Source of the DNA: Polynucleobacter sp. es-MAR-4
Lineage (GTDB): Bacteria; Pseudomonadota; Gammaproteobacteria; Burkholderiales; Burkholderiaceae
Assembly (NCBI RefSeq): GCF_018882055.1
Contig: NZ_JACVPF010000001.1
Span: 310,001-374,000 of the forward strand
Direction of reading: 5' to 3'
DNA length: 64,000 nucleotides
Made by a program: the position numbers and the translations under genes. The stretch's first letter is position 1. Each line of letters begins with the position of its first letter. The notes beneath the pieces are model-generated. The model did not search any database. It saw only the letters and a program-made list of their open reading frames with translations, and was not told where the DNA came from. Positions 1 to 64,000 of this stretch are shown here, piece after piece.

Positions 1-471
1 CTTGCTGGCAAGGTCCCTTCAGGGGTTGATCCAAAATTACTGCACGACACTTTTGTGTCCAATCTTCAATATGCAGCAGGCGAACTCAAGAAGGTCGGGT
101 TAAAGTTGCTGATTGAGCCAATCAACACATTTGATATACCAGGTTTTTATCTTTCCAAGACGGAGCAGGGCATAGCAATCTTGGATGCAGTGGGAGCTGA
201 TAATGCTTTCTTGCAATACGACATCTACCATGCACAACGCATGGAGGGTGAGCTAGCCAACACCATTCAAAAGTATTTCAGCCGAATAGCACATATTCAG
301 ATAGCCGATAACCCGGGCCGCAATGAGCCAGGTACCGGTGAAATTAATTACGAATACCTTTTTGATTTGCTGGATCGCCTTGGATACAGTGGCTACATCG
401 GCTGCGAATATAAACCCCTCAAAACCACTGAAGTTGGTCTTGGGTGGATGGGCCAATACGAACAAGAATAA
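1..471 (+). CDS. hyi: Hydroxypyruvate isomerase, 3' part (5' end outside window)
   Basis: The reading frame is open from base 1, so the gene starts left of the window; 156 residues of a roughly 260-residue family remain. Hydroxypyruvate isomerase interconverts tartronate semialdehyde and hydroxypyruvate in glyoxylate use. Visible are the sugar-isomerase TIM-barrel features: a metal-binding Glu in LLIEPIN, a QYDIYHAQ stretch, HIQIADNPGRNEPGTGE, and a late GCEYKP with the last conserved Glu. The next gene, 14 bases on, encodes tartronate semialdehyde reductase, which uses the same intermediate, so the two are very likely one operon, probably with a glyoxylate carboligase upstream (outside the window). 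Confidence 0.9.
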   Translation, partial: LAGKVPSGVDPKLLHDTFVSNLQYAAGELKKVGLKLLIEPINTFDIPGFYLSKTEQGIAILDAVGADNAFLQYDIYHAQRMEGELANTIQKYFSRIAHIQIADNPGRNEPGTGEINYEYLFDLLDRLGYSGYIGCEYKPLKTTEVGLGWMGQYEQE

Positions 472-485
472 AAAAGGATTCAATC

Positions 486-1382
486 ATGAGTAAATTAAAG
501 CTAGGTTTTGTTGGTCTTGGAATTATGGGTGCCCCTATGGCAGGTCACTTAGTTGCCGCAGGCCATGAAGTATTCATCAATACACGTAGCAAGATTCCGG
601 AAGAATTGGCTAATAGCTCTGCGATTACTTGCTCTACTCCTGCCGAGGTGGCCAGCAAGGCAGACATCATCATCACAATGGTGCCAGATACTCCGGATGT
701 CGAAAAAGTTTTATTTGGAGAAAACGGTATTGCTTCTGGATTGAGTAAGGGAAAGATTGTTGTAGATATGAGCTCGATCTCACCAATCTCTACAAAGGAG
801 TTTGCTCAAAAGATTAACACCCTTGGCTGCGAGTATCTGGATGCACCTGTTTCTGGCGGTCAGCTGGGCGCCAAAGGTGCGACGCTGACTATTATGGTCG
901 GCGGCAGTGCAGCATGCTTTTCAAAGGTCAAGCCAGTATTTGAATTGATGGGCAAGAACATTACCTTGGTTGGAGAAAATGGTGCAGGTCAAATCACAAA
1001 AGTTGCCAATCAAATTATTGTGGCCTTAAATATTGAAGCTGTTGCTGAGGCCTTGTTATTTGCCTCTAAGGCTGGCGCAGATCCTGCAAAAGTTCGTGAG
1101 GCTTTGATGGGTGGTTTTGCTAGCTCTAAAATATTAGAAGTTCACGGCGAGAGAATGATCAAGCGTACATTTGATCCCGGCTTTAGGATTGAACTTCATC
1201 AAAAAGATTTGAACCTTGCACTAAGTAGTGCCAAAGCATTAGGTGTATCTTTACCAAACACTGCAAATGCACAGGAATTATTAAATTCATGCACCGCCTA
1301 TGGTGGGAAAGCTTGGGACCATTCGGCGATGGTTAAGGCTCTTGAAAAGATGGCCAACTTTGAAATTGGTCAAAAAGCTTAA
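486..1382 (+). CDS. glxR: 2-hydroxy-3-oxopropionate (tartronate semialdehyde) reductase
   Basis: This 298-residue enzyme of the beta-hydroxyacid dehydrogenase family reduces tartronate semialdehyde to D-glycerate with NAD(P)H. The N-terminal Rossmann motif is GFVGLGIMGAPMAGHL; the substrate-binding stretch DAPVSGGQLGAKGATLT and the catalytic Lys region GAGQITKVANQI are present. I place the start at the ATG at 486, which has AAAAAGGA upstream, rather than at an in-frame GTG/ATG 42 bases earlier inside hyi. It follows hyi by 14 bases. The glxR/garR choice rests on the hyi neighbour; the two are close paralogues with the same reaction. Confidence 0.93.
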   Translation: MSKLKLGFVGLGIMGAPMAGHLVAAGHEVFINTRSKIPEELANSSAITCSTPAEVASKADIIITMVPDTPDVEKVLFGENGIASGLSKGKIVVDMSSISPISTKEFAQKINTLGCEYLDAPVSGGQLGAKGATLTIMVGGSAACFSKVKPVFELMGKNITLVGENGAGQITKVANQIIVALNIEAVAEALLFASKAGADPAKVREALMGGFASSKILEVHGERMIKRTFDPGFRIELHQKDLNLALSSAKALGVSLPNTANAQELLNSCTAYGGKAWDHSAMVKALEKMANFEIGQKA

Positions 1383-1391
1383 GTCACGATC

Positions 1392-1979
1392 ATGAAAACA
1401 ACCTTACTTGTTTATCTTCATGGCTTTCGTTCATCACCAAATTCAACTAAGGCAGTAATGACTGGTGAGGCGGTGAGGTCGCTTTCATCTGCCGCACATG
1501 TTTATGAATGGTATTGCCCACAATTGTTAGCATCTCCAAAGGAAAGTATCGATATGGTGGTTAAACATATCGACCAATCTAAAGTGGATCGCATAGTTAT
1601 TATCGGATCTTCATTGGGTGGCTTCTATACAAACTACCTTGCCGAGAAATATCAGTGCAAAGGCATTGCGCTTAATCCCGCTGTGTATGCAGCTAGAGAA
1701 TTGGAACCTCATGTTGGCATGATGACTTCTTACGATAGTGAGGAGCCATTTGATTTCAAGGCGGAGTACATCGATGAATTACGCGCATTACAGATCGAAA
1801 AAATTACCAATCCAGAGCGTTATTTCTTAATTGCTGCAAAAGGTGACGAACTTCTCGATTGGAAAGAAATGGCTGCTTTTTACCCAGGTGCAAAACAGCT
1901 TATTCTTGAAGGAAGTGATCATGGAATTGCTGACTACGCCACTCATCTGCCAGCAGTGATCCAATTTATCGAGCATTAA
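1392..1979 (+). CDS. YqiA-type alpha/beta-hydrolase (esterase)
   Basis: The 195-residue protein begins with the beta-strand and oxyanion region LLVYLHGFRSSPNSTKA and has the nucleophile elbow GSSLGGFYTNYLA, with Ser as nucleophile. A late Asp (AAKGDELLDW) and His (EGSDHGIADY) complete a triad. Length and these motifs match the YqiA/UPF0227 esterases, for which only short-chain ester hydrolysis is known; the natural substrate is unknown. It begins 9 bases after glxR and could be co-transcribed with it, but no functional link is evident. Confidence 0.85.
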   Translation: MKTTLLVYLHGFRSSPNSTKAVMTGEAVRSLSSAAHVYEWYCPQLLASPKESIDMVVKHIDQSKVDRIVIIGSSLGGFYTNYLAEKYQCKGIALNPAVYAARELEPHVGMMTSYDSEEPFDFKAEYIDELRALQIEKITNPERYFLIAAKGDELLDWKEMAAFYPGAKQLILEGSDHGIADYATHLPAVIQFIEH

Positions 1980-1983
1980 TGTC

Positions 1984-2979
1984 TTGACTGATTCATTCGG
2001 CAATTTATTGCAATCCGTACGCAGAAAATCATTATGGATTCTGCTTGCTGCAATTTTTGTTTCGGTCTTTGGGCATCTAATTTTATTTTTTGGCCTTCCA
2101 TTTATTTCACTCGGAAGTGCTCCGCCAATATCTGAAGATCTGATTATCAAAACAGATCTTCGCGTAGAGCCCCCAAAAAAAATTCAGATGGCAAGCACGC
2201 CAAAGAAAAAATCTTCACCCAAGCAAGCCAATGCTGTGTCTGCCGATCCTTTAGAAGGTAAAGGTCAGGGTGCCACAGGCAATCAATCCGGACAGGCATT
2301 TAGCCTTCCCGATTCAGGAACCTATTATTTTGATGCTTATGTCGATGGGCAGCTATACCAAACTGCACAGTTAGACTGGATTACGGAGGGTAATAATTAC
2401 CGCCTCTACATCAATATTCCTTATGCGGTTGTTGGCCCTTTTGTTTTTGAATCTCGCGGCACTGTCGATGCTTATGGAATAGCTCCATCCATCTATTGGA
2501 CGCAGCGCGGCACAAAACCGCCTCGATATTCTCGCTTTGATCGTGATCAGAATGGAGCAGGGAAGATGTACTTCTCAGAAAAGCCTGAGTTCACTCCGGA
2601 TTTACTTCCTGGAACCCAAGATCGCTTTAGCCTCATGTTTCAATTTGCCTCCCTTTTAAACGGCAGCGACAAAATTGATGATGCTGGGACCATTCGTGCT
2701 CTACCTGTTGTTGACTACAACACGCTAGAAATGTGGCAGTTTAAAAGTTATGGCGAGGTCGAATCTGAAGATATACCCAGTTTGGGCAAATCAGTGAATC
2801 GCCGTTACGCACTCATGCAACGTGAAAACGATCCATACAAGCGTCAGGTTGATATTTGGCTAGCGAGGGATCTGGATTGGCTCCCGGGCAGAATGCGTTC
2901 TCTGGAGGCCAATGGACGCGTTTTAGAGCTTGTTTTTAAGCAAAAAGCACCAATTGATAAATCAAAACTGATTAATTAG
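1984..2979 (+). CDS. DUF3108 domain protein, membrane-anchored
   Basis: Predicted product of 331 residues. A single N-terminal hydrophobic segment (about residues 18-40) precedes a Lys/Ser-rich linker and a beta-rich domain containing YYFDAYVDGQLYQTAQLDW and later DIWLARDLDWLPGRMR, typical of the DUF3108 envelope family. No enzymatic role is known. The only in-frame start close to the preceding stop is TTG at 1984; the nearby ATG at 1979 is out of frame and closes at once. It follows the esterase by 4 bases. The transcription unit ends before the convergent ion-channel gene, with no clear terminator. Confidence 0.75.
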   Translation: MTDSFGNLLQSVRRKSLWILLAAIFVSVFGHLILFFGLPFISLGSAPPISEDLIIKTDLRVEPPKKIQMASTPKKKSSPKQANAVSADPLEGKGQGATGNQSGQAFSLPDSGTYYFDAYVDGQLYQTAQLDWITEGNNYRLYINIPYAVVGPFVFESRGTVDAYGIAPSIYWTQRGTKPPRYSRFDRDQNGAGKMYFSEKPEFTPDLLPGTQDRFSLMFQFASLLNGSDKIDDAGTIRALPVVDYNTLEMWQFKSYGEVESEDIPSLGKSVNRRYALMQRENDPYKRQVDIWLARDLDWLPGRMRSLEANGRVLELVFKQKAPIDKSKLIN

Positions 2980-3001
2980 TGGCAGAGCACTAGGTAATTT
3001 T

Positions 3002-3541
3002 TTAGAATCCCGATCCTGATTTTGGATCTTGATTGCCTCTATTCAACAAGGCGCCCATCATTGAATACAAGGCCGCACCCGACATTGAGACAGCAAAGAT
3101 CCCAGAGAATGAAATGATGATTGGAAGGATTCTCCATTGCTCAGACAAGGTGTAGGTTCCAAATCCTACCGTTGTATACATTTCGCCGGCGAAATAAAAG
3201 GTCTGGGGATTGGTTGGGAAAACTTGTAATGCCACGCAAATATAGGCCCAGGCGACAATTTCAACTAGATGACTCGCAATAATTAACAAAATGGCAATGA
3301 AATATGACAAGAAATTGGCACCGTAGACACGCTTATTTTCTAGCTTTTGGTCTATCCAGTGAAAAGCTCCTGCAATCATTAAGACAGCGACGCCATGGAA
3401 TGTGAGCATTAAGCATGCCAATACCAATACAAACCAGATTTCACTATTACCCATATCTGTGTTGATTTCAGAGAAAAGCGTGCTGAAACTCGGTAATTTA
3501 TGAAAGCCGGGGAGATTGATAATGTGGTCGAGTATGTACAT
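3002..3541 (-). CDS. Two-pore-helix type K+ channel family membrane protein
   Basis: A 179-residue integral membrane protein with about four hydrophobic segments. Between the last two lies a pore-loop-like stretch, FAGEMYTTVGFGTYTLSEQW, in which TVGFG resembles the potassium selectivity filter TVGYG, with Phe for Tyr. No cytosolic RCK or cyclic-nucleotide domain is present, so it fits the small ion-channel family proteins of unknown ion preference. It is transcribed alone on the minus strand. Function as a potassium channel is inferred from the filter motif only. Confidence 0.7.
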   Translation of the reverse strand: MYILDHIINLPGFHKLPSFSTLFSEINTDMGNSEIWFVLVLACLMLTFHGVAVLMIAGAFHWIDQKLENKRVYGANFLSYFIAILLIIASHLVEIVAWAYICVALQVFPTNPQTFYFAGEMYTTVGFGTYTLSEQWRILPIIISFSGIFAVSMSGAALYSMMGALLNRGNQDPKSGSGF

Positions 3542-3595
3542 AACTTATTTATAGATCTACTGGATTGGCTCTATTTCTTATTTGACATAATAATG

Positions 3596-3622
3596 ATTAT
3601 ACGCAAATAGCAGATAAGGCAA
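3596..3622 (-). promoter_or_regulatory. Candidate promoter of the ion-channel gene
   Basis: On the minus strand a perfect TATAAT (plus 3596-3601) lies about 55 bases upstream of the channel start, with TTGCCT 15 bases further upstream. The spacer is shorter than the usual 17, so this is a modest candidate. Confidence 0.35.
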
Positions 3623-4324
3623 TTATGTAGGAGACTTCTTTGGGCCACCTGGATATGGCTGTTTATAAAGCTTTAGCCAGCGTGACATTAAGCCATCACG
3701 GATATCGTCTTTACCGAAAAGCTGTGCGACATCTATCGCTGTATAACCTTCGTGATTTCGCATGCTTAAATCAGCGCCGTTATCAAGCAAGTATTTGATG
3801 AGCTGATCATTGCCAGATCCAATGGCCATCATTAATGGCGTCGTCTCACTAGGACTTAAGGCGTTAACCTTGGCTCCATTGGCCATCAGAAACTCAACAA
3901 TCTGCAGGTGGCCATTTGTAGCGGCGTAATGAATCGGGGCCCATCCTGGTTTATTTACAGAAGCCTTTTTCTCAAGCACCAGAACCTTGACAGTCGGAAA
4001 GTCACCATCAAAAGCTGCCATCATCAGCGGATTTTCACCACTTTTATTGGCTAAATTAACATCAGTAGCTGGAATAGAAAGAAGCAAGTCTGTGACCTTA
4101 AGGGACTTCTCGCGCACCGCAACGATCAGCATAGGGTTACCCTTGGGATCAAGGGTATTCGGGCTAACACCAGCCTTTAAAAGTGATTTAACCTCTGAAA
4201 CATCGTCAAACTTAGCCGCTTTAGTGAAATCAGTAACCTGATCCTCTGTTTGAGAAAATGCAAAGTTAGGAAAGCACAATAAAGCAGCATGTAGCGCGCA
4301 ATATAATTTAATTGAAATTCTCAT
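3623..4324 (-). CDS. Exported ankyrin-repeat protein
   Basis: Of 233 residues, the first ~24 form a signal peptide ending FPNFAFSQ. About five ankyrin repeats follow, recognisable by TPLMMAIGSGNDQLIKYLLDNGADL, GWAPIHYAATNGHLQIVEFL and similar units (each about 33 residues). Ankyrin repeats bind protein partners; the partner here is unknown. The start codon overlaps the tatD stop (ATGA), so it is translated from the tatD-holB-tmk-mltG transcript as the last gene. A periplasmic location is inferred from the signal peptide. Confidence 0.85.
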   Translation of the reverse strand: MRISIKLYCALHAALLCFPNFAFSQTEDQVTDFTKAAKFDDVSEVKSLLKAGVSPNTLDPKGNPMLIVAVREKSLKVTDLLLSIPATDVNLANKSGENPLMMAAFDGDFPTVKVLVLEKKASVNKPGWAPIHYAATNGHLQIVEFLMANGAKVNALSPSETTPLMMAIGSGNDQLIKYLLDNGADLSMRNHEGYTAIDVAQLFGKDDIRDGLMSRWLKLYKQPYPGGPKKSPT

Positions 4325-5109
4325 GAGATTTCTCTATCTATTTGAAAACATTGAAAAAAGTTATTAGAGGTCTGTTGCGCTAGCGAATCAACAGAAACGC
4401 CCTTTAATTCAGCAACAAATTCACCTACTTTAGACACCCAGGCTGGCTCATTTGTCTTGCCGCGATAAGGAATTGGCGCCAAATACGGCGAATCCGTCTC
4501 AATCAACATGCGATCTAAAGGTACTTGCCTGCAGGTTTCCTGAAGATCCTTAGCGCTTTTAAACGTCACAATGCCTGAAAAAGAGATGTAAAAGCCCATT
4601 TCCATGGCCGCCTTGGCAACCTCGGTAGATTCTGTAAAGCAGTGCATCACACCACCAATTTGATCAGCACCCTCTTCTTTTAGGATTCGGAGCGTATCGG
4701 CTGAAGATGAGCGCGTATGAATGATGAGGGGCTTTTTAGATGCAATAGCCGCCCTGATATGGGTCCTGAAGCGTTCTCTTTGCCATTCCATGGATTCATA
4801 GCTACGATCACCCATTCGATAGTAATCAAGCCCGGTTTCGCCAATGGCAACGATTTTGGGATGCTTTGCCTCTTCAACCAAGAAATCAAAGCTAGGCTCT
4901 GGCGTATCTTCGTAATCAGGATGGACTCCAACGGAGGCATACAAATGAGCATGATCTTGAGCAAGCTTTTTTACATTAGGAAAATCAGGAATATCAACTG
5001 ATACGCAAAGTGCATGGCTCACCTTGCAGGCGGCCATATTGGCAAAAACCTCAGGCAAGCGCGTTTGAAATTCTGGGAAATCGAGGTGGCAATGGGAGTC
5101 TATAAACAT
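4321..5109 (-). CDS. tatD: TatD-family metal-dependent DNase
   Basis: The 262-residue protein has the TIM-barrel metallohydrolase motifs of the TatD/YcfH family: DSHCHLDFPEF at the N-terminus, GETGLDYYR with the metal Glu, IIHTRSS, VMHCFTES and ETDSPYLAP near the end. Family members are Mg-dependent 3'-5' nucleases, some also acting on D-aminoacyl-tRNA. It sits directly behind holB (11 bases), an arrangement seen in many proteobacteria. Confidence 0.92.
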   Translation of the reverse strand: MFIDSHCHLDFPEFQTRLPEVFANMAACKVSHALCVSVDIPDFPNVKKLAQDHAHLYASVGVHPDYEDTPEPSFDFLVEEAKHPKIVAIGETGLDYYRMGDRSYESMEWQRERFRTHIRAAIASKKPLIIHTRSSSADTLRILKEEGADQIGGVMHCFTESTEVAKAAMEMGFYISFSGIVTFKSAKDLQETCRQVPLDRMLIETDSPYLAPIPYRGKTNEPAWVSKVGEFVAELKGVSVDSLAQQTSNNFFQCFQIDREIS

Positions 5110-5120
5110 GACTCGCCATT

Positions 5121-6266
5121 TTAGTCTTCAAATACCTGTTGGTATTGAGAAAGCAAGGCTTCGAGCTGAATGCGGGTGGCCAGAGGGTGATTTTCATGGC
5201 GGCGGGCTTGTATTAAGGACTTCCAGAAACGAAGTAGCTTGGGAAGGCGAGCTTGTTGAGCAAGAGCCTTAATCGCCGCTTCATGTTTCGGGTAATAGCG
5301 AGGCGAACCCATTTGAGCGCAACTTTGTAAGTCTGAGACCCAGCGTTGCATCGTGGCTAACAAAACCGAGTAACGTGCTTTTTGCGTCTTGTCAGCAGCA
5401 TCTAACCAATTAATTCGAGCACCCTGTGACATCGCCTGTAATAAATAACGGGATGCTTGAATAGCAATAGTGAGCTCATCTTTTTCATCCTTGTGATGAC
5501 GCGCAATTAAGGAATCTAAGACCGCATAGGGCGCCCCGCCCTGCTCATCGTATATTGATTCAATGTCGGTATCGCTTATTTTTAGATCAGGAATAGTGTT
5601 GAGTTGATTGCGCAACCAATTGAGCCCACTTATGCGATCTGGTCTTGGCGCGGATAGCAAACGACAACGGGAACGAATGGTTGGTAAAACGCGATCAAGT
5701 CGATCTGCAAGCAAGATGAATATTGTATTTTTTGGCGGCTCTTCTAATGACTTTAGCAAGGTATTTGCAGAGTCTGATCTCAGCATTTCTAATGGATAAA
5801 CCAAAATGACACGATTGCCGCCACGGTGCGAGCCAATCGAAAGACCTTCAATTGCAGTACGCGCATCCTCAATCGAGATGCTTTTCTTTTCCTTTTTTTC
5901 CGGTGCATCACTATCGCCATCAGACTGACTGGCTTTAGATTTTTTGGGTAATTCAGAGTCAGAATCAAAATCACCGTGAGGCAAGAGCTTGCGATGTGTC
6001 TCGGGAACGAGGGCTATGAAGTCTGGGTGATTGCCGGAGTCAAACCACCTACATGCTTCGCAATGACTGCAAGGCTTTACAGCTGCTGATGCCTCACATA
6101 AAAGTGCTTTAGCCAATTGGATAGAAAATTCAAACTTACCAATGCCTGATTGACCATGAATCAAAACAGCATTGGGAAGCGCCGCCAAGTCCAGGCCATC
6201 CCAAATGGGCTCAAGCCAAGGTGCTATTTTTTTGGTTGAAGCTTGCGGAAACATCAGTTCACTCAT
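5121..6266 (-). CDS. holB: DNA polymerase III delta' subunit
   Basis: This 381-residue clamp-loader subunit has a Walker-A-like GQSGIGKFEF near residue 38, a four-Cys zinc module ending CSHCEACRWF, and an SRC-type motif at IRSRCRLL. The delta' subunit helps open the beta clamp during replication. Around residues 93-128 there is a charged, low-complexity stretch rich in Ser, Asp and Lys just before the IEDAR helix. Most relatives have a shorter loop here. The stop of this gene adjoins tatD, and its ATG directly follows the tmk stop. Confidence 0.95.
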   Translation of the reverse strand: MSELMFPQASTKKIAPWLEPIWDGLDLAALPNAVLIHGQSGIGKFEFSIQLAKALLCEASAAVKPCSHCEACRWFDSGNHPDFIALVPETHRKLLPHGDFDSDSELPKKSKASQSDGDSDAPEKKEKKSISIEDARTAIEGLSIGSHRGGNRVILVYPLEMLRSDSANTLLKSLEEPPKNTIFILLADRLDRVLPTIRSRCRLLSAPRPDRISGLNWLRNQLNTIPDLKISDTDIESIYDEQGGAPYAVLDSLIARHHKDEKDELTIAIQASRYLLQAMSQGARINWLDAADKTQKARYSVLLATMQRWVSDLQSCAQMGSPRYYPKHEAAIKALAQQARLPKLLRFWKSLIQARRHENHPLATRIQLEALLSQYQQVFED

Positions 6267-6905
6267 TTACAGCTGAATCTCCAAGGACTGTAGATCACCC
6301 CAAATTACTTCAGGGGTTCTAGTGGCGTCCACTAAATAAAAGCGACTAGGATCCGCCTTCGCCCTGCGTAGATATTCTTGCCGGACTTTCTCAAAAAAAT
6401 TTAAATCCATTTGCTCGAACTTGTCTGGCGCCCTAACCTTTGATCTTCTGGCTTCAGCAATGGATCCAGGCAAATCAAACAAGAATGTCAGGTCGGGTTT
6501 CAGTAATGAGCCATCCGAACGACCTTGCACCCAGCGCTCTAAATGATCTAATTTTTCAAGGCTTAAGCCACGTCCACCACCTTGATAAGCAAAGCTTGCA
6601 TCTGTAAAGCGATCGGAGATAACAATCTTCCCGGCACTTAATGCTGGCTCTATCACCTGAGCAATATGTTCTCGACGAGCAGCAAACATCAGTAGCGCTT
6701 CAGTCTCCAAGTTCATCGGAGCATCAAGCAATAATGCGCGCAGTTGTTCGCCCAATGGAGTGCCGCCCGGTTCCCTAGTCATGACAACATCACGGTCTGG
6801 ATATCGATCTTTCAAAAGTTGTCCAAAGGCATCAATATGCGTGCTCTTTCCAGCACCATCGATGCCCTCAAAACTAATGAAATAACCTGGTAAATGAGTT
6901 GTCAT
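6267..6905 (-). CDS. tmk: Thymidylate kinase
   Basis: The 212-residue enzyme phosphorylates dTMP to dTDP. The P-loop [13 protein letters not shown], the DR(F/Y) substrate motif in [19 protein letters not shown], and the [11 protein letters not shown] loop are all present. It lies in the mltG-tmk-holB order common in bacteria, with the holB ATG immediately after its stop and 5 bases between mltG and tmk, so the genes are almost certainly one transcript. Confidence 0.97.
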
Positions 6906-6910
6906 AGCTC

Positions 6911-7987
6911 TTACTGTGAAGTCGGTTTAGTGGCTGCATTTCGTTTACGTTGATATTGATCAACGGCATTCTCATGCTCTTTTAATGTTTTGGAAAAATG
7001 GCTGCTGCCATCACCACGCGCTACAAAATAAATTGCATCACTCATTGCTGGATGAATCACAGCCTGGAGAGACTCCTTGCTTGGCATGGCTATCGGGGTT
7101 GGTGGCAAACCTTTACGCATATAAGTATTGTAGGGACTGTCTTTCCGCAAATCTGCTTTTCGAAGATTCCCATCAAATTTAGGCCCAATGCCATAAATTA
7201 CAGTTGGATCGGTCTGTAAAGGCATATTGATCCGAAGGCGATTTACAAATACTGCAGACACCAGCGCTCGGTCACTAGGGCGGCCTGTCTCCTTTTCAAC
7301 TATTGAACCTAAAATCAGGAGATCGTAGGGGGTTTTTAATGGGGAAGTGGCATCTCTTTGATCCCAAGCCGCAGTCAGATGCTTCTGCATTGCCTTTGAG
7401 GCTCTTCGATAAATTGAAATATCAGAATCCTCTGGATCGAAAATGTAAGTATCAGGATAGAAAAGCCCCTCATCGCTCGGATAAGAAAGGTCTAAAGCTT
7501 TTAGCAGCTCTTTGGAGCTCATTCCCTTGGTTTGATGAATCAGGGCTGGGTGATTATCAATAAGGCTCCTGAGTTGCCATATAGTCACGCCAGGAATGAT
7601 GGTCACACTCTCTCGAACGCGATCTCCCCGCGCGAATTGAAGCAAAACATTGCCTAGACTAGCGCGAGTCGTTACGAGGTAAGTGCCCGGCTTGAGCTTG
7701 GAACCAACAAAAAGTACTCTCGCCGCAATCTGGAAAGCAACAACATTTGAGGATATCCCCTGCTCTGATAGTTGGCTTGATATGGCTGATAACCCAGACT
7801 GAGGGGCAATCTTCACTTTATAGGCTGAACCATCTGCGATATTTGATTGGGCTGGTACAACAGGCCATAAAAAGATGGCTCCATACAAAAGAATTAGAAA
7901 GGCTAATAGGTAGAGGGCATAGGATTTCCATGCCCCGCCATTCGAATGCTTTATAAATAGAGTTCTTCTCTGAAATTTTCTGCTCAT
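6911..7987 (-). CDS. mltG: Endolytic murein transglycosylase MltG
   Basis: MltG cleaves nascent glycan strands and so limits their length. The 358-residue form starts at the ATG at 7987 (MSRKFQRR), just before the single N-terminal membrane segment ([17 protein letters not shown]). An upstream in-frame start at 8077 would add 30 residues and overlap the divergent ygfZ, so I prefer 7987. The C-terminal YceG domain shows the catalytic Glu in [20 protein letters not shown] and [17 protein letters not shown]. The gene leads the tmk-holB-tatD operon. Confidence 0.93.
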
Positions 7988-8006
7988 CGAGCTATGATAA
8001 AAGCAC

Positions 8007-9014
8007 ATGACCCGGAACCCAGAAAACATCACAATGCCAGCCACTAGCCTGAATCGCGGATTTACCACTCTTACCAATTGGGGGGTGATTCTGGTTGAAG
8101 GTCCAGATGCAGCAACCCTCCTTCAGAGTCAATTGAGCAACTCCGTTTTAAGCCTCAAGCGCACCCTTTCAGGTGAAATAGCCCAGGGTCCAGGGGCCAT
8201 TCGCCTAGTTGGCTACTGCAATCCCAAGGGTCGCCTTTTGGCAAGCGCTTGGCTTGGCTTATTTCCTGAATCCCAGGATTCCGATGATCGTTTTGCCCTG
8301 TTTCTTTCCAAAGATATTGCAGCCAGCACTGCTAAGCGCCTATCGATGTACGTTCTGCGCTCAAAAGTCAAAGTAATTGACGCTTCAATCGACTGGGATG
8401 TTTATGGCTCCTATCAAAACGATCACGATGAACAGCCTAAACCTCTAACTGAGGGATCTATCGCATTACGCATACCAGATGTGGTCATTCACGAGCAATG
8501 CTTTCAGCGTACTCTCATTGCACAAAGAAAATCAGAGGCCAATGTATCGTTAATTGATGAGCTCGCCCTCGACCAGTGGAATTCTCTGGAGGTATTAAGT
8601 GCAATTCCACGCATTGTGCTGGCAACTCAGGAGCAGTTTGTTCCGCAGATGATTAACTTTGAATCAGTTGCGGGCGTAGATTTTAAAAAGGGTTGTTACC
8701 CAGGGCAAGAAATTGTTGCTCGTAGTCAATACCGTGGCGCTGTAAAGCGGCGACTTCAATTGGCGCATACAGATGCAAGTGTATCCAGCCTAAATTACGC
8801 TAAACCTGGTGTGGAGCTGTTTCACGATAGTGATGCTAGCCAGCCCTGCGGAATGGTGGTGCTAGCAGCACTTAACTCAGAAGATGGAAATCGTATTGAC
8901 CTTCAGATTGAATGCAAGTTAGATGCACTAGAGTCAGGTGCAATTCATCTAGGCATGAGCGAGGGGCCTGTGTTAAAAATAGACCAACTGCCCTACCCAT
9001 TATTAGAGATTTAA
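8007..9014 (+). CDS. ygfZ: YgfZ folate-binding protein, Fe-S cluster maintenance
   Basis: The 335-residue protein resembles the T-protein of the glycine cleavage system and helps to repair or assemble iron-sulfur enzymes in a tetrahydrofolate-dependent way. The diagnostic KGCYPGQEIVARSQYRG motif is present near residue 230. Two starts are possible: ATG at 8007 and ATG at 8034 (MPATSLNRG). The second aligns better with family N-termini but neither has a strong ribosome site. It diverges from mltG with under 50 bases between starts. Confidence 0.9.
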   Translation: MTRNPENITMPATSLNRGFTTLTNWGVILVEGPDAATLLQSQLSNSVLSLKRTLSGEIAQGPGAIRLVGYCNPKGRLLASAWLGLFPESQDSDDRFALFLSKDIAASTAKRLSMYVLRSKVKVIDASIDWDVYGSYQNDHDEQPKPLTEGSIALRIPDVVIHEQCFQRTLIAQRKSEANVSLIDELALDQWNSLEVLSAIPRIVLATQEQFVPQMINFESVAGVDFKKGCYPGQEIVARSQYRGAVKRRLQLAHTDASVSSLNYAKPGVELFHDSDASQPCGMVVLAALNSEDGNRIDLQIECKLDALESGAIHLGMSEGPVLKIDQLPYPLLEI

Positions 9015-9041
9015 TCTCACGACGACCCTAATTATTTCAAT

Positions 9042-9899
9042 ATGTGCCTAATTCTTTTTGCCTGGAAATCACATCCAGACTACCCATTGGTGGTAGCAGC
9101 AAATCGAGATGAGTTTTACGAGCGTGATACAGATCCCATGGGCTGGTGGTCAGATCACCCCCATCTTTTAGCAGGCAAAGATCGGGCGGATGTGCTTGGT
9201 AGCCCAGGAACTTGGCTGGGCTTTACCAAGACCGGTCGTTTTGCTGCACTGACCAATGTTAGAGCTCCGAGCGAAAAGAAGCCTGATGCCAGAACACGTG
9301 GCGAACTTAGCTTGCACTATTTGACGGGTCATCATAAGCCGCACGATTACATCCAAGAAAATGCTAAGCGGTTTGAGCAATATAACGGCTTTAATTTACT
9401 AATGGCAGATCTTAGCGATCCAGAGAATGCTGAGATGCACTGGGTTAGCAATCGCCTTATGATGGGCCAAAATATTCGCCCAAGAAAAATATTTCCAGAG
9501 CAAGCACTCAGCCCCGGGGTTTATGGTCTATCCAATGCGATGCTAGATACCCCGTGGCCCAAAGTAAATCACCGTGTAGCTGCATTTGCTCAAACCTTAG
9601 CAATGGATAGTGGCCAACTCAAAAACGCAGATCACTATTTGCGTGTATTAGCAGATACACACGAAGCAAGTCCACAAGAGCTGCCTAATACCGGAGTTAA
9701 TCCACAGTGGGAAAAAGCCTTATCTGCTGCTTTTATTAAAACGCCATCTTATGGGACTCGATCAAGCACAATTCTGCGCGTTCGCAAAGATGGTCAGTTT
9801 GAGATGGTAGAAAGACGATTTGATGCTAACGGTACAGTTGGCCATGATGTCGTTACCGGAGAGCTTAGTGCCGCTCCGGGATCCAACCTCTCCGTTTAG
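9042..9899 (+). CDS. NRDE-family (TANGO2-like) protein
   Basis: The 285-residue protein begins MCLILFAW followed by VVAANRDEFYERDTDP, the hallmark NRDE motif of the TANGO2/NRDE family. The Cys at position 2 would be exposed after removal of the initiator Met, as in N-terminal nucleophile hydrolases; that role is inference. Eukaryotic TANGO2 is linked to heme and lipid handling, but the bacterial role is not settled. It follows ygfZ by 27 bases. Confidence 0.85.
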   Translation: MCLILFAWKSHPDYPLVVAANRDEFYERDTDPMGWWSDHPHLLAGKDRADVLGSPGTWLGFTKTGRFAALTNVRAPSEKKPDARTRGELSLHYLTGHHKPHDYIQENAKRFEQYNGFNLLMADLSDPENAEMHWVSNRLMMGQNIRPRKIFPEQALSPGVYGLSNAMLDTPWPKVNHRVAAFAQTLAMDSGQLKNADHYLRVLADTHEASPQELPNTGVNPQWEKALSAAFIKTPSYGTRSSTILRVRKDGQFEMVERRFDANGTVGHDVVTGELSAAPGSNLSV

Positions 9900-9921
9900 T
9901 CAGCTGCGAAATTTAAAGAAT

Positions 9922-10404
9922 TTATTTCTGACGCGAGTCTTCATTCACTACTCGCTCACCATTCGCATCCTTGGTAGCCAGTCGTTTTAGAAATTGAAAT
10001 GTCCCGGTTGCCATGCAGCAGACTTCACCTTGATCGTTGTAAAGCTTAGCCTCACAAAACGCCATCGTGGCAGTACGTCGCACCGTGTCAGCCTTTACAC
10101 GCAAGATGCCATTTGCAGCTTGCATAAAATTATTTTTCATCTCCACAGTAACTACACTACGATCACCGGGATCTCCAGAACGAGCAGCCACTGCCATGGC
10201 TACATCCATGAGCGTGAGCAAAACTCCACCATGGGCAACATTCCAGGTATTGGTGTGCTCAGGCCTTAGAGCTAGAAGGATCTCGCCTTTGCCCATTTCG
10301 GCGGTGATCAGTCGAACTCCAAGAAGCTTCAAAAAAGGAACATTGAGCTCCTCGCCCAGATTGGCAAGCTGAGTTGCCGCATTCAGTTGTACTTTATTTG
10401 TCAT
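9922..10404 (-). CDS. PaaI-type hotdog thioesterase
   Basis: At 160 residues, the protein has the hotdog-fold signature HTNTWNVAHGGVLLTLMDVAMAVA (HGG and catalytic Asp) and VTVEMKNNFMQAA. These acyl-CoA thioesterases (PaaI/YdiI group) hydrolyse aromatic or medium-chain acyl-CoAs; the substrate cannot be read from the sequence. It is a single gene, convergent with the NRDE gene and divergent from selO. Confidence 0.85.
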   Translation of the reverse strand: MTNKVQLNAATQLANLGEELNVPFLKLLGVRLITAEMGKGEILLALRPEHTNTWNVAHGGVLLTLMDVAMAVAARSGDPGDRSVVTVEMKNNFMQAANGILRVKADTVRRTATMAFCEAKLYNDQGEVCCMATGTFQFLKRLATKDANGERVVNEDSRQK

Positions 10405-10459
10405 AGGGTCATTTTAGAGACTTCTGCGACGCTTGTGAATTACCCATAGAATACAAAAT

Positions 10460-11926
10460 ATGTCCTTTACCCTGCGCGGCGATGATGTTTGTCAGCCTAC
10501 TCCACCCACCCCACTAGATGACCCCTATTGGGTCGCTTTTTCTGCAGATGCTGGTGAGCTAATACATATTGAGCGCGGAGCCAACGGCCTGCCAAGCGAC
10601 CCTCAGTGGCTCGAAGTATTGGCGGGAAACGAATTGCATGTTGGTCAATTCACGTTTTCAAACCCTATCGCAACAGCTTATAGCGGACATCAGTTTGGAT
10701 CATGGGCGGGACAACTCGGTGATGGGCGCGCTATTCTGCTTGGCGACATCAATCATCAAGAGCTCCAGTTAAAGGGTGCCGGTAGGACGCACTATTCCAG
10801 AATGGGGGATGGCAGAGCAGTTTTAAGATCATCTATCCGCGAGTTTCTATGCAGCGAAGCAATGCATGCGCTTGGCATACCAACTAGCCGAGCTCTTTCA
10901 GTGGTTGGATCAAAACAGGCGGTTAGACGAGAAACCATGGAAACTGCAGCAGTCTGTTCTCGCTTAGCGCCAAGCTTTATTCGTGTTGGCCACCTTGAAC
11001 ACTTCGCATCACTACAATATATTGACCGCCTGCAAGAATTAGCAGACCTTCTCATTGCTGAGTTTTATCCAGGATGCGTAGACAAAAAGGATCCCTATCT
11101 AGAACTTTTCAAAGAGATAAGTTCTCGCAACGCCAAGTTAGTGGCACAGTGGCAGGCAGTTGGTTTCTGTCATGGCGTTCTCAATACTGACAACATCAGC
11201 GCCCTAGGCTTAACCATTGATTACGGCCCTTTTGGATTTTTAGATCATTTTGAAATCGATCACATCTGCAATCATAGCGATCATGGCGGCCGATATGCAT
11301 ATCACCGCCAACCACAAATCATGCATTGGAATATGGCCTGTCTGGCTAGCGCAATGCTCCCCTTGCTTGAACTAAAGCATTCATCCGAAGCATCACAAGA
11401 GCTATTGCGGTCGGCTTTAGAGGAATTTCCTGAGATCTATGCCAAGGAATGGCAGCATGCATTTGGCCTCAAACTGGGACTCCAGTCGCAGATAGACGGC
11501 GATACCTTATTGATTGAACGTCTCCTGCAAGCAATGCATCAATCTAGGGTTGATTTCACTAGCTTCTTTCGCAGCCTGAGCACTGTCAGCAAAGATTCCA
11601 ATCCAGAAGAGGTAAGCCAAAGAAATCTATTTATCGATCGGGATAATATCGATCAATGGTTTGCCGATTATCTCAAGAGACTTCAATCTGAAGTCAGTAG
11701 TGATGATTCCCGCAGGGAATTAATGAACCAGATCAATCCAAAATACATTCTGAGAAATCATTTAGCTCAAGCCGCAATTGAAAAGGCTCAGCAAGATGAT
11801 TTTTCTGAAATTTCGATATTGCAACAGATACTCAGCAAACCATTCGATGAGCAGGAGACATTTGAAGCATACTCAAATCCACCGCCCAACGATATGGAGC
11901 GAATTTCAGTTAGCTGCTCCTCATAA
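10460..11926 (+). CDS. selO: SelO/YdiU protein adenylyltransferase (AMPylator)
   Basis: This 488-residue pseudokinase-fold protein transfers AMP from ATP to Ser/Thr/Tyr residues and is linked to redox stress. Recognisable are HQFGSWAGQLGDGRA, LQLKGAGRTHYSRMGDGRAV, SIREFLCSEAMHALGIPTSRA and the catalytic GFCHGVLNTDNISALGLTIDYG. The protein ends SVSCSS, matching the conserved C-terminal Cys of bacterial SelO (the selenocysteine site in eukaryotes). msrB follows 18 bases later, a redox-repair pairing that suits the role. Confidence 0.93.
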   Translation: MSFTLRGDDVCQPTPPTPLDDPYWVAFSADAGELIHIERGANGLPSDPQWLEVLAGNELHVGQFTFSNPIATAYSGHQFGSWAGQLGDGRAILLGDINHQELQLKGAGRTHYSRMGDGRAVLRSSIREFLCSEAMHALGIPTSRALSVVGSKQAVRRETMETAAVCSRLAPSFIRVGHLEHFASLQYIDRLQELADLLIAEFYPGCVDKKDPYLELFKEISSRNAKLVAQWQAVGFCHGVLNTDNISALGLTIDYGPFGFLDHFEIDHICNHSDHGGRYAYHRQPQIMHWNMACLASAMLPLLELKHSSEASQELLRSALEEFPEIYAKEWQHAFGLKLGLQSQIDGDTLLIERLLQAMHQSRVDFTSFFRSLSTVSKDSNPEEVSQRNLFIDRDNIDQWFADYLKRLQSEVSSDDSRRELMNQINPKYILRNHLAQAAIEKAQQDDFSEISILQQILSKPFDEQETFEAYSNPPPNDMERISVSCSS

Positions 11927-11944
11927 ACCAACATATTTGCCATA

Positions 11945-12355
11945 ATGAAGAAAACAGATCAAGAATATAAAAAATCGTTGACCGAGATTCAATATCGCGT
12001 AACCCGTGAGGCCGCGACAGAACGACCTTTTTCTGGAGAATTTTGGGATCACTGGGCTAATGGCCAATATCGCTGCATATGTTGCAATACGCCATTGTTT
12101 CAATCCTCTACTAAGTTTGATGCTGGTTGTGGTTGGCCTAGCTACAACGCACCAGAAAATAATGTAGCCATAACCGAGATTCGAGACGTTTCTCATGGAA
12201 TGATCCGCACCGAAGTGCGCTGTACTGAATGTGATGCACATCTGGGTCATGTCTTTGATGATGGCCCACAGCCTACTGGGCTACGCTATTGCATCAACTC
12301 AGCCTCCTTGAAGTTTGAGCCCTCTGAAAACGCTGCACCCAGCAAAACTGAATAA
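11945..12355 (+). CDS. msrB: Peptide-methionine (R)-S-oxide reductase
   Basis: The 136-residue enzyme repairs R-methionine sulfoxide. It has both zinc CxxC pairs ([10 protein letters not shown] and [11 protein letters not shown]), the GCGWPSY motif and the catalytic Cys in [12 protein letters not shown]. The length is usual for free-standing MsrB. Located between selO and yciB on the same strand with short gaps. Confidence 0.96.
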
Positions 12356-12382
12356 CCCTGTAAATAGCTGGATAATCCGTGT

Positions 12383-12931
12383 ATGAAATTTCTATTTGAC
12401 CTTTTCCCCATCATCCTCTTTTTTATCGCCTTTAAATTTGGCGATATTTACACTGCTACTATCGTTGCTATGGTTGCTACCATTGGCCAGATTTTGTGGG
12501 TGTACTACCGTCACCGAAAAATCGACGCTATGCAATGGGTAAGTCTTGTCATGATTATTGTATTTGGCAGTCTGACAATTTTCTTGCATGACAAAACCTT
12601 TATTCAATTGAAGCCAACTGCTCTTTACTGGCTTTTTGCTGGCGCCCTATTTATTAGTGCGCAGTTCTTCCAAAAGAATTGGATTCAGGTCTTGATGGGC
12701 AAGCAGATTACTCTTAAAGAGCACAGCTCTAAATCCGTTTGGCACCAGGTCAATATGGCCTGGGCGCTATTCTTTTTCTTTATGGGCGCCCTCAATCTGT
12801 ATATTGCCTTTGAGTACTCAGAAGAAGCCTGGGTCAATTTCAAATTATTTGGCAGCACAGGCTTGCTAGTTTGCTTTGTTATTCTTCAAGGGGTCTGGCT
12901 AAGTCGTCATATGGAGCATCCCCCAGAATGA
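12383..12931 (+). CDS. yciB: Septation protein A / inner membrane protein YciB
   Basis: This 182-residue protein has five to six membrane segments and begins MKFLFDLFPIILFFIAFKFG, as YciB/IspZ family members do; the KPTALYWLFAGALF and MAWALFFFFMGALN blocks also match. In enterobacteria it interacts with cell elongation and division proteins. Its TGA stop overlaps the bolA ATG (ATGA), so translation of the two is probably coupled. The yciB-bolA-ppiC order is common in Burkholderiales. Confidence 0.95.
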   Translation: MKFLFDLFPIILFFIAFKFGDIYTATIVAMVATIGQILWVYYRHRKIDAMQWVSLVMIIVFGSLTIFLHDKTFIQLKPTALYWLFAGALFISAQFFQKNWIQVLMGKQITLKEHSSKSVWHQVNMAWALFFFFMGALNLYIAFEYSEEAWVNFKLFGSTGLLVCFVILQGVWLSRHMEHPPE

Positions 12932-13212
12932 GTGCCAATCAAGAGCGCATAGCTTTGTTTGAGAGGGATCTAAGGTCAACATTCCAGCTTACACACTTGC
13001 AGATTGAGGATGAAAGCCATCTACACGCAGGCCATGCTGGAGCAGCTACCGGTGGCGGCCACTTTAAGCTGACCATCGTTACTCCAGAATTCGAGGGGGT
13101 ATCCAAGGTAGCCCGTCATCGGGCTGTTTATGCAGCCCTCAATAAGCACTTTCCAGCAGCAATTCACGCCCTCACTATTCTTGCATTCACCCCTAGTGAA
13201 AGCACTAATTAA
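12928..13212 (+). CDS. BolA family protein
   Basis: A 94-residue protein starting at the ATG overlapping the yciB stop. The BolA fold motif HAGHAGAATGGGHFKLTIV and the RHRAVYAALN helix are clear. BolA proteins pair with monothiol glutaredoxins in iron-sulfur handling and some bind DNA. An upstream in-frame ATG at 12871 would lie inside yciB and is not needed. Confidence 0.92.
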   Translation: MSANQERIALFERDLRSTFQLTHLQIEDESHLHAGHAGAATGGGHFKLTIVTPEFEGVSKVARHRAVYAALNKHFPAAIHALTILAFTPSESTN

Positions 13213-13262
13213 ACGCAGATTGCTTTAAGATTCCCCTTTCCCCTTATTAATATTTATAGCTT

Positions 13263-14054
13263 ATGAACACTCGCCACATTCTGACTATTAGCGCTTTTAG
13301 TGCTGCACTTCTTTCATCAGCTGTTTACGCGCAAAATGCTGCCATTGTTAATGGCAAAGCAATTCCCAAGGCGCAGCTTGATAAGCTGGTTCAAAAATCT
13401 AATCAACCTGATAACCCTCAAGTGCGAGATCAAGCCAGAGAAATGCTCGTTACCCGTGAACTCATTCTGCAAGAAGCGAATAATCGTGGCGTAATGCAAA
13501 AAGAGTCGGTACGTGAGCAGCTTGAACAATCCAAAATGGGTATTTTGATTGCCGCAGTTTTTGAAGATTATGTAGAAAAGGAAGGTGTTGCTGAGGCTGA
13601 CTTGAAGGCTGCTTATGAACAAGTTAAAGGTCAGTACACTGGCAAGGAATATCACGTAGAGCATATCTTGGTAGAAAAAGAAGCTGATGCTAAAGCCATC
13701 ACAGCCCAAATTAAGGCTGGCGGTAACTTTGAACAAATCGCAAAAGAAAAATCCAAAGATCCAGGATCTGCTCCTAATGGTGGCGATCTTGGCTGGGTAA
13801 GCGACAAAGCACTCGTGCCTGAATTTTCAAAGGCGATGGTCCAGCTCAAAAAAGGTCAAGTTACTGACAAGCCAGTCAAAACTCAATATGGCTGGCATAT
13901 TATTAAATTGGATGATGTTCGCGACTTGAAGGCGCCTAGCATGGAAGAAATCAAAGACCAGCTAAAGCAGATGATCACTGCAGACCAAAATTGGCAAAAA
14001 GCCAAATTCTCTGAATTAATGCAAAAGCTTCGCGCTAAGGCAAAGATTCAGTAA
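13263..14054 (+). CDS. Periplasmic parvulin-type peptidyl-prolyl isomerase
   Basis: The protein has 263 residues. A signal peptide (to SSAVYAQ) is followed by an N-terminal chaperone helix region and one parvulin domain (about residues 125-225) with YHVEHILVEKEADA, KEKSKDPGSAPNGGDLGWV and TQYGWHIIKLDD. Such PpiC/SurA-like proteins assist folding of outer-membrane and periplasmic proteins. A strong terminator follows directly. Confidence 0.93.
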   Translation: MNTRHILTISAFSAALLSSAVYAQNAAIVNGKAIPKAQLDKLVQKSNQPDNPQVRDQAREMLVTRELILQEANNRGVMQKESVREQLEQSKMGILIAAVFEDYVEKEGVAEADLKAAYEQVKGQYTGKEYHVEHILVEKEADAKAITAQIKAGGNFEQIAKEKSKDPGSAPNGGDLGWVSDKALVPEFSKAMVQLKKGQVTDKPVKTQYGWHIIKLDDVRDLKAPSMEEIKDQLKQMITADQNWQKAKFSELMQKLRAKAKIQ

Positions 14055-14076
14055 ACCAATACTGCCTTAAGCCCAC

Positions 14077-14103
14077 AAACCCAGGCTTCCCCCTGGGTTT
14101 TTT
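14077..14103 (+). terminator. Rho-independent terminator after the parvulin gene
   Basis: A perfect 9-bp stem (AAACCCAGG at 14077-14085 and CCTGGGTTT at 14092-14100) with a 6-base loop runs into six T residues. It closes the yciB-bolA-parvulin unit. Confidence 0.9.
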
Positions 14104-14144
14104 CATATCCAACGAGAAACTACGTTTACCTTTATATTTGAAGA

Positions 14145-14531
14145 ATGATGATCCTACACACCATGCTTAGAGTCGGCAATATGACTCGCTCGATTGATTT
14201 CTATACCAAAGTTTTAGGCATGAACCTGCTGCGAACTACTGAGCGTCCAGAGCAGAAATATTCTTTGGCATTTGTAGGCTTTGGCAAAGGAAATGCCGAT
14301 GGACAATCTGAGATTGAGCTCACCTATAACCATGGTGTTGATAGCTATGATTTGGGCACTGCTTATGGTCACATTGCAATCAGCGTTCCTGATGCTTATG
14401 CTGCTTGCGAGAAGATCAAGGCCTCAGGCGGCAATGTGACTCGCGAAGCTGGTCCAGTAATGGGTGGGGATACCATCATCGCATTCGTTACTGACCCAGA
14501 TGGTTACAAGATTGAGATAATTCAGGACTGA
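14145..14531 (+). CDS. gloA: Lactoylglutathione lyase (glyoxalase I)
   Basis: The 128-residue metalloenzyme converts the methylglyoxal-glutathione hemithioacetal to S-lactoylglutathione. Starting at 14145 puts the metal His at position 5 ([10 protein letters not shown]), as in E. coli GloA. The Glu of EIELTYN, the His of GHIAISV and the Glu of YKIEII complete the metal site; [12 protein letters not shown] is also typical. A second ATG at 14148 is possible. The next gene starts 14 bases on. Confidence 0.96.
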
Positions 14532-14545
14532 TTTCTTCGCTTCCG

Positions 14546-15718
14546 TTGAATCAAAATGCCATCCAACTTCGGGTAATTCAAAGCCTTTCAGAAATTACTG
14601 AGGCCGACTGGAATGCGCTACTTCCGCCTGATGCAGGACCATTCCTAAAGCATGCATTCCTAAATGCTTTAGAGCTAACTGGTTGTGTAGGTGGCAATAC
14701 CGGCTGGCAGGTAGCCCACCTTTTAGTCGAGGACTCAAACTCAAGACTTCTCGGGGCAATGCCCCTCTACCTCAAGCAACACTCCTATGGTGAATTTGTT
14801 TTTGATTGGGCATGGGCCCAGGCTTATGAACAGAACGGGATGGCTTATTACCCTAAGGCACTATCTGCAATCCCATTTACACCCGTTCGCGGGCCAAGAA
14901 TTCTTATGTCGTCAAATGCGGATAAAAGCGCCATTCAAAAGATCATAGTCTCGGGCTTGAAAACGCTAGTAATACAAAATGCACTCTCCTCTGCACATGT
15001 CCTTTTCCCAGGGATGGATGAGCAAGATGAACTCAAAAAGCAAGGATTCATGCTCCGTGATTCTGTACAGTTCCATTGGCATAACAACGGCTACCAAAAT
15101 TTTGAGCAATTTCTTGCTGACTTAACGATGAAGCGCCGTAAGAATATTCGGCGAGAACGTGCTTCCGTAGAAAATCATCAAATTACCTATCGTCATATTC
15201 TCGGATCGATTACAACACCTGATGATTGGGCCTTCTTCTATCGCTGCTATGAAAACACCTACATAGAACATCGCTCTTCTCCGTACTTAACCGAGGAATG
15301 TATTCAGCTACTTGGGGTGACTATGCCCGAGAATCTACATCTAATTATTGCCGAACAAGATGGAAAGCCGATTGCCTCCTCCTTACTCGTCGTTGATCAG
15401 CAGGCTAAAAAGGCATACGGACGCTACTGGGGCGCTATAGAGCATATTCCTTGCCTACACTTTGAATTGGCCTACTACCAAGCTATTGAATATTGCATCA
15501 AGGAAGGTATTGAGATATTTGAAGGTGGCGCCCAGGGTGAGCACAAGATGGCCAGGGGATTTTTACCAACCACCCTACAGTCCGCACATTGGATCCAGGA
15601 TACTGTTTTTGCCAATGCAGTGAAGCGCTTCTTAGAGCGCGAACATGAAGGCATGGCGGCATATGTTGATGAGCTCGAGCAACACATTCCCTTGAAATCG
15701 TCTAAAGTGTTGTCATGA
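14546..15718 (+). CDS. GNAT/FemAB-like N-acyltransferase (DUF482 family)
   Basis: The 390-residue protein has the features of the DUF482/FemAB-like group: a central MKRRKNIRRER block, FYRCYENTYIEHRSSPYL, and a C-terminal EIFEGGAQGEHKMARGF signature. These are acetyltransferase-fold proteins of unknown substrate, often labelled peptidogalycan-related; no experimental role is established. TTG at 14546 is the most plausible start, since no in-frame ATG or GTG lies between the gloA stop and it. The stop overlaps the next ATG (ATGA). Confidence 0.85.
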   Translation: MNQNAIQLRVIQSLSEITEADWNALLPPDAGPFLKHAFLNALELTGCVGGNTGWQVAHLLVEDSNSRLLGAMPLYLKQHSYGEFVFDWAWAQAYEQNGMAYYPKALSAIPFTPVRGPRILMSSNADKSAIQKIIVSGLKTLVIQNALSSAHVLFPGMDEQDELKKQGFMLRDSVQFHWHNNGYQNFEQFLADLTMKRRKNIRRERASVENHQITYRHILGSITTPDDWAFFYRCYENTYIEHRSSPYLTEECIQLLGVTMPENLHLIIAEQDGKPIASSLLVVDQQAKKAYGRYWGAIEHIPCLHFELAYYQAIEYCIKEGIEIFEGGAQGEHKMARGFLPTTLQSAHWIQDTVFANAVKRFLEREHEGMAAYVDELEQHIPLKSSKVLS

Positions 15719-15969
15719 ACTCTTCGAGCAACCCACTAGAGCAAGCCGGAGCTAATTCTTTAGCGGTCGGTGATGATGCTTCTGACTCACCCTGCATTGG
15801 CGTTTGCACTACCCTTTATGACGAAATCTGTCAGGGCTGTGGCCGCACTCTAGGCGAGGTCAGCAACTGGGTGTTTTTTAGTCAGGAAGAAAAAGATTCT
15901 GTCTGGAAACGCATCCGTGCCGATGGCACTGCAATGCGATTCCAACGTCAAGCAAAAGAAAATACTTAG
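15715..15969 (+). CDS. DUF1289 small Cys-rich protein
   Basis: The 84-residue protein has the DUF1289 pattern: [21 protein letters not shown], four cysteines that look like a metal-binding knuckle, then W..F...E...V..RI. The first ~28 residues are a variable tail. Function unknown. The ATG overlaps the stop of the acyltransferase gene, so the two are translationally coupled. The 3' end overlaps the convergent ybiT end by 4 bases. Confidence 0.85.
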
Positions 15970-17633
15970 CCTGCTAAAGCTTGGCTACGGAGATACTCTT
16001 CGTATGTTCCGGAATAATCCACTACGGTACCATCCATCTTGACTTCCAAGATGCGGTTAGCCAAAGCTGAAACGAACTCGCGGTCATGGGATACGAAAAT
16101 TAAAGTGCCTTCATATTTCTCAAGAGCGATCTGCAAGCTCTCAATAGATTCCATATCCATGTGATTAGTTGGCTCGTCCATTGCAAGGACGTTATATTTT
16201 TGAAGCATCAATTTGCCCCAAATCATTCTGCCCTTCTCACCGCCAGATAACACTTTGACGGACTTGCCAATATCATCACCGGAGAATAATAAGCGACCCA
16301 ATGTGCCACGAATCACTTGATCATCGTCGCCGGTATTGCGCCAGTTATTCATCCAATCCATGAGCAATTCGTCTTTTGCGAACATCTCGGTATTGTCCTG
16401 AGGCATCACGCCCACATAAGCATTTTCTGCCCACTTAACATCGCCACTATCAGCGGCAATTCCATCGAAACGTTTACTTAGGATTGTTTTAAGCAGAGTT
16501 GTCTTACCAGCGCCGTTTTGCCCGATGATTGCAATCTTTTCACCCGCACGAACACCTAGCTTAAAGTTTTTGAAGATGGTGCGGTCATAGGCTTTAGTTA
16601 ATGCATTGCATTCAACAGCCATGTTGTGCAACTTCTTCTCAGAATCAAAACGAATAAATGGGTTCTGACGCGAAGATGGCTTGACTTCAACAATCTCAAT
16701 TTTCTCTAACTGCTTTTGACGAGAAGTAGCCTGACGTGCCTTAGATGCATTTGCAGAAAATCGCGCTACGAAAGCAGCCAATTCAGCAATTTTTTCTTTA
16801 GCTTTAACGTTGTTGCTCAGCTGTTGCGATCTTGCCTGAACGGATGCCAACATGTACGAGTCATAATTGCCTGGATATACCTTGAGTGTTCCATAGTCCA
16901 TATCCGCCATATGAGTGCACACCTCATTTAAAAAGTGGCGATCATGAGAAATAATGACAATCGTGCTCTTAATTTGATTCAGAATATCTTCGAGCCAATG
17001 AATGGAGTGAATATCCAAGTTATTGGTTGGCTCATCCAAGAGGAGTACATCTGGGTCAGAGAACAAAGCTTGGGCCAACAGAACGCGTAACTTCCAGCCT
17101 GGAGCCACAGCACTCATTGGGCCATTGTGTTGCTCGATTGGAATTCCAATGCCTAACAACAACTCCCCTGCTTTAGCTTCTGCGGTATAGCCACCGTACT
17201 CAGCATACTTACCCTCTAGCTCAGCAGCCTTCATGTAATCTTCATCAGTAGCATCTGGGTTGGCGTAGATAGCATCACGCTCAGCTGCAGCTTTCCACAT
17301 CTCTTCGTGACCCATCATCACTACGTCAAGTACGCGCACATCTTCATACGCAAACTGATCTTGGCGTAATTTACCCAAGCGAATACCAGGATCCAAACTC
17401 ACATTTCCACTGGTAGGCTCTAGCTCGCCACCCAAAATCTTCATAAAGGTAGATTTGCCGCAACCGTTGGCGCCGATCAGGCCGTAGCGGTTACCGCCAC
17501 CAAACTTAACGGAGATGTTTTCAAACAGGGGTTTTGCCCCAAACTGCATAGTGATATTAGATGCGGACAGCACGGATGTGTTCTTACTTTCTGATAGGTC
17601 AATACTAGGGTTCGGATGCAGGTTTTGCATCAA
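15966..17633 (-). CDS. ybiT: ABC-F ATPase, YbiT type
   Basis: A 555-residue soluble protein with two ABC ATPase domains and no membrane segments, so a ribosome-associated ABC-F factor rather than a transporter. Domain 1 has [20 protein letters not shown] and [12 protein letters not shown]; domain 2 has [31 protein letters not shown] and [12 protein letters not shown]. The segment [20 protein letters not shown] is characteristic of YbiT. The first ~20 residues are an extension relative to E. coli YbiT. Confidence 0.93.
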
Positions 17634-17674
17634 AGACCGTTATTTTAACGGCTTGCGCGCAAAAAAGCCGTAAA

Positions 17675-18427
17675 TTAGACTTTGAGCTTAAATGGCGTGA
17701 AATTAGTGTGAATATCGTAGTGATCTTGGTCTTCCTTGCGTTTCAGGAAGCCCACCACCCAATACGTTAAAGGGGTTGCCAGAACCTCCCAGGAGGTCTT
17801 CAGGACGTATTGGGAGGCTGCTACAGCCAAGACCTCATTTAGTGGCCACAGGCCGTAAAACGCCAGCATATAGAACAAGGATGAATCCACTAATTCCCCG
17901 CTGGCTGTTGATCCGATAGTCCGCATCCAAAGAAAGCGCCCTTGGGTCAAGATCTTCATTTTGGCTAGCGTATAGCTGTTTACAAAACTGCCGCACCAAA
18001 ACGCAATCATAGAGGCCATAGCAACTCTCCACGAGTTGCCAAATACTGTTTCCATGCCCTGCTGGTAATTAGCCATATAGGACCCAGAAGCCACCGGCAA
18101 AGCAATGACTGCTTGAGCCATGATTGCGGCAAAAGCCAAGGCCGCAAAACCCGCCCACACCGCCCGGCGATCATAGGCATAGCCATAGACCTCAGTAAGG
18201 ATATCGCCAAAAAAGTAAGCAATCGGGAAAAAGAGGATTCCAGCCCCAAAGGTCACATTGCCAAAAAAGGGCAAATCCAAAGTCGCAGCCTTACCGGCGC
18301 CAATAAAGTTGGAACACAGCAGAACTACGACAAAGGCCGTCAATATAAGATCGTAGTAGCGGTGGTGGCGTCTGGGTGCGTCCATCAAACAAGAAAAAAA
18401 TGGATAATGGAGAGAGAATATCTGCAT
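17675..18427 (-). CDS. yhhQ: Queuosine precursor transporter (YhhQ/VUT family)
   Basis: Six or so membrane segments in 250 residues, with AYFFGDILTEVYGYAYDRRAVW, the family signature for the QueT/YhhQ group that imports queuine precursors (preQ0, preQ1) for tRNA modification. ATG at 18427 is the outer start; an ATG at 18385 (MDAPRRHHRY) gives a form closer to relatives and neither has a convincing ribosome site. Divergent from gcdH. Confidence 0.85.
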   Translation of the reverse strand: MQIFSLHYPFFSCLMDAPRRHHRYYDLILTAFVVVLLCSNFIGAGKAATLDLPFFGNVTFGAGILFFPIAYFFGDILTEVYGYAYDRRAVWAGFAALAFAAIMAQAVIALPVASGSYMANYQQGMETVFGNSWRVAMASMIAFWCGSFVNSYTLAKMKILTQGRFLWMRTIGSTASGELVDSSLFYMLAFYGLWPLNEVLAVAASQYVLKTSWEVLATPLTYWVVGFLKRKEDQDHYDIHTNFTPFKLKV

Positions 18428-18481
18428 TCATAAAATTTCACAGGATACGGATTAAAAACTAAGATAGGACGACTAAGAACC

Positions 18482-19660
18482 ATGAGCAAAGCTAGTTTTA
18501 ATTGGGCGGACCCCCTCCTCCTCGATACGCAATTAACTGAAGAAGAGCGCATGGTGCGCGATGCAGCCGCTGAATATGCCCAAGGTCGTTTGATGCCGCG
18601 TATTCATGACGCATATCGTAATGAAACTACTGATCCAGCGATCTTCCGTGAGATGGGTGAACTCGGCCTTTTAGGTATCACCATTCCCGAAGAATATGGT
18701 GGCGCCAATCTCAATTACGTTTCTTATGGACTCATCGCCCGTGAAATTGAACGCGTTGATTCTGGCTACCGCTCCATGATGAGCGTGCAGTCCTCTTTAG
18801 TCATGGTGCCTATTAATGAATTTGGCAGTGAAGCGCAAAAGCAAAAATATCTACCTAAGTTGGCTACTGGCGAATGGATTGGCTGCTTCGGCTTGACTGA
18901 ACCAAACTTTGGCTCTGATGCCGGAGGCATGATCACTAGAGCTAAGAAGGTACCAGGCGGCTTCTCACTAACCGGCTCCAAAATGTGGATTTCAAACTCC
19001 CCCATTGCAGATGTTTTTGTTGTCTGGGCAAAAAATGATGAGGGATTGATTAGGGGCTTCATCCTTGAAAAAGGCATGAAGGGTTTATCAGCTCCGAAAA
19101 TTACCGGAAAAATGGGTTTACGCGCCTCCATTACCGGTGAAATCGTGATGGATGATGTATTTGTTCCGGCTGAAAATGAATTCCCAGAAATTACTGGCCT
19201 CAAAGGTCCATTCACCTGCTTAAACTCAGCGCGTTACGGTATTGCCTGGGGCACGCTTGGTGCTGCTGAGTGGTGTTGGTATGCTGCACGCCAATACACC
19301 ATGGATCGCAAGCAATTTGACCGTCCACTCGCGGCCAATCAGCTTATTCAAAAGAAATTGGCTGATATGCAGACTGAGATTACGCTTGCTCTTCAGGGCT
19401 GCTTACGTTTAGGTCGCATGAAAGATGAAGGAATTGCTGCCCCAGAAATTACTTCCATGATGAAGCGAAACTCTTGCGGAAAATCTTTAGATGTAGCTCG
19501 CTTAGCAAGAGACATGCATGGCGGAAACGGCATCTCGGACGAATATGGCGTAGTACGTCATATGCTCAATCTAGAGGTCGTCAATACCTATGAAGGTACG
19601 CATGATATTCACGCCCTCATCTTGGGCCGTGCACAAACTGGAATTCAGGCTTTTAGTTAA
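18482..19660 (+). CDS. gcdH: Glutaryl-CoA dehydrogenase
   Basis: The 392-residue flavoprotein of the acyl-CoA dehydrogenase family oxidises and decarboxylates glutaryl-CoA to crotonyl-CoA in lysine and tryptophan breakdown. Starting [19 protein letters not shown] and containing [33 protein letters not shown] and the catalytic-Glu region [18 protein letters not shown] is diagnostic for the GCDH subgroup. It overlaps the convergent mnmH end by 4 bases. Confidence 0.95.
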
Positions 19661-20730
19661 AGTCCAAGCTTGGTGATGAGGTCTTTTGCCGTTTTTGCAA
19701 AAGCTTCATCACTATCATTATCCAGTTGAACGAAGTGATCTTCGCGATAGCTCGGAAAATTACGAACGATTGAAGATTGGTACGATGGGTCGTAATGCAT
19801 TACCAATAACTCTTCAACCAAACTCTCAAAATCCCCTGCATCAATTGCATCATGCCATTTGGCAATTTGAACCTTGCCGTAACGCGATGTTAACAAGCCA
19901 AGCTTTTGCTTAAAGCTGTCAGGATTAGCTAAAAAATGTCGGTACTCACGAAGAAGCCATGAAACTCGTGTAGCGGTACTTGAACGAAGTTCTATGCATT
20001 GACCTTCACGAATTCGCTCCATTAATGGATCCGGAATATGTAAGCCCCCTACCTTTTTACTTTCAGACTCCACAAAGACAATCTTGTTGGAGTCTAATTT
20101 ATTCAACGCATTCCACAGCTTGGTTTCAAAACCTTTTTGTGAAGGCTGCTCAATATTTGGCTCATTACCCAGGACTGAGCCGCGGTGAATAGCTAAACCC
20201 TCGAGATCTAATATTTGCTGCCCAAGCGAACCAATCTCCTGGAGAATACGAGTCTTGCCGCTGCCAGTCATTCCGGCAATTACTTGAAAAGAAAAATCTT
20301 TAGCGGCCTGATCGAGGCCATCAATCACAACACGACGAAAGCCTTGATAACCACTTTGTAGCTGCATGGCTTTCCAGCCGATACGATTGAGAATATGCGT
20401 AAAGGCACCGCTACGCTCACCACCACGCCAACAGTAAATCAAGGGGCGCCACTCTCTTGGAAAATCGATCAGGGAGTCCTCTAAGTGGTTAGCAATATTG
20501 CGAGAGACATAAGCTGCGCCTAATTTCTTCGCAGCAAATGGCGATACCTGCTTATATAGTGTGCCAATCTCGATCCGCTCTTCGTTACTCAAAACCGGAA
20601 GATTAATAGCACCAGGAATATGATCTAAGGCAAATTCAGCTGGTGAGCGAACGTCAATAATGGCATCAAACTCAGTCAACGAGGAAGTCAGCTTTTCAAT
20701 ATCGAGAATATGGGGATTACTAGCTTGCAA
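19657..20730 (-). CDS. mnmH: tRNA 2-selenouridine synthase (SelU/MnmH)
   Basis: The 357-residue protein replaces sulfur by selenium (via geranylation) at the wobble 2-thiouridine of some tRNAs, using selenophosphate. An N-terminal rhodanese domain has the catalytic Cys in [13 protein letters not shown], followed by a P-loop, [15 protein letters not shown] at 20730 is the best start, with TAGGA upstream. No selD lies in the window; selenium use would require it elsewhere in the genome. The gene sits 8 bases after the thioesterase. Confidence 0.92.
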
Positions 20731-20738
20731 ATAATGTC

Positions 20739-21158
20739 CTAGCGCAGCTTATTGATCACGTGATCTGGCCAAGGTGACGATTTACCTGACTTCAGATCCA
20801 CCCACACCATAGTAGCTCCACCAACCGCAGCCATCGAATCGGGCTCGGTAGTTAAAGCCATAGTTGTGAACACATCTAAGCTTGAGCGTCCAATATTGCC
20901 GATATACGTCTTTAGTATCAGCTCGCCAGGATAAGAAAGCTGTTGATGAAAATTACAAAAACCATTCATCATCAACATAGATTCATCGCCAGGGGCAACG
21001 CTATAACCAAGGGAAGTGATCCACTCCACCCTGGCCTGCTCCATGTAACGAAAGTACACCGTATTGTTGACGTGACCAAATGCATCCATGTCACCCCAAC
21101 GAATTGGCATGTTCATTTGATGAACAAACTTTTTCTCTTCTGGGATCTCAATGCGCAT
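20739..21158 (-). CDS. Acyl-CoA thioesterase, YbgC/4HBT hotdog type
   Basis: A 139-residue hotdog-fold protein with the 4-hydroxybenzoyl-CoA-thioesterase motif RWGDMDAFGHVNNTVYFRYMEQARVEW, where the Asp in GDMDAFGHVNN is catalytic. Substrate unknown. It lies 17 bases after the sulfur operon's last gene on the same strand and may receive read-through from it; the role itself does not point to sulfur metabolism. Confidence 0.88.
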   Translation of the reverse strand: MRIEIPEEKKFVHQMNMPIRWGDMDAFGHVNNTVYFRYMEQARVEWITSLGYSVAPGDESMLMMNGFCNFHQQLSYPGELILKTYIGNIGRSSLDVFTTMALTTEPDSMAAVGGATMVWVDLKSGKSSPWPDHVINKLR

Positions 21159-21175
21159 AAGTTCTTAATGAAAGA

Positions 21176-21520
21176 TTAGCGAACTTGTAGAGCCATTTGA
21201 TACAAATTAGTAGAGCGGGCACCTGAACGGCAAAAGGCCAATATGGGACCAGGCATTGTTTTTAACAAACGCGCCATCTCAACAACTTGATCTTGTGTAA
21301 ATGCACCGGGAATAACTGGCAAATAAGCGTAGTTCAAGCCTAGTGCTTCTGCTTGCGCTTGAATTTGCGCATTAGTAGGCTGATCTGGACCGCCTTCAAA
21401 ATCGGGGCGATTATTGATTACGCTTTTGTAACCCTGTTTAACGATCTCAGCTAAGTGGCTTGGGTCGATTTGACCGAGCGTACCGAATTGATCGGTATGG
21501 CAAGCAATAGGAAGACTCAT
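21176..21520 (-). CDS. TIGR01244/DUF442 sulfurtransferase-like protein (Cx5R loop)
   Basis: The 114-residue protein has the phosphatase-fold loop AFCRSGARSTNLY (Cys-x5-Arg) and the N-terminal DPSHLAEIVKQGYKSVINNRPD typical of the TIGR01244 family. These domains are often fused to or encoded near metallo-beta-lactamases and sulfurtransferases (the Blh type) and are thought to act on persulfide sulfur rather than phosphate. Here it closes the tail of the sox operon behind three YeeE/YedE genes, in keeping with a persulfide role. That role is inferred. Confidence 0.82.
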   Translation of the reverse strand: MSLPIACHTDQFGTLGQIDPSHLAEIVKQGYKSVINNRPDFEGGPDQPTNAQIQAQAEALGLNYAYLPVIPGAFTQDQVVEMARLLKTMPGPILAFCRSGARSTNLYQMALQVR

Positions 21521-21579
21521 TTAGACCTCAAAAAGTAAAAAAGTATTTAAAAACTAATAACTTAGATTCTAAATCAGAC

Positions 21580-22011
21580 TTACTTTTTATGGCCCGTAAA
21601 GAAGCGGTTGCAAATAGCCATGCCAGCCAGCATCGCCAATATGAAGACTAGAGCCTTGATGTGACCAGCTCCCAAGGCAACAATTGCGGGGCCAGGACAA
21701 AAACCAGCGATACCCCACCCTGCACCAAAAATCAGACTACCAATGATGAGAGGCTTGGAAATATCTCTTCTGGTGGGGATGTGGAGAGCGCCACCAAAAA
21801 AAGCCTCCGTACGCTTAGAGACCAAATAAAAGCCGCCTAAACCAACCAGAATTGCGCCGGCCATCACAAACATTAAGGATGGATCCCAGTTACCAGCAAG
21901 ATCAAGAAAATTGAGAATCTTTTGGGGATTGCTCATGCCGGAAATGATCAGGCCGATACCAAATAAAACGCCAATCAAATATTGACTATAGAAATTGAAA
22001 TGTCTTCTCAT
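21580..22011 (-). CDS. YeeE/YedE-type sulfur transporter half (DUF6691)
   Basis: The 143-residue membrane protein has four or so hydrophobic segments and the motif [19 protein letters not shown] with its conserved Cys. This C-terminal-like half of the YeeE/YedE fold usually pairs with a second small half, here the next gene upstream (4-base gap). The full-length family member TsuA (YeeE) takes up thiosulfate using Cys residues in the pore. Import of thiosulfate or a related sulfur compound is inferred. Confidence 0.85.
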
Positions 22012-22014
22012 GAT

Positions 22015-22452
22015 TTACAGACCCAACACATGGCGAACGACGAAGACCGTGAAAAATCCAGCGCTCATGAAAGAAATGGTGGCCACCAAAGATCTTGGAG
22101 ATAAACGGGATAAACCACAAACACCATGCCCACTAGTGCAGCCAGAACCATAGTGGGCGCCAAAGCCGACTAGAAGGCCGGCAAGTATGATGGCCACCCA
22201 ATCCGCATCAATTACTGTTGTGGTGTGCAGGTCAAGCAACAAGCTTGCCCAAAACGGTGCGCTTAGTAAACCTAATATAAGACTTAAGCGCCAATTAACA
22301 TCGCCCTCTTTAGGCGTAAGCAGACCAGAAACGATTCCGCTGATCCCAAGGATGCGACCATGCAGAATCACATATAAGGCCGCAGCAATACCCAATAGCA
22401 TTCCACCGAGAAATGCGGGGCCAGGTGTAAAAGCCAACCAATCTATCTGCAT
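22015..22452 (-). CDS. YeeE/YedE-type sulfur transporter half
   Basis: A 145-residue membrane protein with the conserved [20 protein letters not shown] motif, where the first Cys corresponds to the pore Cys of the N-terminal repeat in TsuA-like proteins. The pair with the downstream 143-residue half makes a split transporter. Gaps of 3 and 24 bases to its neighbours indicate one operon. Confidence 0.87.
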
Positions 22453-22476
22453 CTGATTTTTCTTAATATAAAAGGG

Positions 22477-23598
22477 TTAACTGCAGGGATTGGGAGCATT
22501 GCGTGACTCCAGATAACGTAGAGCCAAATATGCGCCAAAGATAAATCCTGGTAAGGCAAGTATTGAGCCGATCGCTAACGTAGAGATACCACTCAAGCCC
22601 TGGCCTACGGTGCAACCGAGTGCTGTCACGCCGCCAAAGCCCATCAGCGTAGCTCCAATCAAGTGATTGGCAGTGTCTTCTGTATTACGAAAGCTCTCCC
22701 AGCGAAAAGACTTAGTAAATATAGAAATACATGCTGAACCTAAAATCATCCCAATCACTGCGGCAATACCAACGGTGATGACCTTGGAAGTATCGCTGTA
22801 CATCATTAGCCAATCCAAGGAGTAGGCATAAGGCGCAACGAAAGAAAGACTCTCCATTCGACCGGAGTTGGTGACTAAGAAGACCTCTGCTAGGGTATTT
22901 GGATCCTCGGCAACATAACCCAGGTTCCCGGATACCCACCATACGGCACAAATGGCGAGACCAACAAATATGCCTGCAAACAAATTTTCTGCCGTCCAAA
23001 AGGCCTTGCTTGCTAAAGCGTATGCAATAAAAGCAAAACCAATTATTAACCCGAGAGCTAAATGTAAGTTAGCTCGAGCAATGCCAGTGATTGGACTCAA
23101 AATACTTGGCAAATCTTGTGGCGTATTAAGTGCTACGAAAACAGAATCCAATGTATTGATGCGAATGACGCCAAGAAAGCCCTTCATAGTCATATAGGCG
23201 GATAGGCCGAGAACCATAAACACAACAATGGACTTCAGATTTCCACCGCCGATGCGAACCAGTGTTTTGCTCCCGCAACCCGAAGCTAGCACCATACCAA
23301 AACCAAATAGTGTGCTACCCACAATAGTAGATAGCCATAAGAACTTGCTGCCGGTATACATGCTCTTTAATGGATCAATCAAACCAAAATATGACATCAG
23401 CGCAAAACCAACAATAGCAACTCCAATGGCCAAGAACCATTGCTTCAAGCGACCCCAGCTAGACATAATAAAAATATCTGAAACTGCACCCATGCTGCAA
23501 AACCCAGTTTTCTGCATAACCGCACCAAGCAAAAAAGTAATTGCAAAGGTAGCAAGCAAAACGGATTTGCTAAGCGAGGAAATATCTACCGCATCCAT
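22477..23598 (-). CDS. Full-length YeeE/YedE (TsuA-like) sulfur transporter
   Basis: The 373-residue protein has about nine to ten membrane segments and both halves of the YeeE/YedE fold. Three Cys motifs are visible: KTGFCSMGAVSD, LASGCGSKTLVRIGGGNLKS and ALGCTVGQGLSGIS, matching the three Cys thought to relay thiosulfate through TsuA. I use ATG at 23598 (MDAVDISS) and not the TTG at 23604. Adjacent to cytochrome c and the split YeeE pair in the sox-operon tail. Confidence 0.88.
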   Translation of the reverse strand: MDAVDISSLSKSVLLATFAITFLLGAVMQKTGFCSMGAVSDIFIMSSWGRLKQWFLAIGVAIVGFALMSYFGLIDPLKSMYTGSKFLWLSTIVGSTLFGFGMVLASGCGSKTLVRIGGGNLKSIVVFMVLGLSAYMTMKGFLGVIRINTLDSVFVALNTPQDLPSILSPITGIARANLHLALGLIIGFAFIAYALASKAFWTAENLFAGIFVGLAICAVWWVSGNLGYVAEDPNTLAEVFLVTNSGRMESLSFVAPYAYSLDWLMMYSDTSKVITVGIAAVIGMILGSACISIFTKSFRWESFRNTEDTANHLIGATLMGFGGVTALGCTVGQGLSGISTLAIGSILALPGFIFGAYLALRYLESRNAPNPCS

Positions 23599-23619
23599 AA
23601 TCAAAAGTCTTTACTGAAA

Positions 23620-23934
23620 TTATTTAAATTTATAAAACTGTTTATTGAGAAACGCTGTCACATCAGCCTCATCCTCAGGGAAAAGATCGAGACGGAGCTC
23701 TGTATTGCACATTGCAACCATCGACTTTAAATTCTGGAGATTTTTAACCTTGCTATCGCTACGCGTGTAGATCATGTCGCCATTACCAAAACCAGATTTC
23801 TTGGCATGGCAAGCGTAGCATTTCTGCTGATCAATTTTTTTGCCATTTGCCAGATCTGGCGTTGCGAAGGCAGATAAATGCAGTCCAAGGGATGCAAAAA
23901 TGGCAATGCCGAGCTTTATCAGTGGTAATTTCAT
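23620..23934 (-). CDS. Small periplasmic c-type cytochrome
   Basis: The 104-residue precursor has a signal peptide (to about SAFA) and one heme site, QQKCYACHAKK. The GNGDMIYTRSD stretch that follows is as in other small sulfur-linked monoheme proteins. C-terminal residues DLFPEDEADVTAFLNKQFYKF form the final helix. It probably accepts or passes electrons in the periplasm; its position between the MBL gene and the transporters of the sox tail suggests a link to sulfur oxidation. The distal heme ligand is not clear. Confidence 0.85.
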   Translation of the reverse strand: MKLPLIKLGIAIFASLGLHLSAFATPDLANGKKIDQQKCYACHAKKSGFGNGDMIYTRSDSKVKNLQNLKSMVAMCNTELRLDLFPEDEADVTAFLNKQFYKFK

Positions 23935-23994
23935 TTGAAATCAGTCATTTAGCGAAGTAAACGACTATTTTAAAGCCCAGACGACAAATCTGCC

Positions 23995-24927
23995 CTATTC
24001 CGCCTGAATTGAGAGGTAAACGTTATAGGCATTCATGCGGTTTGCAGCCCTAAATAAGGGCATTCCTTCGTATTCTGACCAATCAGCCTGCTGATAGGCC
24101 TCCTCGAAAGGATCCATATTTATAGCCGATTTGGTCATCGATTCACGTAAATACTTCAAATATTCTCTTGTAAAGCGGATATCTTCAGTTGGATTGCTTG
24201 AATAAGCGCCATGACCAGGAATCACGGTACTGGGGTTAAGCCCCTGAATTTCATCCAAAGCATGCAGCCACCCCCTGCTATCTGCATTACCCACAAAAGG
24301 AATGCGGCCACGGAAAACTAAATCTCCAGCAAAAAGCACCTTCTCTGATGGAACGTAAATAATCAAGTCTTCCGGAGCATGGGCGGGGCCTACCCTCCCA
24401 ATCTTGAATTCAATTCCGCCGACTGTTAGCGTATAGCTTTGATCTATCCATACATCAGCCCCCATTAGCTTAGTCGAGGCATTCACCCAGGGGGCGAAAT
24501 CAACACGGGAAGCAATTAGTCGCTGCTTAGCGGTTTCTGAGGAAATGTAATTTCTACCCTCGCCTTGAGCATAAATTTTTGCTCCAATTTTCCTGAACTC
24601 TTGCAGACCATAGACATGATCAGCATGGTAGTGAGTCACAATGACTGCGACTACTTTCTGAGGCGTGATCTTTTTGATTTCAGCAATCAGTTTCTTTGCG
24701 AGAACCGGCGAACCTAATGCGTCAACAACTACTACACCCTTAGGCGTAATAACAAACCCTGCATTAGAAATGAAATTCTGATTCTTGCTGCTACCCATTT
24801 CAGCAAGGCCTTGCACAAAATAGGTATGTGGCGCCACCTGGATAGGCTTAAGAATTAAATCATCTGAGGCATAAACCGTAGTTAGAGATAAGAAAATCGA
24901 GAAAGCAGCAAGAAGAAACGATCGCAT
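23995..24927 (-). CDS. Periplasmic metallo-beta-lactamase-fold hydrolase (SoxH-like)
   Basis: The 310-residue protein has a signal peptide (to TTVYAS) and the metal motif VTHYHADHVYGL (HxHxDH), later GPAHAPEDLIIYVP, FAGDLVFRGRIPF and IPGHGAYS. This set matches MBL proteins found with sox genes (SoxH and the quinoprotein-relay hydrolases). The natural substrate is unknown; thiol or persulfide compounds are plausible from the context. ATG at 24927 is preferred to TTG at 24942. DsrE-like gene precedes it by about 25 bases. Confidence 0.83.
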   Translation of the reverse strand: MRSFLLAAFSIFLSLTTVYASDDLILKPIQVAPHTYFVQGLAEMGSSKNQNFISNAGFVITPKGVVVVDALGSPVLAKKLIAEIKKITPQKVVAVIVTHYHADHVYGLQEFRKIGAKIYAQGEGRNYISSETAKQRLIASRVDFAPWVNASTKLMGADVWIDQSYTLTVGGIEFKIGRVGPAHAPEDLIIYVPSEKVLFAGDLVFRGRIPFVGNADSRGWLHALDEIQGLNPSTVIPGHGAYSSNPTEDIRFTREYLKYLRESMTKSAINMDPFEEAYQQADWSEYEGMPLFRAANRMNAYNVYLSIQAE

Positions 24928-24951
24928 CCGAATGGCTATCAAAGCAAAAAA

Positions 24952-25377
24952 TTAAGGCTTTATATAAGCGAAATGATTTTGGTACTGAAGGTCAGCAACA
25001 CGAACAACCCCGGACGGTGTGAAGTCAGTATCGAGAATAAATTGATCCTTCTTAAGATTGCGATTCTTTAAGGTAATCTCGCAGACCTCGAAACGCACTC
25101 CCCGTGACTTCAATGCGCCAACTAGGGGTGCATATTCAATTCCATTCTTCTTATCTTTTGCACCTTCCATCATGATGTCTACCCCATTGGCATGGGTAAC
25201 AACAATGATCTTGGTTTGTGGAGATACATCCAAATGATTGCGGATATTACGCAGGCCTTTAATGCCCTGAGTCTCTGCATCATCAATGTGATAAACCACT
25301 TCAGTGGGACCGGCAGCATGAGTAGCTAAAGCAAAAAATGCAAAAGAGGCTGCGAGGCACTGAAGTAATTTTTTCAT
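24952..25377 (-). CDS. Exported DsrE-family protein
   Basis: Signal peptide (to ATHAAG) followed by a DsrE/DsrF-like domain, 141 residues in all, with VVYHIDDAETQGIKGLRNIRNHLD, IIVVTHANGVDIMMEGAKD and a Cys in RFEVCEITLKNR. DsrE proteins bind sulfur on a conserved Cys and pass it between partners. This form would work in the periplasm beside SoxYZ. It sits 23 bases after soxB. Confidence 0.87.
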   Translation of the reverse strand: MKKLLQCLAASFAFFALATHAAGPTEVVYHIDDAETQGIKGLRNIRNHLDVSPQTKIIVVTHANGVDIMMEGAKDKKNGIEYAPLVGALKSRGVRFEVCEITLKNRNLKKDQFILDTDFTPSGVVRVADLQYQNHFAYIKP

Positions 25378-25400
25378 TGCGTATCTCCGAGTAATAAGTA

Positions 25401-27131
25401 TTAGAGGGAAACCATTCCAGGATTATTTTTTACGCCTTTGATGATTGGCTCGTTTAGCTTCACAGCCTTTACAACCTTCACATCGCGCAAATGACGCTCG
25501 ATTACATCCCAGATCGGCTCACCACCAGCATTTCTAGCCTCTTCACTAACCGGCGCCCAACCAGCAACTTTATAAGTCTTGCTTGGGTCAATGTCCTTAC
25601 CATTTAAACGCATATCGCTAATGCGTTTACCTGCAGAGGCTGCAGGGTCGATGGTGTATTGCATACCACCGACACGAACCATATCGCCGCCCTGCTGGTA
25701 ATACGGATCAGGGTTAAACAAGTTATCAGCAACGTCCTCAAGAATGGTCTTGATAGTCTCACCAGTCATATTGGTAACTGTTGTGTATGGATAGGTAATT
25801 GCAGTTTGATCCAATAGATTCTCACGGGTGATGGCCTGACCTGGCAATAAGCTTGTGCCCCAGCGGAAGCCTGGAGAGAATGCAATTTCTGCGTTCTTTT
25901 GAGCCATCAGTCCGTCCAAAATTAACTGGTCGAAGCTGCCATTGAAGTTGCCGCGACGATACAAAAGACCATCTGTAGTAGCTAACTTCTCATTCAACTT
26001 TGTCTCGTATGGAGCGCGAACTTTAGCGATCAACTTATTCATAGCCGGATCAGCCGAAATCATATTGGAGAAGATTGGGAAGAGTTTGTAGCGGAAATCT
26101 ACTGGCTTGCCACCCTTCACATCAAAATCCAGCACGCCCAAGAACTTGCTATTTGAGCCTGCATTGGTAACCAAAGTAATGCCACCTGAATTCTTCACCT
26201 TGACTGGAATTGGTACGCCGTCATGCGTATGTCCACCCATGATTGCATCAAGACCACTTACACGTGATGCCATCTTCAAATCAACGTCCATACCGTTATG
26301 CGAAAGCAATACGACAACCTTTGCCCCCTTGGCCTTCACTTCATTAATTGTCTTTTGAAGATTCTCTTCCTGAATACCAAATGTCCAGTCAGGAGTGAAG
26401 TAACGTGGGTTGGCAATTGGCGTGTACGGGAATGCTTGACCAATGATGGCCACTTGAATCCCGTTTTGCACTTTCATTACGTAGGGATTAAATACAGAAT
26501 CACCAAAGTCTGCGGTCTTAATATTTTGGGCAACAAAAGAAACCTTGCCCTTAAAATCGCCATTGACGATTTCCATTACGCGCTTCTCACCAAGAGTCAT
26601 CTCCCAGTGAGGAGTCATGACATCAACACCCAACAGCAAGGCTGCATCAACCATGTCCTGGCCATTAGTCCAAAGCGCTGTACCGGAGCCCTGCCAAGTA
26701 TCACCACCATCTAATAGCAATGCGCCTGGACGGCTGGATTTAATTTGCTTAATTAAGGTTGCCATATGGGCGAAGCCGCCCATCTTGCCGTAATTCTGTG
26801 CTGCAGCCACATAATCTAAATAAGTGAATGCATGCGCATCACGTGTGCCTGCAGCAATACCGTTAGCCTTGAGGAAGTACTCGCCAACCAAGTGCGGCGT
26901 CTTACCTTCTTGCGCGCCAATACCCAAGTTAACGTTAGGTTCGCGGAAATAGATTGGCAGGAGTTGCGCATGGCAATCCGTGAAATGCAGAAAGTGGACA
27001 TTACCGAATTTCGGCAAGTCATAAAATTTTTGCGCAGTAGTTTGTGCGCTAGCAAAATTGGATTGCAAACTCATGCCACCAGCGGATGCGATAGCTAGCG
27101 CTTGTAAAAACTCACGACGATTTAAAGACAT
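25401..27131 (-). CDS. soxB: Thiosulfohydrolase SoxB
   Basis: This 576-residue periplasmic enzyme hydrolyses the SoxY-bound S-sulfonate to sulfate with a dinuclear manganese site. The N-terminus MSLNRREFLQALAIASAGG is a Tat-type signal. 5'-nucleotidase-fold motifs are visible: HFLHFTDCHAQLLP, LLLDGGDTWQGSGTALW, VLLSHNGMDVD and IMGGHTHDGVP. SoxB is the usual marker of thiosulfate oxidation. AAGGAAA sits upstream of the ATG, and a stable hairpin separates it from soxX. Confidence 0.97.
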   Translation of the reverse strand: MSLNRREFLQALAIASAGGMSLQSNFASAQTTAQKFYDLPKFGNVHFLHFTDCHAQLLPIYFREPNVNLGIGAQEGKTPHLVGEYFLKANGIAAGTRDAHAFTYLDYVAAAQNYGKMGGFAHMATLIKQIKSSRPGALLLDGGDTWQGSGTALWTNGQDMVDAALLLGVDVMTPHWEMTLGEKRVMEIVNGDFKGKVSFVAQNIKTADFGDSVFNPYVMKVQNGIQVAIIGQAFPYTPIANPRYFTPDWTFGIQEENLQKTINEVKAKGAKVVVLLSHNGMDVDLKMASRVSGLDAIMGGHTHDGVPIPVKVKNSGGITLVTNAGSNSKFLGVLDFDVKGGKPVDFRYKLFPIFSNMISADPAMNKLIAKVRAPYETKLNEKLATTDGLLYRRGNFNGSFDQLILDGLMAQKNAEIAFSPGFRWGTSLLPGQAITRENLLDQTAITYPYTTVTNMTGETIKTILEDVADNLFNPDPYYQQGGDMVRVGGMQYTIDPAASAGKRISDMRLNGKDIDPSKTYKVAGWAPVSEEARNAGGEPIWDVIERHLRDVKVVKAVKLNEPIIKGVKNNPGMVSL

Positions 27132-27146
27132 AGTATTTCCTTAAGA

Positions 27147-27168
27147 AAACAGGCCTTTCGGCCTGTTT
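27147..27168 (-). other. Intercistronic hairpin between soxX and soxB
   Basis: Read on the minus strand, AAACAGGCC and GGCCTGTTT form a perfect 9-bp stem closed by a GAAA tetraloop, followed by a short T-rich run and then the soxB ribosome site. The T run is too short for a strong terminator, so partial termination or protection of mRNA ends is more likely than a full stop. Confidence 0.7.
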
Positions 27169-27175
27169 AGATCTG

Positions 27176-27814
27176 TTATTTGTTTACAGGTGATTCTGGG
27201 TCAAGTAATAAAGCCATGACATCCTGAATTTGTTTCTCATTTAAGAGCTTGAAGTGGGCGATACGCGGCATATTGCTGCATGCGTTGTAAGCCTTTGCAT
27301 TATTAATGCGGTTCCAAGTGTAAGTAATGACCTCAGGTGAGTAGCCACGCATTTTTCCGTAACCGGATAATGAAGGGCCAATCGTTCCATAGGAGATTTC
27401 TTTTGGATCGATTTGGTGACAGTTATAGCAGCCTCCACCGATCACAGTATCAGCCTTATCAGACCAGGTTGCGCCGCGACCGCTTTGGGCAATTTTTTCG
27501 CCATTCTTCCAGTCGCCGATGTACTTGCCATCTGACGGCTGTTGAATCGTGTCCATATTCATTTTCTGAATTTTTTCACGCATAGCCTCGCCCTGCTTGC
27601 TATTAGCAAATTGAGGATCTGAACAGAATTTCTGTGTCGCATCTTGATCAATACGATCCAAACCGGCAATGCCTTGAGCCCTAAAGCTGTCTTGCATCAT
27701 CTTATTGAATTTAGGGTCATTTTTTTGCTGAGCAAGAGCAGGTGTCTGCACCAAGCCAGCAGCAAAAATAAATCCAGAAATAGCTAAGAGTTGTTTTAAG
27801 TGTGTCATTTTCAT
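27176..27814 (-). CDS. soxX: SoxX, monoheme cytochrome of the SoxXA complex
   Basis: At 212 residues this is one of the longer SoxX proteins. A signal peptide (to TPALAQ) precedes a charged helical stretch (about residues 30-105). The cytochrome domain has the heme site GGCYNCHQIDPKEISYGTIGP and a late Met-bearing region MPRIAHFKLLNEKQIQDVMALL. With SoxA it oxidatively attaches thiosulfate to the SoxY carrier. It lies between soxA and soxB in a conserved order. Confidence 0.93.
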   Translation of the reverse strand: MKMTHLKQLLAISGFIFAAGLVQTPALAQQKNDPKFNKMMQDSFRAQGIAGLDRIDQDATQKFCSDPQFANSKQGEAMREKIQKMNMDTIQQPSDGKYIGDWKNGEKIAQSGRGATWSDKADTVIGGGCYNCHQIDPKEISYGTIGPSLSGYGKMRGYSPEVITYTWNRINNAKAYNACSNMPRIAHFKLLNEKQIQDVMALLLDPESPVNK

Positions 27815-27833
27815 TTTCGTCGTCTCTTATCTA

Positions 27834-28649
27834 TTAACGCTTCAAGCCAGGTGTTTCAACTGTGCCGCCATTAGCGTTCTTTGCCATATACATTGACAAA
27901 GCCATGGTGACATCAGAGCCATAGATTGGGAAAGGGAAACGTTGTTGACGATAGCAATCATTTAAACGTTGCTGCATTGTCCAAAACTGACCGCTAGAAA
28001 CACGGTATGCAGGCCAGTAACCCCAACCTAAAGCAGCACCCTTTTGTTCCGTGATATTTGGTAAATCTTGCAAACGAATACGCTTTCCATTTTCGGAGTG
28101 GCAAGATGCGCATGAGAAGTCCATCGGTCCGCCCTGGAAGAAAAAGGCACGCTTGCCGAGGTCATACATTTCTTTTTCTTTTGGATGGGCAGTGCTTACC
28201 TTGATCTTGTCACCCTTAGACTGGGTTACAACGTAAGCAACAATTGCCTCCATGTCCTTCTTTGGACCCTTTTGGAATGGTGCATCAATCATCTCTTGCG
28301 GATCGCGACCTTGTAAAACTTGCATACAGGTCATCAAGCGGGATTCAAGATCCTGAACCTTGTTGGTATCTTTAAAGTAGCGCGGTAGTTGTGCTGCAGC
28401 GCCTTTAACTACGCCAGGACCTAAACCTAGATTACATTTTTCAAGCGTAGCGTTCTTGGGACCAGCTGGCTTTTTCCATAAATCTTCGCCCGCCGCCTCG
28501 TAAAGCTCTGAAGGATTTCCATCGGCAATCATCTCTCGATATTTAGCAATATCGTCAGTAGCACTTTTTTGTGCTGATACCGAAGATGTCATTGTTAGTA
28601 AAGTTGCCACTAAACCAGTAGCTAACCCTAAGGTCAATTTACGCTGCAT
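27834..28649 (-). CDS. soxA: SoxA cytochrome, active-site subunit of SoxXA
   Basis: The 271-residue precursor has a signal peptide (to SVSAQ). Only one CxxCH site is present (FSCASCHSENGKR); the N-terminal half has two lone Cys (EKCNLG and LMTCMQ) where di-heme SoxA carries a heme, so it is a mono-heme SoxA. QQRLNDCYRQQRFPFP supplies the active-site Cys that takes the persulfide and ligates heme. It partners with SoxX encoded 19 bases downstream. Confidence 0.95.
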   Translation of the reverse strand: MQRKLTLGLATGLVATLLTMTSSVSAQKSATDDIAKYREMIADGNPSELYEAAGEDLWKKPAGPKNATLEKCNLGLGPGVVKGAAAQLPRYFKDTNKVQDLESRLMTCMQVLQGRDPQEMIDAPFQKGPKKDMEAIVAYVVTQSKGDKIKVSTAHPKEKEMYDLGKRAFFFQGGPMDFSCASCHSENGKRIRLQDLPNITEQKGAALGWGYWPAYRVSSGQFWTMQQRLNDCYRQQRFPFPIYGSDVTMALSMYMAKNANGGTVETPGLKR

Positions 28650-28704
28650 TTCCTACCCTTTCAGAACCACGGAGGCGGTGATGATTTATTAAAGCAAAAA
28701 GCAA

Positions 28705-29013
28705 TTAAGAAGCGGTTGCTTCGTCCGTGCGCTTGTCACCCTTGCTATCGTTCCAAGTTACAACAATCTTGTCACCTTTAGCACCCTTGTATTTAAAGTT
28801 CAAGAATGGATCCTTGGAAACTGCTGGACCAAATTGACCATTAAATACATCTTTGCCATTGGCTTTTACGTTGATTGTGCTGATAAACCATGCTGGAATA
28901 GTTTTGCCAGAAGCGTCTTTACGCTGGCCAGATTCCATATCATGTTTCATCAAAATTTTTACATCTACAGTACCGCCGTTTTCAGCAGCTCTTACGCGCA
29001 TTGGATCAGCCAT
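28705..29013 (-). CDS. soxZ: SoxZ, subunit of the SoxYZ sulfur carrier
   Basis: The 102-residue protein has no signal peptide and is expected to leave the cell as a passenger with Tat-exported SoxY. MADPMRVRAAENGGTVDVKILMKHDMESGQRKD is the classical SoxZ start; the immunoglobulin-like fold motif FKYKGAKGDKIVVTWNDSKG closes it. The order soxY-soxZ is standard. Confidence 0.95.
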   Translation of the reverse strand: MADPMRVRAAENGGTVDVKILMKHDMESGQRKDASGKTIPAWFISTINVKANGKDVFNGQFGPAVSKDPFLNFKYKGAKGDKIVVTWNDSKGDKRTDEATAS

Positions 29014-29071
29014 TTTGGTTCCTCTTTTAATCTATATATAAGTGAATCGTATTTATCTACTTGCTTCGGTA

Positions 29072-29524
29072 TTAACCGCCGCAACCACCAAGGGTTACCT
29101 TGACTTCTTTAACAGTCATTAACCACTTGCCATCAGCTTTTACCAAGCCGTATACATTGGATGTTTGACCCATTTTGATACGGGTTGTTACAAATGAATC
29201 TGTACCAGCTGGGATAAAGAATTGAGCTGCCAATGAACTTGGGTTCTTTTCAACCAAGATGGCCATCTGCTCAGCCTTCACTGTAGAAGTAATTCCAACT
29301 GGAACCACCGCACCGTTTTCAGCGATATCTGGAGCGTTCAAAGTGACTGCAGATGATTTATCTGGACTACCAGCGCCCAAGATCTTAAATACATCATCAA
29401 TACCCTTACCTTCAAAAGCGGCTTTATTCCACTCTTGAGCTTGAGCAGTGCTAATAAGACCTGCTGAAGCCATCAAGCCAAATACTGCTGAATACTTCAA
29501 TAAACTACGACGCTGCTGATTCAT
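29072..29524 (-). CDS. soxY: SoxY, sulfur-carrying subunit of SoxYZ
   Basis: The 150-residue precursor starts at the ATG at 29524, which has AAAGGAG upstream; an upstream in-frame start at 29557 lacks one. The Tat signal is MNQQRRSLLKYSAVFG. The protein ends GGCGG, the swinging arm whose Cys carries thiosulfate-derived sulfur between SoxXA, SoxB and SoxCD. The C-terminus is intact and immediately at the stop codon, as expected. Confidence 0.97.
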   Translation of the reverse strand: MNQQRRSLLKYSAVFGLMASAGLISTAQAQEWNKAAFEGKGIDDVFKILGAGSPDKSSAVTLNAPDIAENGAVVPVGITSTVKAEQMAILVEKNPSSLAAQFFIPAGTDSFVTTRIKMGQTSNVYGLVKADGKWLMTVKEVKVTLGGCGG

Positions 29525-29610
29525 AAAAACTCCTTTATTAATCTTTACTTCTATCAATTTATTACCTATTTTGCATTAAAACATGGTGGTTACTACTTAG
29601 TTGGCTATTT

Positions 29611-30690
29611 TTATTTGCCACCAGATAGCATCCACGTTACTAAAGTCTTGCGATCCTCATCCGAAAGCTGGGCTTGTGGTGGCATTGGAATGGAGCCCCA
29701 TACACCAGCCCCTCCTGATTTCACCTTTGCCATTAGCTTATCCAACGCCCCGCTTTGACCATCATATTTCTTGGCAATATCAGTAATTGACGGGCCAACC
29801 AATTTTGCATTGGGCGCATGACAAGCAGAGCAATTCTCGCTTTGGAACAAAGCTGCTGGACCTTTTTTAGCGGCTGAATGCGTATCCTTAGCATGAGCTA
29901 AGCCCTCGCCCGCTGCGCCAGGCAATGCCTTTAACGGTGGCTTTGTTGAATCTGCGCCACGGTATGGGCCATACATGCGGTTTTGCTCTGCAATATTGTC
30001 ATGTGCATTTCGAGCAAAGTCAGGCAATGTTGAGCCAATTTGGACAAATGGTACGCAGTTATGCATGCAAGAACTTCCATTAACGTCCGGCTTGTCCTTC
30101 ACATTCCAGAAGCCATGCTTTGTGGTCATGCCATTACGATTCGGCATTTTGACCTCAGCGATATTTTTATCGCTCAGCACAAAATCATCAGGAACTATCT
30201 CGCCTAGACTCAAAATAAATGCAACAACGGCATAAGTATCGTCAGGAGTTAGTGATCTTGGCGCATTCCATGGCATCGCACGATAAATGTAATCCCACAA
30301 TGTAGATACCGTAGGCACCTTCATGAGGGTTGTACGTTGCGGCTGCTTCATATCCTTTAATGAAGCCACCTTACCCGTCTTGACATCATCTTTAGTGGTG
30401 CCGCCAGCAATTGGAGTAAAGATCTCATTGGACTCTCCAAATGTGCCATGACAGCTCGCACACTTAGCCTCCCAAATGACCTGACCTTTTTCGACAGAGC
30501 CAGACCCTTTTGGCAAACCCTTAAAGTCAGGGCGAACGTCAATGTCCCAAGCGGCAACTTCTGCAGGGGTAGCGACTCTACCAATACCAGGAAATTTGGC
30601 TGAACCCGACTGTGCTAGTGCTTGTTGCGCAGTAATTGCGATGAGCGCCGCAACCCCTAGACCAACACTAAATTTATCCAACTTGAACAT
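29611..30690 (-). CDS. soxD: SoxD, di-heme cytochrome subunit of sulfane dehydrogenase
   Basis: Two heme sites are seen in this 359-residue cytochrome: EAKCASCHGTFGESN and SENCSACHAPNAKLVGPS. A signal peptide ends at QALAQS. SoxD takes electrons from the SoxC molybdenum centre during six-electron oxidation of the sulfane sulfur on SoxY. Its ATG lies inside the soxC 3' end (17-base overlap), with GAGGTGAG as ribosome site, so the two are translationally coupled. Confidence 0.94.
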   Translation of the reverse strand: MFKLDKFSVGLGVAALIAITAQQALAQSGSAKFPGIGRVATPAEVAAWDIDVRPDFKGLPKGSGSVEKGQVIWEAKCASCHGTFGESNEIFTPIAGGTTKDDVKTGKVASLKDMKQPQRTTLMKVPTVSTLWDYIYRAMPWNAPRSLTPDDTYAVVAFILSLGEIVPDDFVLSDKNIAEVKMPNRNGMTTKHGFWNVKDKPDVNGSSCMHNCVPFVQIGSTLPDFARNAHDNIAEQNRMYGPYRGADSTKPPLKALPGAAGEGLAHAKDTHSAAKKGPAALFQSENCSACHAPNAKLVGPSITDIAKKYDGQSGALDKLMAKVKSGGAGVWGSIPMPPQAQLSDEDRKTLVTWMLSGGK

Positions 30691-32074
30691 TGCTCACCTC
30701 GCCGTTTGAATCCAATTTCCATGATTGAATTGCATTGTTGTGATAAATCGATCGAGTCCCGCGAACATTGCGCAGAGTCTTGATCGAGGGTTGAATGTAA
30801 CCAGTGTCATCCATTGCGCGTGATTGCAGAATCGCGGGAGAACCATCCCAAACCCAATCAATATTGAAGCGTGTAATTGACTTCGTAAGGACTGGAGTCT
30901 CTAGACGTGCAGTACGCCAGTTATTGCCGCCATCAAATGAAACATCAACACGTGTAATTTTTCCGCGGCCTGACCAAGCCATACCGCTTACGTTATAGAA
31001 ACCTTTATCTAGCAACTGCTGACCACCTGATGGAGTGGTGATAACTGATTTACATTCCTGAATCGATGCGTACTGACGGTGTGTTCCGTCCGGCATAAGC
31101 TCAATATAGTGAACAGCCTCATCTTTTGCATTCCATGGCATATCGCCCACTTCCAGGCGACGCAACCATTTAACCCAGCTAACACCTTGCACTCCAGGGA
31201 CAACTAAGCGCAACGGAAACCCATTTTCAGGACGCAACATCTCACCGTTCATAGCCCAAGCCACGATGGTGTCATTCAAGCAGCTCTCAAGATTGATGGT
31301 ACGAGTCATGCCTGAACCGTCACCACCCTCAGCAAGCATGAACTTCCCTTTTTTGAGATCGGCACCGCACTCTTCCAACAATACTTTTAAAGGAACACCA
31401 GTGAACTCGCAGCAAGAAAGCATGCCGTGAGTGTACTGAACCGTTGGAACAGCAACGTTGCCCCACTCCAATCCAGTGTTTGCACCACACTCAATAAAGT
31501 GTGTGCGAGAAACGGACGGCAGGCGCATCAAATCATTCATTGTGAAAACACGCGGGTTTTTAACTAAACCATTCACCATTAAGCGATGGGTTTCAGGATT
31601 GAGGTTGTACCAACCTTGATGATGACGCTCAAAATGCAAACCATTTGGAGTGATTGTTCCAAACAATCCCTGCAATGGGGTAAAGGCAACGGAGGCAGCA
31701 GAGACTCGAGTTAAGCCTGGAGACTCGCGGCGAATCAGGTTTGATTCATAAATGGATGGAACTCCATAAGGCATAGTCGCCACATTCTTACCAAGAGTCG
31801 TTTGCCACTCTTGCTTTTCCAAGATCGCAGGATCGCCCTCGCCTGCAGCCATAGCTAGGGGGGCTGTTAAGCCAGCCGCTGCACCGCCTAGAGCAGACAT
31901 AAAGCCCTTACGCAAGAAGCCTCTACGATTCTCATCCAAACCATTGGCATTGATGTCGGCAATAAGCTCTTGAGAAATAAAATGCTCAGGCGCCTTAACA
32001 AGGCGCGCCTGATTGGCTGGCTTTTCGATAGCGCCGATATCCTGCGCACTAATCTCTATTTGTTTTTTGGTCAT
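30674..32074 (-). CDS. soxC: SoxC, molybdenum subunit of sulfane dehydrogenase
   Basis: This 466-residue protein of the sulfite-oxidase family has the molybdenum-ligating Cys in THFIECGANTGLEW, the GSGMTRTINLE and VQGVSWVKWLRRLEVGD blocks, and a C-terminal dimerisation domain. The Tat motif RRGFLRKGFM comes at residues 50-59, after an unusually long ~49-residue leader, yet no closer ATG fits. With SoxD it oxidises SoxY-bound sulfane sulfur, so the pathway takes thiosulfate fully to sulfate. modBC are divergent neighbours. Confidence 0.95.
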   Translation of the reverse strand: MTKKQIEISAQDIGAIEKPANQARLVKAPEHFISQELIADINANGLDENRRGFLRKGFMSALGGAAAGLTAPLAMAAGEGDPAILEKQEWQTTLGKNVATMPYGVPSIYESNLIRRESPGLTRVSAASVAFTPLQGLFGTITPNGLHFERHHQGWYNLNPETHRLMVNGLVKNPRVFTMNDLMRLPSVSRTHFIECGANTGLEWGNVAVPTVQYTHGMLSCCEFTGVPLKVLLEECGADLKKGKFMLAEGGDGSGMTRTINLESCLNDTIVAWAMNGEMLRPENGFPLRLVVPGVQGVSWVKWLRRLEVGDMPWNAKDEAVHYIELMPDGTHRQYASIQECKSVITTPSGGQQLLDKGFYNVSGMAWSGRGKITRVDVSFDGGNNWRTARLETPVLTKSITRFNIDWVWDGSPAILQSRAMDDTGYIQPSIKTLRNVRGTRSIYHNNAIQSWKLDSNGEVSNVQVG

Positions 32075-32109
32075 GTGATCTCTACTTTGATGAATAGATA
32101 CTTAAAAAA

Positions 32110-32451
32110 TTAATGCAAACCTTCGGCAATTTTTGCGCACACCGTTTGGCACATTTCCACCGTAGCGTTATCCGCGATGGAGTAAAAAACAGTCGTACCC
32201 TCTTTGCGCCTCAGCAAAATTCCCGCCTTATGTAGCGCAGCAAGATGACGAGAAACGTTTGCCTGACTGGAGCCGCACAACTCAACAACTTCAGAGACTG
32301 ACTTTTCACCACTACATACTGCATACATGATGCGCAGACGTGATGGCTCTGAAAGAACGCTGAAATAATCAGCAACGCGAGAGAAAACCTTCTCCATTGA
32401 TTCCGGGGAAAGCTTATTGGTAGCCTTTTTGACTTTTGCTTTGATATTCAC
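32110..32451 (-). CDS. ArsR-family regulator of the sox operon (SoxR/SqrR/BigR-like)
   Basis: This 113-residue winged-helix repressor has FSVLSEPSRLRIMYAVCSGEK and the recognition helix SSQANVSRHLAALHKAGIL. Cysteines at 46 and 101/105 resemble the thiol pair by which SqrR/BigR/SoxR-type regulators sense sulfide or persulfide. The long form begins with GTG at 32451; ATG at 32397 is a shorter alternative. It heads the sox operon, 35 bases upstream of soxC, and an inverted repeat lies on its own promoter, so autoregulation is likely. Sensing of sulfane sulfur is inferred. Confidence 0.87.
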   Translation of the reverse strand: MNIKAKVKKATNKLSPESMEKVFSRVADYFSVLSEPSRLRIMYAVCSGEKSVSEVVELCGSSQANVSRHLAALHKAGILLRRKEGTTVFYSIADNATVEMCQTVCAKIAEGLH

Positions 32452-32459
32452 AGGTTTGA

Positions 32460-32465
32460 ATTATA
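32460..32465 (-). promoter_or_regulatory. Candidate -10 of the sox operon
   Basis: A perfect TATAAT on the minus strand, just upstream of the soxR-like GTG start (32451). No good -35 is present. If this is the -10, the transcript would begin only about 2 bases before the GTG, making the first gene leaderless, or it begins at the ATG at 32397 with a ~56-base leader. Confidence 0.45.
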
Positions 32466-32484
32466 TATGCGTGTATATGCATAT
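32465..32484. promoter_or_regulatory. Candidate SoxR operator at the sox promoter
   Basis: ATATGC and GCATAT form perfect 6-bp arms around an 8-base spacer. The core ATGCGTGTATATGCAT (32467-32482) matches 14 of 16 bases of a second site at 38375-38390 read on the other strand. It abuts the candidate -10 of the sox operon, a position suited to repression. Confidence 0.65.
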
Positions 32485-32553
32485 TGGACACCGATGCTGC
32501 GAACACTTATATAGTGGGATACCCTAGCCCCTAAAGGCAATACAATCAAAAAA

Positions 32554-33204
32554 ATGGATATTGATGCAATTCTGCTGTCCTTAAAGCTCGCTTTTTGGAC
32601 GATGGCTCTGATGCTGCCATTTGGGGTATGGTCTGCCCACAAGCTAATTAAACTCAACAAAAGCAAACCCTGGTTTGAGGCTGCTCTAGCACTTCCATTA
32701 GTGCTCCCACCCACTGTTTTGGGCTACTACTTTCTAGTTTCATTTGGAAATGCCAGCATTTTCGGTTTTCCCCTTGTATTTTCATTTACGGGCATCCTTC
32801 TCGCCTCGTTGATTGTGAACATCCCATTTGCCATCCAACCCATCCAAAGGGCGTTTGAGGCTATCAACCCTGAAATTCGTGAGGCTGCCCAGGTAAGCGG
32901 TCTAAGCAATTGGCAAATCTTCCGCTTGATAGAGCTACCACTCTCTTGGCGAGGCATTACTGGAGCAGCCGCCCTTACCTTTGCACATACGCTTGGCGAG
33001 TTCGGTGTTGTCCTGATGGTTGGTGGCGCTATTCCAGGTGAAACAAAAACGGCGTCCATCGCCATTTATGACAAGGTGCAGAGTTTTGATACCTCGGGTG
33101 CTGGAACTATCGCACTCGTTCTCTTAGGCACATCCCTTGTGTGCATTGCGCTCTCCTATGGAATCTTTGGGCGCAACCCTAACCGTCGCAGAGGCATCAG
33201 CTAA
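32554..33204 (+). CDS. modB: Molybdate ABC transporter permease ModB
   Basis: The 216-residue permease has five membrane segments and the ModB motif ALPLVLPPTVLGYYFL and the EAA loop EAAQVSGLSNWQIFRLIELP for contact with the ATPase. It would import molybdate, needed for the molybdopterin cofactor of SoxC encoded on the opposite strand. Its stop overlaps the modC start (TAATG). No modA (periplasmic binding protein) is present beside it. Confidence 0.92.
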   Translation: MDIDAILLSLKLAFWTMALMLPFGVWSAHKLIKLNKSKPWFEAALALPLVLPPTVLGYYFLVSFGNASIFGFPLVFSFTGILLASLIVNIPFAIQPIQRAFEAINPEIREAAQVSGLSNWQIFRLIELPLSWRGITGAAALTFAHTLGEFGVVLMVGGAIPGETKTASIAIYDKVQSFDTSGAGTIALVLLGTSLVCIALSYGIFGRNPNRRRGIS

Positions 33205-34313
33205 TGCTTAAGGTAAAGATTAGTCAAAACACCCCAAGTCCACTTCAGATCAGCCTGGAATGCGCGCCAGGCGACCTACATGCTTTAGTCGGCCCCTCGG
33301 GTAGCGGCAAAACTACGGCTCTTAGAACTATTGCCGGCTTAAATGCACCATCTAGAGGAAAAATTGAATGCAATGGAGAGGTCTGGTTTGAGACGGATGA
33401 TCTTGGTGGCAAGGTCCGGCAGCTTTCGCCTGCGGAACGCTCATGTGGATTCTTATTCCAGCAGTACGCACTCTTTCCACATCTCAACGCATTAGGTAAT
33501 GTGGCAATTCCTTTGCAAAATTCTGGTCTCAATACATTTGAACGCAAGAAAGTCAGCTTAGATCTACTGGATCGCATGGGTATAGCTGATCTTGCAGATA
33601 GGTTGCCACACCAGCTGTCTGGCGGACAGCAGCAACGTGTTGCCCTCGCTAGAGCCCTGGCCAGACAACCCAAAGTCTTACTATTGGATGAGCCATTTTC
33701 AGCAATTGACGCTCCAACACGTCAAGGCCTTTATAAGACCTTGGCACAGCTTCGAACAGACTTAAATATTCCCATGATCTTGGTAACGCATGACTTACGT
33801 GAGGCTGATTTATTGGCTGACCGGATTACCGTCATAGATCAGGGCATTAGTTTGCAAACTGCCGCGCCAAGAGTTTTATTTGAAAGGCCGAGGAATTCCC
33901 GAGTCGCAGAATTAGTTGGCATTAGCAATATGTTTCAGGGCGTATTTGACTCTGGTAGCTTGAGTTGGGATGGGTGCAACACGGTTTTTAGTGTTGCAGA
34001 TAAAGGAAAGATTCCTCCCAAAGCACGTGTTGCCTGGGTTATTCCTCAGAGTGGCTTAAGTGTCCATAACAAACCGACTCAGACCAGCGTGCCTGCACTT
34101 GTTGAGAAGATGAGCGCGCTTGGTCAGATAGCTGTTATTCAGTTGCGAATTCAAGACAGTGAAAATACCGTTGAATGGGAGGCCTCTGCAGCCGAAGTCA
34201 ACAGATTACAGATGCAGACTGGAGCACCAATGCATCTCGAGCTCGATGGAAATCAAATTCATATCATGCCTTTGCGACCCATTAATGATCCACGTCGCTT
34301 TGTTGATCAATAG
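33204..34313 (+). CDS. modC: Molybdate ABC transporter ATPase ModC
   Basis: The 369-residue ATPase has Walker A GPSGSGKTTALRTIAGL, Q-loop FLFQQYALFPH, signature LSGGQQQRVALARAL, Walker B LLLDEPFSAID and the switch His in VTHDLREADLL. A C-terminal molybdate/TOBE-type domain follows (about residues 285-360). It starts within the modB stop codon and so is translationally coupled. No Mo-responsive element is recognised upstream. Confidence 0.93.
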   Translation: MLKVKISQNTPSPLQISLECAPGDLHALVGPSGSGKTTALRTIAGLNAPSRGKIECNGEVWFETDDLGGKVRQLSPAERSCGFLFQQYALFPHLNALGNVAIPLQNSGLNTFERKKVSLDLLDRMGIADLADRLPHQLSGGQQQRVALARALARQPKVLLLDEPFSAIDAPTRQGLYKTLAQLRTDLNIPMILVTHDLREADLLADRITVIDQGISLQTAAPRVLFERPRNSRVAELVGISNMFQGVFDSGSLSWDGCNTVFSVADKGKIPPKARVAWVIPQSGLSVHNKPTQTSVPALVEKMSALGQIAVIQLRIQDSENTVEWEASAAEVNRLQMQTGAPMHLELDGNQIHIMPLRPINDPRRFVDQ

Positions 34314-34327
34314 AAATCAGATGCAAA

Positions 34328-34362
34328 ATGCGCTTACTAGATTCCCATCCAAGCAAGCGCAT
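34328..34362. repeat. Inverted repeat between modC and the DUF2892 gene
   Basis: Perfect 8-bp arms ATGCGCTT (34328-34335) and AAGCGCAT (34355-34362) flank a 19-base loop in the gap between two convergent genes. There is no T tract, so it is a weak terminator candidate at most. Confidence 0.4.
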
Positions 34363-34376
34363 CAATATAGGCGGAA

Positions 34377-34592
34377 TTACTTAGAGCAACCGCCGCCGCC
34401 ACAAGAACCGCTACCACTAGTATTGATTCCTAATAATGGATAGGCTGGGCAGAATCTAAACAGTCCTGTTGCCAAAGGAACAATGCCAATCCAAGCCCAA
34501 ACACCAGTCGTTCCTGTAATAGCCAAACCAATTAGCACTAGTCCAACGACAATTCGTAACATGCGGTCAATACCGCCAACATTGCATTTCAT
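34377..34592 (-). CDS. DUF2892 membrane protein with Cys-Gly tail
   Basis: The 71-residue protein has the DUF2892 start KCNVGGIDRMLRIVVGLVLIG, two membrane segments and FRFCPAYPLLGINT. It then ends SGSGSCGGGGCSK instead of the short tail usual for the family. In YgaP this domain anchors a rhodanese to the membrane; here a separate exported rhodanese lies just upstream (31-base gap). The flexible Gly/Cys tail could accept sulfur or bind metal; that is inference. Last gene of the second sulfur operon. Confidence 0.8.
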   Translation of the reverse strand: MKCNVGGIDRMLRIVVGLVLIGLAITGTTGVWAWIGIVPLATGLFRFCPAYPLLGINTSGSGSCGGGGCSK

Positions 34593-34622
34593 ATCAACAT
34601 CCTTTTTAAAATTATGTACAGA

Positions 34623-35600
34623 TTAGTTCAGAGATACACCTACCAATGGACGACCTTCTAAAGTCCAAAGGTATAAAGACCCATCATAGAGTTTGGTAGA
34701 TTTATTACCAATCAACTCAGACATCACAAACCAACCACCAGCAGCCAAGTGACCGCTATTGCAATAGCTAATTGCAGGTGCCTTGGGATTAATACCGTTA
34801 GCAGCAAATAAGGAGTTATAGGTATTCTTATCCCAGAAATACAAGGCTCCTTTTGCTGGCTTTGCTAACAGCTCAGGAGCCAATTCTTTCGCTCCAGCGA
34901 TATGGCCATAAGCACCCACATAATCACGCTTGCTAAGACCAAAATACTGAACGGGTTGACGAGCATCAATCAGGGTAGATTTACCTGTTTTTGAAGCCAA
35001 TGCCACTTGCTCTGAATTGGCAATCAACTCTTTGCGCTCTGCTTTACCGAGCCAAGTTCCATTTGATTTAACGGATGGCGCAACAGAATAATCGCGGCCT
35101 TCAGAAAGCCAGCCTGCCATACCGCCATCCAATACGGCAATATTGTCCTCGCCGTAAACTTTAAATTGCCAATAAGCACGCAATGCCTCATCAATGTCAG
35201 ATATATCCAGGCCAACCGGAACCAGAACAATTGGCTTATCAGAATTAATGCCTACTGACTGAATAATTTTTTCAAAGTCTGCTTTTTCAGGGATAAGATA
35301 TTTGATCTTTTTTCCGTCAATCATTCTGTCGGCTCTGACTTTTTTGAAATCCAATAACGTTGAGTCCTGAATATGCCCGCCTACCTCAACCAAAAATTTC
35401 TTGCCAGTCTTTTTATCGACTTCAAATTCAGGGGCACGCGTATAGCTAGCAACATCGCCGCGAACTTCAAGTATCTGAACTTCTGATTGGTTAGCCGCCA
35501 ACCACTCTGCGCTAACCACCGGACCAGGCAATGTCACAGCCTGAACAATTCCTATAAAGCTTGCGATGGCAATAGCCAGCCCTAATTGCATCTTTTTCAT
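34623..35600 (-). CDS. Exported two-domain rhodanese (thiosulfate sulfurtransferase-like)
   Basis: 325 residues with a signal peptide (to GIVQA) and two rhodanese domains. The second carries the catalytic Cys in AISYCNSGHLAAGGWFVMSE; the first lacks Cys in the equivalent loop (VLVPVGLDISD), as in bovine-type rhodaneses. It should transfer sulfane sulfur from thiosulfate to a thiophile in the periplasm. Co-directional with the unknown gene upstream (13 bases) and the DUF2892 gene downstream. Confidence 0.9.
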   Translation of the reverse strand: MKKMQLGLAIAIASFIGIVQAVTLPGPVVSAEWLAANQSEVQILEVRGDVASYTRAPEFEVDKKTGKKFLVEVGGHIQDSTLLDFKKVRADRMIDGKKIKYLIPEKADFEKIIQSVGINSDKPIVLVPVGLDISDIDEALRAYWQFKVYGEDNIAVLDGGMAGWLSEGRDYSVAPSVKSNGTWLGKAERKELIANSEQVALASKTGKSTLIDARQPVQYFGLSKRDYVGAYGHIAGAKELAPELLAKPAKGALYFWDKNTYNSLFAANGINPKAPAISYCNSGHLAAGGWFVMSELIGNKSTKLYDGSLYLWTLEGRPLVGVSLN

Positions 35601-35613
35601 ATGAACTCCTAGG

Positions 35614-36237
35614 TTAATTTGAAAGTAATAAATGCTGTGAAAGCCGATCTAATAAATCAATCTTGCTTTCTGTTAAAACGTGATGACTCTTCGAATCTAA
35701 AGCCATATTTAAATCGCCAAGCTCAATCTTGAGCTCACCAATTTTTTGGTCTCTGCCCAGGATTAACATTTCCATTTCTATAAAATATAGTTTTGTTAAT
35801 GCACTGATCCAGCGTGCAATCGGCCCCATTCTGCCCTTTGTCGCCATATCAAAATTACGTAGCTCAGCGACTACCGATTTTGCTGATACAAACTTTTCAC
35901 CAGTAACCCATTGATTGGTGGTGAATAGGCGAACTGGCAAACCTTGCTGATTTAACGCAATCCCAATGAGGTGATGGAAATCATGTCCACATCTCTTAAA
36001 TAAGTGGAAATGACCATGCTCTCCATCCAGCATCTCATCTGCCGAGTGAGCGTGGTAATAAAATTCATAACCGCTTACTTCATCAACCAAGTCATTTGCT
36101 GGGTAATGATTCCACTCAATAAACTCTTTGGAGCCACACAACGCTACCTCACTAAGAGTTAAACCCTTCTTCGCGTAGCGCGTTTGGATACTGGCAATTT
36201 CTTGAGCAGCCAAACAGAGGGTGGATTGGATCAACAC
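35614..36237 (-). CDS. Uncharacterised His-rich protein in sulfur operon
   Basis: A 207-residue protein I do not recognise with confidence. No signal peptide or membrane segment is evident. Its centre is strongly patterned: FYYHAHSADEMLDGEHGHFH, then KRCGHDFHHLIGIALN and VRLFTTNQWVTGE. The cluster of His with Asp/Glu suggests metal or heme binding, which is inference. The C-terminal half is helical (ISALTKLYFIEMEMLILGRD). GTG at 36237 is the only credible start, 9 bases after the NPCGP gene. Gene context puts it in the sulfur operon. Confidence 0.75.
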   Translation of the reverse strand: MLIQSTLCLAAQEIASIQTRYAKKGLTLSEVALCGSKEFIEWNHYPANDLVDEVSGYEFYYHAHSADEMLDGEHGHFHLFKRCGHDFHHLIGIALNQQGLPVRLFTTNQWVTGEKFVSAKSVVAELRNFDMATKGRMGPIARWISALTKLYFIEMEMLILGRDQKIGELKIELGDLNMALDSKSHHVLTESKIDLLDRLSQHLLLSN

Positions 36238-36246
36238 GTTAATGAA

Positions 36247-36480
36247 TTATTCAGCTGATTTACGCTTTTTAGGGCCGCATGGGTTTGATGGGCCACAAGG
36301 ATTAGCCGCCTTCTTTTTAGCGGGACCACATGGGTTGTTTGAGTCTTTTTTAGGGCCGCAAGGATTCTTTTGCTCGGCACCAGCTGGTGTTGTCGGAGCA
36401 TCTGCTGCATTAGCCATTGGGGCTGATGCTAATCCTGCCAATGCTAACGCTAATGCAACTACAGTTGATTTTTTAGACAT
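36247..36480 (-). CDS. Exported NPCGP-repeat peptide
   Basis: The 77-residue precursor has a signal peptide (to about AMANA, residue 25) and a ~50-residue mature part with four NPCGP units at Cys 41, 51, 62 and 68, separated by Lys-rich spacers of 1 to 6 residues. There are no other cysteines and no fold can be assigned; it looks like a natively unfolded, basic thiol-rich peptide. The ATG at 36480 is preceded by AAAAGGAAA; an in-frame start at 36579 lies in the preceding gene. It is encoded between a YeeE/YedE pair and the His-rich protein. Confidence 0.85.
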   Translation of the reverse strand: MSKKSTVVALALALAGLASAPMANAADAPTTPAGAEQKNPCGPKKDSNNPCGPAKKKAANPCGPSNPCGPKKRKSAE

Positions 36481-36499
36481 TATTTTTCCTTTTGAAGTA

Positions 36500-37069
36500 T
36501 TAAATTTCTTGTGAGCTAACTGGGCCACGTGATTTCTTTTCCATCCAAGAACCCAAAGCGAATACACCAACCGCCGCAACTACCATGGCGACATCAATAG
36601 ATAAAGTGGAAACGCTCAAGAGTTCTGGCAATGAATCGGCATTCGCAATTTCCCCAAGAGTGGTGAGCGATTCAATGCTTGGATAAATACCAGCGAATAT
36701 AACTGTCCCAAGCAGTAATCCGATTAAGAAGATGCCGGCGTCAATACGACCGGACATGAGGCCAACCACTGAAGTCCCAGGGCAATAACCACCGATAGCA
36801 AAGCCTGCTCCAACAAAGGCACCACCTAAGGCAGCAGCCCCTAAAAATGATGGCGGAACAAAAAGGCTACCACCCTCTACAAATCCAGCTTTTTCTAAAA
36901 TGAGAAGTCCGACTGCAGCAAATACGATTGCAGTAAACATGACTTTAAATACAGACCAATCTGTCAAACGAAATTGGCCTGTTAATTTATTAGGGTTGCC
37001 AAAACCAGCACGCTCGAGCACAAAACCAAAGGCTCCACCAAGTAATAAACCCGAAAGAATAGCTTCCAT
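36500..37069 (-). CDS. YeeE/YedE-type sulfur transporter half (second pair)
   Basis: A membrane protein of 189 residues with five or so hydrophobic segments. The motif GFAIGGYCPGTSVVGLMSGRID holds the conserved pore Cys of the C-terminal half. The N-terminal GLLLGGAFGFVLERAGFGN is typical of the family. It pairs with the 174-residue half encoded 1 base upstream. Which sulfur compound it carries is unknown. Confidence 0.86.
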   Translation of the reverse strand: MEAILSGLLLGGAFGFVLERAGFGNPNKLTGQFRLTDWSVFKVMFTAIVFAAVGLLILEKAGFVEGGSLFVPPSFLGAAALGGAFVGAGFAIGGYCPGTSVVGLMSGRIDAGIFLIGLLLGTVIFAGIYPSIESLTTLGEIANADSLPELLSVSTLSIDVAMVVAAVGVFALGSWMEKKSRGPVSSQEI

Positions 37070-37070
37070 C

Positions 37071-37595
37071 TTATTTCTCCTCTTTCATAAAGCGACTAGC
37101 CAATAAACCAACTGCAAAGAACGCACCTAAAAATGTGAACCCAGCAAGGCTAAGCACGGCTGCGCCTGAAAGGCCTAAGCCACTGGTGCAGCCCGCAGCA
37201 ATACGCGCACCAAAGCCAGCCAACAATCCACCAAATAAAGCCGTTAATGGGCGCTTGGATCCGCCTAAGAAACGCTTACCATCCAACTTCACCGCGATTC
37301 GTCCCGCAAGAAATGCTGAAAGTAATGCGCCCAGGGCAACACCTATAACTTGCCAGCTAATCCATGCATCCAGTGGTCTACCCTCTTCAACCATGCCACC
37401 CAAATAGTCATTGGCATTTGTGGCTGCTGGCAATAAATACATTCCAAACCATGCTGTTAGGCGTGTCGTGAATCCGGTCGCACCCAAGCCATGACCGGTA
37501 ATAACAAATGTTGATAAAAGCACAATACCAAGCAGAATTCCAGCAATCAGCGGATTCCAGTATGGAGCTGGACAATTTTGAACTTTTTGATTCAT
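37071..37595 (-). CDS. YeeE/YedE-type sulfur transporter half (second pair)
   Basis: This 174-residue membrane protein has the motif GARIAAGCTSGLGLSGAAVL with the conserved Cys of the N-terminal half of the fold. It is the first gene of the second sulfur operon and is separated by one base from its partner half. A sigma70-like promoter, an FNR box and an AT-rich palindrome lie just upstream. Divergence from the 145-residue homologue at 22015 suggests a separate lineage rather than a recent copy. Confidence 0.87.
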   Translation of the reverse strand: MNQKVQNCPAPYWNPLIAGILLGIVLLSTFVITGHGLGATGFTTRLTAWFGMYLLPAATNANDYLGGMVEEGRPLDAWISWQVIGVALGALLSAFLAGRIAVKLDGKRFLGGSKRPLTALFGGLLAGFGARIAAGCTSGLGLSGAAVLSLAGFTFLGAFFAVGLLASRFMKEEK

Positions 37596-37620
37596 CTTCC
37601 AATAGCCTCATTTAAGGTAT

Positions 37621-37648
37621 TAATAATATATTTAATTATATATTATTA
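37621..37648. promoter_or_regulatory. Perfect AT-rich palindrome over the second operon's -10
   Basis: Arms TAATAATATAT (37621-37631) and its exact complement (37638-37648) flank the spacer TTAATT. The right arm contains the -10 hexamer. A dimeric repressor of ArsR type is a reasonable candidate; which protein binds is unknown. Confidence 0.55.
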
Positions 37649-37668
37649 CTGAGCAATTTCCAAGTCAA
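37640..37668 (-). promoter_or_regulatory. Candidate sigma70 promoter of the second sulfur operon
   Basis: On the minus strand TTGACT (plus 37663-37668) and TAATAT (plus 37640-37645) are separated by 17 bases. Transcription would start near 37633, 38 bases before the YeeE start. Confidence 0.6.
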
Positions 37669-37686
37669 GATAGATAAAGCGGAATA

Positions 37687-37702
37687 TTTGATGTAGATCA
37701 AA
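37687..37702. promoter_or_regulatory. FNR/CRP-family box
   Basis: TTTGAT-GTAG-ATCAAA is a perfect FNR-type half-site pair (TTGAT-N4-ATCAA, with an extra matched base each side). Its centre lies about 61.5 bases upstream of the predicted start of the second sulfur operon, the classical class I activator position. It overlaps the T run of the rhodanese terminator by 3 bases. Confidence 0.75.
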
Positions 37703-37723
37703 AAAATGGGGCTATAAGCCCCA
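37700..37723 (-). terminator. Rho-independent terminator of the lone rhodanese gene
   Basis: On the minus strand TGGGGCT and AGCCCCA form a 7-bp stem with a 3-base loop, followed by seven T residues. It separates the rhodanese gene from the second sulfur operon. Confidence 0.8.
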
Positions 37724-37747
37724 AATCTTTAATAAGAAAGCTGGATC

Positions 37748-38332
37748 CTAGAATTCACCCTTGACTGTAGTTAAGCCTAGAGCATCCCAATCGAGCATGC
37801 GGCCACGGTAGTAGTAAATCTTAGTAGCGGGAAAGCCATCACGAACCATAGCAGCTATTGCCATTGGACTTTGTGGACAAACCGGGCCATTACAGAAGGC
37901 ATATACCTTCATCGCTTTAGAACAATCCCATTTTGTGGATCCGGCAGCTGGCTTCTTGCACCCCAGCTCATCCATGCGCATAGCAACTTCGGTATAAGGA
38001 ATACCGACAGATCCTGGAATAGTACCTTTAACGCGATCATCAATGACGCGCATATCTACAACAATCGATCCCTTGTCATTCAGTGCATTCAAGACATCAA
38101 TCTCATCTACCGGCACAACCCCCTTAATTGGAATTAATGGCTGTAACCAACCCTTATTCTTGGCACACGAGGTCATTACGCGGGTAATTTCAACTGGACC
38201 CTTGGGTGTGCTCACTACAAACTTAGTTGATTTATCAATAATTTGAAGCAATTCAGGGTTTGATTGAGGGGTTGATTGAGCAAAAATAAGTGCCGAAAAC
38301 AAGCTTAGACTAAAAAATAGTAACTTTTTCAT
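37748..38332 (-). CDS. Exported single-domain rhodanese
   Basis: Of 194 residues, the first ~19 form a signal peptide (to ALIFAQ). The rhodanese domain carries the active loop VYAFCNGPVCPQSPMA; the two Cys spaced by four residues differ from the usual single-Cys loop. DMRVIDDRVKGTIPGSVGIPYTEVAMRM is the N-terminal rhodanese motif. GAGGTTTT precedes the ATG. It is monocistronic, with a terminator downstream and a candidate SoxR site 42 bases upstream of its start. Its role in periplasmic sulfur transfer is inferred. Confidence 0.88.
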   Translation of the reverse strand: MKKLLFFSLSLFSALIFAQSTPQSNPELLQIIDKSTKFVVSTPKGPVEITRVMTSCAKNKGWLQPLIPIKGVVPVDEIDVLNALNDKGSIVVDMRVIDDRVKGTIPGSVGIPYTEVAMRMDELGCKKPAAGSTKWDCSKAMKVYAFCNGPVCPQSPMAIAAMVRDGFPATKIYYYRGRMLDWDALGLTTVKGEF

Positions 38333-38373
38333 AAAACCTCATCTGATTGATTGGAGGCAAAAATAGCGTTTTA

Positions 38374-38391
38374 AATGCTTATATACGCATT
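38374..38391. promoter_or_regulatory. Second candidate SoxR operator
   Basis: AATGC and GCATT form perfect arms around an 8-base spacer. On the minus strand the core ATGCGTATATAAGCAT matches the site at the sox promoter in 14 of 16 positions. It lies 42 bases upstream of the rhodanese start and 143 bases upstream of the HiPIP start, so the rhodanese is the likelier target. Confidence 0.65.
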
Positions 38392-38451
38392 AATGCATAG
38401 AGTTCCAGTTTCGCCCTTCAATTGGCATAACTTAATACAGAGAAACCCCTA

Positions 38452-38479
38452 TTGATGGCCTTTATAGCAGTATTATCAT
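38452..38479 (+). promoter_or_regulatory. Candidate promoter of the HiPIP gene
   Basis: TTGATG (38452-38457) and TATCAT (38474-38479) with a 16-base spacer. The start would be near 38486, giving a leader of about 48 bases. Confidence 0.4.
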
Positions 38480-38489
38480 GCCTGGAAGT

Positions 38490-38504
38490 TAGCAATTATT
38501 GCTA
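38490..38504. repeat. Palindrome in the HiPIP leader
   Basis: TAGCAAT and ATTGCTA (7 bp each) flank a single T, just after the predicted transcription start of the HiPIP gene. It could be an operator or a 5' structure; the one-base centre is too tight for a normal RNA loop without opening one or two pairs. Confidence 0.5.
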
Positions 38505-38533
38505 CCCAAGATCCCTTAAATAATGGAGTTTCA

Positions 38534-38842
38534 ATGAAAAATAGTCGTCGCCAATTCATGATTTTGTCTGCTGCTGGTGCTTGTACATTGGCTTTGAACG
38601 GTAAAGTTCAAGCTCAAGCAATGGTTTCTGAAACCGATCCACAAGCCGCTGCTTTGGGTTACAAAGCTGTTGCCACATCAGTTGATAAAGCAAAGTATGC
38701 AAAATACGCAGCTGGTCAAGAGTGCGATAACTGCGCTTTGTTCCAAGGCAAAGTTGGTGATGCGACCGGCGGCTGCTCTTTGTTTGGCACTAAGAAAGTT
38801 GCTGGCAAAGGCTGGTGCTCTGCTTATGCTAAAAAGGCTTAA
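38534..38842 (+). CDS. High-potential iron-sulfur protein (HiPIP)
   Basis: The 102-residue precursor has a Tat signal, MKNSRRQFMILSAAGACTL, and a mature domain with four cluster Cys: GQECDNCALFQGK, GGCSLFGTK and KGWCSAYAKK. HiPIPs carry one electron in the periplasm on a [4Fe-4S] cluster and feed reaction centres or terminal oxidases. Beside sox genes it may carry electrons from thiosulfate oxidation. GGAG precedes the ATG, and a strong terminator follows. Confidence 0.95.
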   Translation: MKNSRRQFMILSAAGACTLALNGKVQAQAMVSETDPQAAALGYKAVATSVDKAKYAKYAAGQECDNCALFQGKVGDATGGCSLFGTKKVAGKGWCSAYAKKA

Positions 38843-38867
38843 TGCCAAATTAGCTTTGGTATTGAAT

Positions 38868-38894
38868 AAAAAAAGCTGCTTCGGCAGCTTTTTT
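38868..38894. terminator. Bidirectional terminator between HiPIP and the FNR-type gene
   Basis: AAGCTGC and GCAGCTT pair around a TTCG tetraloop, with six T residues on the right and seven A residues on the left. It can serve HiPIP on the plus strand and the FNR-type gene on the minus strand. Confidence 0.9.
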
Positions 38895-38907
38895 ATCGCC
38901 TAACACT

Positions 38908-39624
38908 TTATGCGCTAGCTTGTGAGAACGCTTTTAGCTTCTCAATACTGGGTATTTGAATGCTCAGGCGTGAAACATTTGAAATGATTCCCTGGTCAGC
39001 CATAGAAGCTAAAGCCCTGCTAATAGTCTCAAATTTCACATCCATCATGAGACCCATATCTTCACGCTTAAATAAAGGTGCAACAGCCATATCACCAGAA
39101 ATTTTTGCCACCCTTAAAAAGAAGCGTGCAAGCCGGACTTCAATTCGCCCTGTATTGATTTCAGAAAACCAAGATTCCGATTGAGCAAGCGCCTCACCCC
39201 ATTTTTTAACAATCTGGCGATGCAGACGGGGAGACTCCTCACCCAAAGAGGAAATAATTTTCTTGGGAATGCGGCAGAGATGAATATTAGACAGTGCTGC
39301 AGCTGAATGGGTGTATGAATCGCCCAACAATGCTTCCATCCCAAATAGATCGCCAGGGACGACTAGACGGACAATTCTTCCAGAGCCATCGGAATTAATG
39401 TGAAGCAATTTGATATACCCATCCCTTAGGGTATAAACATATTCAGCCGTATCGCCTTGGGTATAAATTCCGGAGTTAGCCTCAAATCTTAAATCATCAA
39501 TCGGCTCATGGATCTTAGAAAAGTCCTCTTCATTGAGCTCAGCAAAAAGTACCGAGCTTCGTATCGAGCAAGCATTGCAATCGCTATTACCTTGCCAAGC
39601 ACTTTTTATTTCGATGGTCTTCAT
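38908..39624 (-). CDS. Crp/FNR-family regulator with FNR-type recognition helix
   Basis: The 238-residue protein has an N-terminal cyclic-nucleotide-like beta barrel and a C-terminal helix-turn-helix with FETISRALASM; ETISR matches the DNA-reading residues of FNR. Cys 16 and 19 and Cys 117 (LCRIP) correspond to three FNR cluster ligands, but Val 25 replaces the fourth. It could therefore be a redox or nitric-oxide sensor with an altered cluster or none. The ATG overlaps the methyltransferase stop... in fact the methyltransferase gene lies upstream in this operon, with ATGA at the junction at 39621-39624. Confidence 0.88.
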   Translation of the reverse strand: MKTIEIKSAWQGNSDCNACSIRSSVLFAELNEEDFSKIHEPIDDLRFEANSGIYTQGDTAEYVYTLRDGYIKLLHINSDGSGRIVRLVVPGDLFGMEALLGDSYTHSAAALSNIHLCRIPKKIISSLGEESPRLHRQIVKKWGEALAQSESWFSEINTGRIEVRLARFFLRVAKISGDMAVAPLFKREDMGLMMDVKFETISRALASMADQGIISNVSRLSIQIPSIEKLKAFSQASA

Positions 39625-40244
39625 GCGCTTTTTTTAGCAACCATACCGAGTAAGGCTGACATGCCAGTATGTCTAGCACCCTCTGTCAGCATCTTTTCGT
39701 AGCACTCTAGATCAAGAATTTCAAATCCTTGGCTGAGCTCACGAATCATTTCTTCCGTATAAAGATGCTCTAACAGTGATGGGCCACCTGTTTTGTATTC
39801 CAGTTGCTTTGGGGTGTAGCCTTGAAGAATAAATATGCCACCAGGTTTCAAAGCCTGGTGTACTTGCTTGAAAATCCTGGCGCGCATTTCAGGATCAGCA
39901 AATTGGATGAAGATGCCAATAACCGCATCATAAGCATTCTCCCGCCAATCAAAACCATCTGTATCGCAGAGGCTATATTGGATATTGACGTGGTTTTCAC
40001 GAGCAAACTGATTGGCCTTAGCTAGAGCAATATCTGAAACATCAAAGCCCGTAACATGCATTCCCTGCTTGGCAAGCCAGACTCCATTACGCCCTTCTCC
40101 ATCTGCAATGCAAAGAACGGAAGCATTAGGCTTTAGATATTGAGATGCTTGCTCAACAAGATATTCATTTGGCTCCTTGCCAAAGATGAACTCTTCTTTA
40201 TTGAAACGTTCATTCCAGAACTGGGTGGAATCTGCAAAGCTCAT
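39621..40244 (-). CDS. Class I SAM-dependent methyltransferase
   Basis: The 207-residue protein has motif I SVLCIADGEGRNGVWLAKQG, then VTGFDVSDIALAKANQFA and DAVIGIFIQFADPEMRARI. This is the TehB/YodH-like small methyltransferase group, which can act on tellurite, thiols or small molecules; the substrate is unknown here. It is transcribed before the FNR-type gene, sharing a 4-base overlap, so the two are one unit. Metal or thiol detoxification is possible but unsupported. Confidence 0.82.
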   Translation of the reverse strand: MSFADSTQFWNERFNKEEFIFGKEPNEYLVEQASQYLKPNASVLCIADGEGRNGVWLAKQGMHVTGFDVSDIALAKANQFARENHVNIQYSLCDTDGFDWRENAYDAVIGIFIQFADPEMRARIFKQVHQALKPGGIFILQGYTPKQLEYKTGGPSLLEHLYTEEMIRELSQGFEILDLECYEKMLTEGARHTGMSALLGMVAKKSA

Positions 40245-40274
40245 GGATTATTTGATCTTAGAGAGATAAAAGCT

Positions 40275-41483
40275 TTACTTCTTCAATCCACCGATGAGGT
40301 CATTCTTTAAATCAATGACATTCTCCAAGCCAACAGCAATGCGAACGAGGCCATCAGTGATGCCTGCAGCCTTACGCGCTTCTGGAGTAACGCGGCAGTG
40401 AGTCGTAGTTGCAGGATGCGTAATGGTTGTGCGGGTGTCGCCCAAATTTGCGGTGATTGAGCAAAGCTTGGTTTGATTGATGAGCTTGAATGCAGCCTTC
40501 TTGCCGCCTTTTAGAGTGAAAGACAAGATGGCACCACCAGCTTTTTGTTGGCGCTTAGCCAGAGCATGCTGGGGATGTGACTTCAGACTAGGATGATAGA
40601 CACGCTCAACCCCTGGCTGCTTTTCTAACCACTGAGCAATTTCTAAGGCGTTCTGACTCTGCTGCTTCATGCGCAACTCGAGAGTTTCCAAACCTTTCAA
40701 GAATACCCAAGCATTAAACGCTGAAAGTGTTGGTCCAGCTGTTCTTACGTAGGGAAATACTTTGCCCATGATGAAGTCATTGCTGCCCACAATAGCACCG
40801 CCAACCACTCTGCCCTGACCGTCTAAATACTTGGTTGCCGAATGAATGACTACATCAGCCCCTAATGCTAAAGGTCTTTGCAAAGCTGGTGTGCAGAAGC
40901 AGTTATCGACCGCAAACAGAGCTTTTGCCTTTTTTGCAATCTTAGAAATAGCTTTGATGTCTGCAATTTCAGTTAATGGATTAGAAGGCGTTTCCAAATA
41001 AAACAACTTGGTATTTTCTTGGACGGCATTCTGCCAAGCCTTGGTATCAGCTAAATCAACATATGTTGTTGTGATACCAAAGCGTCCCAAAATATTGCTA
41101 AACAACTGGATGGTTGCTCCAAATACAGAGCGAGAGCAAACTACGTGATCTCCCGCTTGTAGATGAGACATAGCCATTGTCAAGATGGCAGCCATACCGG
41201 AAGATGTTGCAATGCAAGCCTCACCACCCTCTAGTGCAGCAAGGCGATCTTGAAACATGCTTACTGTTGGGTTGGTAAAACGGGAATAAATAAAACCTTG
41301 GTCTGCATGAGCAAATCCATCGGCAGCTAACTCAGCGCTATCAAAGCAAAAGCTGGAAGTTAGGAACATTGCCTCTGAATGCTCTTGATATTCAGCGGTG
41401 CGACGAGTTCCAGCACGAACCGCTAAGGTTTCGAGCGCAAGCTTGGAGAAGTCTGGTTTTTTACGGGTAGTTTTACTCTTCAT
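40275..41483 (-). CDS. metZ: O-succinylhomoserine sulfhydrylase
   Basis: This 402-residue PLP enzyme makes homocysteine from O-succinylhomoserine and sulfide. The PLP Lys is in SATKYLDGQGRVVGG; ETPSNPLTEIADI and GGEACIATSSGMAAIL are family blocks. The start LALETLAVRAGTRRTAEYQEHSEAM is typical of MetZ rather than MetB/MetC. It is behind purF, as in many betaproteobacteria, with a hairpin between. It would use the sulfide made from assimilated sulfur. Confidence 0.95.
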   Translation of the reverse strand: MKSKTTRKKPDFSKLALETLAVRAGTRRTAEYQEHSEAMFLTSSFCFDSAELAADGFAHADQGFIYSRFTNPTVSMFQDRLAALEGGEACIATSSGMAAILTMAMSHLQAGDHVVCSRSVFGATIQLFSNILGRFGITTTYVDLADTKAWQNAVQENTKLFYLETPSNPLTEIADIKAISKIAKKAKALFAVDNCFCTPALQRPLALGADVVIHSATKYLDGQGRVVGGAIVGSNDFIMGKVFPYVRTAGPTLSAFNAWVFLKGLETLELRMKQQSQNALEIAQWLEKQPGVERVYHPSLKSHPQHALAKRQQKAGGAILSFTLKGGKKAAFKLINQTKLCSITANLGDTRTTITHPATTTHCRVTPEARKAAGITDGLVRIAVGLENVIDLKNDLIGGLKK

Positions 41484-41514
41484 GATGCTATTTTGACACC
41501 GAAATGAAGAATTG

Positions 41515-41536
41515 CCTCAGACACGCAGGTCTGAGG
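41515..41536 (-). other. Hairpin between purF and metZ
   Basis: CCTCAGAC and GTCTGAGG form an 8-bp stem with a 6-base loop. No T tract follows on either strand, so it is at best an attenuating or stabilising structure. Confidence 0.55.
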
Positions 41537-41552
41537 AACTCGATCGTTGTTT

Positions 41553-43091
41553 TTAGTCTTCTGTAGCTAGATGCAAGTGCAATTGTGAGCGGGCAAAGTC
41601 ACTAGAATCCCGTTGACGATCAGCTTTGGCTTCAGAAGTATTGCGAGCCGCTTCTAAAGCATCCAAGTAGGATTCGTTGATATCGCCAGTAATGTAATGA
41701 CCATCGAAACAGGAGGCTTCAAAGTGCTGGATATTGGGATTAATGTCCTTCACAGCCTGCTTCATATCTTCAACGCTTTGATAAATCAGCTGATCAGCAC
41801 CAATCATCTTGTTAATCTCTTCATCGGTGCGACCGTAAGCCACTAATTCGCTACGAGTTGGCATATCAATGCCGTAGACATTTGGGAAGCGTACTGGAGG
41901 AGCTGCAGAAGCAAAAATAACTTTCTTAGCACCGGACTCACGTGCCATCTGCACGATCTCAAATGAAGTTGTGCCGCGAACAATGGAGTCATCCACAATC
42001 AACACAGTCTTATCTTTGAATTCAATACGCATGGCATTGAGTTTCTGGCGTACTGATTTTTTGCGAACTGCTTGCCCTGGCATGATGAAGGTTCTACCAA
42101 TATAGCGATTCTTAAAGAAGCCTTCACGGTAATCAACACCCAGGCGCTTTGCGACTTGCATCGCAGCCGGACGACTCGAATCCGGAATCGGCATCACAAC
42201 ATCAATCTCACCCGGAATCGTTTCTTTACGAATCTTCTCTGCAAGGTAATCACCCATACGCATACGTACGTTGTAGACCGTTACTCCATCAATTGTTGAG
42301 TCTGGACGAGCCATATATACGTACTCAAAAATACAAGGTGTTAGAACTGCATCAGCCACACATTGACGCGAGGAGAAATTACCATCCAAATCAATATAGA
42401 TTGCCTCACCAGGATTAACATCACGCACAAAAGTAAAGCCAAGACCATCAAGCGCAACAGACTCAGAGGCAATCATCCACTCTGGACCCTTAGGTGTATC
42501 AATACGTCCAATACAAAGAGGACGAATGCCGAATGGATCACGGAACGCTAATAAACCATAACCAGCTATCAAAGAGACGACAGCATATGAACCCTTAACA
42601 CGCTTGGTTACCTCAGTAACCGCCTTAAACATCGCACTCTCGTCTAATGCAGCACTATTGGTTTCTTTTTGTAGCTCATCTGCCAATACATTTAATAGAA
42701 CTTCAGTATCCGAACTGGTGTTGATATGTCGACGATCGCGATAAGCCATCTCAACACGCAGGCTAGCCGCATTAGTAAGATTGCCGTTGTGCGCCAAAAT
42801 AATTCCATATGGCGCGCTAACATAAAAAGGCTGAGCCTCCTCTTCGCTACTAGCTGAGCCTGCAGTTGGATAACGCACTTGGCCAATACCAGCATTGCCA
42901 ATCAAACTGCGCATATTGCGAGTTCTAAATACATCTCGCACCAAACCATTTGCCTTATGCATCGTGAATGAGTTGCCATTCATCGTTGCCATACCGGCAG
43001 CATCTTGCCCGCGATGTTGCAAGAGCAACAAAGCGTCATATATCAGTTGATTAACTGGGGAGTGGGAAACTGTTCCAACGACGCCGCACAT
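41553..43091 (-). CDS. purF: Amidophosphoribosyltransferase
   Basis: At 512 residues, first enzyme of purine synthesis. The N-terminal nucleophile Cys is exposed by MCGVVGTVS; LLLQHRGQDAAGMAT and ILAHNGNLTN are glutaminase motifs, and VLIVDDSIVRGTTS is the PRPP-binding loop. The cvpA-purF order with 4 bases between is widespread. Confidence 0.97.
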   Translation of the reverse strand: MCGVVGTVSHSPVNQLIYDALLLLQHRGQDAAGMATMNGNSFTMHKANGLVRDVFRTRNMRSLIGNAGIGQVRYPTAGSASSEEEAQPFYVSAPYGIILAHNGNLTNAASLRVEMAYRDRRHINTSSDTEVLLNVLADELQKETNSAALDESAMFKAVTEVTKRVKGSYAVVSLIAGYGLLAFRDPFGIRPLCIGRIDTPKGPEWMIASESVALDGLGFTFVRDVNPGEAIYIDLDGNFSSRQCVADAVLTPCIFEYVYMARPDSTIDGVTVYNVRMRMGDYLAEKIRKETIPGEIDVVMPIPDSSRPAAMQVAKRLGVDYREGFFKNRYIGRTFIMPGQAVRKKSVRQKLNAMRIEFKDKTVLIVDDSIVRGTTSFEIVQMARESGAKKVIFASAAPPVRFPNVYGIDMPTRSELVAYGRTDEEINKMIGADQLIYQSVEDMKQAVKDINPNIQHFEASCFDGHYITGDINESYLDALEAARNTSEAKADRQRDSSDFARSQLHLHLATED

Positions 43092-43095
43092 ATGC

Positions 43096-43662
43096 CTAGA
43101 TCCCTATGGTTAATGAAGGTGTTACGGTAGGAGTAATTTTAGGCATTGCATCACCTAATTGTTTTGCCCAATCTGCTGGCAACCAAGTTTTAATTAAGCC
43201 AGTTGCCATATCAATTGCTGGACGAGTAATTGCTTTTTGCCATGCTGCACTTTGAGGTATTGGCGTGAGAGCCGCTAACGTGGCCATCACGACCACTACT
43301 AAACCGCCACGAGCTAGGCCAAAAACCAAACCCAAAAAACGATCCGTCATACTCAAGCCAGCAGATAGAATAATTTTTTGAATTACATTGCCGATCAAAC
43401 CACAAACAATCAAAGTCAAGATAAATAAAATCAGAAAACTTACGCCCAAACTTAATAACTCATCCATGTGGAATGTAGACAACCATTCAACAGAAAGATA
43501 GTTGGTGTAGTGGTATGCAATCCAGGCTGCAATAAACCAAGAGGCCAGCGCCAGCACTTCTTTGAATAGACCCCGAGAAATTCCCACCAAAGCTGAAACC
43601 AATAGTACTACCAGGGTGAAGTAATCCACCGTAGTTAACTTCAAGGTGGATAAATACTCCAT
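43096..43662 (-). CDS. cvpA: CvpA family membrane protein
   Basis: The 188-residue protein has four membrane segments and the CvpA pattern LTTVDYFTLVVLLVSALVGISRGLFKEVLALASW and DRFLGLVFGLARGGLVV. It is linked to colicin V export and to envelope robustness in enterobacteria. It begins on the dedD stop (TAATG) and precedes purF. Confidence 0.92.
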   Translation of the reverse strand: MEYLSTLKLTTVDYFTLVVLLVSALVGISRGLFKEVLALASWFIAAWIAYHYTNYLSVEWLSTFHMDELLSLGVSFLILFILTLIVCGLIGNVIQKIILSAGLSMTDRFLGLVFGLARGGLVVVVMATLAALTPIPQSAAWQKAITRPAIDMATGLIKTWLPADWAKQLGDAMPKITPTVTPSLTIGI

Positions 43663-44468
43663 TAGGGAGCTCCAACCTCAACCAGCCTTGGAGATAAGCC
43701 CATAGCCTTAACTTTTTTCTCAGCTGCCTCGGCTGCATCCTTGTCGGCAAATGGACCTGCTCTCAATACATAAAGCTTGACGCCATCAGCACCAGTTTTA
43801 TTAATTACGTAGTTAGGGATCTTTTGATCCTTCATCTTAGCAATCCAACCCTTTGCACGATCTTCAGAAGCAAAGGCACCAATCTGAATGACGTACTTAC
43901 CAGGGCCAGCTTTTTTGGGAAGCTCTTCAGTTTTGGATTTAGCGAGCGCATTTGGCGCGGCAATTACTTCCTCACCTGCAGCCAAACCAATCGAGTTTGC
44001 TTTACTTGGCGCGGGAGCTGTTTTGGCATCAGCCTTGACTTCAGGTTTCGCTTCAGGAGTTGGTGCAACTACAACTTCTTTTATTTGTGCGGCTTCTTTT
44101 TCTTTTGCAGGCGTCTCAACTACAGCAGCAGGCTTAGTCTTTTCATCACTTGCAGGCATTGAAGCATTAGGCGCTGGCAGGCTGGTAACGATGTTCACAG
44201 CAATATCATTATTTACGGATTTAGGCTTGTTATCCAGAATGCGCGGCAAGCCGACCACTGCAATTAAAACCAATACAGCGGCGCCAATCAGGCGATGTCG
44301 AGCACGTTGTTGCTCTGGATCTTCGGTAAGCGCAAGCTCTTCACTTTCTTGAGCGCGCTGAAAGCTACGAGGGGCTAATTTATTTACGGTACGACGACCC
44401 CTGACTGAACCTCGGTCAAGGTCTTCAGTCTCAGAGTTTCGCTTAAAAAGCTTCGGTAAACGAATCAT
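43662..44468 (-). CDS. SPOR-domain protein (DedD-like)
   Basis: A 268-residue protein with a cytoplasmic N-terminus, a single membrane segment (LIGAAVLVLIAVVGLPRIL, about residues 61-79), a long Ala/Lys/Pro/Glu-rich linker and a C-terminal SPOR domain (KYVIQIGAFASEDRAKGWI to end). SPOR domains bind denuded septal peptidoglycan, as in DedD and FtsN. folC is upstream and cvpA downstream, the standard folC-dedD-cvpA-purF order. Confidence 0.92.
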   Translation of the reverse strand: MIRLPKLFKRNSETEDLDRGSVRGRRTVNKLAPRSFQRAQESEELALTEDPEQQRARHRLIGAAVLVLIAVVGLPRILDNKPKSVNNDIAVNIVTSLPAPNASMPASDEKTKPAAVVETPAKEKEAAQIKEVVVAPTPEAKPEVKADAKTAPAPSKANSIGLAAGEEVIAAPNALAKSKTEELPKKAGPGKYVIQIGAFASEDRAKGWIAKMKDQKIPNYVINKTGADGVKLYVLRAGPFADKDAAEAAEKKVKAMGLSPRLVEVGAP

Positions 44469-44471
44469 GGA

Positions 44472-45797
44472 TCAATGGGCCTGGTTGTTTCGATATGCCA
44501 TTACGCCGGCAACGGTATAGAAGGATCCGAAGATGACAATTCTATCACCCTCACCTGCCTTAGAAAGCGCTTTTTGATAGGCTGCAGCAGGGTCTGGGAA
44601 ACATTCAATTCCGCCATCCTCACCATTTTTAGTGCTTACCCCCAGCCCCACCAGCTTCTCGGCTAAAACTTCAGCACTGGCAGCACGAGGTGTTGGCAAA
44701 TCCGTACAAAACCAAAAATCAACGCTATCCAATAATGGCTTAATAACTCCGGCTATATCCTTATCCGCCATTGCACCAAAAATGGCATAGGTATAGGGGT
44801 GGTAACCCATTTTCTCGAGACCTTGTCCTAGCGTAGCAGCTGCATGGGGGTTATGCGCGACATCCAGAACGACGGTAGGTTGACCAGGAAGCACCTGAAA
44901 GCGGCCAGGCAACTCTACTAATGCGAATCCATTGCGAATATCTTGAGCGCTGACTGGGAGGCGCTGATGCAATGCCATGAGAGCCGCAATCACGGCAGAG
45001 GCATTCAGGATTTGGTTGGCGCCTCGCAAAGCCGGATAACCAAGGCCGCTAAAGCGTTTTTGTCGCCCTGCCCAACCCCACTGCTGCTTATCACCCTGAA
45101 AGTTGTAGTCACGGCCTTGCAGCCATAAATCACAGCCCAGCTTTTCAGCGTAATCAATAAGAGATTGCGGCGGCACAGGGTCGCCGCAAACCGCAATAGC
45201 CCCAGCACGAAAAATGCCAGCCTTTTCCCGTCCAATAGCTTCGCGAGTACCACCCAGAAAATCAGCATGGTCAATATCAATGCTGGTTACTATCGCGCAA
45301 TCCGCATCCACAATATTGACGGCATCAAGGCGGCCGCCCATACCAACCTCAAGGACAACGGCATCTAAATTCGCTTTCGAAAATAAATGCATGATCGCCA
45401 AGGTAGTAAATTCAAAATACGTTAAGGTCGGAGCATCTACTAGGCTTACTCGGGCCTTTTCAACGACAGCAAAATGTTCTAGTAAGAGATCATCTTTGAC
45501 CTCTTCACCATTGACGCGAGCGCGCTCGTTAAAGTTGAGCAAGTGTGGGGACATATGGCAACCCACCTTATAGCCAGATGCTAACAAAATACTTTCGAGA
45601 TAAGCGCAAGTAGAGCCCTTGCCATTGGTGCCAGCCACTGTAATGACAGGACATTCGAAATGAAGCCCTAAAGCTGCTTTGACACGATTGATACGGTCAA
45701 GACCCATGTCGATACCGACAGGGTGAGCTGTCTCGAGGTGACTAAGCCAAGCCGCTAGGCTAGAGAAAAGAATGGGGGTTTGGTGTGCGGAGCTCAA
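44472..45797 (-). CDS. folC: Bifunctional folylpolyglutamate / dihydrofolate synthase
   Basis: The 441-residue ligase adds glutamate to folates. The P-loop is TVAGTNGKGSTCAYLESI; SPHLLNFNERARVNGE, GMGGRLDAVNIVDAD and the late VLDVAHNPHAAATL are typical. The start seems to be TTG at 45797, 5 bases after the accD stop, with no strong ribosome site, so translation may depend on coupling. accD-folC is a common order. Confidence 0.93.
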   Translation of the reverse strand: MSSAHQTPILFSSLAAWLSHLETAHPVGIDMGLDRINRVKAALGLHFECPVITVAGTNGKGSTCAYLESILLASGYKVGCHMSPHLLNFNERARVNGEEVKDDLLLEHFAVVEKARVSLVDAPTLTYFEFTTLAIMHLFSKANLDAVVLEVGMGGRLDAVNIVDADCAIVTSIDIDHADFLGGTREAIGREKAGIFRAGAIAVCGDPVPPQSLIDYAEKLGCDLWLQGRDYNFQGDKQQWGWAGRQKRFSGLGYPALRGANQILNASAVIAALMALHQRLPVSAQDIRNGFALVELPGRFQVLPGQPTVVLDVAHNPHAAATLGQGLEKMGYHPYTYAIFGAMADKDIAGVIKPLLDSVDFWFCTDLPTPRAASAEVLAEKLVGLGVSTKNGEDGGIECFPDPAAAYQKALSKAGEGDRIVIFGSFYTVAGVMAYRNNQAH

Positions 45798-45802
45798 GCG
45801 CT

Positions 45803-46690
45803 TTATACAGCTGCGCTACCCGCAATCGCAGGCTCAGGAAGCTGCTGGAGTAATGCCAACAGCCGGGCAATTTCACCGCGCATCTGGCGACGATCAACAA
45901 TCATGTCAATGCCACCCTTTTGCATCAAAAACTCAGAGCGCTGAAAACCTTCTGGCAATTTTTCACGAACGGTTTGCTCGATAACGCGTGGTCCAGCAAA
46001 ACCAATCAAAGCCTTGGGCTCAGCCATCACCACGTCACCCATAAAGGCGAAGCTGGCAGAAATTCCACCCATCGTTGGATCGGTTAAGACACTGATGTAT
46101 GGCAAACCTTTTTTAGACAGCAAGGTCAACATGGAGTTCGTCTTAGCCATCTGAAATAAGGAGAGCAAACTTTCTTGCATACGCGCACCACCAGTTGCGG
46201 TGATACAGATAAAAGCACACTTCTTGGCAATAGCCTCTTGAACGCCTCGAGCAAAGCGCTCGCCAACAACGGAACCCATGGAGCCGCCCATGTATTGGAA
46301 CTCGAAACAGGCAGCTACTACGGGGATACTTTCAATCTTGCCACCAAGAACGATTAAGGCTTCAGACTCACCAGAGGCATCATTCGCCTCCTTAATGCGG
46401 TCTGGGTATTTCTTGGAATCTTTAAATTTCAGTGGGTCAGTTGGATAGATGTCAGCACCGATCTCGTAGCGACCTTTTTCATCCAACAAGCTGTCCAAAC
46501 GCAAACGCGCACCGATGCGCATATGGTGACTGCATTTAGGACAAACCGATAAATTAGCTTCAATATCAGTGCTGTAAAGAACAGTTTCGCAGCTGGGGCA
46601 CTTAACCCACAGTCCCTCAGGTACAGATTTGCGGTTAGCAGGATCCGTATGTTGGATTTGTGGGGGTAGTAATTTATCGATCCAGCTCAT
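45803..46690 (-). CDS. accD: Acetyl-CoA carboxylase carboxyltransferase, beta subunit
   Basis: This 295-residue subunit transfers carboxyl from biotin to acetyl-CoA. The four-Cys zinc ribbon is CPSCETVLY and CPKCSHHM near residues 33-55; [16 protein letters not shown] and [15 protein letters not shown] are the active-site blocks. The neighbours trpA and folC are the usual ones in proteobacteria. Confidence 0.97.
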
Positions 46691-46711
46691 CAGTTTTAAC
46701 TATCCAGTGCA

Positions 46712-47509
46712 TTAACTATCTAAAGCGACGCGAATTTCACGTATGAAGGTTTCAAGTGATTGTACCGCCTGGCCAGGGGCAGAATCCTCCAAAAGTCGAA
46801 TAATTCGACTACCAATTACCACTGCATCTGCTGTTTTTGATACTGCACGGGCACTTTCGGCATCATTAATCCCAAATCCCACTGCAATCGGGATTGGGGT
46901 GGCTTCACGGATTTTGGGGATGATGCTAGCCACATCCTGAGTATTTAGGTGAGAGGCGCCAGTCACCCCTCTCATAGAGACGTAATAGATATAACCAGAA
47001 GCTATTTTGGCTGCATCCTTTATGCGTTCTGGTGATGAAGTGGGTGCCAATAGAAAAATTGGGTCAACTCCGGCAATCTTCATACGAGCTGCAAAGTCCT
47101 CACACTCCTCTGGCGGGTAATCCACGACAAGCACACCATCAACGCCGGCAGCTTTAGCTTCAGTTGCAAAGCGCTCTGCCCCCATTTGCTCAACAGGATT
47201 GGCATAGCCCATCAATACAACTGGCGTATCCGCATCAGTTTTACGAAATTCTTTCACCATATCCAAGCAGCCGTGCAAAGTAACGCCCTGAGAGAGCGCT
47301 CTTTCAGATGATCGCTGAATCACCGGACCATCTGCCATCGGATCAGAAAAGGGAACTCCAAGTTCAATCACATTCGCACCACCGCGAACTAATGCATGCA
47401 TTAACTCAACAGTGAGTGTTGGATCTGGGTCGCCCGCAGTGATAAAAGGAATAAGCCCCTTCTTGCCTGAAGCTTTTAGTTCATTAAAGAGTGCAGTAAT
47501 TTTTGACAT
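46712..47509 (-). CDS. trpA: Tryptophan synthase alpha chain
   Basis: The 265-residue TIM barrel cleaves indole-3-glycerol phosphate to indole. Catalytic Glu lies in [20 protein letters not shown] (also holding the Asp), and [10 protein letters not shown] and AVGFGI bind the phosphate. trpF-trpB-trpA are consecutive; the 48-base trpB-trpA gap shows no terminator. Confidence 0.97.
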
Positions 47510-47557
47510 GGCAATTCGAAATTATTATTTTTATGTGAGTTCGTAAACGACTTCGAC

Positions 47558-48751
47558 TTAACCTTCGGAGCCAGTAGCTTGTGCGACGGTATGCATATCT
47601 TTATCACCGCGACCAGACAGGTTCACCAAGATCGTCTTATCTTTAGAAAGTGTTGGCGCTAATTTGCAAGCGTATGCAATTGCATGTGAAGACTCTAAAG
47701 CAGGAATGATGCCTTCGATGCGACAGCAATCATGGAATGCCTTAAGGGCCTCTTCATCAGTTACCGCAACATAGTCAGCGCGACCCGAATCTTTTAACCA
47801 GGCATGCTCAGGTCCAACGCCCGGATAATCCATGCCAGCAGAAACAGAGTGGGTTTCAGAAATCTGACCATTCTCATCTTGCAATAAGTAGGTACGGTTT
47901 CCGTGCAACACGCCGGGCTTACCAACGCAAAGTGCTGCGGAGTGAAGGCCGCTATTTAAGCCATGGCCTGCCGCTTCAACACCAACCAATTTCACTTCTG
48001 GGTAATCAATATAGGGGTAGAAAATACCCATGGCATTAGAGCCACCACCAACACAGGCCATGACATAGTCAGGCTGACGCCCAGTCATTTCAGGCATCTG
48101 CACTTTGCACTCTTCACCGATCACACTCTGAAAATCTCGGACCATCATTGGATATGGGTGAGGACCTGCAACAGTACCAATGATGTAGAAAGTGTCTTCT
48201 ACGTTGGTAACCCAATCACGCATTGCCTCATTGAGTGCATCTTTGAGGGTTTTCGTTCCGGATTCAACAGGCACTACTTTTGCACCAAGCAATTTCATAC
48301 GAAATACGTTTTGAGCTTGACGCGCAACGTCGACAGATCCTTGATACACAGTGCAATCCAAACCAAAGCGTGCACAAATTGTTGCAGTAGCTACGCCATG
48401 CTGCCCTGCTCCAGTTTCAGCAATAATGCGCGGCTTACCCATGCGCTTGGCCAGCATCGCTTGACCAATGACGTTATTAATTTTGTGTGCGCCTGTGTGA
48501 TTTAAATCTTCGCGCTTGAGATAGATTTGCGCACCACCCAGCATCTCACTCCAACGCTTAGCATGATAAACCGGTGATGGACGACCTACGAAATGTTTGA
48601 GCTCGTAATGAAACTCTTCTAGGAATTCTGGATCGTATTGGTATTTTGCGTAAGCTGCTTTGAGTTCATCCAAAGCGAACATGAGTGTTTCAGAAACAAA
48701 TACGCCACCATAAGGACCGAAGTGCCCTCGTGCATCTGGCTTATCGTACAT
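47558..48751 (-). CDS. trpB: Tryptophan synthase beta chain
   Basis: The 397-residue PLP enzyme joins indole and serine. The PLP Lys is in [14 protein letters not shown], followed by [13 protein letters not shown] and [12 protein letters not shown]. It precedes trpA; the indole tunnel partner. The long antisense frame opposite it is a shadow. Confidence 0.98.
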
Positions 48752-48783
48752 AAATACCTCTTTTGATTAGTTGCAGCAAATAA

Positions 48784-49458
48784 TTAAGATGATGTGCTTG
48801 CGTCTGCCGCTCGCACTGCCTCGATGAACTGCTTCATCAAAGCGTGATCTTTTACACCCTTGCTGATTTCTACGCCGCTTGAGACGTCAACCGCGCAAGG
48901 ATGAAGACGAGCAATAGCTTCGCCCACGTTGTGAACGTTCAATCCACCACTCAAAACGACCTGAGGCGCGTTTGCGCTTATCCATGCTTGTGGAATTCCT
49001 GACCAATCAAAAGGAACGCCCCCTCCACCGAAGCCCTCAACAAGAGCATCTAGCAAAAAGGCGTTTGCATGCCTATATTGTAGGGAAAAATCATTAAACG
49101 CGAAGCCGGGTCCAACGCGTGCAGCCTTCATCCATGGTTGCCCTGCCGCTAAGCGTTCACATCCCCCTGGGGATTCGTCCCCATGAAACTGCCACAAAGT
49201 GATCGGGGCAGCTGCCCTAATGGCCTCAAATTCAGCGTCAGAGGCATTTACAACCAAGCCGACGGCATCGACCCCGGCTGGGAGCCTAGAAATCAATGCA
49301 GCAGCAATATTAGGGGTTACGGCTCTTGGACTAGGGGGATAAAAAACAAAACCAACCGCGTCTACACCAGCGGCAACAGCAGCATCAACATCTGCAGGCG
49401 TCTTCAGGCCGCAGATTTTGACCCTAGTTCGGCCAGGAGAGTTGGTAAGTAAGCCCAT
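48784..49458 (-). CDS. trpF: Phosphoribosylanthranilate isomerase
   Basis: At 224 residues the (beta/alpha)8 enzyme of tryptophan synthesis has the catalytic Cys in VKICGLKTPADVDAAV, the QFHGDES motif, and SGGLNVHNV and VDVSSGVE at the phosphate site. It lies between truA and trpB. No leader peptide or attenuator is visible upstream. Confidence 0.95.
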   Translation of the reverse strand: MGLLTNSPGRTRVKICGLKTPADVDAAVAAGVDAVGFVFYPPSPRAVTPNIAAALISRLPAGVDAVGLVVNASDAEFEAIRAAAPITLWQFHGDESPGGCERLAAGQPWMKAARVGPGFAFNDFSLQYRHANAFLLDALVEGFGGGGVPFDWSGIPQAWISANAPQVVLSGGLNVHNVGEAIARLHPCAVDVSSGVEISKGVKDHALMKQFIEAVRAADASTSS

Positions 49459-49496
49459 ATGGGAAATGATAAGGCCTTAAGCAAATAAAGACCTGC

Positions 49497-50324
49497 TTAG
49501 GCGTAAACCGCCTTAGGTAACCAAGAATTAGCCAACCAAGGCTTGGGGATCTGAAATTCATCTGGGTAGGCAATTAGCGCCAAATAGAGACCAGCCGGAG
49601 AAAACGTAGGTGCTGCAATACTGCGGTCTTTAGCTGCCAGAACCTCTGCCATCCATCCTGCTTTTTGCTTGCCAACGCCGATTTGAATAAAACTGCCAAC
49701 TAGATTGCGTACCATGTGGTGCAAGAAAGCATTCCCCTTGATCTTGAAATACAACCAAGGCTCATCCGAGAAAATCTCGATGGAATACATTGTCTTTACT
49801 GGCGTCTTACTTTGACACTCTGAAGATCGAAAAGAGGTGAAATCATGCTCACCAATCAAACAATTGGCAGCCTCTCTCATGGCATCAACATCAAACCAGC
49901 GATCTGCTGGAAGCATCACATAACCTGCACGGTCTGCGGCCATGGGAGAGCGGCATGGTCCAGCATGTAGCGCGTAAATATAAGTGCGCTCATGAGCAGA
50001 ATATCGAGCACTAAATTCTGCCGGTACAGCTTGAGCCCAGTTAATCACAATCGATTCAGGCAAAAAAGTATTAACTCCTCTAACCCAAGACCAGTTATCT
50101 CTCTCAACTTCGACATCAAAATGAACTACCTGGCCTAAGGCATGAACACCGGTATCAGTTCTACCCGCCGTGATTACTCGAATGGGATTAGATTTAACTC
50201 CATCTACTCCAACGAATGCAGAAATCGCTTTCTCTAATTCGTCTTGAATCGTATTCTGATTTACCTGGGACTGCCATCCTGAATAGGGGCTGCCATCATA
50301 CTGAAGGCCTAGAGCGATGCGCAT
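49497..50324 (-). CDS. truA: tRNA pseudouridine(38-40) synthase
   Basis: The 275-residue protein modifies the anticodon arm of tRNA. The catalytic Asp is in [30 protein letters not shown] is the usual N-terminus and [17 protein letters not shown] the C-terminal active-site block. The fimV-truA-trpF order is common in Burkholderiales. Confidence 0.96.
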
Positions 50325-50332
50325 AGTGACAC

Positions 50333-51718
50333 TTAAGAATCTCTCTGCGACAACTCGGTCAGCAAGCCTTGCGCCTCAACTGTAATTGCCGGGTCAATTG
50401 AGCTACCAATATGAACAATTTCTTGAAGCGATTTCTTGGCTGCCGCAAAGTCTTCAATAGTGATGTAGGCTCGAGCTAAATTCAACTTTACCCGTAGTGC
50501 ATCTGCCAGAGGATTTACATCGGCGACTAAAGTTGGAGTAGATTTTTTGTTTGGAGTTAAATCCAAATCAATTCCTGCAAATAAAGCTTTGGCACGATCA
50601 GGCATTACCCCATGAGATGAATGATGCTCCTTGGGTGTCGTGACTTCTTTAGGAACGCTGCCTGCAAAATTACGAGCTTCCGAACGACGCGCATTTTTTG
50701 CCAATAACCAAAGCAATAAACCAGTAAGCCCCATTAACACCAAGGCAAAAATTGCTGGAGCAAAACCACCGAGGCCAAAAGTGCCGTCAATCTTTGTGGC
50801 GTCTGACGATTTACCCTTAGCCTGATCAAGCAAACGCTGCAAATCGGCAATATTCTTTTCAAGTTCAGCAATGCGAACCCGTGTTTGCTCAAGAGCTTTT
50901 TCTTGAGCTACTAGGTCTTCCGTATAGCGGCGCTCTTCTGATCCAGCTTCAGCACTTGATCCAATTTTGAGTCGATCTTTTGGTGCTGTATCTGCATTAT
51001 TTTTTATAGAGCCTGTACTTTGTGATCCACTCTTCGCATCACGCTCAGATAACCATTGGGCATATGACTCGGCTACAAACTGTTGAGCTTCTGCTGGACT
51101 GATTGATCGCAATAAGGCTTGATTTGGTTGATTCAGCTCGGCACCAGCCTCAAGACGGTTAATACTGCCGCTAGCAAATGCATCAGGATTGGCCTTAAAT
51201 AAAGCCATCATAGTTTGATCAAGGGTCGCACCCTGCAATTGAGGCGCTAATTGCGCAGCAATTTCAGAAAGGGTTTGACCAGGCTTGACTTGAATTTTTT
51301 GGGCATCACCCAATAGCAATGTATAGGTTTTAGTAAGGCTACCTGCAGACCAATTCAGTGTCAGCAAAACATCCAAGAATGGATCTTCTGTCATTGGCAC
51401 TGACTCAACCGTCTCTAACAAGACCATCAACTGCTCTTGCTGATTGCGATAAACCATTGCCTGAGGATTCAGAGCAAGTATTCTTTGAGAAATCCCCAGT
51501 CGATCGTAGGCAGTTTTATTGGCGATGCTGACATTTAAGCTGGAAAGAGCAGATTGCTCATCAGCACCAACTCGAATTGGTAACTCTACCTTTAGTGGTT
51601 CACCGGGTCTTGAAAAAAGTTTTGGGGAGCCAAGAGAAATGGCCGCCGCTGCACAGGACCAACTTAGCCAAACTAAGCAAAGCGCTCTTGCAAACTGAAT
51701 CTGGCTAAATCTGAACAT
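50333..51718 (-). CDS. fimV: FimV-like peptidoglycan-binding protein (short form)
   Basis: 461 residues from the ATG at 51718, which overlaps the asd stop (TAATG); a frame extending to 51772 would only add residues inside asd. The N-terminal signal (to AAAAIS) and the [19 protein letters not shown] start are typical of FimV, then a LysM-like stretch ([18 protein letters not shown]), a coiled coil (about 270-320), one membrane segment ([21 protein letters not shown]), and a C-terminal TPR region ([18 protein letters not shown]). FimV helps organise cell-pole and pilus systems. Shorter than the ~900-residue Pseudomonas form. Confidence 0.88.
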
Positions 51719-52875
51719 TAGTGCTCTAACAAGATACGAAGCATACGACGTAATGGCTCCGCAGCACCCCATAAGAGTTGATCACCAACAGTAAAGGCAC
51801 CGAGGTATTCTGGACCCATAGCCATCTTATGGAGGCGGCCAATAGGCACTGTCAAAGTGCCACTAATTGCAGCTGGGGACAACTCACGCTCAGTAGTCTC
51901 GCGATCATTTGGAATGACCTTAACCCACTGATTGTCGTTAGCCAAAATAGCTTCGATTTCCTTTAGTGGAATATCTTTTTTGAGTTTGACTGTGAGGCCT
52001 TGTGAGTGGCAACGCATCGCGCCAACGCGAACGCACAAGCCGTCAATTGGAATGCTTCCAGGAGTTCTAAATGCTGGACGGCCCAAGATCTTATTAAACT
52101 CTGCGCCGCCTTTCCACTCTTCTTTAGTTTGACCATTCTCAACAGGAACATCAATCCAAGGAATTAAGCTACCTGCTAATGGGGTATTGCGGAAATTTTT
52201 CTTTGGAAAATCAGGTGAGCGCAAAGTTTCAGTAATCTTACGGTCGATATCTAAAATCCAGGAGGATGGATCAGCCAACTCTGTAGCTACGCTGTCACGC
52301 AACGCACCCATTTGCAAAAGTAGTTCGCGCATATTCTGTGCGCCAGCCCCAGAAGCAGCCTGATATGTCATGGCGCTGATCCACTCAACCATGTCGGCCT
52401 TAACTAAGCCGCCCATCGCCATCATCATTAAGCTAACTGTACAGTTGCTACCAATCCAGTTCTTTCCACCGGCAGCCAATGCCTTATCAATCACCGGACG
52501 ATTTACTGGATCCAAAACTAAAACAGCGTCTTCCTTCATGCGCAATGCACTAGCTGCATCAATCCAATGACCTTGCCAACCAGCAGCGCGTAGCTTAGGG
52601 AAAATCTCGTTGGTATAGTCGCCGCCCTGACAAGTCAAAATAATGTCGCAACGAGAGAGTGCTTTGATGTCGTTCGCATCAAGCAAAGTATTTTCGCTCT
52701 TAGTAACCTTCTGACCATTCAAGAGTGGCACTTCACCGCCAGCTTGGCTAGTGCTGAAAAATACTGGCTCAATAAGATCAAAGTCTTTTTCTGCCAGCAT
52801 TCTCTCCATAAGAACGCTACCAACCATACCGCGCCAGCCGACTAAGCCTACTAATGGTGTTTTTGTATTTGCCAT
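51718..52875 (-). CDS. asd: Aspartate-semialdehyde dehydrogenase
   Basis: The 385-residue enzyme reduces aspartyl phosphate. [14 protein letters not shown] binds [15 protein letters not shown] carries the catalytic Cys, and [13 protein letters not shown] the active-site His. ATG at 52875 ([10 protein letters not shown]) is preferred over TTG at 52884. leuB-asd-fimV-truA is the expected order. Confidence 0.95.
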
Positions 52876-52926
52876 GATGATCAACTATCTATTGAGTGTG
52901 ATGAATGATTTAAATATATAAGACTC

Positions 52927-54000
52927 TTAGTTTGAGAGAGCGGCTACTACAGCATCACCCATCTCAACAGTGGAAACTTTTTTCGTGCCTTCTGTATAGA
53001 TATCAGCTGTGCGCAGACCCTGAGACAAGACCTTTTGAACCGCTGCCTCAATGCGGTCCGCTTCAGCAGGCAGGCCTAATGAGTAACGCAACATCATGGC
53101 AGCCGAAAGAATAGTTGCCAATGGATTGGCAATACCCTTGCCAGCAATATCCGGAGCAGAACCGTGACTTGGCTCATAGAGCCCTTTATTGTTTTTATCC
53201 AATGAAGCTGACGGCAGCATGCCAATAGAACCAGTCAACATTGAGGCTTCATCAGAAAGAATATCACCAAACAAGTTCCCGGTCACGACTACATCAAACG
53301 CCTTTGGTGCTTTCACCAATTGCATTGCTGCGTTATCAACATACATATGCGATAACTCAACGTCTGGGTAATCTTTACCTACGCGGATCATGACATCACG
53401 CCAGAGCTGTGAGGTCTCCAATACATTTGCCTTATCAACGCTACAAACTTTTTTGCCGCGCTTACGTGCCGCCTCAAAAGCAACGCGACCAATACGCTCT
53501 ACTTCTGGCTCGCTGTAATGCATCATGTCGTAGCCTTCACGCGCACCCTTAAATAACGGGAGTTCTGAAGTTCGAATACCACGTGGTTGACCAAAGTAAA
53601 TATCGCCGTTGAGCTCGCGAATAATCAATATATCTAAACCACTAACGATTTCTGGCTTCAGGCTAGAAGCAGCAGTTAATTCGTCATAACAAATTGCAGG
53701 CCTAAAATTGGCAAACAATTCCAAATGCTTACGCAAACCTAAGATGGCCTGCTCAGGGCGAAGTTCACGAGCTAAGGTGTCATATTTCCAGTCACCTACA
53801 GCACCGAACAAAATGGCATCTGCTTTTTTAGCAAGCTCTAATGTTGCAGGTGGTAATGGATGACCTGCCACATCATAGGCGGCACCGCCAACTGGGGCAG
53901 TCTCAAGATCAAATTTAGGGCCGAGCGCGTTTAATACCTTAACGGCTTCAGCAACGATTTCCGGGCCGATACCATCGCCCGGTAGGACTGCAATTTTCAT
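52927..54000 (-). CDS. leuB: 3-isopropylmalate dehydrogenase
   Basis: The 357-residue decarboxylating dehydrogenase of leucine synthesis starts [20 protein letters not shown]. The catalytic and metal residues lie in [13 protein letters not shown] and [15 protein letters not shown]; the NAD-binding [18 protein letters not shown] is typical. Located between leuD and asd on the same strand. Confidence 0.97.
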
Positions 54001-54023
54001 GAAAGGCCTTTAACTCTATAAAA

Positions 54024-54671
54024 CTACGGCAGTTGTGTCGCAAGCCAAGGCATCTTGAGGATGCGCTCAGCTTCGTAAGCCTTGATTTTATCTGCATGTT
54101 GCAGGGTTAAGCCAATATCGTCCAAGCCATTGAGCAGGCAGTGCTTTCTAAATGGTGCTACATCGAAGCTATAGGCTGTGCCATCGGGGGTGATCACTTG
54201 CTGAGCTTGTAGGTCCACCGTAAGCTGGTAACCGCTAAAAGCCAAGGTTTCATTAAATAAATGGTCTACCTGCAGCTCAGAGAGAACAATTGGTAAGAGG
54301 CCATTTTTAAAGCAATTATTGTAAAAAATATCAGCAAAACTTGGGGCAATTACAGCCCTAAAGCCATATTGATCTAGCGCCCATGGAGCATGCTCACGAG
54401 AGCTACCGCAGCCAAAGTTCTTACGCGCCAGCAAAATACCCGCATCCTTATAACGCGGCTGATTTAATACAAAGTCTGGGTTAATTGGTCGGGTACTGCA
54501 ATCTTGACCTGGCTCACCATGATCTAAATAGCGCCACTCATCGAACAAATTCTGACCAAAACCAGTTTTTTTAATGGATTTTAAGAATTGCTTTGGAATG
54601 ATGGCATCGGTATCTACGTTCTCGCGATTAAGCGGAGCAACCAAACCTTTGTATACCGTAAATTTTTCCAT
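54024..54671 (-). CDS. leuD: 3-isopropylmalate dehydratase, small subunit
   Basis: This 215-residue subunit completes the isopropylmalate isomerase with Leu[33 protein letters not shown] and [15 protein letters not shown] are the family blocks. A small lipoprotein gene separates it from leuC, and leuB follows by 23 bases. Confidence 0.97.
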
Positions 54672-54698
54672 AATGATCTTCTGCTGAATTCCTAGAGC

Positions 54699-54905
54699 TT
54701 ACTTAACGGGAGTAACAACAACATCTTTCCCTTTAGTTTGGGATTGGTTGTTACTGGTGTTGCCGCTACCACCCATTGAATTACCCATGGTCTGAAGATC
54801 TTTTCCAACACCTTCCATAGTATTGGCGCAGGCTGAGAGGATGATGCCGATAACAGCAACGATGGATAATTTTTTAATAATGGTGAATGAAGATAATTTA
54901 GACAT
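54699..54905 (-). CDS. Entericidin-like small lipoprotein
   Basis: The 68-residue precursor has a hydrophobic signal with lipobox IILSACANT (Cys about residue 26), then GVGKDLQTMGNSMGGSG, similar to the EcnA/EcnB entericidins. In enterobacteria these form a toxin-antidote lipoprotein pair, but single copies in betaproteobacteria have no proven toxicity. It lies between leuC and leuD, a placement also common in Burkholderiales. The mature part is short and Asn/Gln/Lys-rich. Confidence 0.85.
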   Translation of the reverse strand: MSKLSSFTIIKKLSIVAVIGIILSACANTMEGVGKDLQTMGNSMGGSGNTSNNQSQTKGKDVVVTPVK

Positions 54906-54914
54906 CAGTATTCC

Positions 54915-56324
54915 CTAGGAAATCTTACGAACATCAACAAAATGACCTTCAATAGCAGCTGCTGCAGCCATTGCTGGGCTAACTAAATGCGTTCTTCCAC
55001 CATTACCTTGACGACCTTCAAAATTACGATTTGAGGTAGATGCGCAACGCTCACCAGGTTCAAGGCGATCTGCATTCATTGCCAAACACATAGAACAGCC
55101 AGGTTCACGCCACTCAAAGCCAGCAGCCTTGAATACGCGATCCAAACCTTCACGTTCAGCCTGAGCTTTTACCAAGCCAGATCCAGGAACGACCATAGCC
55201 AATTTGACATTAGCTGCAACTTTCTTGCCGAGGCGATCAACCACCTTCGCGGCAGCACGAATATCTTCAATGCGGCTATTAGTGCAAGATCCGATGAATA
55301 CCTTATCGATAGCGATGTTACTTAAAGGAGTATTCGGAACGAGATTCATGTACTCAAGTGCACGCTCCATCGCGGAACGCTTATTAGGATCACGCTCTTT
55401 CTCCGGATCTGGAACGCGGTCACTGATAGCGAGAACCATTTCCGGTGAAGTGCCCCAAGTCACTTGTGGTGCAATCTCTTCAGCTCGCAACTCGACCACG
55501 GCATCAAAGTGTGCATCTGGATCTGAATGCAAAGTGCGCCAGTATTGCAAAGCGTGGCGCAAAGCCTCACCCTTAGGCGCGTAAGGTCTACCTTGAATAT
55601 ATTCGATAGTGGTTTCATCTACAGCCACTAGTCCAGCGCGAGCACCGGCCTCAATTGCCATATTGCAGAGGGTCATGCGACCTTCCATAGACAGATTACG
55701 AATTGCTTCGCCTGCAAACTCAATGGTGTAACCAGTGCCGCCCGCAGTACCAATCTTGCCAATCACGGCAAGCACGATATCTTTTGCAGTGGAACCTGGT
55801 TGTAGGCGTCCATCCACCTTAACCAACATATTCTTGCTCTTTTTCATGAGCAAGGTTTGGGTGGCCAATACATGTTCCACCTCTGAGGTACCGATACCAA
55901 ATGCCAGTGCGCCAAAAGCGCCATGAGTACTAGTGTGAGAATCACCGCAGACAACAGTCATACCCGGCAATGTGGCACCCTGCTCTGGCCCAATGACATG
56001 AACAATTCCTTGACGGAGATCGTTCATTTTGTATTGAGTAATACCAAAGGCATCACAGTTTTGATCCAACGTATCTACTTGCAACTTAGAAATCGGATCG
56101 GCGATTCCTTCGGAGCGATCTGTCGTTGGAACATTGTGATCTGAAACCGCCAGATTGGCAGAGATGCGCCACACTGGTCGGCCTGCAAGATTTAACCCCT
56201 CAAAAGCTTGAGGACTTGTCACCTCGTGCAATAACTGACGATCTATATAAATTGTGGCCGTGCCGTCCTCTTCGGAATAGACGACATGGTCATCCCACAA
56301 TTTGTCGTAAAGCGTACGTGACAT
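54915..56324 (-). CDS. leuC: 3-isopropylmalate dehydratase, large subunit
   Basis: The 469-residue aconitase-family subunit carries a [4Fe-4S] cluster with Cys in [13 protein letters not shown] and [16 protein letters not shown]. The substrate segment [19 protein letters not shown] is intact. It starts 18 bases after the gltA stop and is probably co-transcribed with gltA. Confidence 0.98.
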
Positions 56325-56342
56325 GTAAACCCTCTAAAGCTT

Positions 56343-57656
56343 TTATTTACGCACAGTAATGTTAGGAACCTTACGTGAAGTTTCCCCAACATATAACTGA
56401 CGTGGACGGCCAATCTTGTACTCAGGATCAGTAATCATTTCTTCCCACTGAGCAATCCAACCTACTGTTCTTGCTAAGGCAAAAATACAGGTGAACATTT
56501 CTGTTGGGACGCCTAGTGCACGCTGAACAATTCCAGAGTAAAAATCAACGTTTGGATAAAGCTTGCGACTTACGAAGTATTCGTCTTCCAAGGCAATCTT
56601 CTCAAGCGTCATGGCTAACTTGAACAATGGATCATTCTCAAGACCCATTTCCTTTAGCACTTCATGGCATGTTTCGCGCATTAACTTAGCACGTGGATCG
56701 AAGTTTTTATAAACGCGATGGCCAAAACCCATCAGACGAACGCTAGAGTTCTTGTCCTTAACTTGCGCAATGAAGTCACCAATCGTATCTACGCCACCAT
56801 TAGCTTGAATCTCATTCAACATCTGTAAGCAGGCTTCGTTGGCACCACCGTGAGCAGGACCCCAAAGGCAAGCAATACCTGCAGAGATAGCAGCAAATGG
56901 ATTAGTGCCAGAAGAACCACACAAACGCACTGTTGATGTAGAAGCATTTTGCTCATGATCAGCATGCAATGTAAAGATGCGATCTAAGGCGCGAACCAAT
57001 ACTGGATTAACTTTGTACTCTTCGCAGGGCGTTGCAAACATCATGCGCATGAAGTTTGCAGTGTAAGACAAGGAGTTGTCAGGATAGATGAATGGTTGAC
57101 CTACAGAATATTTGTAAGCCATTGCAACCAATGTTGGCATCTTAGCAATCAAGCGAATTTGAGCAACTTCACGAGCCTTAGGCTGACTGTAATCAATCTC
57201 ATCATGATAGAAGGCAGCCATTGCACCAACCAAACCAGTCAAAACTGACATTGGATGCGCATCACGACGGAAGCCGCGCAAGAAGAATTGCATTTGTTCA
57301 TGAACCATTGTGTGGTGCATAACCATTTCTTCAAAATCTTTTTTCTGTTTAGCGTTTGGCAACTCGCCATTCAACAACAGGTAGCAAACTTCCAAGAAGT
57401 CGCAGTTGTGTGCGAGATCTTCAATTGGGTATCCACGGTAAAGCAGCTCACCTTTATCGCCGTCGATGTAAGTAATTTTGCTATTGCATGAAGCGGTAGA
57501 CAGAAATCCTGAATCGTAGGTGAACTTACCGGTTTGACCGTAAAGTTTGCGAATATCAATTACATCAGGACCAATCGTGCCTTTGTAAATTGGCAAGTCG
57601 ATATCTGGTGTGCCGTCCGAAAACGATAATTTTGCCTTGATGTCCGATTCAATCAT
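56343..57656 (-). CDS. gltA: Citrate synthase
   Basis: At 437 residues this is the hexameric type II enzyme. Motifs include [17 protein letters not shown], the catalytic His in [12 protein letters not shown] and [16 protein letters not shown], and an Asp in the EDEYFV region. It follows the sdh genes and precedes leuC. The sdhE-gltA gap of ~85 bases holds a weak hairpin just after sdhE but no clear promoter. Confidence 0.98.
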
Positions 57657-57727
57657 TTCTAATCCTTAGTCATTCAAATTGATGATTAATACACTATTTG
57701 ATCATGCGTCTGTACTGCTGCTGCATC

Positions 57728-57759
57728 CAAAAAGCTGAGTTATTTCTGTCTCAGTTTTT
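57728..57759 (-). terminator. Weak hairpin at the sdhE end
   Basis: On the minus strand CTGAG and CTCAG pair around the sdhE stop, followed by CTTTTT. Five base pairs and a 10-base loop make it a weak terminator or processing signal. Confidence 0.35.
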
Positions 57760-58009
57760 GTAAAACCGCCTTAAAGGCAGCTTCTTGAGATTCATTTTCC
57801 AGCGCAGCAACAGAATCTTTTCGACCGATTAATAAATCCATCAAGTCATTGTCTTCTAAAGCTAACAACTGGGTTAATACTTTGCCATCTTCTGCATTGA
57901 GTTGAGCGCCGTAACGCTCAAAAAAACGCTGCAGAATTAAATCGTTTTCAAGCAAACCCCTGCGGGCATCACTCTTTAAGCGATATAACTCTGCATTACT
58001 TAGGGTCAT
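57740..58009 (-). CDS. sdhE: Succinate dehydrogenase assembly factor (SdhE)
   Basis: The 89-residue protein has the RGxxE motif in [19 protein letters not shown], needed to bind SdhA and promote covalent FAD attachment. Its ATG overlaps the sdhB stop by 4 bases. Confidence 0.95.
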
Positions 58010-58710
58010 ACTGCCCTGCGAACCATTAATTCCTTGATCTTTCCAATTGCCTTGGTTGGATTCAAATGCTTAGGACATACATCCACGCAGTTCATGATGG
58101 TATGGCAGCGGAATAAACGGTATGGATCTTCCAGGTTGTCTAAACGCTGTGCAGTATCTTCATCACGACTATCAGCGATAAAGCGATAGGCCTGCAACAA
58201 ACCTGCTGGTCCAACGAACTTATCAGGATTCCACCAGAAAGATGGGCATGAGGTTGAGCATGATGCGCACAAGATGCACTCATACAAACCATTTAATTCT
58301 TCACGCTCTTCAGGGCTTTGGAGACGCTCTTTTTCAGGAGCTGGATTGTCGTTAACTAAGTAAGGCTTAATGGACAAGTATTGCTTAAAGAACAAGGTCA
58401 TATCCACAATCAAATCGCGCACAACTGGTAAACCAGGCAATGGGCGCAATGTAATTACTTTAGGCAAGGTCAACATATTAGTTAAGCAAGCCAAGCCGTT
58501 CTTACCGTTGATGTTCATTGCGTCAGAGCCACAAACACCTTCGCGACATGAACGACGATAGGAAATTGATTCATCTTGTTTCTTCAAAGAAATCAAGGCA
58601 TCTAACAACATACGCTCGCCAGTTAACTCAAGCTCATAACGCTCCATGCGAGGAGCTGCGTCGACATCTGGATCGTAGCGGTAAATTTCAAATATACGAA
58701 TATCACTCAT
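58006..58710 (-). CDS. sdhB: Succinate dehydrogenase iron-sulfur subunit
   Basis: At 234 residues, it has Cys for three clusters: [19 protein letters not shown] for [2Fe-2S], and [17 protein letters not shown] and [11 protein letters not shown] for [4Fe-4S] and [3Fe-4S]. It passes electrons from SdhA to quinone at SdhCD. The gene is 17 bases from sdhA. Confidence 0.98.
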
Positions 58711-58727
58711 TTTTAAATTCTCTTCGC

Positions 58728-60506
58728 TTAGAAAGTACGTTCTTTAGGAGGGAAAGACTCAACTGTCAATGGCTTCAGAACAACCGGCTTGTAATCTAAA
58801 CGGTTGCCTTCGCTATACCAAAGCGTGTGCTTCATCCAGTTGTCATCATCACGCTCTTGATGATCATCATGAGAGTGTGCACCGCGACTTTCAGTACGAG
58901 CAGCTGCTGAGATCATGGTTGCATTTGCAGCTTCGATCAAGTTGGCAACTTCCAAAGCCTCGATACGAGCGGTATTGAAAATTTCAGACTTGTCTTTGAG
59001 CCACAAATGTTTAGCACGTTCAGTGAGCTTGGCCATTTGACGAACACCTTCATCCATCAATTCTTGATTACGGAATACGCCAGCATATTTCTGCATAGTT
59101 TTACGAATGTCGTTTGCAACATCTTGCGCATATTCACCAGAAGTTGAATTATCAAGAACGGCAATACGAGCCATTGTTTGTTCGCCAGCATTTGCAGGTA
59201 ATGGTTTGAACTCACGATTCTTGAGATCCATTGCAACAATATGATTACCAGCAGCGCGACCAAACACGAGCAAGTCGAGTAATGAGTTTGTGCCTAAGCG
59301 GTTTGCGCCGTGAACGGATACGCAAGAACACTCACCGATGGCATAGAGACCATTAACGATTTCGTTATGTTTGCCATTGGCTGGCACAACAACTTGGCCG
59401 TTAATGTTGGTAGGAATACCACCCATCTGATAGTGAATTGTTGGTACGACTGGAATTGGTTCTTTAGTAACGTCAACGTTAGCAAAGTTAATGCCGATTT
59501 CATAAACAGAAGGCAAGCGCTTCATGATGGTCTCGGCGCCGATGTGGGTTAAGTCGAGAACAACATAATCACCGTTAGGACCGCAACCGCGCCCTTCTTT
59601 GATCTCCTGGTCCATGCAGCGAGAAACGAAATCGCGTGGCGCTAAGTCTTTATAGGTTGGAGCGTAACGCTCCATAAAGCGCTCGCCATCTTTATTACGC
59701 AAGATGCCGCCTTCACCACGGCAACCTTCTGTCAACAATACGCCTGCACCAGCTACGCCAGTTGGGTGGAATTGCCAGAACTCCATGTCTTCCAATGGAA
59801 TGCCTGCGCGTGCTGCCAGACCCATACCGTCGCCGGTATTAATAAATGCGTTTGTCGATGCATCCCAAATACGACCTGCACCACCAGTAGCCATCATGAC
59901 CACTTTAGTTTCAAGGATGTAAACCTGGCCGGTTTCCATTTCAAGCGCAGTAACACCAACAACATCACCTGCGTCGTCACGAATCAAATCCAAGGCTAAC
60001 CACTCAACAAAGAAATTGGTCTTTGCGCGCACGTTGCGCTGATACAAAGTGTGCAACATTGCGTGACCAGTACGGTCAGCAGCTGCGCAAGCGCGCTGAA
60101 CAGCCTTCTCACCGTAATTAGCAGTATGTCCACCAAATGGACGCTGATAAATCGTGCCATCTGGATTGCGGTCAAAAGGCATACCAAAATGCTCTAGCTC
60201 ATAAACGACTTTAGGAGCCTCACGACACATAAACTCGATGACGTCTTGGTCACCTAACCAATCAGAACCTTTGATGGTGTCATAGAAGTGATAGTGCCAG
60301 TTATCTTCACTCATGTTGCCCAGTGAGGCACCAATACCACCTTGTGCAGCAACAGTGTGTGAGCGAGTTGGGAAAACTTTAGTTAACACCGCTACGTTCA
60401 AGCCAGCTTCTGCTAATTGCAAAGAAGCGCGCATACCTGAACCACCTGCACCAATAATTACCGCGTCGAAACGGCGGCGTGGCAATGCTTTTTTAATCGC
60501 GGTCAT
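58728..60506 (-). CDS. sdhA: Succinate dehydrogenase flavoprotein subunit
   Basis: 592 residues from ATG at 60506; an in-frame extension to 60548 would overlap sdhD and is unnecessary. The FAD fold is [20 protein letters not shown], the FAD-linked His is in [16 protein letters not shown], and [22 protein letters not shown] is near the active site. It oxidises succinate in the TCA cycle. Confidence 0.98.
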
Positions 60507-60510
60507 TGAA

Positions 60511-60876
60511 TTACACTTTCCACAAAATTTGTACGGCATAAGCCGCACAGGCTACGAGATACAAAACAGTTAACACTTGCAGTGTTAAACGAATGCTGAC
60601 AGGCTTGATGTAATCCATCCAGATATCACGGATACCAATCCAAGCGTGATAGAACAAACTGATGAAGAATAAAAGCGTCAATAGCTTCATGAACTGATTG
60701 CTAAACAATCCAGCCCAACCTTCATAAGTTGCGCTACCAGTAATGCAATAGTCAACTAACAATACGATCGTAAAAACTACCATCACAATGGCAGTCACGC
60801 GTTGAATGATCCATTCTTTAAGGCCGTAGTGCGCGCCCACAACTAAGCGCTTCGGTCCGATTTGATAAATAGGCAT
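60511..60876 (-). CDS. sdhD: Succinate dehydrogenase membrane anchor SdhD
   Basis: The 121-residue protein has three membrane helices and starts KRLVVGAHYGLKEWIIQRVTA. The heme-binding His is probably in LFYHAWIGIRDIWMDYIK. Lies between sdhC and sdhA. Confidence 0.94.
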   Translation of the reverse strand: MPIYQIGPKRLVVGAHYGLKEWIIQRVTAIVMVVFTIVLLVDYCITGSATYEGWAGLFSNQFMKLLTLLFFISLFYHAWIGIRDIWMDYIKPVSIRLTLQVLTVLYLVACAAYAVQILWKV

Positions 60877-60900
60877 TAGATTTCCTTAATGAAGAAGTGC

Positions 60901-61320
60901 TTAGTACAAGCCGAATAGTTTGAGACCAACAATCGCAGTCAAAGCGAGACCTAAGAAAAATACAAAGATCGCTGAGCGGTTGGCATCAGCCTTTTCAACA
61001 CCAATCTCTAAATCCAACAACAGATAGCGGATACCAGCGCAGAAATGGTGTAAGAAAGACCAAATCAATCCCAGAAGAATAATTTTTACCAGCACGTGGC
61101 CAGTAATTGCCTGGAATTTTTGGTAGCTCATCTCCGAAGCAAGGCTCTGATCAAAAAGATAGAGCAAGAAAGGCAACATTAAAAACAATGCCGCCCCACT
61201 AATGCGATGAAGAATAGAAACTTTTCCAGCCCAAGGAAGGCGGTACTTGATTAACTGGGCAAGACCAATATTTCGGTAAACCGGTCTATCTTTTTTTGCG
61301 TTTTGCTGTGCATCAACCAT
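60901..61320 (-). CDS. sdhC: Succinate dehydrogenase cytochrome b556 subunit SdhC
   Basis: 139 residues from ATG at 61320 (a TTG-type start at 61332 is less likely). VYRNIGLAQLIKYRLPW and SILHRISGAALFL are the SdhC signature, and SFLHHFCAGIRYLLLDLEIG carries the heme b ligand His. First gene of the sdh operon. Confidence 0.95.
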   Translation of the reverse strand: MVDAQQNAKKDRPVYRNIGLAQLIKYRLPWAGKVSILHRISGAALFLMLPFLLYLFDQSLASEMSYQKFQAITGHVLVKIILLGLIWSFLHHFCAGIRYLLLDLEIGVEKADANRSAIFVFFLGLALTAIVGLKLFGLY

Positions 61321-61364
61321 GGGCAATCTCAATCTTTCGGTGGAGGTTCAGTGTGGTTTTGTTG

Positions 61365-61374
61365 TGTTGCAACA
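61365..61374. promoter_or_regulatory. Palindrome upstream of sdhC
   Basis: A perfect 10-bp palindrome, TGTTGCAACA, 45 bases upstream of the sdhC start. No promoter could be assigned with confidence around it. The rest of 61333-61463 shows no gene. Confidence 0.3.
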
Positions 61375-61463
61375 TATTCTATTGGAAACCTTGGGGGTGG
61401 TGGGGACTTTTTAGCGTTTAAAGGGGTTAAATAGTGGTTTTTACTGATTTTTGAGTGTACTAC

Positions 61464-62201
61464 TTAGTTCAATTTATTGTCGTAATGCTGATCAGAAGTG
61501 TCATACCTAGCGCGACGAATTTCTACTGGTTTATTCCCGTAGGTAAAAGCTACGCGCTCAACGGATAACAAGGCGGAACCTTCTGGAACCTCCAAGTACC
61601 TGGAAAGCTCTGAATTTGCTAGAACAGCCTTAATTTTTTCTTCCGCCCTCACCATATGTGTGGCGTACTCACTTTCATAAAAAGCGTACATTGGACCAGG
61701 CCAGGCATTGAGCGCATCCAAAGTAAGCCCCTTAAAGCGCCCCTCTGGCAGCCAAATCTCCTCAAAAACGATTGGGCGACCGGATGAGCTTTGGACTCGA
61801 TCTATCCGAATAACAGGGTCACCTGCCTTTAATTTAAGCAACTTAGCGATATATGCATCAGATTGAGTGTTTTCACAGGCTAAAAACTGGTTTTTTAGGT
61901 GCAACTTCTCACCAGAATCAGGCTCTAAACGTAAAAAACGGTACTGAAAATCTTCTTCTTGATGAGTGGCCACAAAAGTACCCTTACCTTGACGGCGCAC
62001 TAGTAAATTTTGGGCTGCCAACTCATCTATTGCCTTACGAACAGTCCCCTGGCTGACGGCATAGCGCGCCGCAAGCTCCATTTCACTGGGGATGGCATCG
62101 CCTGGCAACCATTCTGAGGCCTGCAAACTAGCCAAAATCATGGCTTTGATTTGCTCATAAAGCGGACTAAATGAGGCTATGGGTTCAGATATCGATGACA
62201 A
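61464..62201 (-). CDS. GntR-family (HutC/UTRA) regulator near sdh and mdh
   Basis: The 245-residue repressor-type protein has an N-terminal winged helix (EMELAARYAVSQGTVRKAIDELAAQNLLVRRQGKGTFV, about residues 40-78) and a UTRA ligand domain (about 95-235). TTG at 62201 has GGAG upstream and is the best start. It faces mdh and precedes sdh on the same strand, so control of TCA genes is likely. The ligand is unknown. Confidence 0.9.
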   Translation of the reverse strand: MSSISEPIASFSPLYEQIKAMILASLQASEWLPGDAIPSEMELAARYAVSQGTVRKAIDELAAQNLLVRRQGKGTFVATHQEEDFQYRFLRLEPDSGEKLHLKNQFLACENTQSDAYIAKLLKLKAGDPVIRIDRVQSSSGRPIVFEEIWLPEGRFKGLTLDALNAWPGPMYAFYESEYATHMVRAEEKIKAVLANSELSRYLEVPEGSALLSVERVAFTYGNKPVEIRRARYDTSDQHYDNKLN

Positions 62202-62246
62202 ATTAACTCCAGGGCAGCTTCTATTGGATAAAATTCAAGCTTATCT

Positions 62247-62266
62247 CATATCTTATATAAGACATG
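62247..62266. promoter_or_regulatory. Candidate GntR operator between gntR and mdh
   Basis: The core TCTTATATAAGA (62251-62262) is a perfect 12-bp palindrome within a 20-bp near-perfect one. It covers the predicted -10 of the GntR gene and ends 1 base before the mdh -35. Confidence 0.7.
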
Positions 62267-62280
62267 ATTGACAGTGTAAA
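62252..62280 (-). promoter_or_regulatory. Candidate promoter of the GntR gene
   Basis: On the minus strand TTTACA (plus 62275-62280) and TATAAG (plus 62252-62257) lie 17 bases apart. The -10 falls inside the palindrome, so autorepression is expected. Confidence 0.6.
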
Positions 62281-62297
62281 TGGAAAGTCCCTACACT
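62268..62297 (+). promoter_or_regulatory. Candidate promoter of mdh
   Basis: A consensus TTGACA (62268-62273) is followed after 18 bases by TACACT (62292-62297). The start would be near 62304, about 50 bases before the mdh ATG. Confidence 0.6.
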
Positions 62298-62352
62298 TGA
62301 ATGGATAATAGAAAAGATTTCAATTAATTAACCTCAACTGGAGTTATTAGTA

Positions 62353-63342
62353 ATGGCAAAAGCCCCAATGCGTGTTGCAGTCACCGGTGCAGCCGGTCAA
62401 ATCGGATATTCCCTCCTCTTTCGCATCGCCAACGGCGACTTGTTAGGGAAAGATCAGCCAGTAATCCTCCAGTTGCTCGAAATTCCAGATGAAAAAGCTC
62501 AAAAAGCACTTGCTGGCGTGATGATGGAATTAGAGGACTGCGCATTCCCATTGCTAGCTGGTATGACAGCGCATTCTGACCCAATGACAGCATTCAAAGA
62601 TATCGACGTTGCTCTGTTGGTTGGCGCACGTCCACGCGGTCCTGGCATGGAACGCAAAGATTTACTCTCCGCTAATGCCCAGATTTTCACTGCCCAAGGT
62701 AAGGCATTGAATGCAGTTGCTAAGAAAACTGTGAAGGTATTGGTTGTTGGTAACCCAGCAAATACCAATGCTTACATCGCCATGAAGTCCGCACCAGATA
62801 TTCCTGCGAAGAATTTCACTGCAATGTTGCGCTTGGATCACAATCGCGCGCTTTCACAATTGGCTAACAAGTTAAATAAGCCTGTTGCTGATATTGAGAA
62901 ATTGGTTGTTTGGGGTAACCACAGCCCAACAATGTATCCAGACTATCGCTTTGCAACCATTGATGGCAAATCTGTAAAAGACAGTATCAACGATGCAGCA
63001 TGGAATAAAGATACTTTCATTCCTACAGTTGGCAAACGTGGGGCAGCGATTATTGAAGCACGTGGCTTATCTTCTGCCGCATCTGCAGCTAACGCAGCAA
63101 TCGATCACATTCGTGACTGGGTTCTCGGCACAAATGGCAAGTGGGTGACTATGGGCATTCCATCCAAAGGTGAATATGGTATTCCTGCTGAAGTAATTTA
63201 CGGCTATCCAGTAATTTGCGAAAACGGCGAATACAAAATGGTTGAAGGCTTGGAAATCGATGAGTTCTCACGTGAGCGCATGAACCACACCCTCAACGAG
63301 TTACTTGAAGAACAAGCTGGTGTTAAGCACCTGCTCTCATAA
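62353..63342 (+). CDS. mdh: Malate dehydrogenase
   Basis: The 329-residue NAD enzyme of the long-chain-cytosolic type begins [19 protein letters not shown] and has [26 protein letters not shown] and the catalytic His in [13 protein letters not shown]. It converts malate to oxaloacetate in the TCA cycle. GGAG precedes the ATG. The gene faces the GntR regulator across a shared operator. Confidence 0.98.
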
Positions 63343-63354
63343 GGATTACTACAC

Positions 63355-63729
63355 ATGAAGAAATCTCTTCTCATCGTTAGCCTAGCAACAGCCGGACTCC
63401 TAGGTTCAGCATCAGCGATCGCCAACGAAGAAGTATCCACTTGGACTTGCAGCGAAAGTAAGCAATTCAAGACTTCAGGAACAACGGAAACGGTTCGCCT
63501 GACTTGGGAATCTAAAACGTTTGATTTGAAACGCGAAAACTCCCTTCCAGGAAGCTTGCGTTACAAAAACACCAATACTGGTCACGACCTTGTCGTGTTA
63601 GGTAATAAGGCCATGTTATTTAACATTAAGTCTGGAACACGCCTTGCTGATTTCTGCCAAACCGCAGAAATGAAAACAGGTAAGCTTCCGCACTTGTTTG
63701 CTAACTCAGAGCCATTTACACAGAACTAG
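63355..63729 (+). CDS. Small exported protein, possibly MliC-like
   Basis: A signal peptide (to SASAIAN) precedes a ~100-residue mature part, 124 residues in all, with WTCSESKQFKTSG near its start, LPGSLRYKNTNTGHDLVVLGNKAMLF in the middle and FCQTAEMK at the end. The arrangement of two Cys around a small beta domain resembles MliC-type lysozyme inhibitors, but the match is weak and I cannot confirm it. It follows mdh by 12 bases and ends at a strong terminator. Confidence 0.7.
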   Translation: MKKSLLIVSLATAGLLGSASAIANEEVSTWTCSESKQFKTSGTTETVRLTWESKTFDLKRENSLPGSLRYKNTNTGHDLVVLGNKAMLFNIKSGTRLADFCQTAEMKTGKLPHLFANSEPFTQN

Positions 63730-63750
63730 AAGTCATTTCTTCAAAAAATA

Positions 63751-63779
63751 AAAAAGCCGAGAAATTCTCGGCTTTTTTT
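63751..63779. terminator. Bidirectional terminator after the small exported protein
   Basis: GCCGAG and CTCGGC pair around AAATT with five A residues before and seven T residues after. It can end both the mdh-side transcript and the convergent gene on the right. Confidence 0.9.
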
Positions 63780-63811
63780 GTGGCTATCTTTTTTAAGAGA
63801 CTTATATTTGA

Positions 63812-64000
63812 TTAATGAAACAGTGGCTGCTGTGTAGGCGCATCATCCGGCAATTCTGCATGCACAGCATCACCCGATCGATCTGGAAATAACGGTGCTC
63901 CGCAATCATCACAAAGCTCAGGATCAAATAGCATTGCATGACGGAACACATCTTCAACCCCAGCATCACGAAGTGCATCTGCAATTCGCTTCATCGGACT
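63812..64000 (-). CDS. C-terminal end of a DUF2863-like protein (5' part outside window)
   Basis: The frame is open to the right edge, so only the last 62 residues are seen. They include FDPELCDDCGAPLFPDR with a CxxC pair that looks like a zinc knuckle, followed by an acidic tail ending in QQPLFH. A similar CDDCGAPLFP ending is known to me from the betaproteobacterial DUF2863 family, often near mdh; I hold that match as moderate. No function is known. Confidence 0.6.
   Translation of the reverse strand, partial: SPMKRIADALRDAGVEDVFRHAMLFDPELCDDCGAPLFPDRSGDAVHAELPDDAPTQQPLFH

Follow-up and report, generated by a model that had tools for sequence, protein, structure and literature searches.

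What does a small exported peptide made largely of repeats do beside genes of sulfur chemistry, and which of its neighbors act on it? The question is raised by a 77-residue precursor with four NPCGP units that is encoded in a 64,000-nucleotide stretch of the Polynucleobacter sp. es-MAR-4 genome, referred to here as the window (Table 1). A preliminary description of the peptide had offered three options for its role: a periplasmic thiol buffer, a sulfur or metal acceptor, or a modified peptide.

The peptide and its gene cassette

The peptide gene is real. Relatives are encoded at 47 loci, located by a search of genome contigs, and together with the codon constraint given below they rule out a chance low-complexity ORF. 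The sequence titles of these loci name Burkholderiales or betaproteobacteria, except for two MAGs titled Gammaproteobacteria (L068) and Pseudomonadota (L075). Sixteen weak matches in other genera (E 0.001–0.01), several of which cross stop codons, were excluded. The gene lies on the minus strand, on which the preliminary description was silent; the plus-strand reading of the region is full of stops, and a 97-aa plus-strand ORF across the same bases was taken as a mirror frame.

All four cysteines of the precursor fall inside the NPCGP units, as had been claimed for the mature chain, and their positions are conserved among relatives. A tally of 54 distinct relatives, which leaves out four of the 47 loci (L062, L065, L075 and L077), places 210 of the 214 cysteines after residue 22 within the motif [NSK]PC[GASP][PAR], with four units in 44 proteins, three in six, five in three and one in a single protein. 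The pN/pS ratio, calculated for 27 distinct genes from Polynucleobacter-like loci, is 0.016 at the motif codons, 0.139 in the linkers and 0.143 in the signal region. That signal region was assigned by eye from an n-region, a hydrophobic core and an A-x-A pattern. Past the presumed cleavage site the linkers are basic (10 Lys and Arg versus 3 Asp and Glu), in keeping with the earlier account. The chain is predicted to be disordered; the AlphaFold model has a mean pLDDT of 53.7 and a sole helix at residues 6–17, which fits the "unfolded" chain described before. Of the 17 papers matched by motif strings of the repeat in a literature search, the 15 listed are all unrelated by title.

The peptide, DUF6969, two YeeE halves and an exported rhodanese constitute one cassette in the Polynucleobacter lineage. 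Read along the minus strand, the cassette runs from the two YeeE halves through the peptide and DUF6969 to the rhodanese. The three gaps that come after the second YeeE half measure 19, 9 and 13 bp, the 9 bp separating the peptide gene from that of DUF6969. The two membrane genes match PF04143 with 45.8 and 67.6 bits versus a cut-off of 27, and their PmpA-like and PmpB-like labels stem from a comparison with the available portion of PMC11582611. The cassette rhodanese also gave a mercaptopyruvate sulfurtransferase-like match, below the cut-off. At all 47 loci the next gene after the peptide is that of DUF6969, and neither YeeE half is missing. The rhodanese occurs at 46, the 47th (L060) being cut by a contig end. 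At one locus (L051) the peptide–DUF6969 pair lies 2–3 kb from the YeeE and rhodanese genes and adjoins ArsR-soxCDYZ. Genes of the sox group fall inside the fetched stretch at 12 of the 47 loci, and soxY is present within the window. The peptide gene had been placed between a YeeE/YedE pair and a rhodanese; the YeeE pair does adjoin it, but the rhodanese is not directly beside it because the DUF6969 gene lies between. Two outcomes had been named as speaking against a sulfur role, a family found mainly away from sulfur genes and cysteines not conserved across relatives; neither was found for the direct family, since the sulfur neighbors are kept and the cysteines are conserved.

Table 1 The peptide cassette and flanking features in the window.
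Feature	Coordinates	Strand	Basis
Second exported rhodanese-domain protein, upstream of cassette	37748..38332	(-)	PF00581, E 3.9e-5
YeeE half, C-terminal part of PF04143 (PmpA-like), one Cys in AAGCTSG	37071..37595	(-)	Pfam
YeeE half, N-terminal part of PF04143 (PmpB-like), one Cys in GGYCPG	36500..37069	(-)	Pfam
Cys-repeat peptide precursor, 77 aa, four NPCGP units	36247..36480	(-)	ORF and relatives
DUF6969 (PF22308), 207 aa, GTG start	35614..36237	(-)	Pfam, E 3e-49
Two-domain rhodanese (SseA-like), signal peptide by eye, CNSGHLA loop	34623..35600	(-)	PF00581
YgaP-like transmembrane protein, 71 aa, after rhodanese	34377..34592	(-)	PF11127, E 4e-23

The YgaP-like gene is possibly on the same transcript as the rhodanese. 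The second exported rhodanese-domain gene is more loosely associated with the cassette. Near it, on the opposite strand, lies a HiPIP gene (38534–38842), which is kept in many Polynucleobacter loci.

The DUF6969 protein

The gene that follows the peptide, on which the preliminary description was also silent, changes the reading of the locus. Its product matches PF22308 with 167.8 bits versus a cut-off of 27 and, judged by eye, has no signal peptide. Nine residues (P46, H62, H64, H76, H78, H89, F105, N108 and R162), five of them histidines, are identical in all 128 relatives compared. In the AlphaFold model (pLDDT 91.9), residues 45–107 contain five strands, on which H62, H76, H78 and H89 sit. 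We infer a cytosolic, metal-dependent protein with a histidine cluster on and beside a β-sheet. Comparisons with the PDB by Foldseek (best E 0.22), VIA-align (best Z 3.8) and sequence profile revealed no clear match; the predicted structure is perhaps a new fold, although an absent PDB match does not prove one. No paper was found by searching for "DUF6969" or "PF22308", which does not prove absence from print because most subscription papers lie outside that search.

In a tree of 93 DUF6969 rows, the 14 sampled peptide-family rows form one side of a branch (91/86), and several clades have no Cys-repeat neighbor. L115 adjoins the peptide-family rows at 88/70, and it is one of four very long branches (with L116, L114 and L113) whose placement is unsure.

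Recurrence of Cys-repeat genes beside DUF6969

The peptide and DUF6969 are a well-supported recurring pair. Among 40 listed genomes of the same genus, DUF6969 is encoded in 20 of the 20 that have the peptide and in one of the 20 that lack it. In the lone genome with DUF6969 and no such peptide (G264, locus L116), another kind of exported Cys-repeat peptide is encoded two genes ahead of DUF6969. There, the divergent DUF6969 gene stands downstream of two others, one for an exported CAPK/CAAK-repeat peptide of 67 aa and one for a Cys-rich protein carrying a SoxA/TsdA-type cytochrome c domain; the genes downstream were read by us as AhpD-like, thioredoxin-like and CcdA-like. More broadly, 20 of 398 genomes of the phylum have a PF22308 match, and so do 90 of the 385 genomes searched in another of its classes, taken as Alphaproteobacteria.

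An exported Cys-repeat ORF lies near DUF6969 at 14 of 17 loci outside the genus, 13 by a fixed criterion and L115 by eye. None was seen at L099, L109 and L106, the last of which lies at a contig edge in a genome that has NPC repeats elsewhere. Control regions (232 kb), drawn from 14 of the 16 genomes behind these loci, contained no such ORF (0/14). A further 60 loci, picked by hand from ~100 places with some same-genus copies and short partial matches left out, yielded 34 with a nearby repeat: 33 within 3 kb by the unchanged criterion, a count that excludes the automatic match at L191 as an antisense artefact, and L193 by eye. Three more (L135, L150 and L156) have Cys-repeat ORFs at 4.3–7.1 kb, and at 23, some near contig ends, none was detected in the fetched DNA. 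At these 60 loci, 40 Cys-repeat ORFs (one of them an artefact) occur in the 229 kb at 0–2 kb from DUF6969, versus 5 in the 687 kb at 2–9 kb, where a match at L177, 5.35 kb away and resembling an antisense artefact, was kept in the background count. The repeats vary in type and include NPCAAK, NPCNPCAAK, CAAKKP, CGAK, CAAG and others. A genome-wide search for NPC repeats found them in 15 of 40 DUF6969 genomes (7 of 13 with a known nearby repeat and 8 of 27 without) and in none of 40 genomes lacking DUF6969. This last result is taken as supporting only, because the search missed 6 of the 13 known positives and the genomes lacking DUF6969 are mostly smaller.

The association with exported Cys repeats provides a first functional context for the DUF6969 family, and for many low-complexity proteins, some of which have no listed gene in the annotation table. 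The recurrence of the two kinds of gene points to an undescribed system that makes and uses cysteine-repeat proteins. A wider or different job for DUF6969 is possible, because it adjoins an mlaE/ATPase/mlaD/lipoprotein operon with no Cys repeats on two Azospirillum plasmids (L194 and L195), and because one Polynucleobacter peptide is reduced to a single SPCGP unit where DUF6969 is retained. DUF2336 genes also recur in the neighborhood, accounting for 3 of 93 neighbor ORFs scanned at L099–L116 and 7 of 108 at L134–L176, where the Pfam tally covers 108 of 224 counted ORFs.

Sulfur, metal and haem contexts

Our preferred reading, to which we give slightly less than even weight, is that DUF6969 matures exported Pro-Cys-repeat precursors and that the peptide of this operon carries periplasmic sulfur. 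DUF6969 would act on the Pro-Cys repeats in the cytosol prior to Sec export, most likely by modifying the peptide cysteines or by loading a metal. The mature disordered, basic, multi-cysteine peptide would then work in the periplasm, where it may take sulfane sulfur from the rhodanese (or from Sox intermediates) and hand it on to the two YeeE halves, for which it would be the periplasmic-side carrier and which would carry the sulfur inward. Maturation before export is suggested by the position of a signal-less DUF6969 next to an exported repeat, by its enzyme-like conservation, and by the divergent copy that accompanies a different repeat. Among the roles offered in the preliminary description, the modified peptide has gained most.

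Maturation is the best explanation of these features, and it would parallel the action of MNIOs on bufferins that the available text of PMC12452194 describes. Bufferins and the EGKCG/oxazolin peptides, which are modified by MNIOs (PF05114, with DUF2063), resemble our peptide in that each is a Cys-rich precursor exported by Sec and encoded with a cytosolic partner of its own; the peptide shows both the signal region, by eye, and the Cys content. Fusion to cytochrome c and the company of FGE-like proteins are further traits that bufferins share with DUF6969-linked repeats. However, the peptide repeat is Pro-Cys and its partner belongs to a family other than MNIO. No MNIO was detected in the es-MAR-4 genome, nor in the 21 Polynucleobacter genomes examined that encode DUF6969, which argues against a bufferin system here, and the DUF2282 (Buf1) profile gave no match to the peptide. 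Membership among the bufferins is ruled out on these two grounds; the system would be bufferin-like in its working, with putative chemistry and cargo. The only Pfam match of the peptide, defensin-like and sub-threshold (E 0.017), was taken as chance.

The likeness to known sulfur importers lies in the YeeE halves. YeeD is the E. coli partner of YeeE (PMC11073785, as far as excerpted), and PmpA/PmpB are described as two YeeE halves with one Cys each in the available portion of PMC11582611, an arrangement shared by the cassette and comparable to YeeE/YeeD (TsuA/TsuB). In contrast to YeeE/YeeD, no YeeD counterpart is found among the genes of this operon, which has the peptide, DUF6969 and the rhodanese instead. 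The peptide is a candidate for how sulfur reaches split YeeE importers that have no adjoining YeeD. A sulfur reading drawn from the YeeE halves alone is weakened by the same portion of PMC11582611, which reports finding no evidence that a PmpAB pair in Hyphomicrobium denitrificans serves sulfur oxidation.

In SoxYZ, a periplasmic Cys carries sulfur intermediates. The peptide resembles it as a putative periplasmic Cys carrier and differs in presenting four cysteines in a disordered repeat; it has no match to the SoxY domain and ends in KKRKSAE, not in a C-terminal GGCGG arm. Metallothioneins are small, Cys-rich and possible metal sinks, whereas the peptide is exported, has one Cys per unit and no CxC clusters, and has no Pfam metallothionein match.

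Sulfur genes accompany the pair in distant relatives as well. On pSymB of the laboratory strain Sinorhizobium meliloti 1021, a rhodanese, a full-length YeeE, a Cys-repeat peptide whose four cysteines lie in PC[AS]A motifs, and DUF6969 follow in a row, the parts of the Polynucleobacter cassette in a different order; this cassette makes the proposal directly testable. At three other Sinorhizobium loci a rhodanese and YeeE stand ahead of the peptide–DUF6969 pair, and pSymA of strain R14 has the pair without YeeE. For strains R14 and RCAM1115, PLSDB, an incomplete table, has no gene entry at the position of the peptide. YeeE, a Cys-repeat peptide and DUF6969 also occur together at L115 (with a rhodanese), L189 and L193.

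The sulfur neighbors, present at 47 of 47 direct-family loci and in Sinorhizobium, and the strong constraint that keeps only the motif cysteines would also suit an unmodified peptide serving as a multi-thiol sulfane-sulfur carrier or thiol buffer, with DUF6969 as a regulator, chaperone or export aid. We consider this unlikely: DUF6969 also accompanies Cys repeats at places remote from any sulfur gene, and the His, Asn and Arg residues that never vary in it suggest catalysis or metal binding. The earlier sulfur interpretation is partly supported; the sulfur neighbors are kept throughout the direct family, but outside the peptide-family branch the link is partial, because YeeE or rhodanese genes lie within 3 kb of DUF6969 at only 12 of 78 other loci. 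Sulfur is not the general rule, since FGE-like genes and haem proteins are commoner near DUF6969.

FGE-like genes occur within 3 kb of DUF6969 at 22 of the 78 loci, a count made at DUF6969 loci only; the FGE-sulfatase-like neighbors are at L101 (8814–9677), L134, L146, L157 and 18 other loci. In the L101 protein a signal peptide is likely, judged by eye. The available text of PMC12452194 describes FGEs as cuproenzymes and Buf1/cytochrome c/FGE fusions among bufferins. At L113, one strand (5109–8633) groups an MNIO (PF05114), DUF2063 and DoxX with DUF6969 and an exported CGAK-repeat peptide, a cluster that links the bufferin and DUF6969 worlds. Of the 13 distant genomes with DUF6969 that were tested, 9 encode an MNIO at some position. 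The FGE-like neighbors, the fusions and L113 speak for a bufferin-like periplasmic sink for copper or another soft metal, with DUF6969 as a maturation or metal-loading factor and the sulfur genes incidental. That account is doubtful for the Polynucleobacter cassette, in which no copper gene was recognized when the proteins were scanned with Pfam and YeeE and rhodanese are retained together at 46 of 47 loci.

Exported CxxCH ORFs are concentrated within 2 kb of DUF6969, with 37 in 299 kb as compared with 8 in 879 kb farther out and 1 in 232 kb of controls. A P460 domain is present in 18 of 43 Cys-repeat proteins near DUF6969, and a SoxA/TsdA-type cytochrome domain at five loci. These proteins, together with thioredoxin and CcdA near L116 (our reading) and L198 (annotated), could indicate that the pair serves periplasmic redox or haem-protein chemistry such as electron transfer, cytochrome c or thiol-disulfide upkeep, which is improbable here given a cassette with no cytochrome gene and a bare peptide with no CxxCH.

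With sulfur delivery preferred for this operon, the cargo in other lineages may be electrons or copper, as suggested by repeats fused to haem domains or lying beside FGE-like genes. More tentatively than the reading for this operon, DUF6969 may represent a new class of metal-dependent maturation enzymes, with no relationship to the MNIOs and possibly a new fold, which would modify the Pro-Cys repeats of Sec-exported precursors and the Cys-repeat tails of haem proteins, the product in the sulfur branch being a periplasmic multi-cysteine carrier that loads the YeeE importer.

At six loci with no near Cys-repeat gene (L139, L149, L151, L176, L182 and L192), an exported CxxCH ORF lies within 350 bp of DUF6969. 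A Burkholderia glumae plasmid (L198, 47–7033) has a row of genes for thioredoxin, CcdA, a sigma-70 factor, zf-HC2 and MFS proteins, a Cys-repeat peptide of 89 aa, DUF6969 and a phosphorylase, followed by two that bear the name arsenosugar glycosyltransferase.
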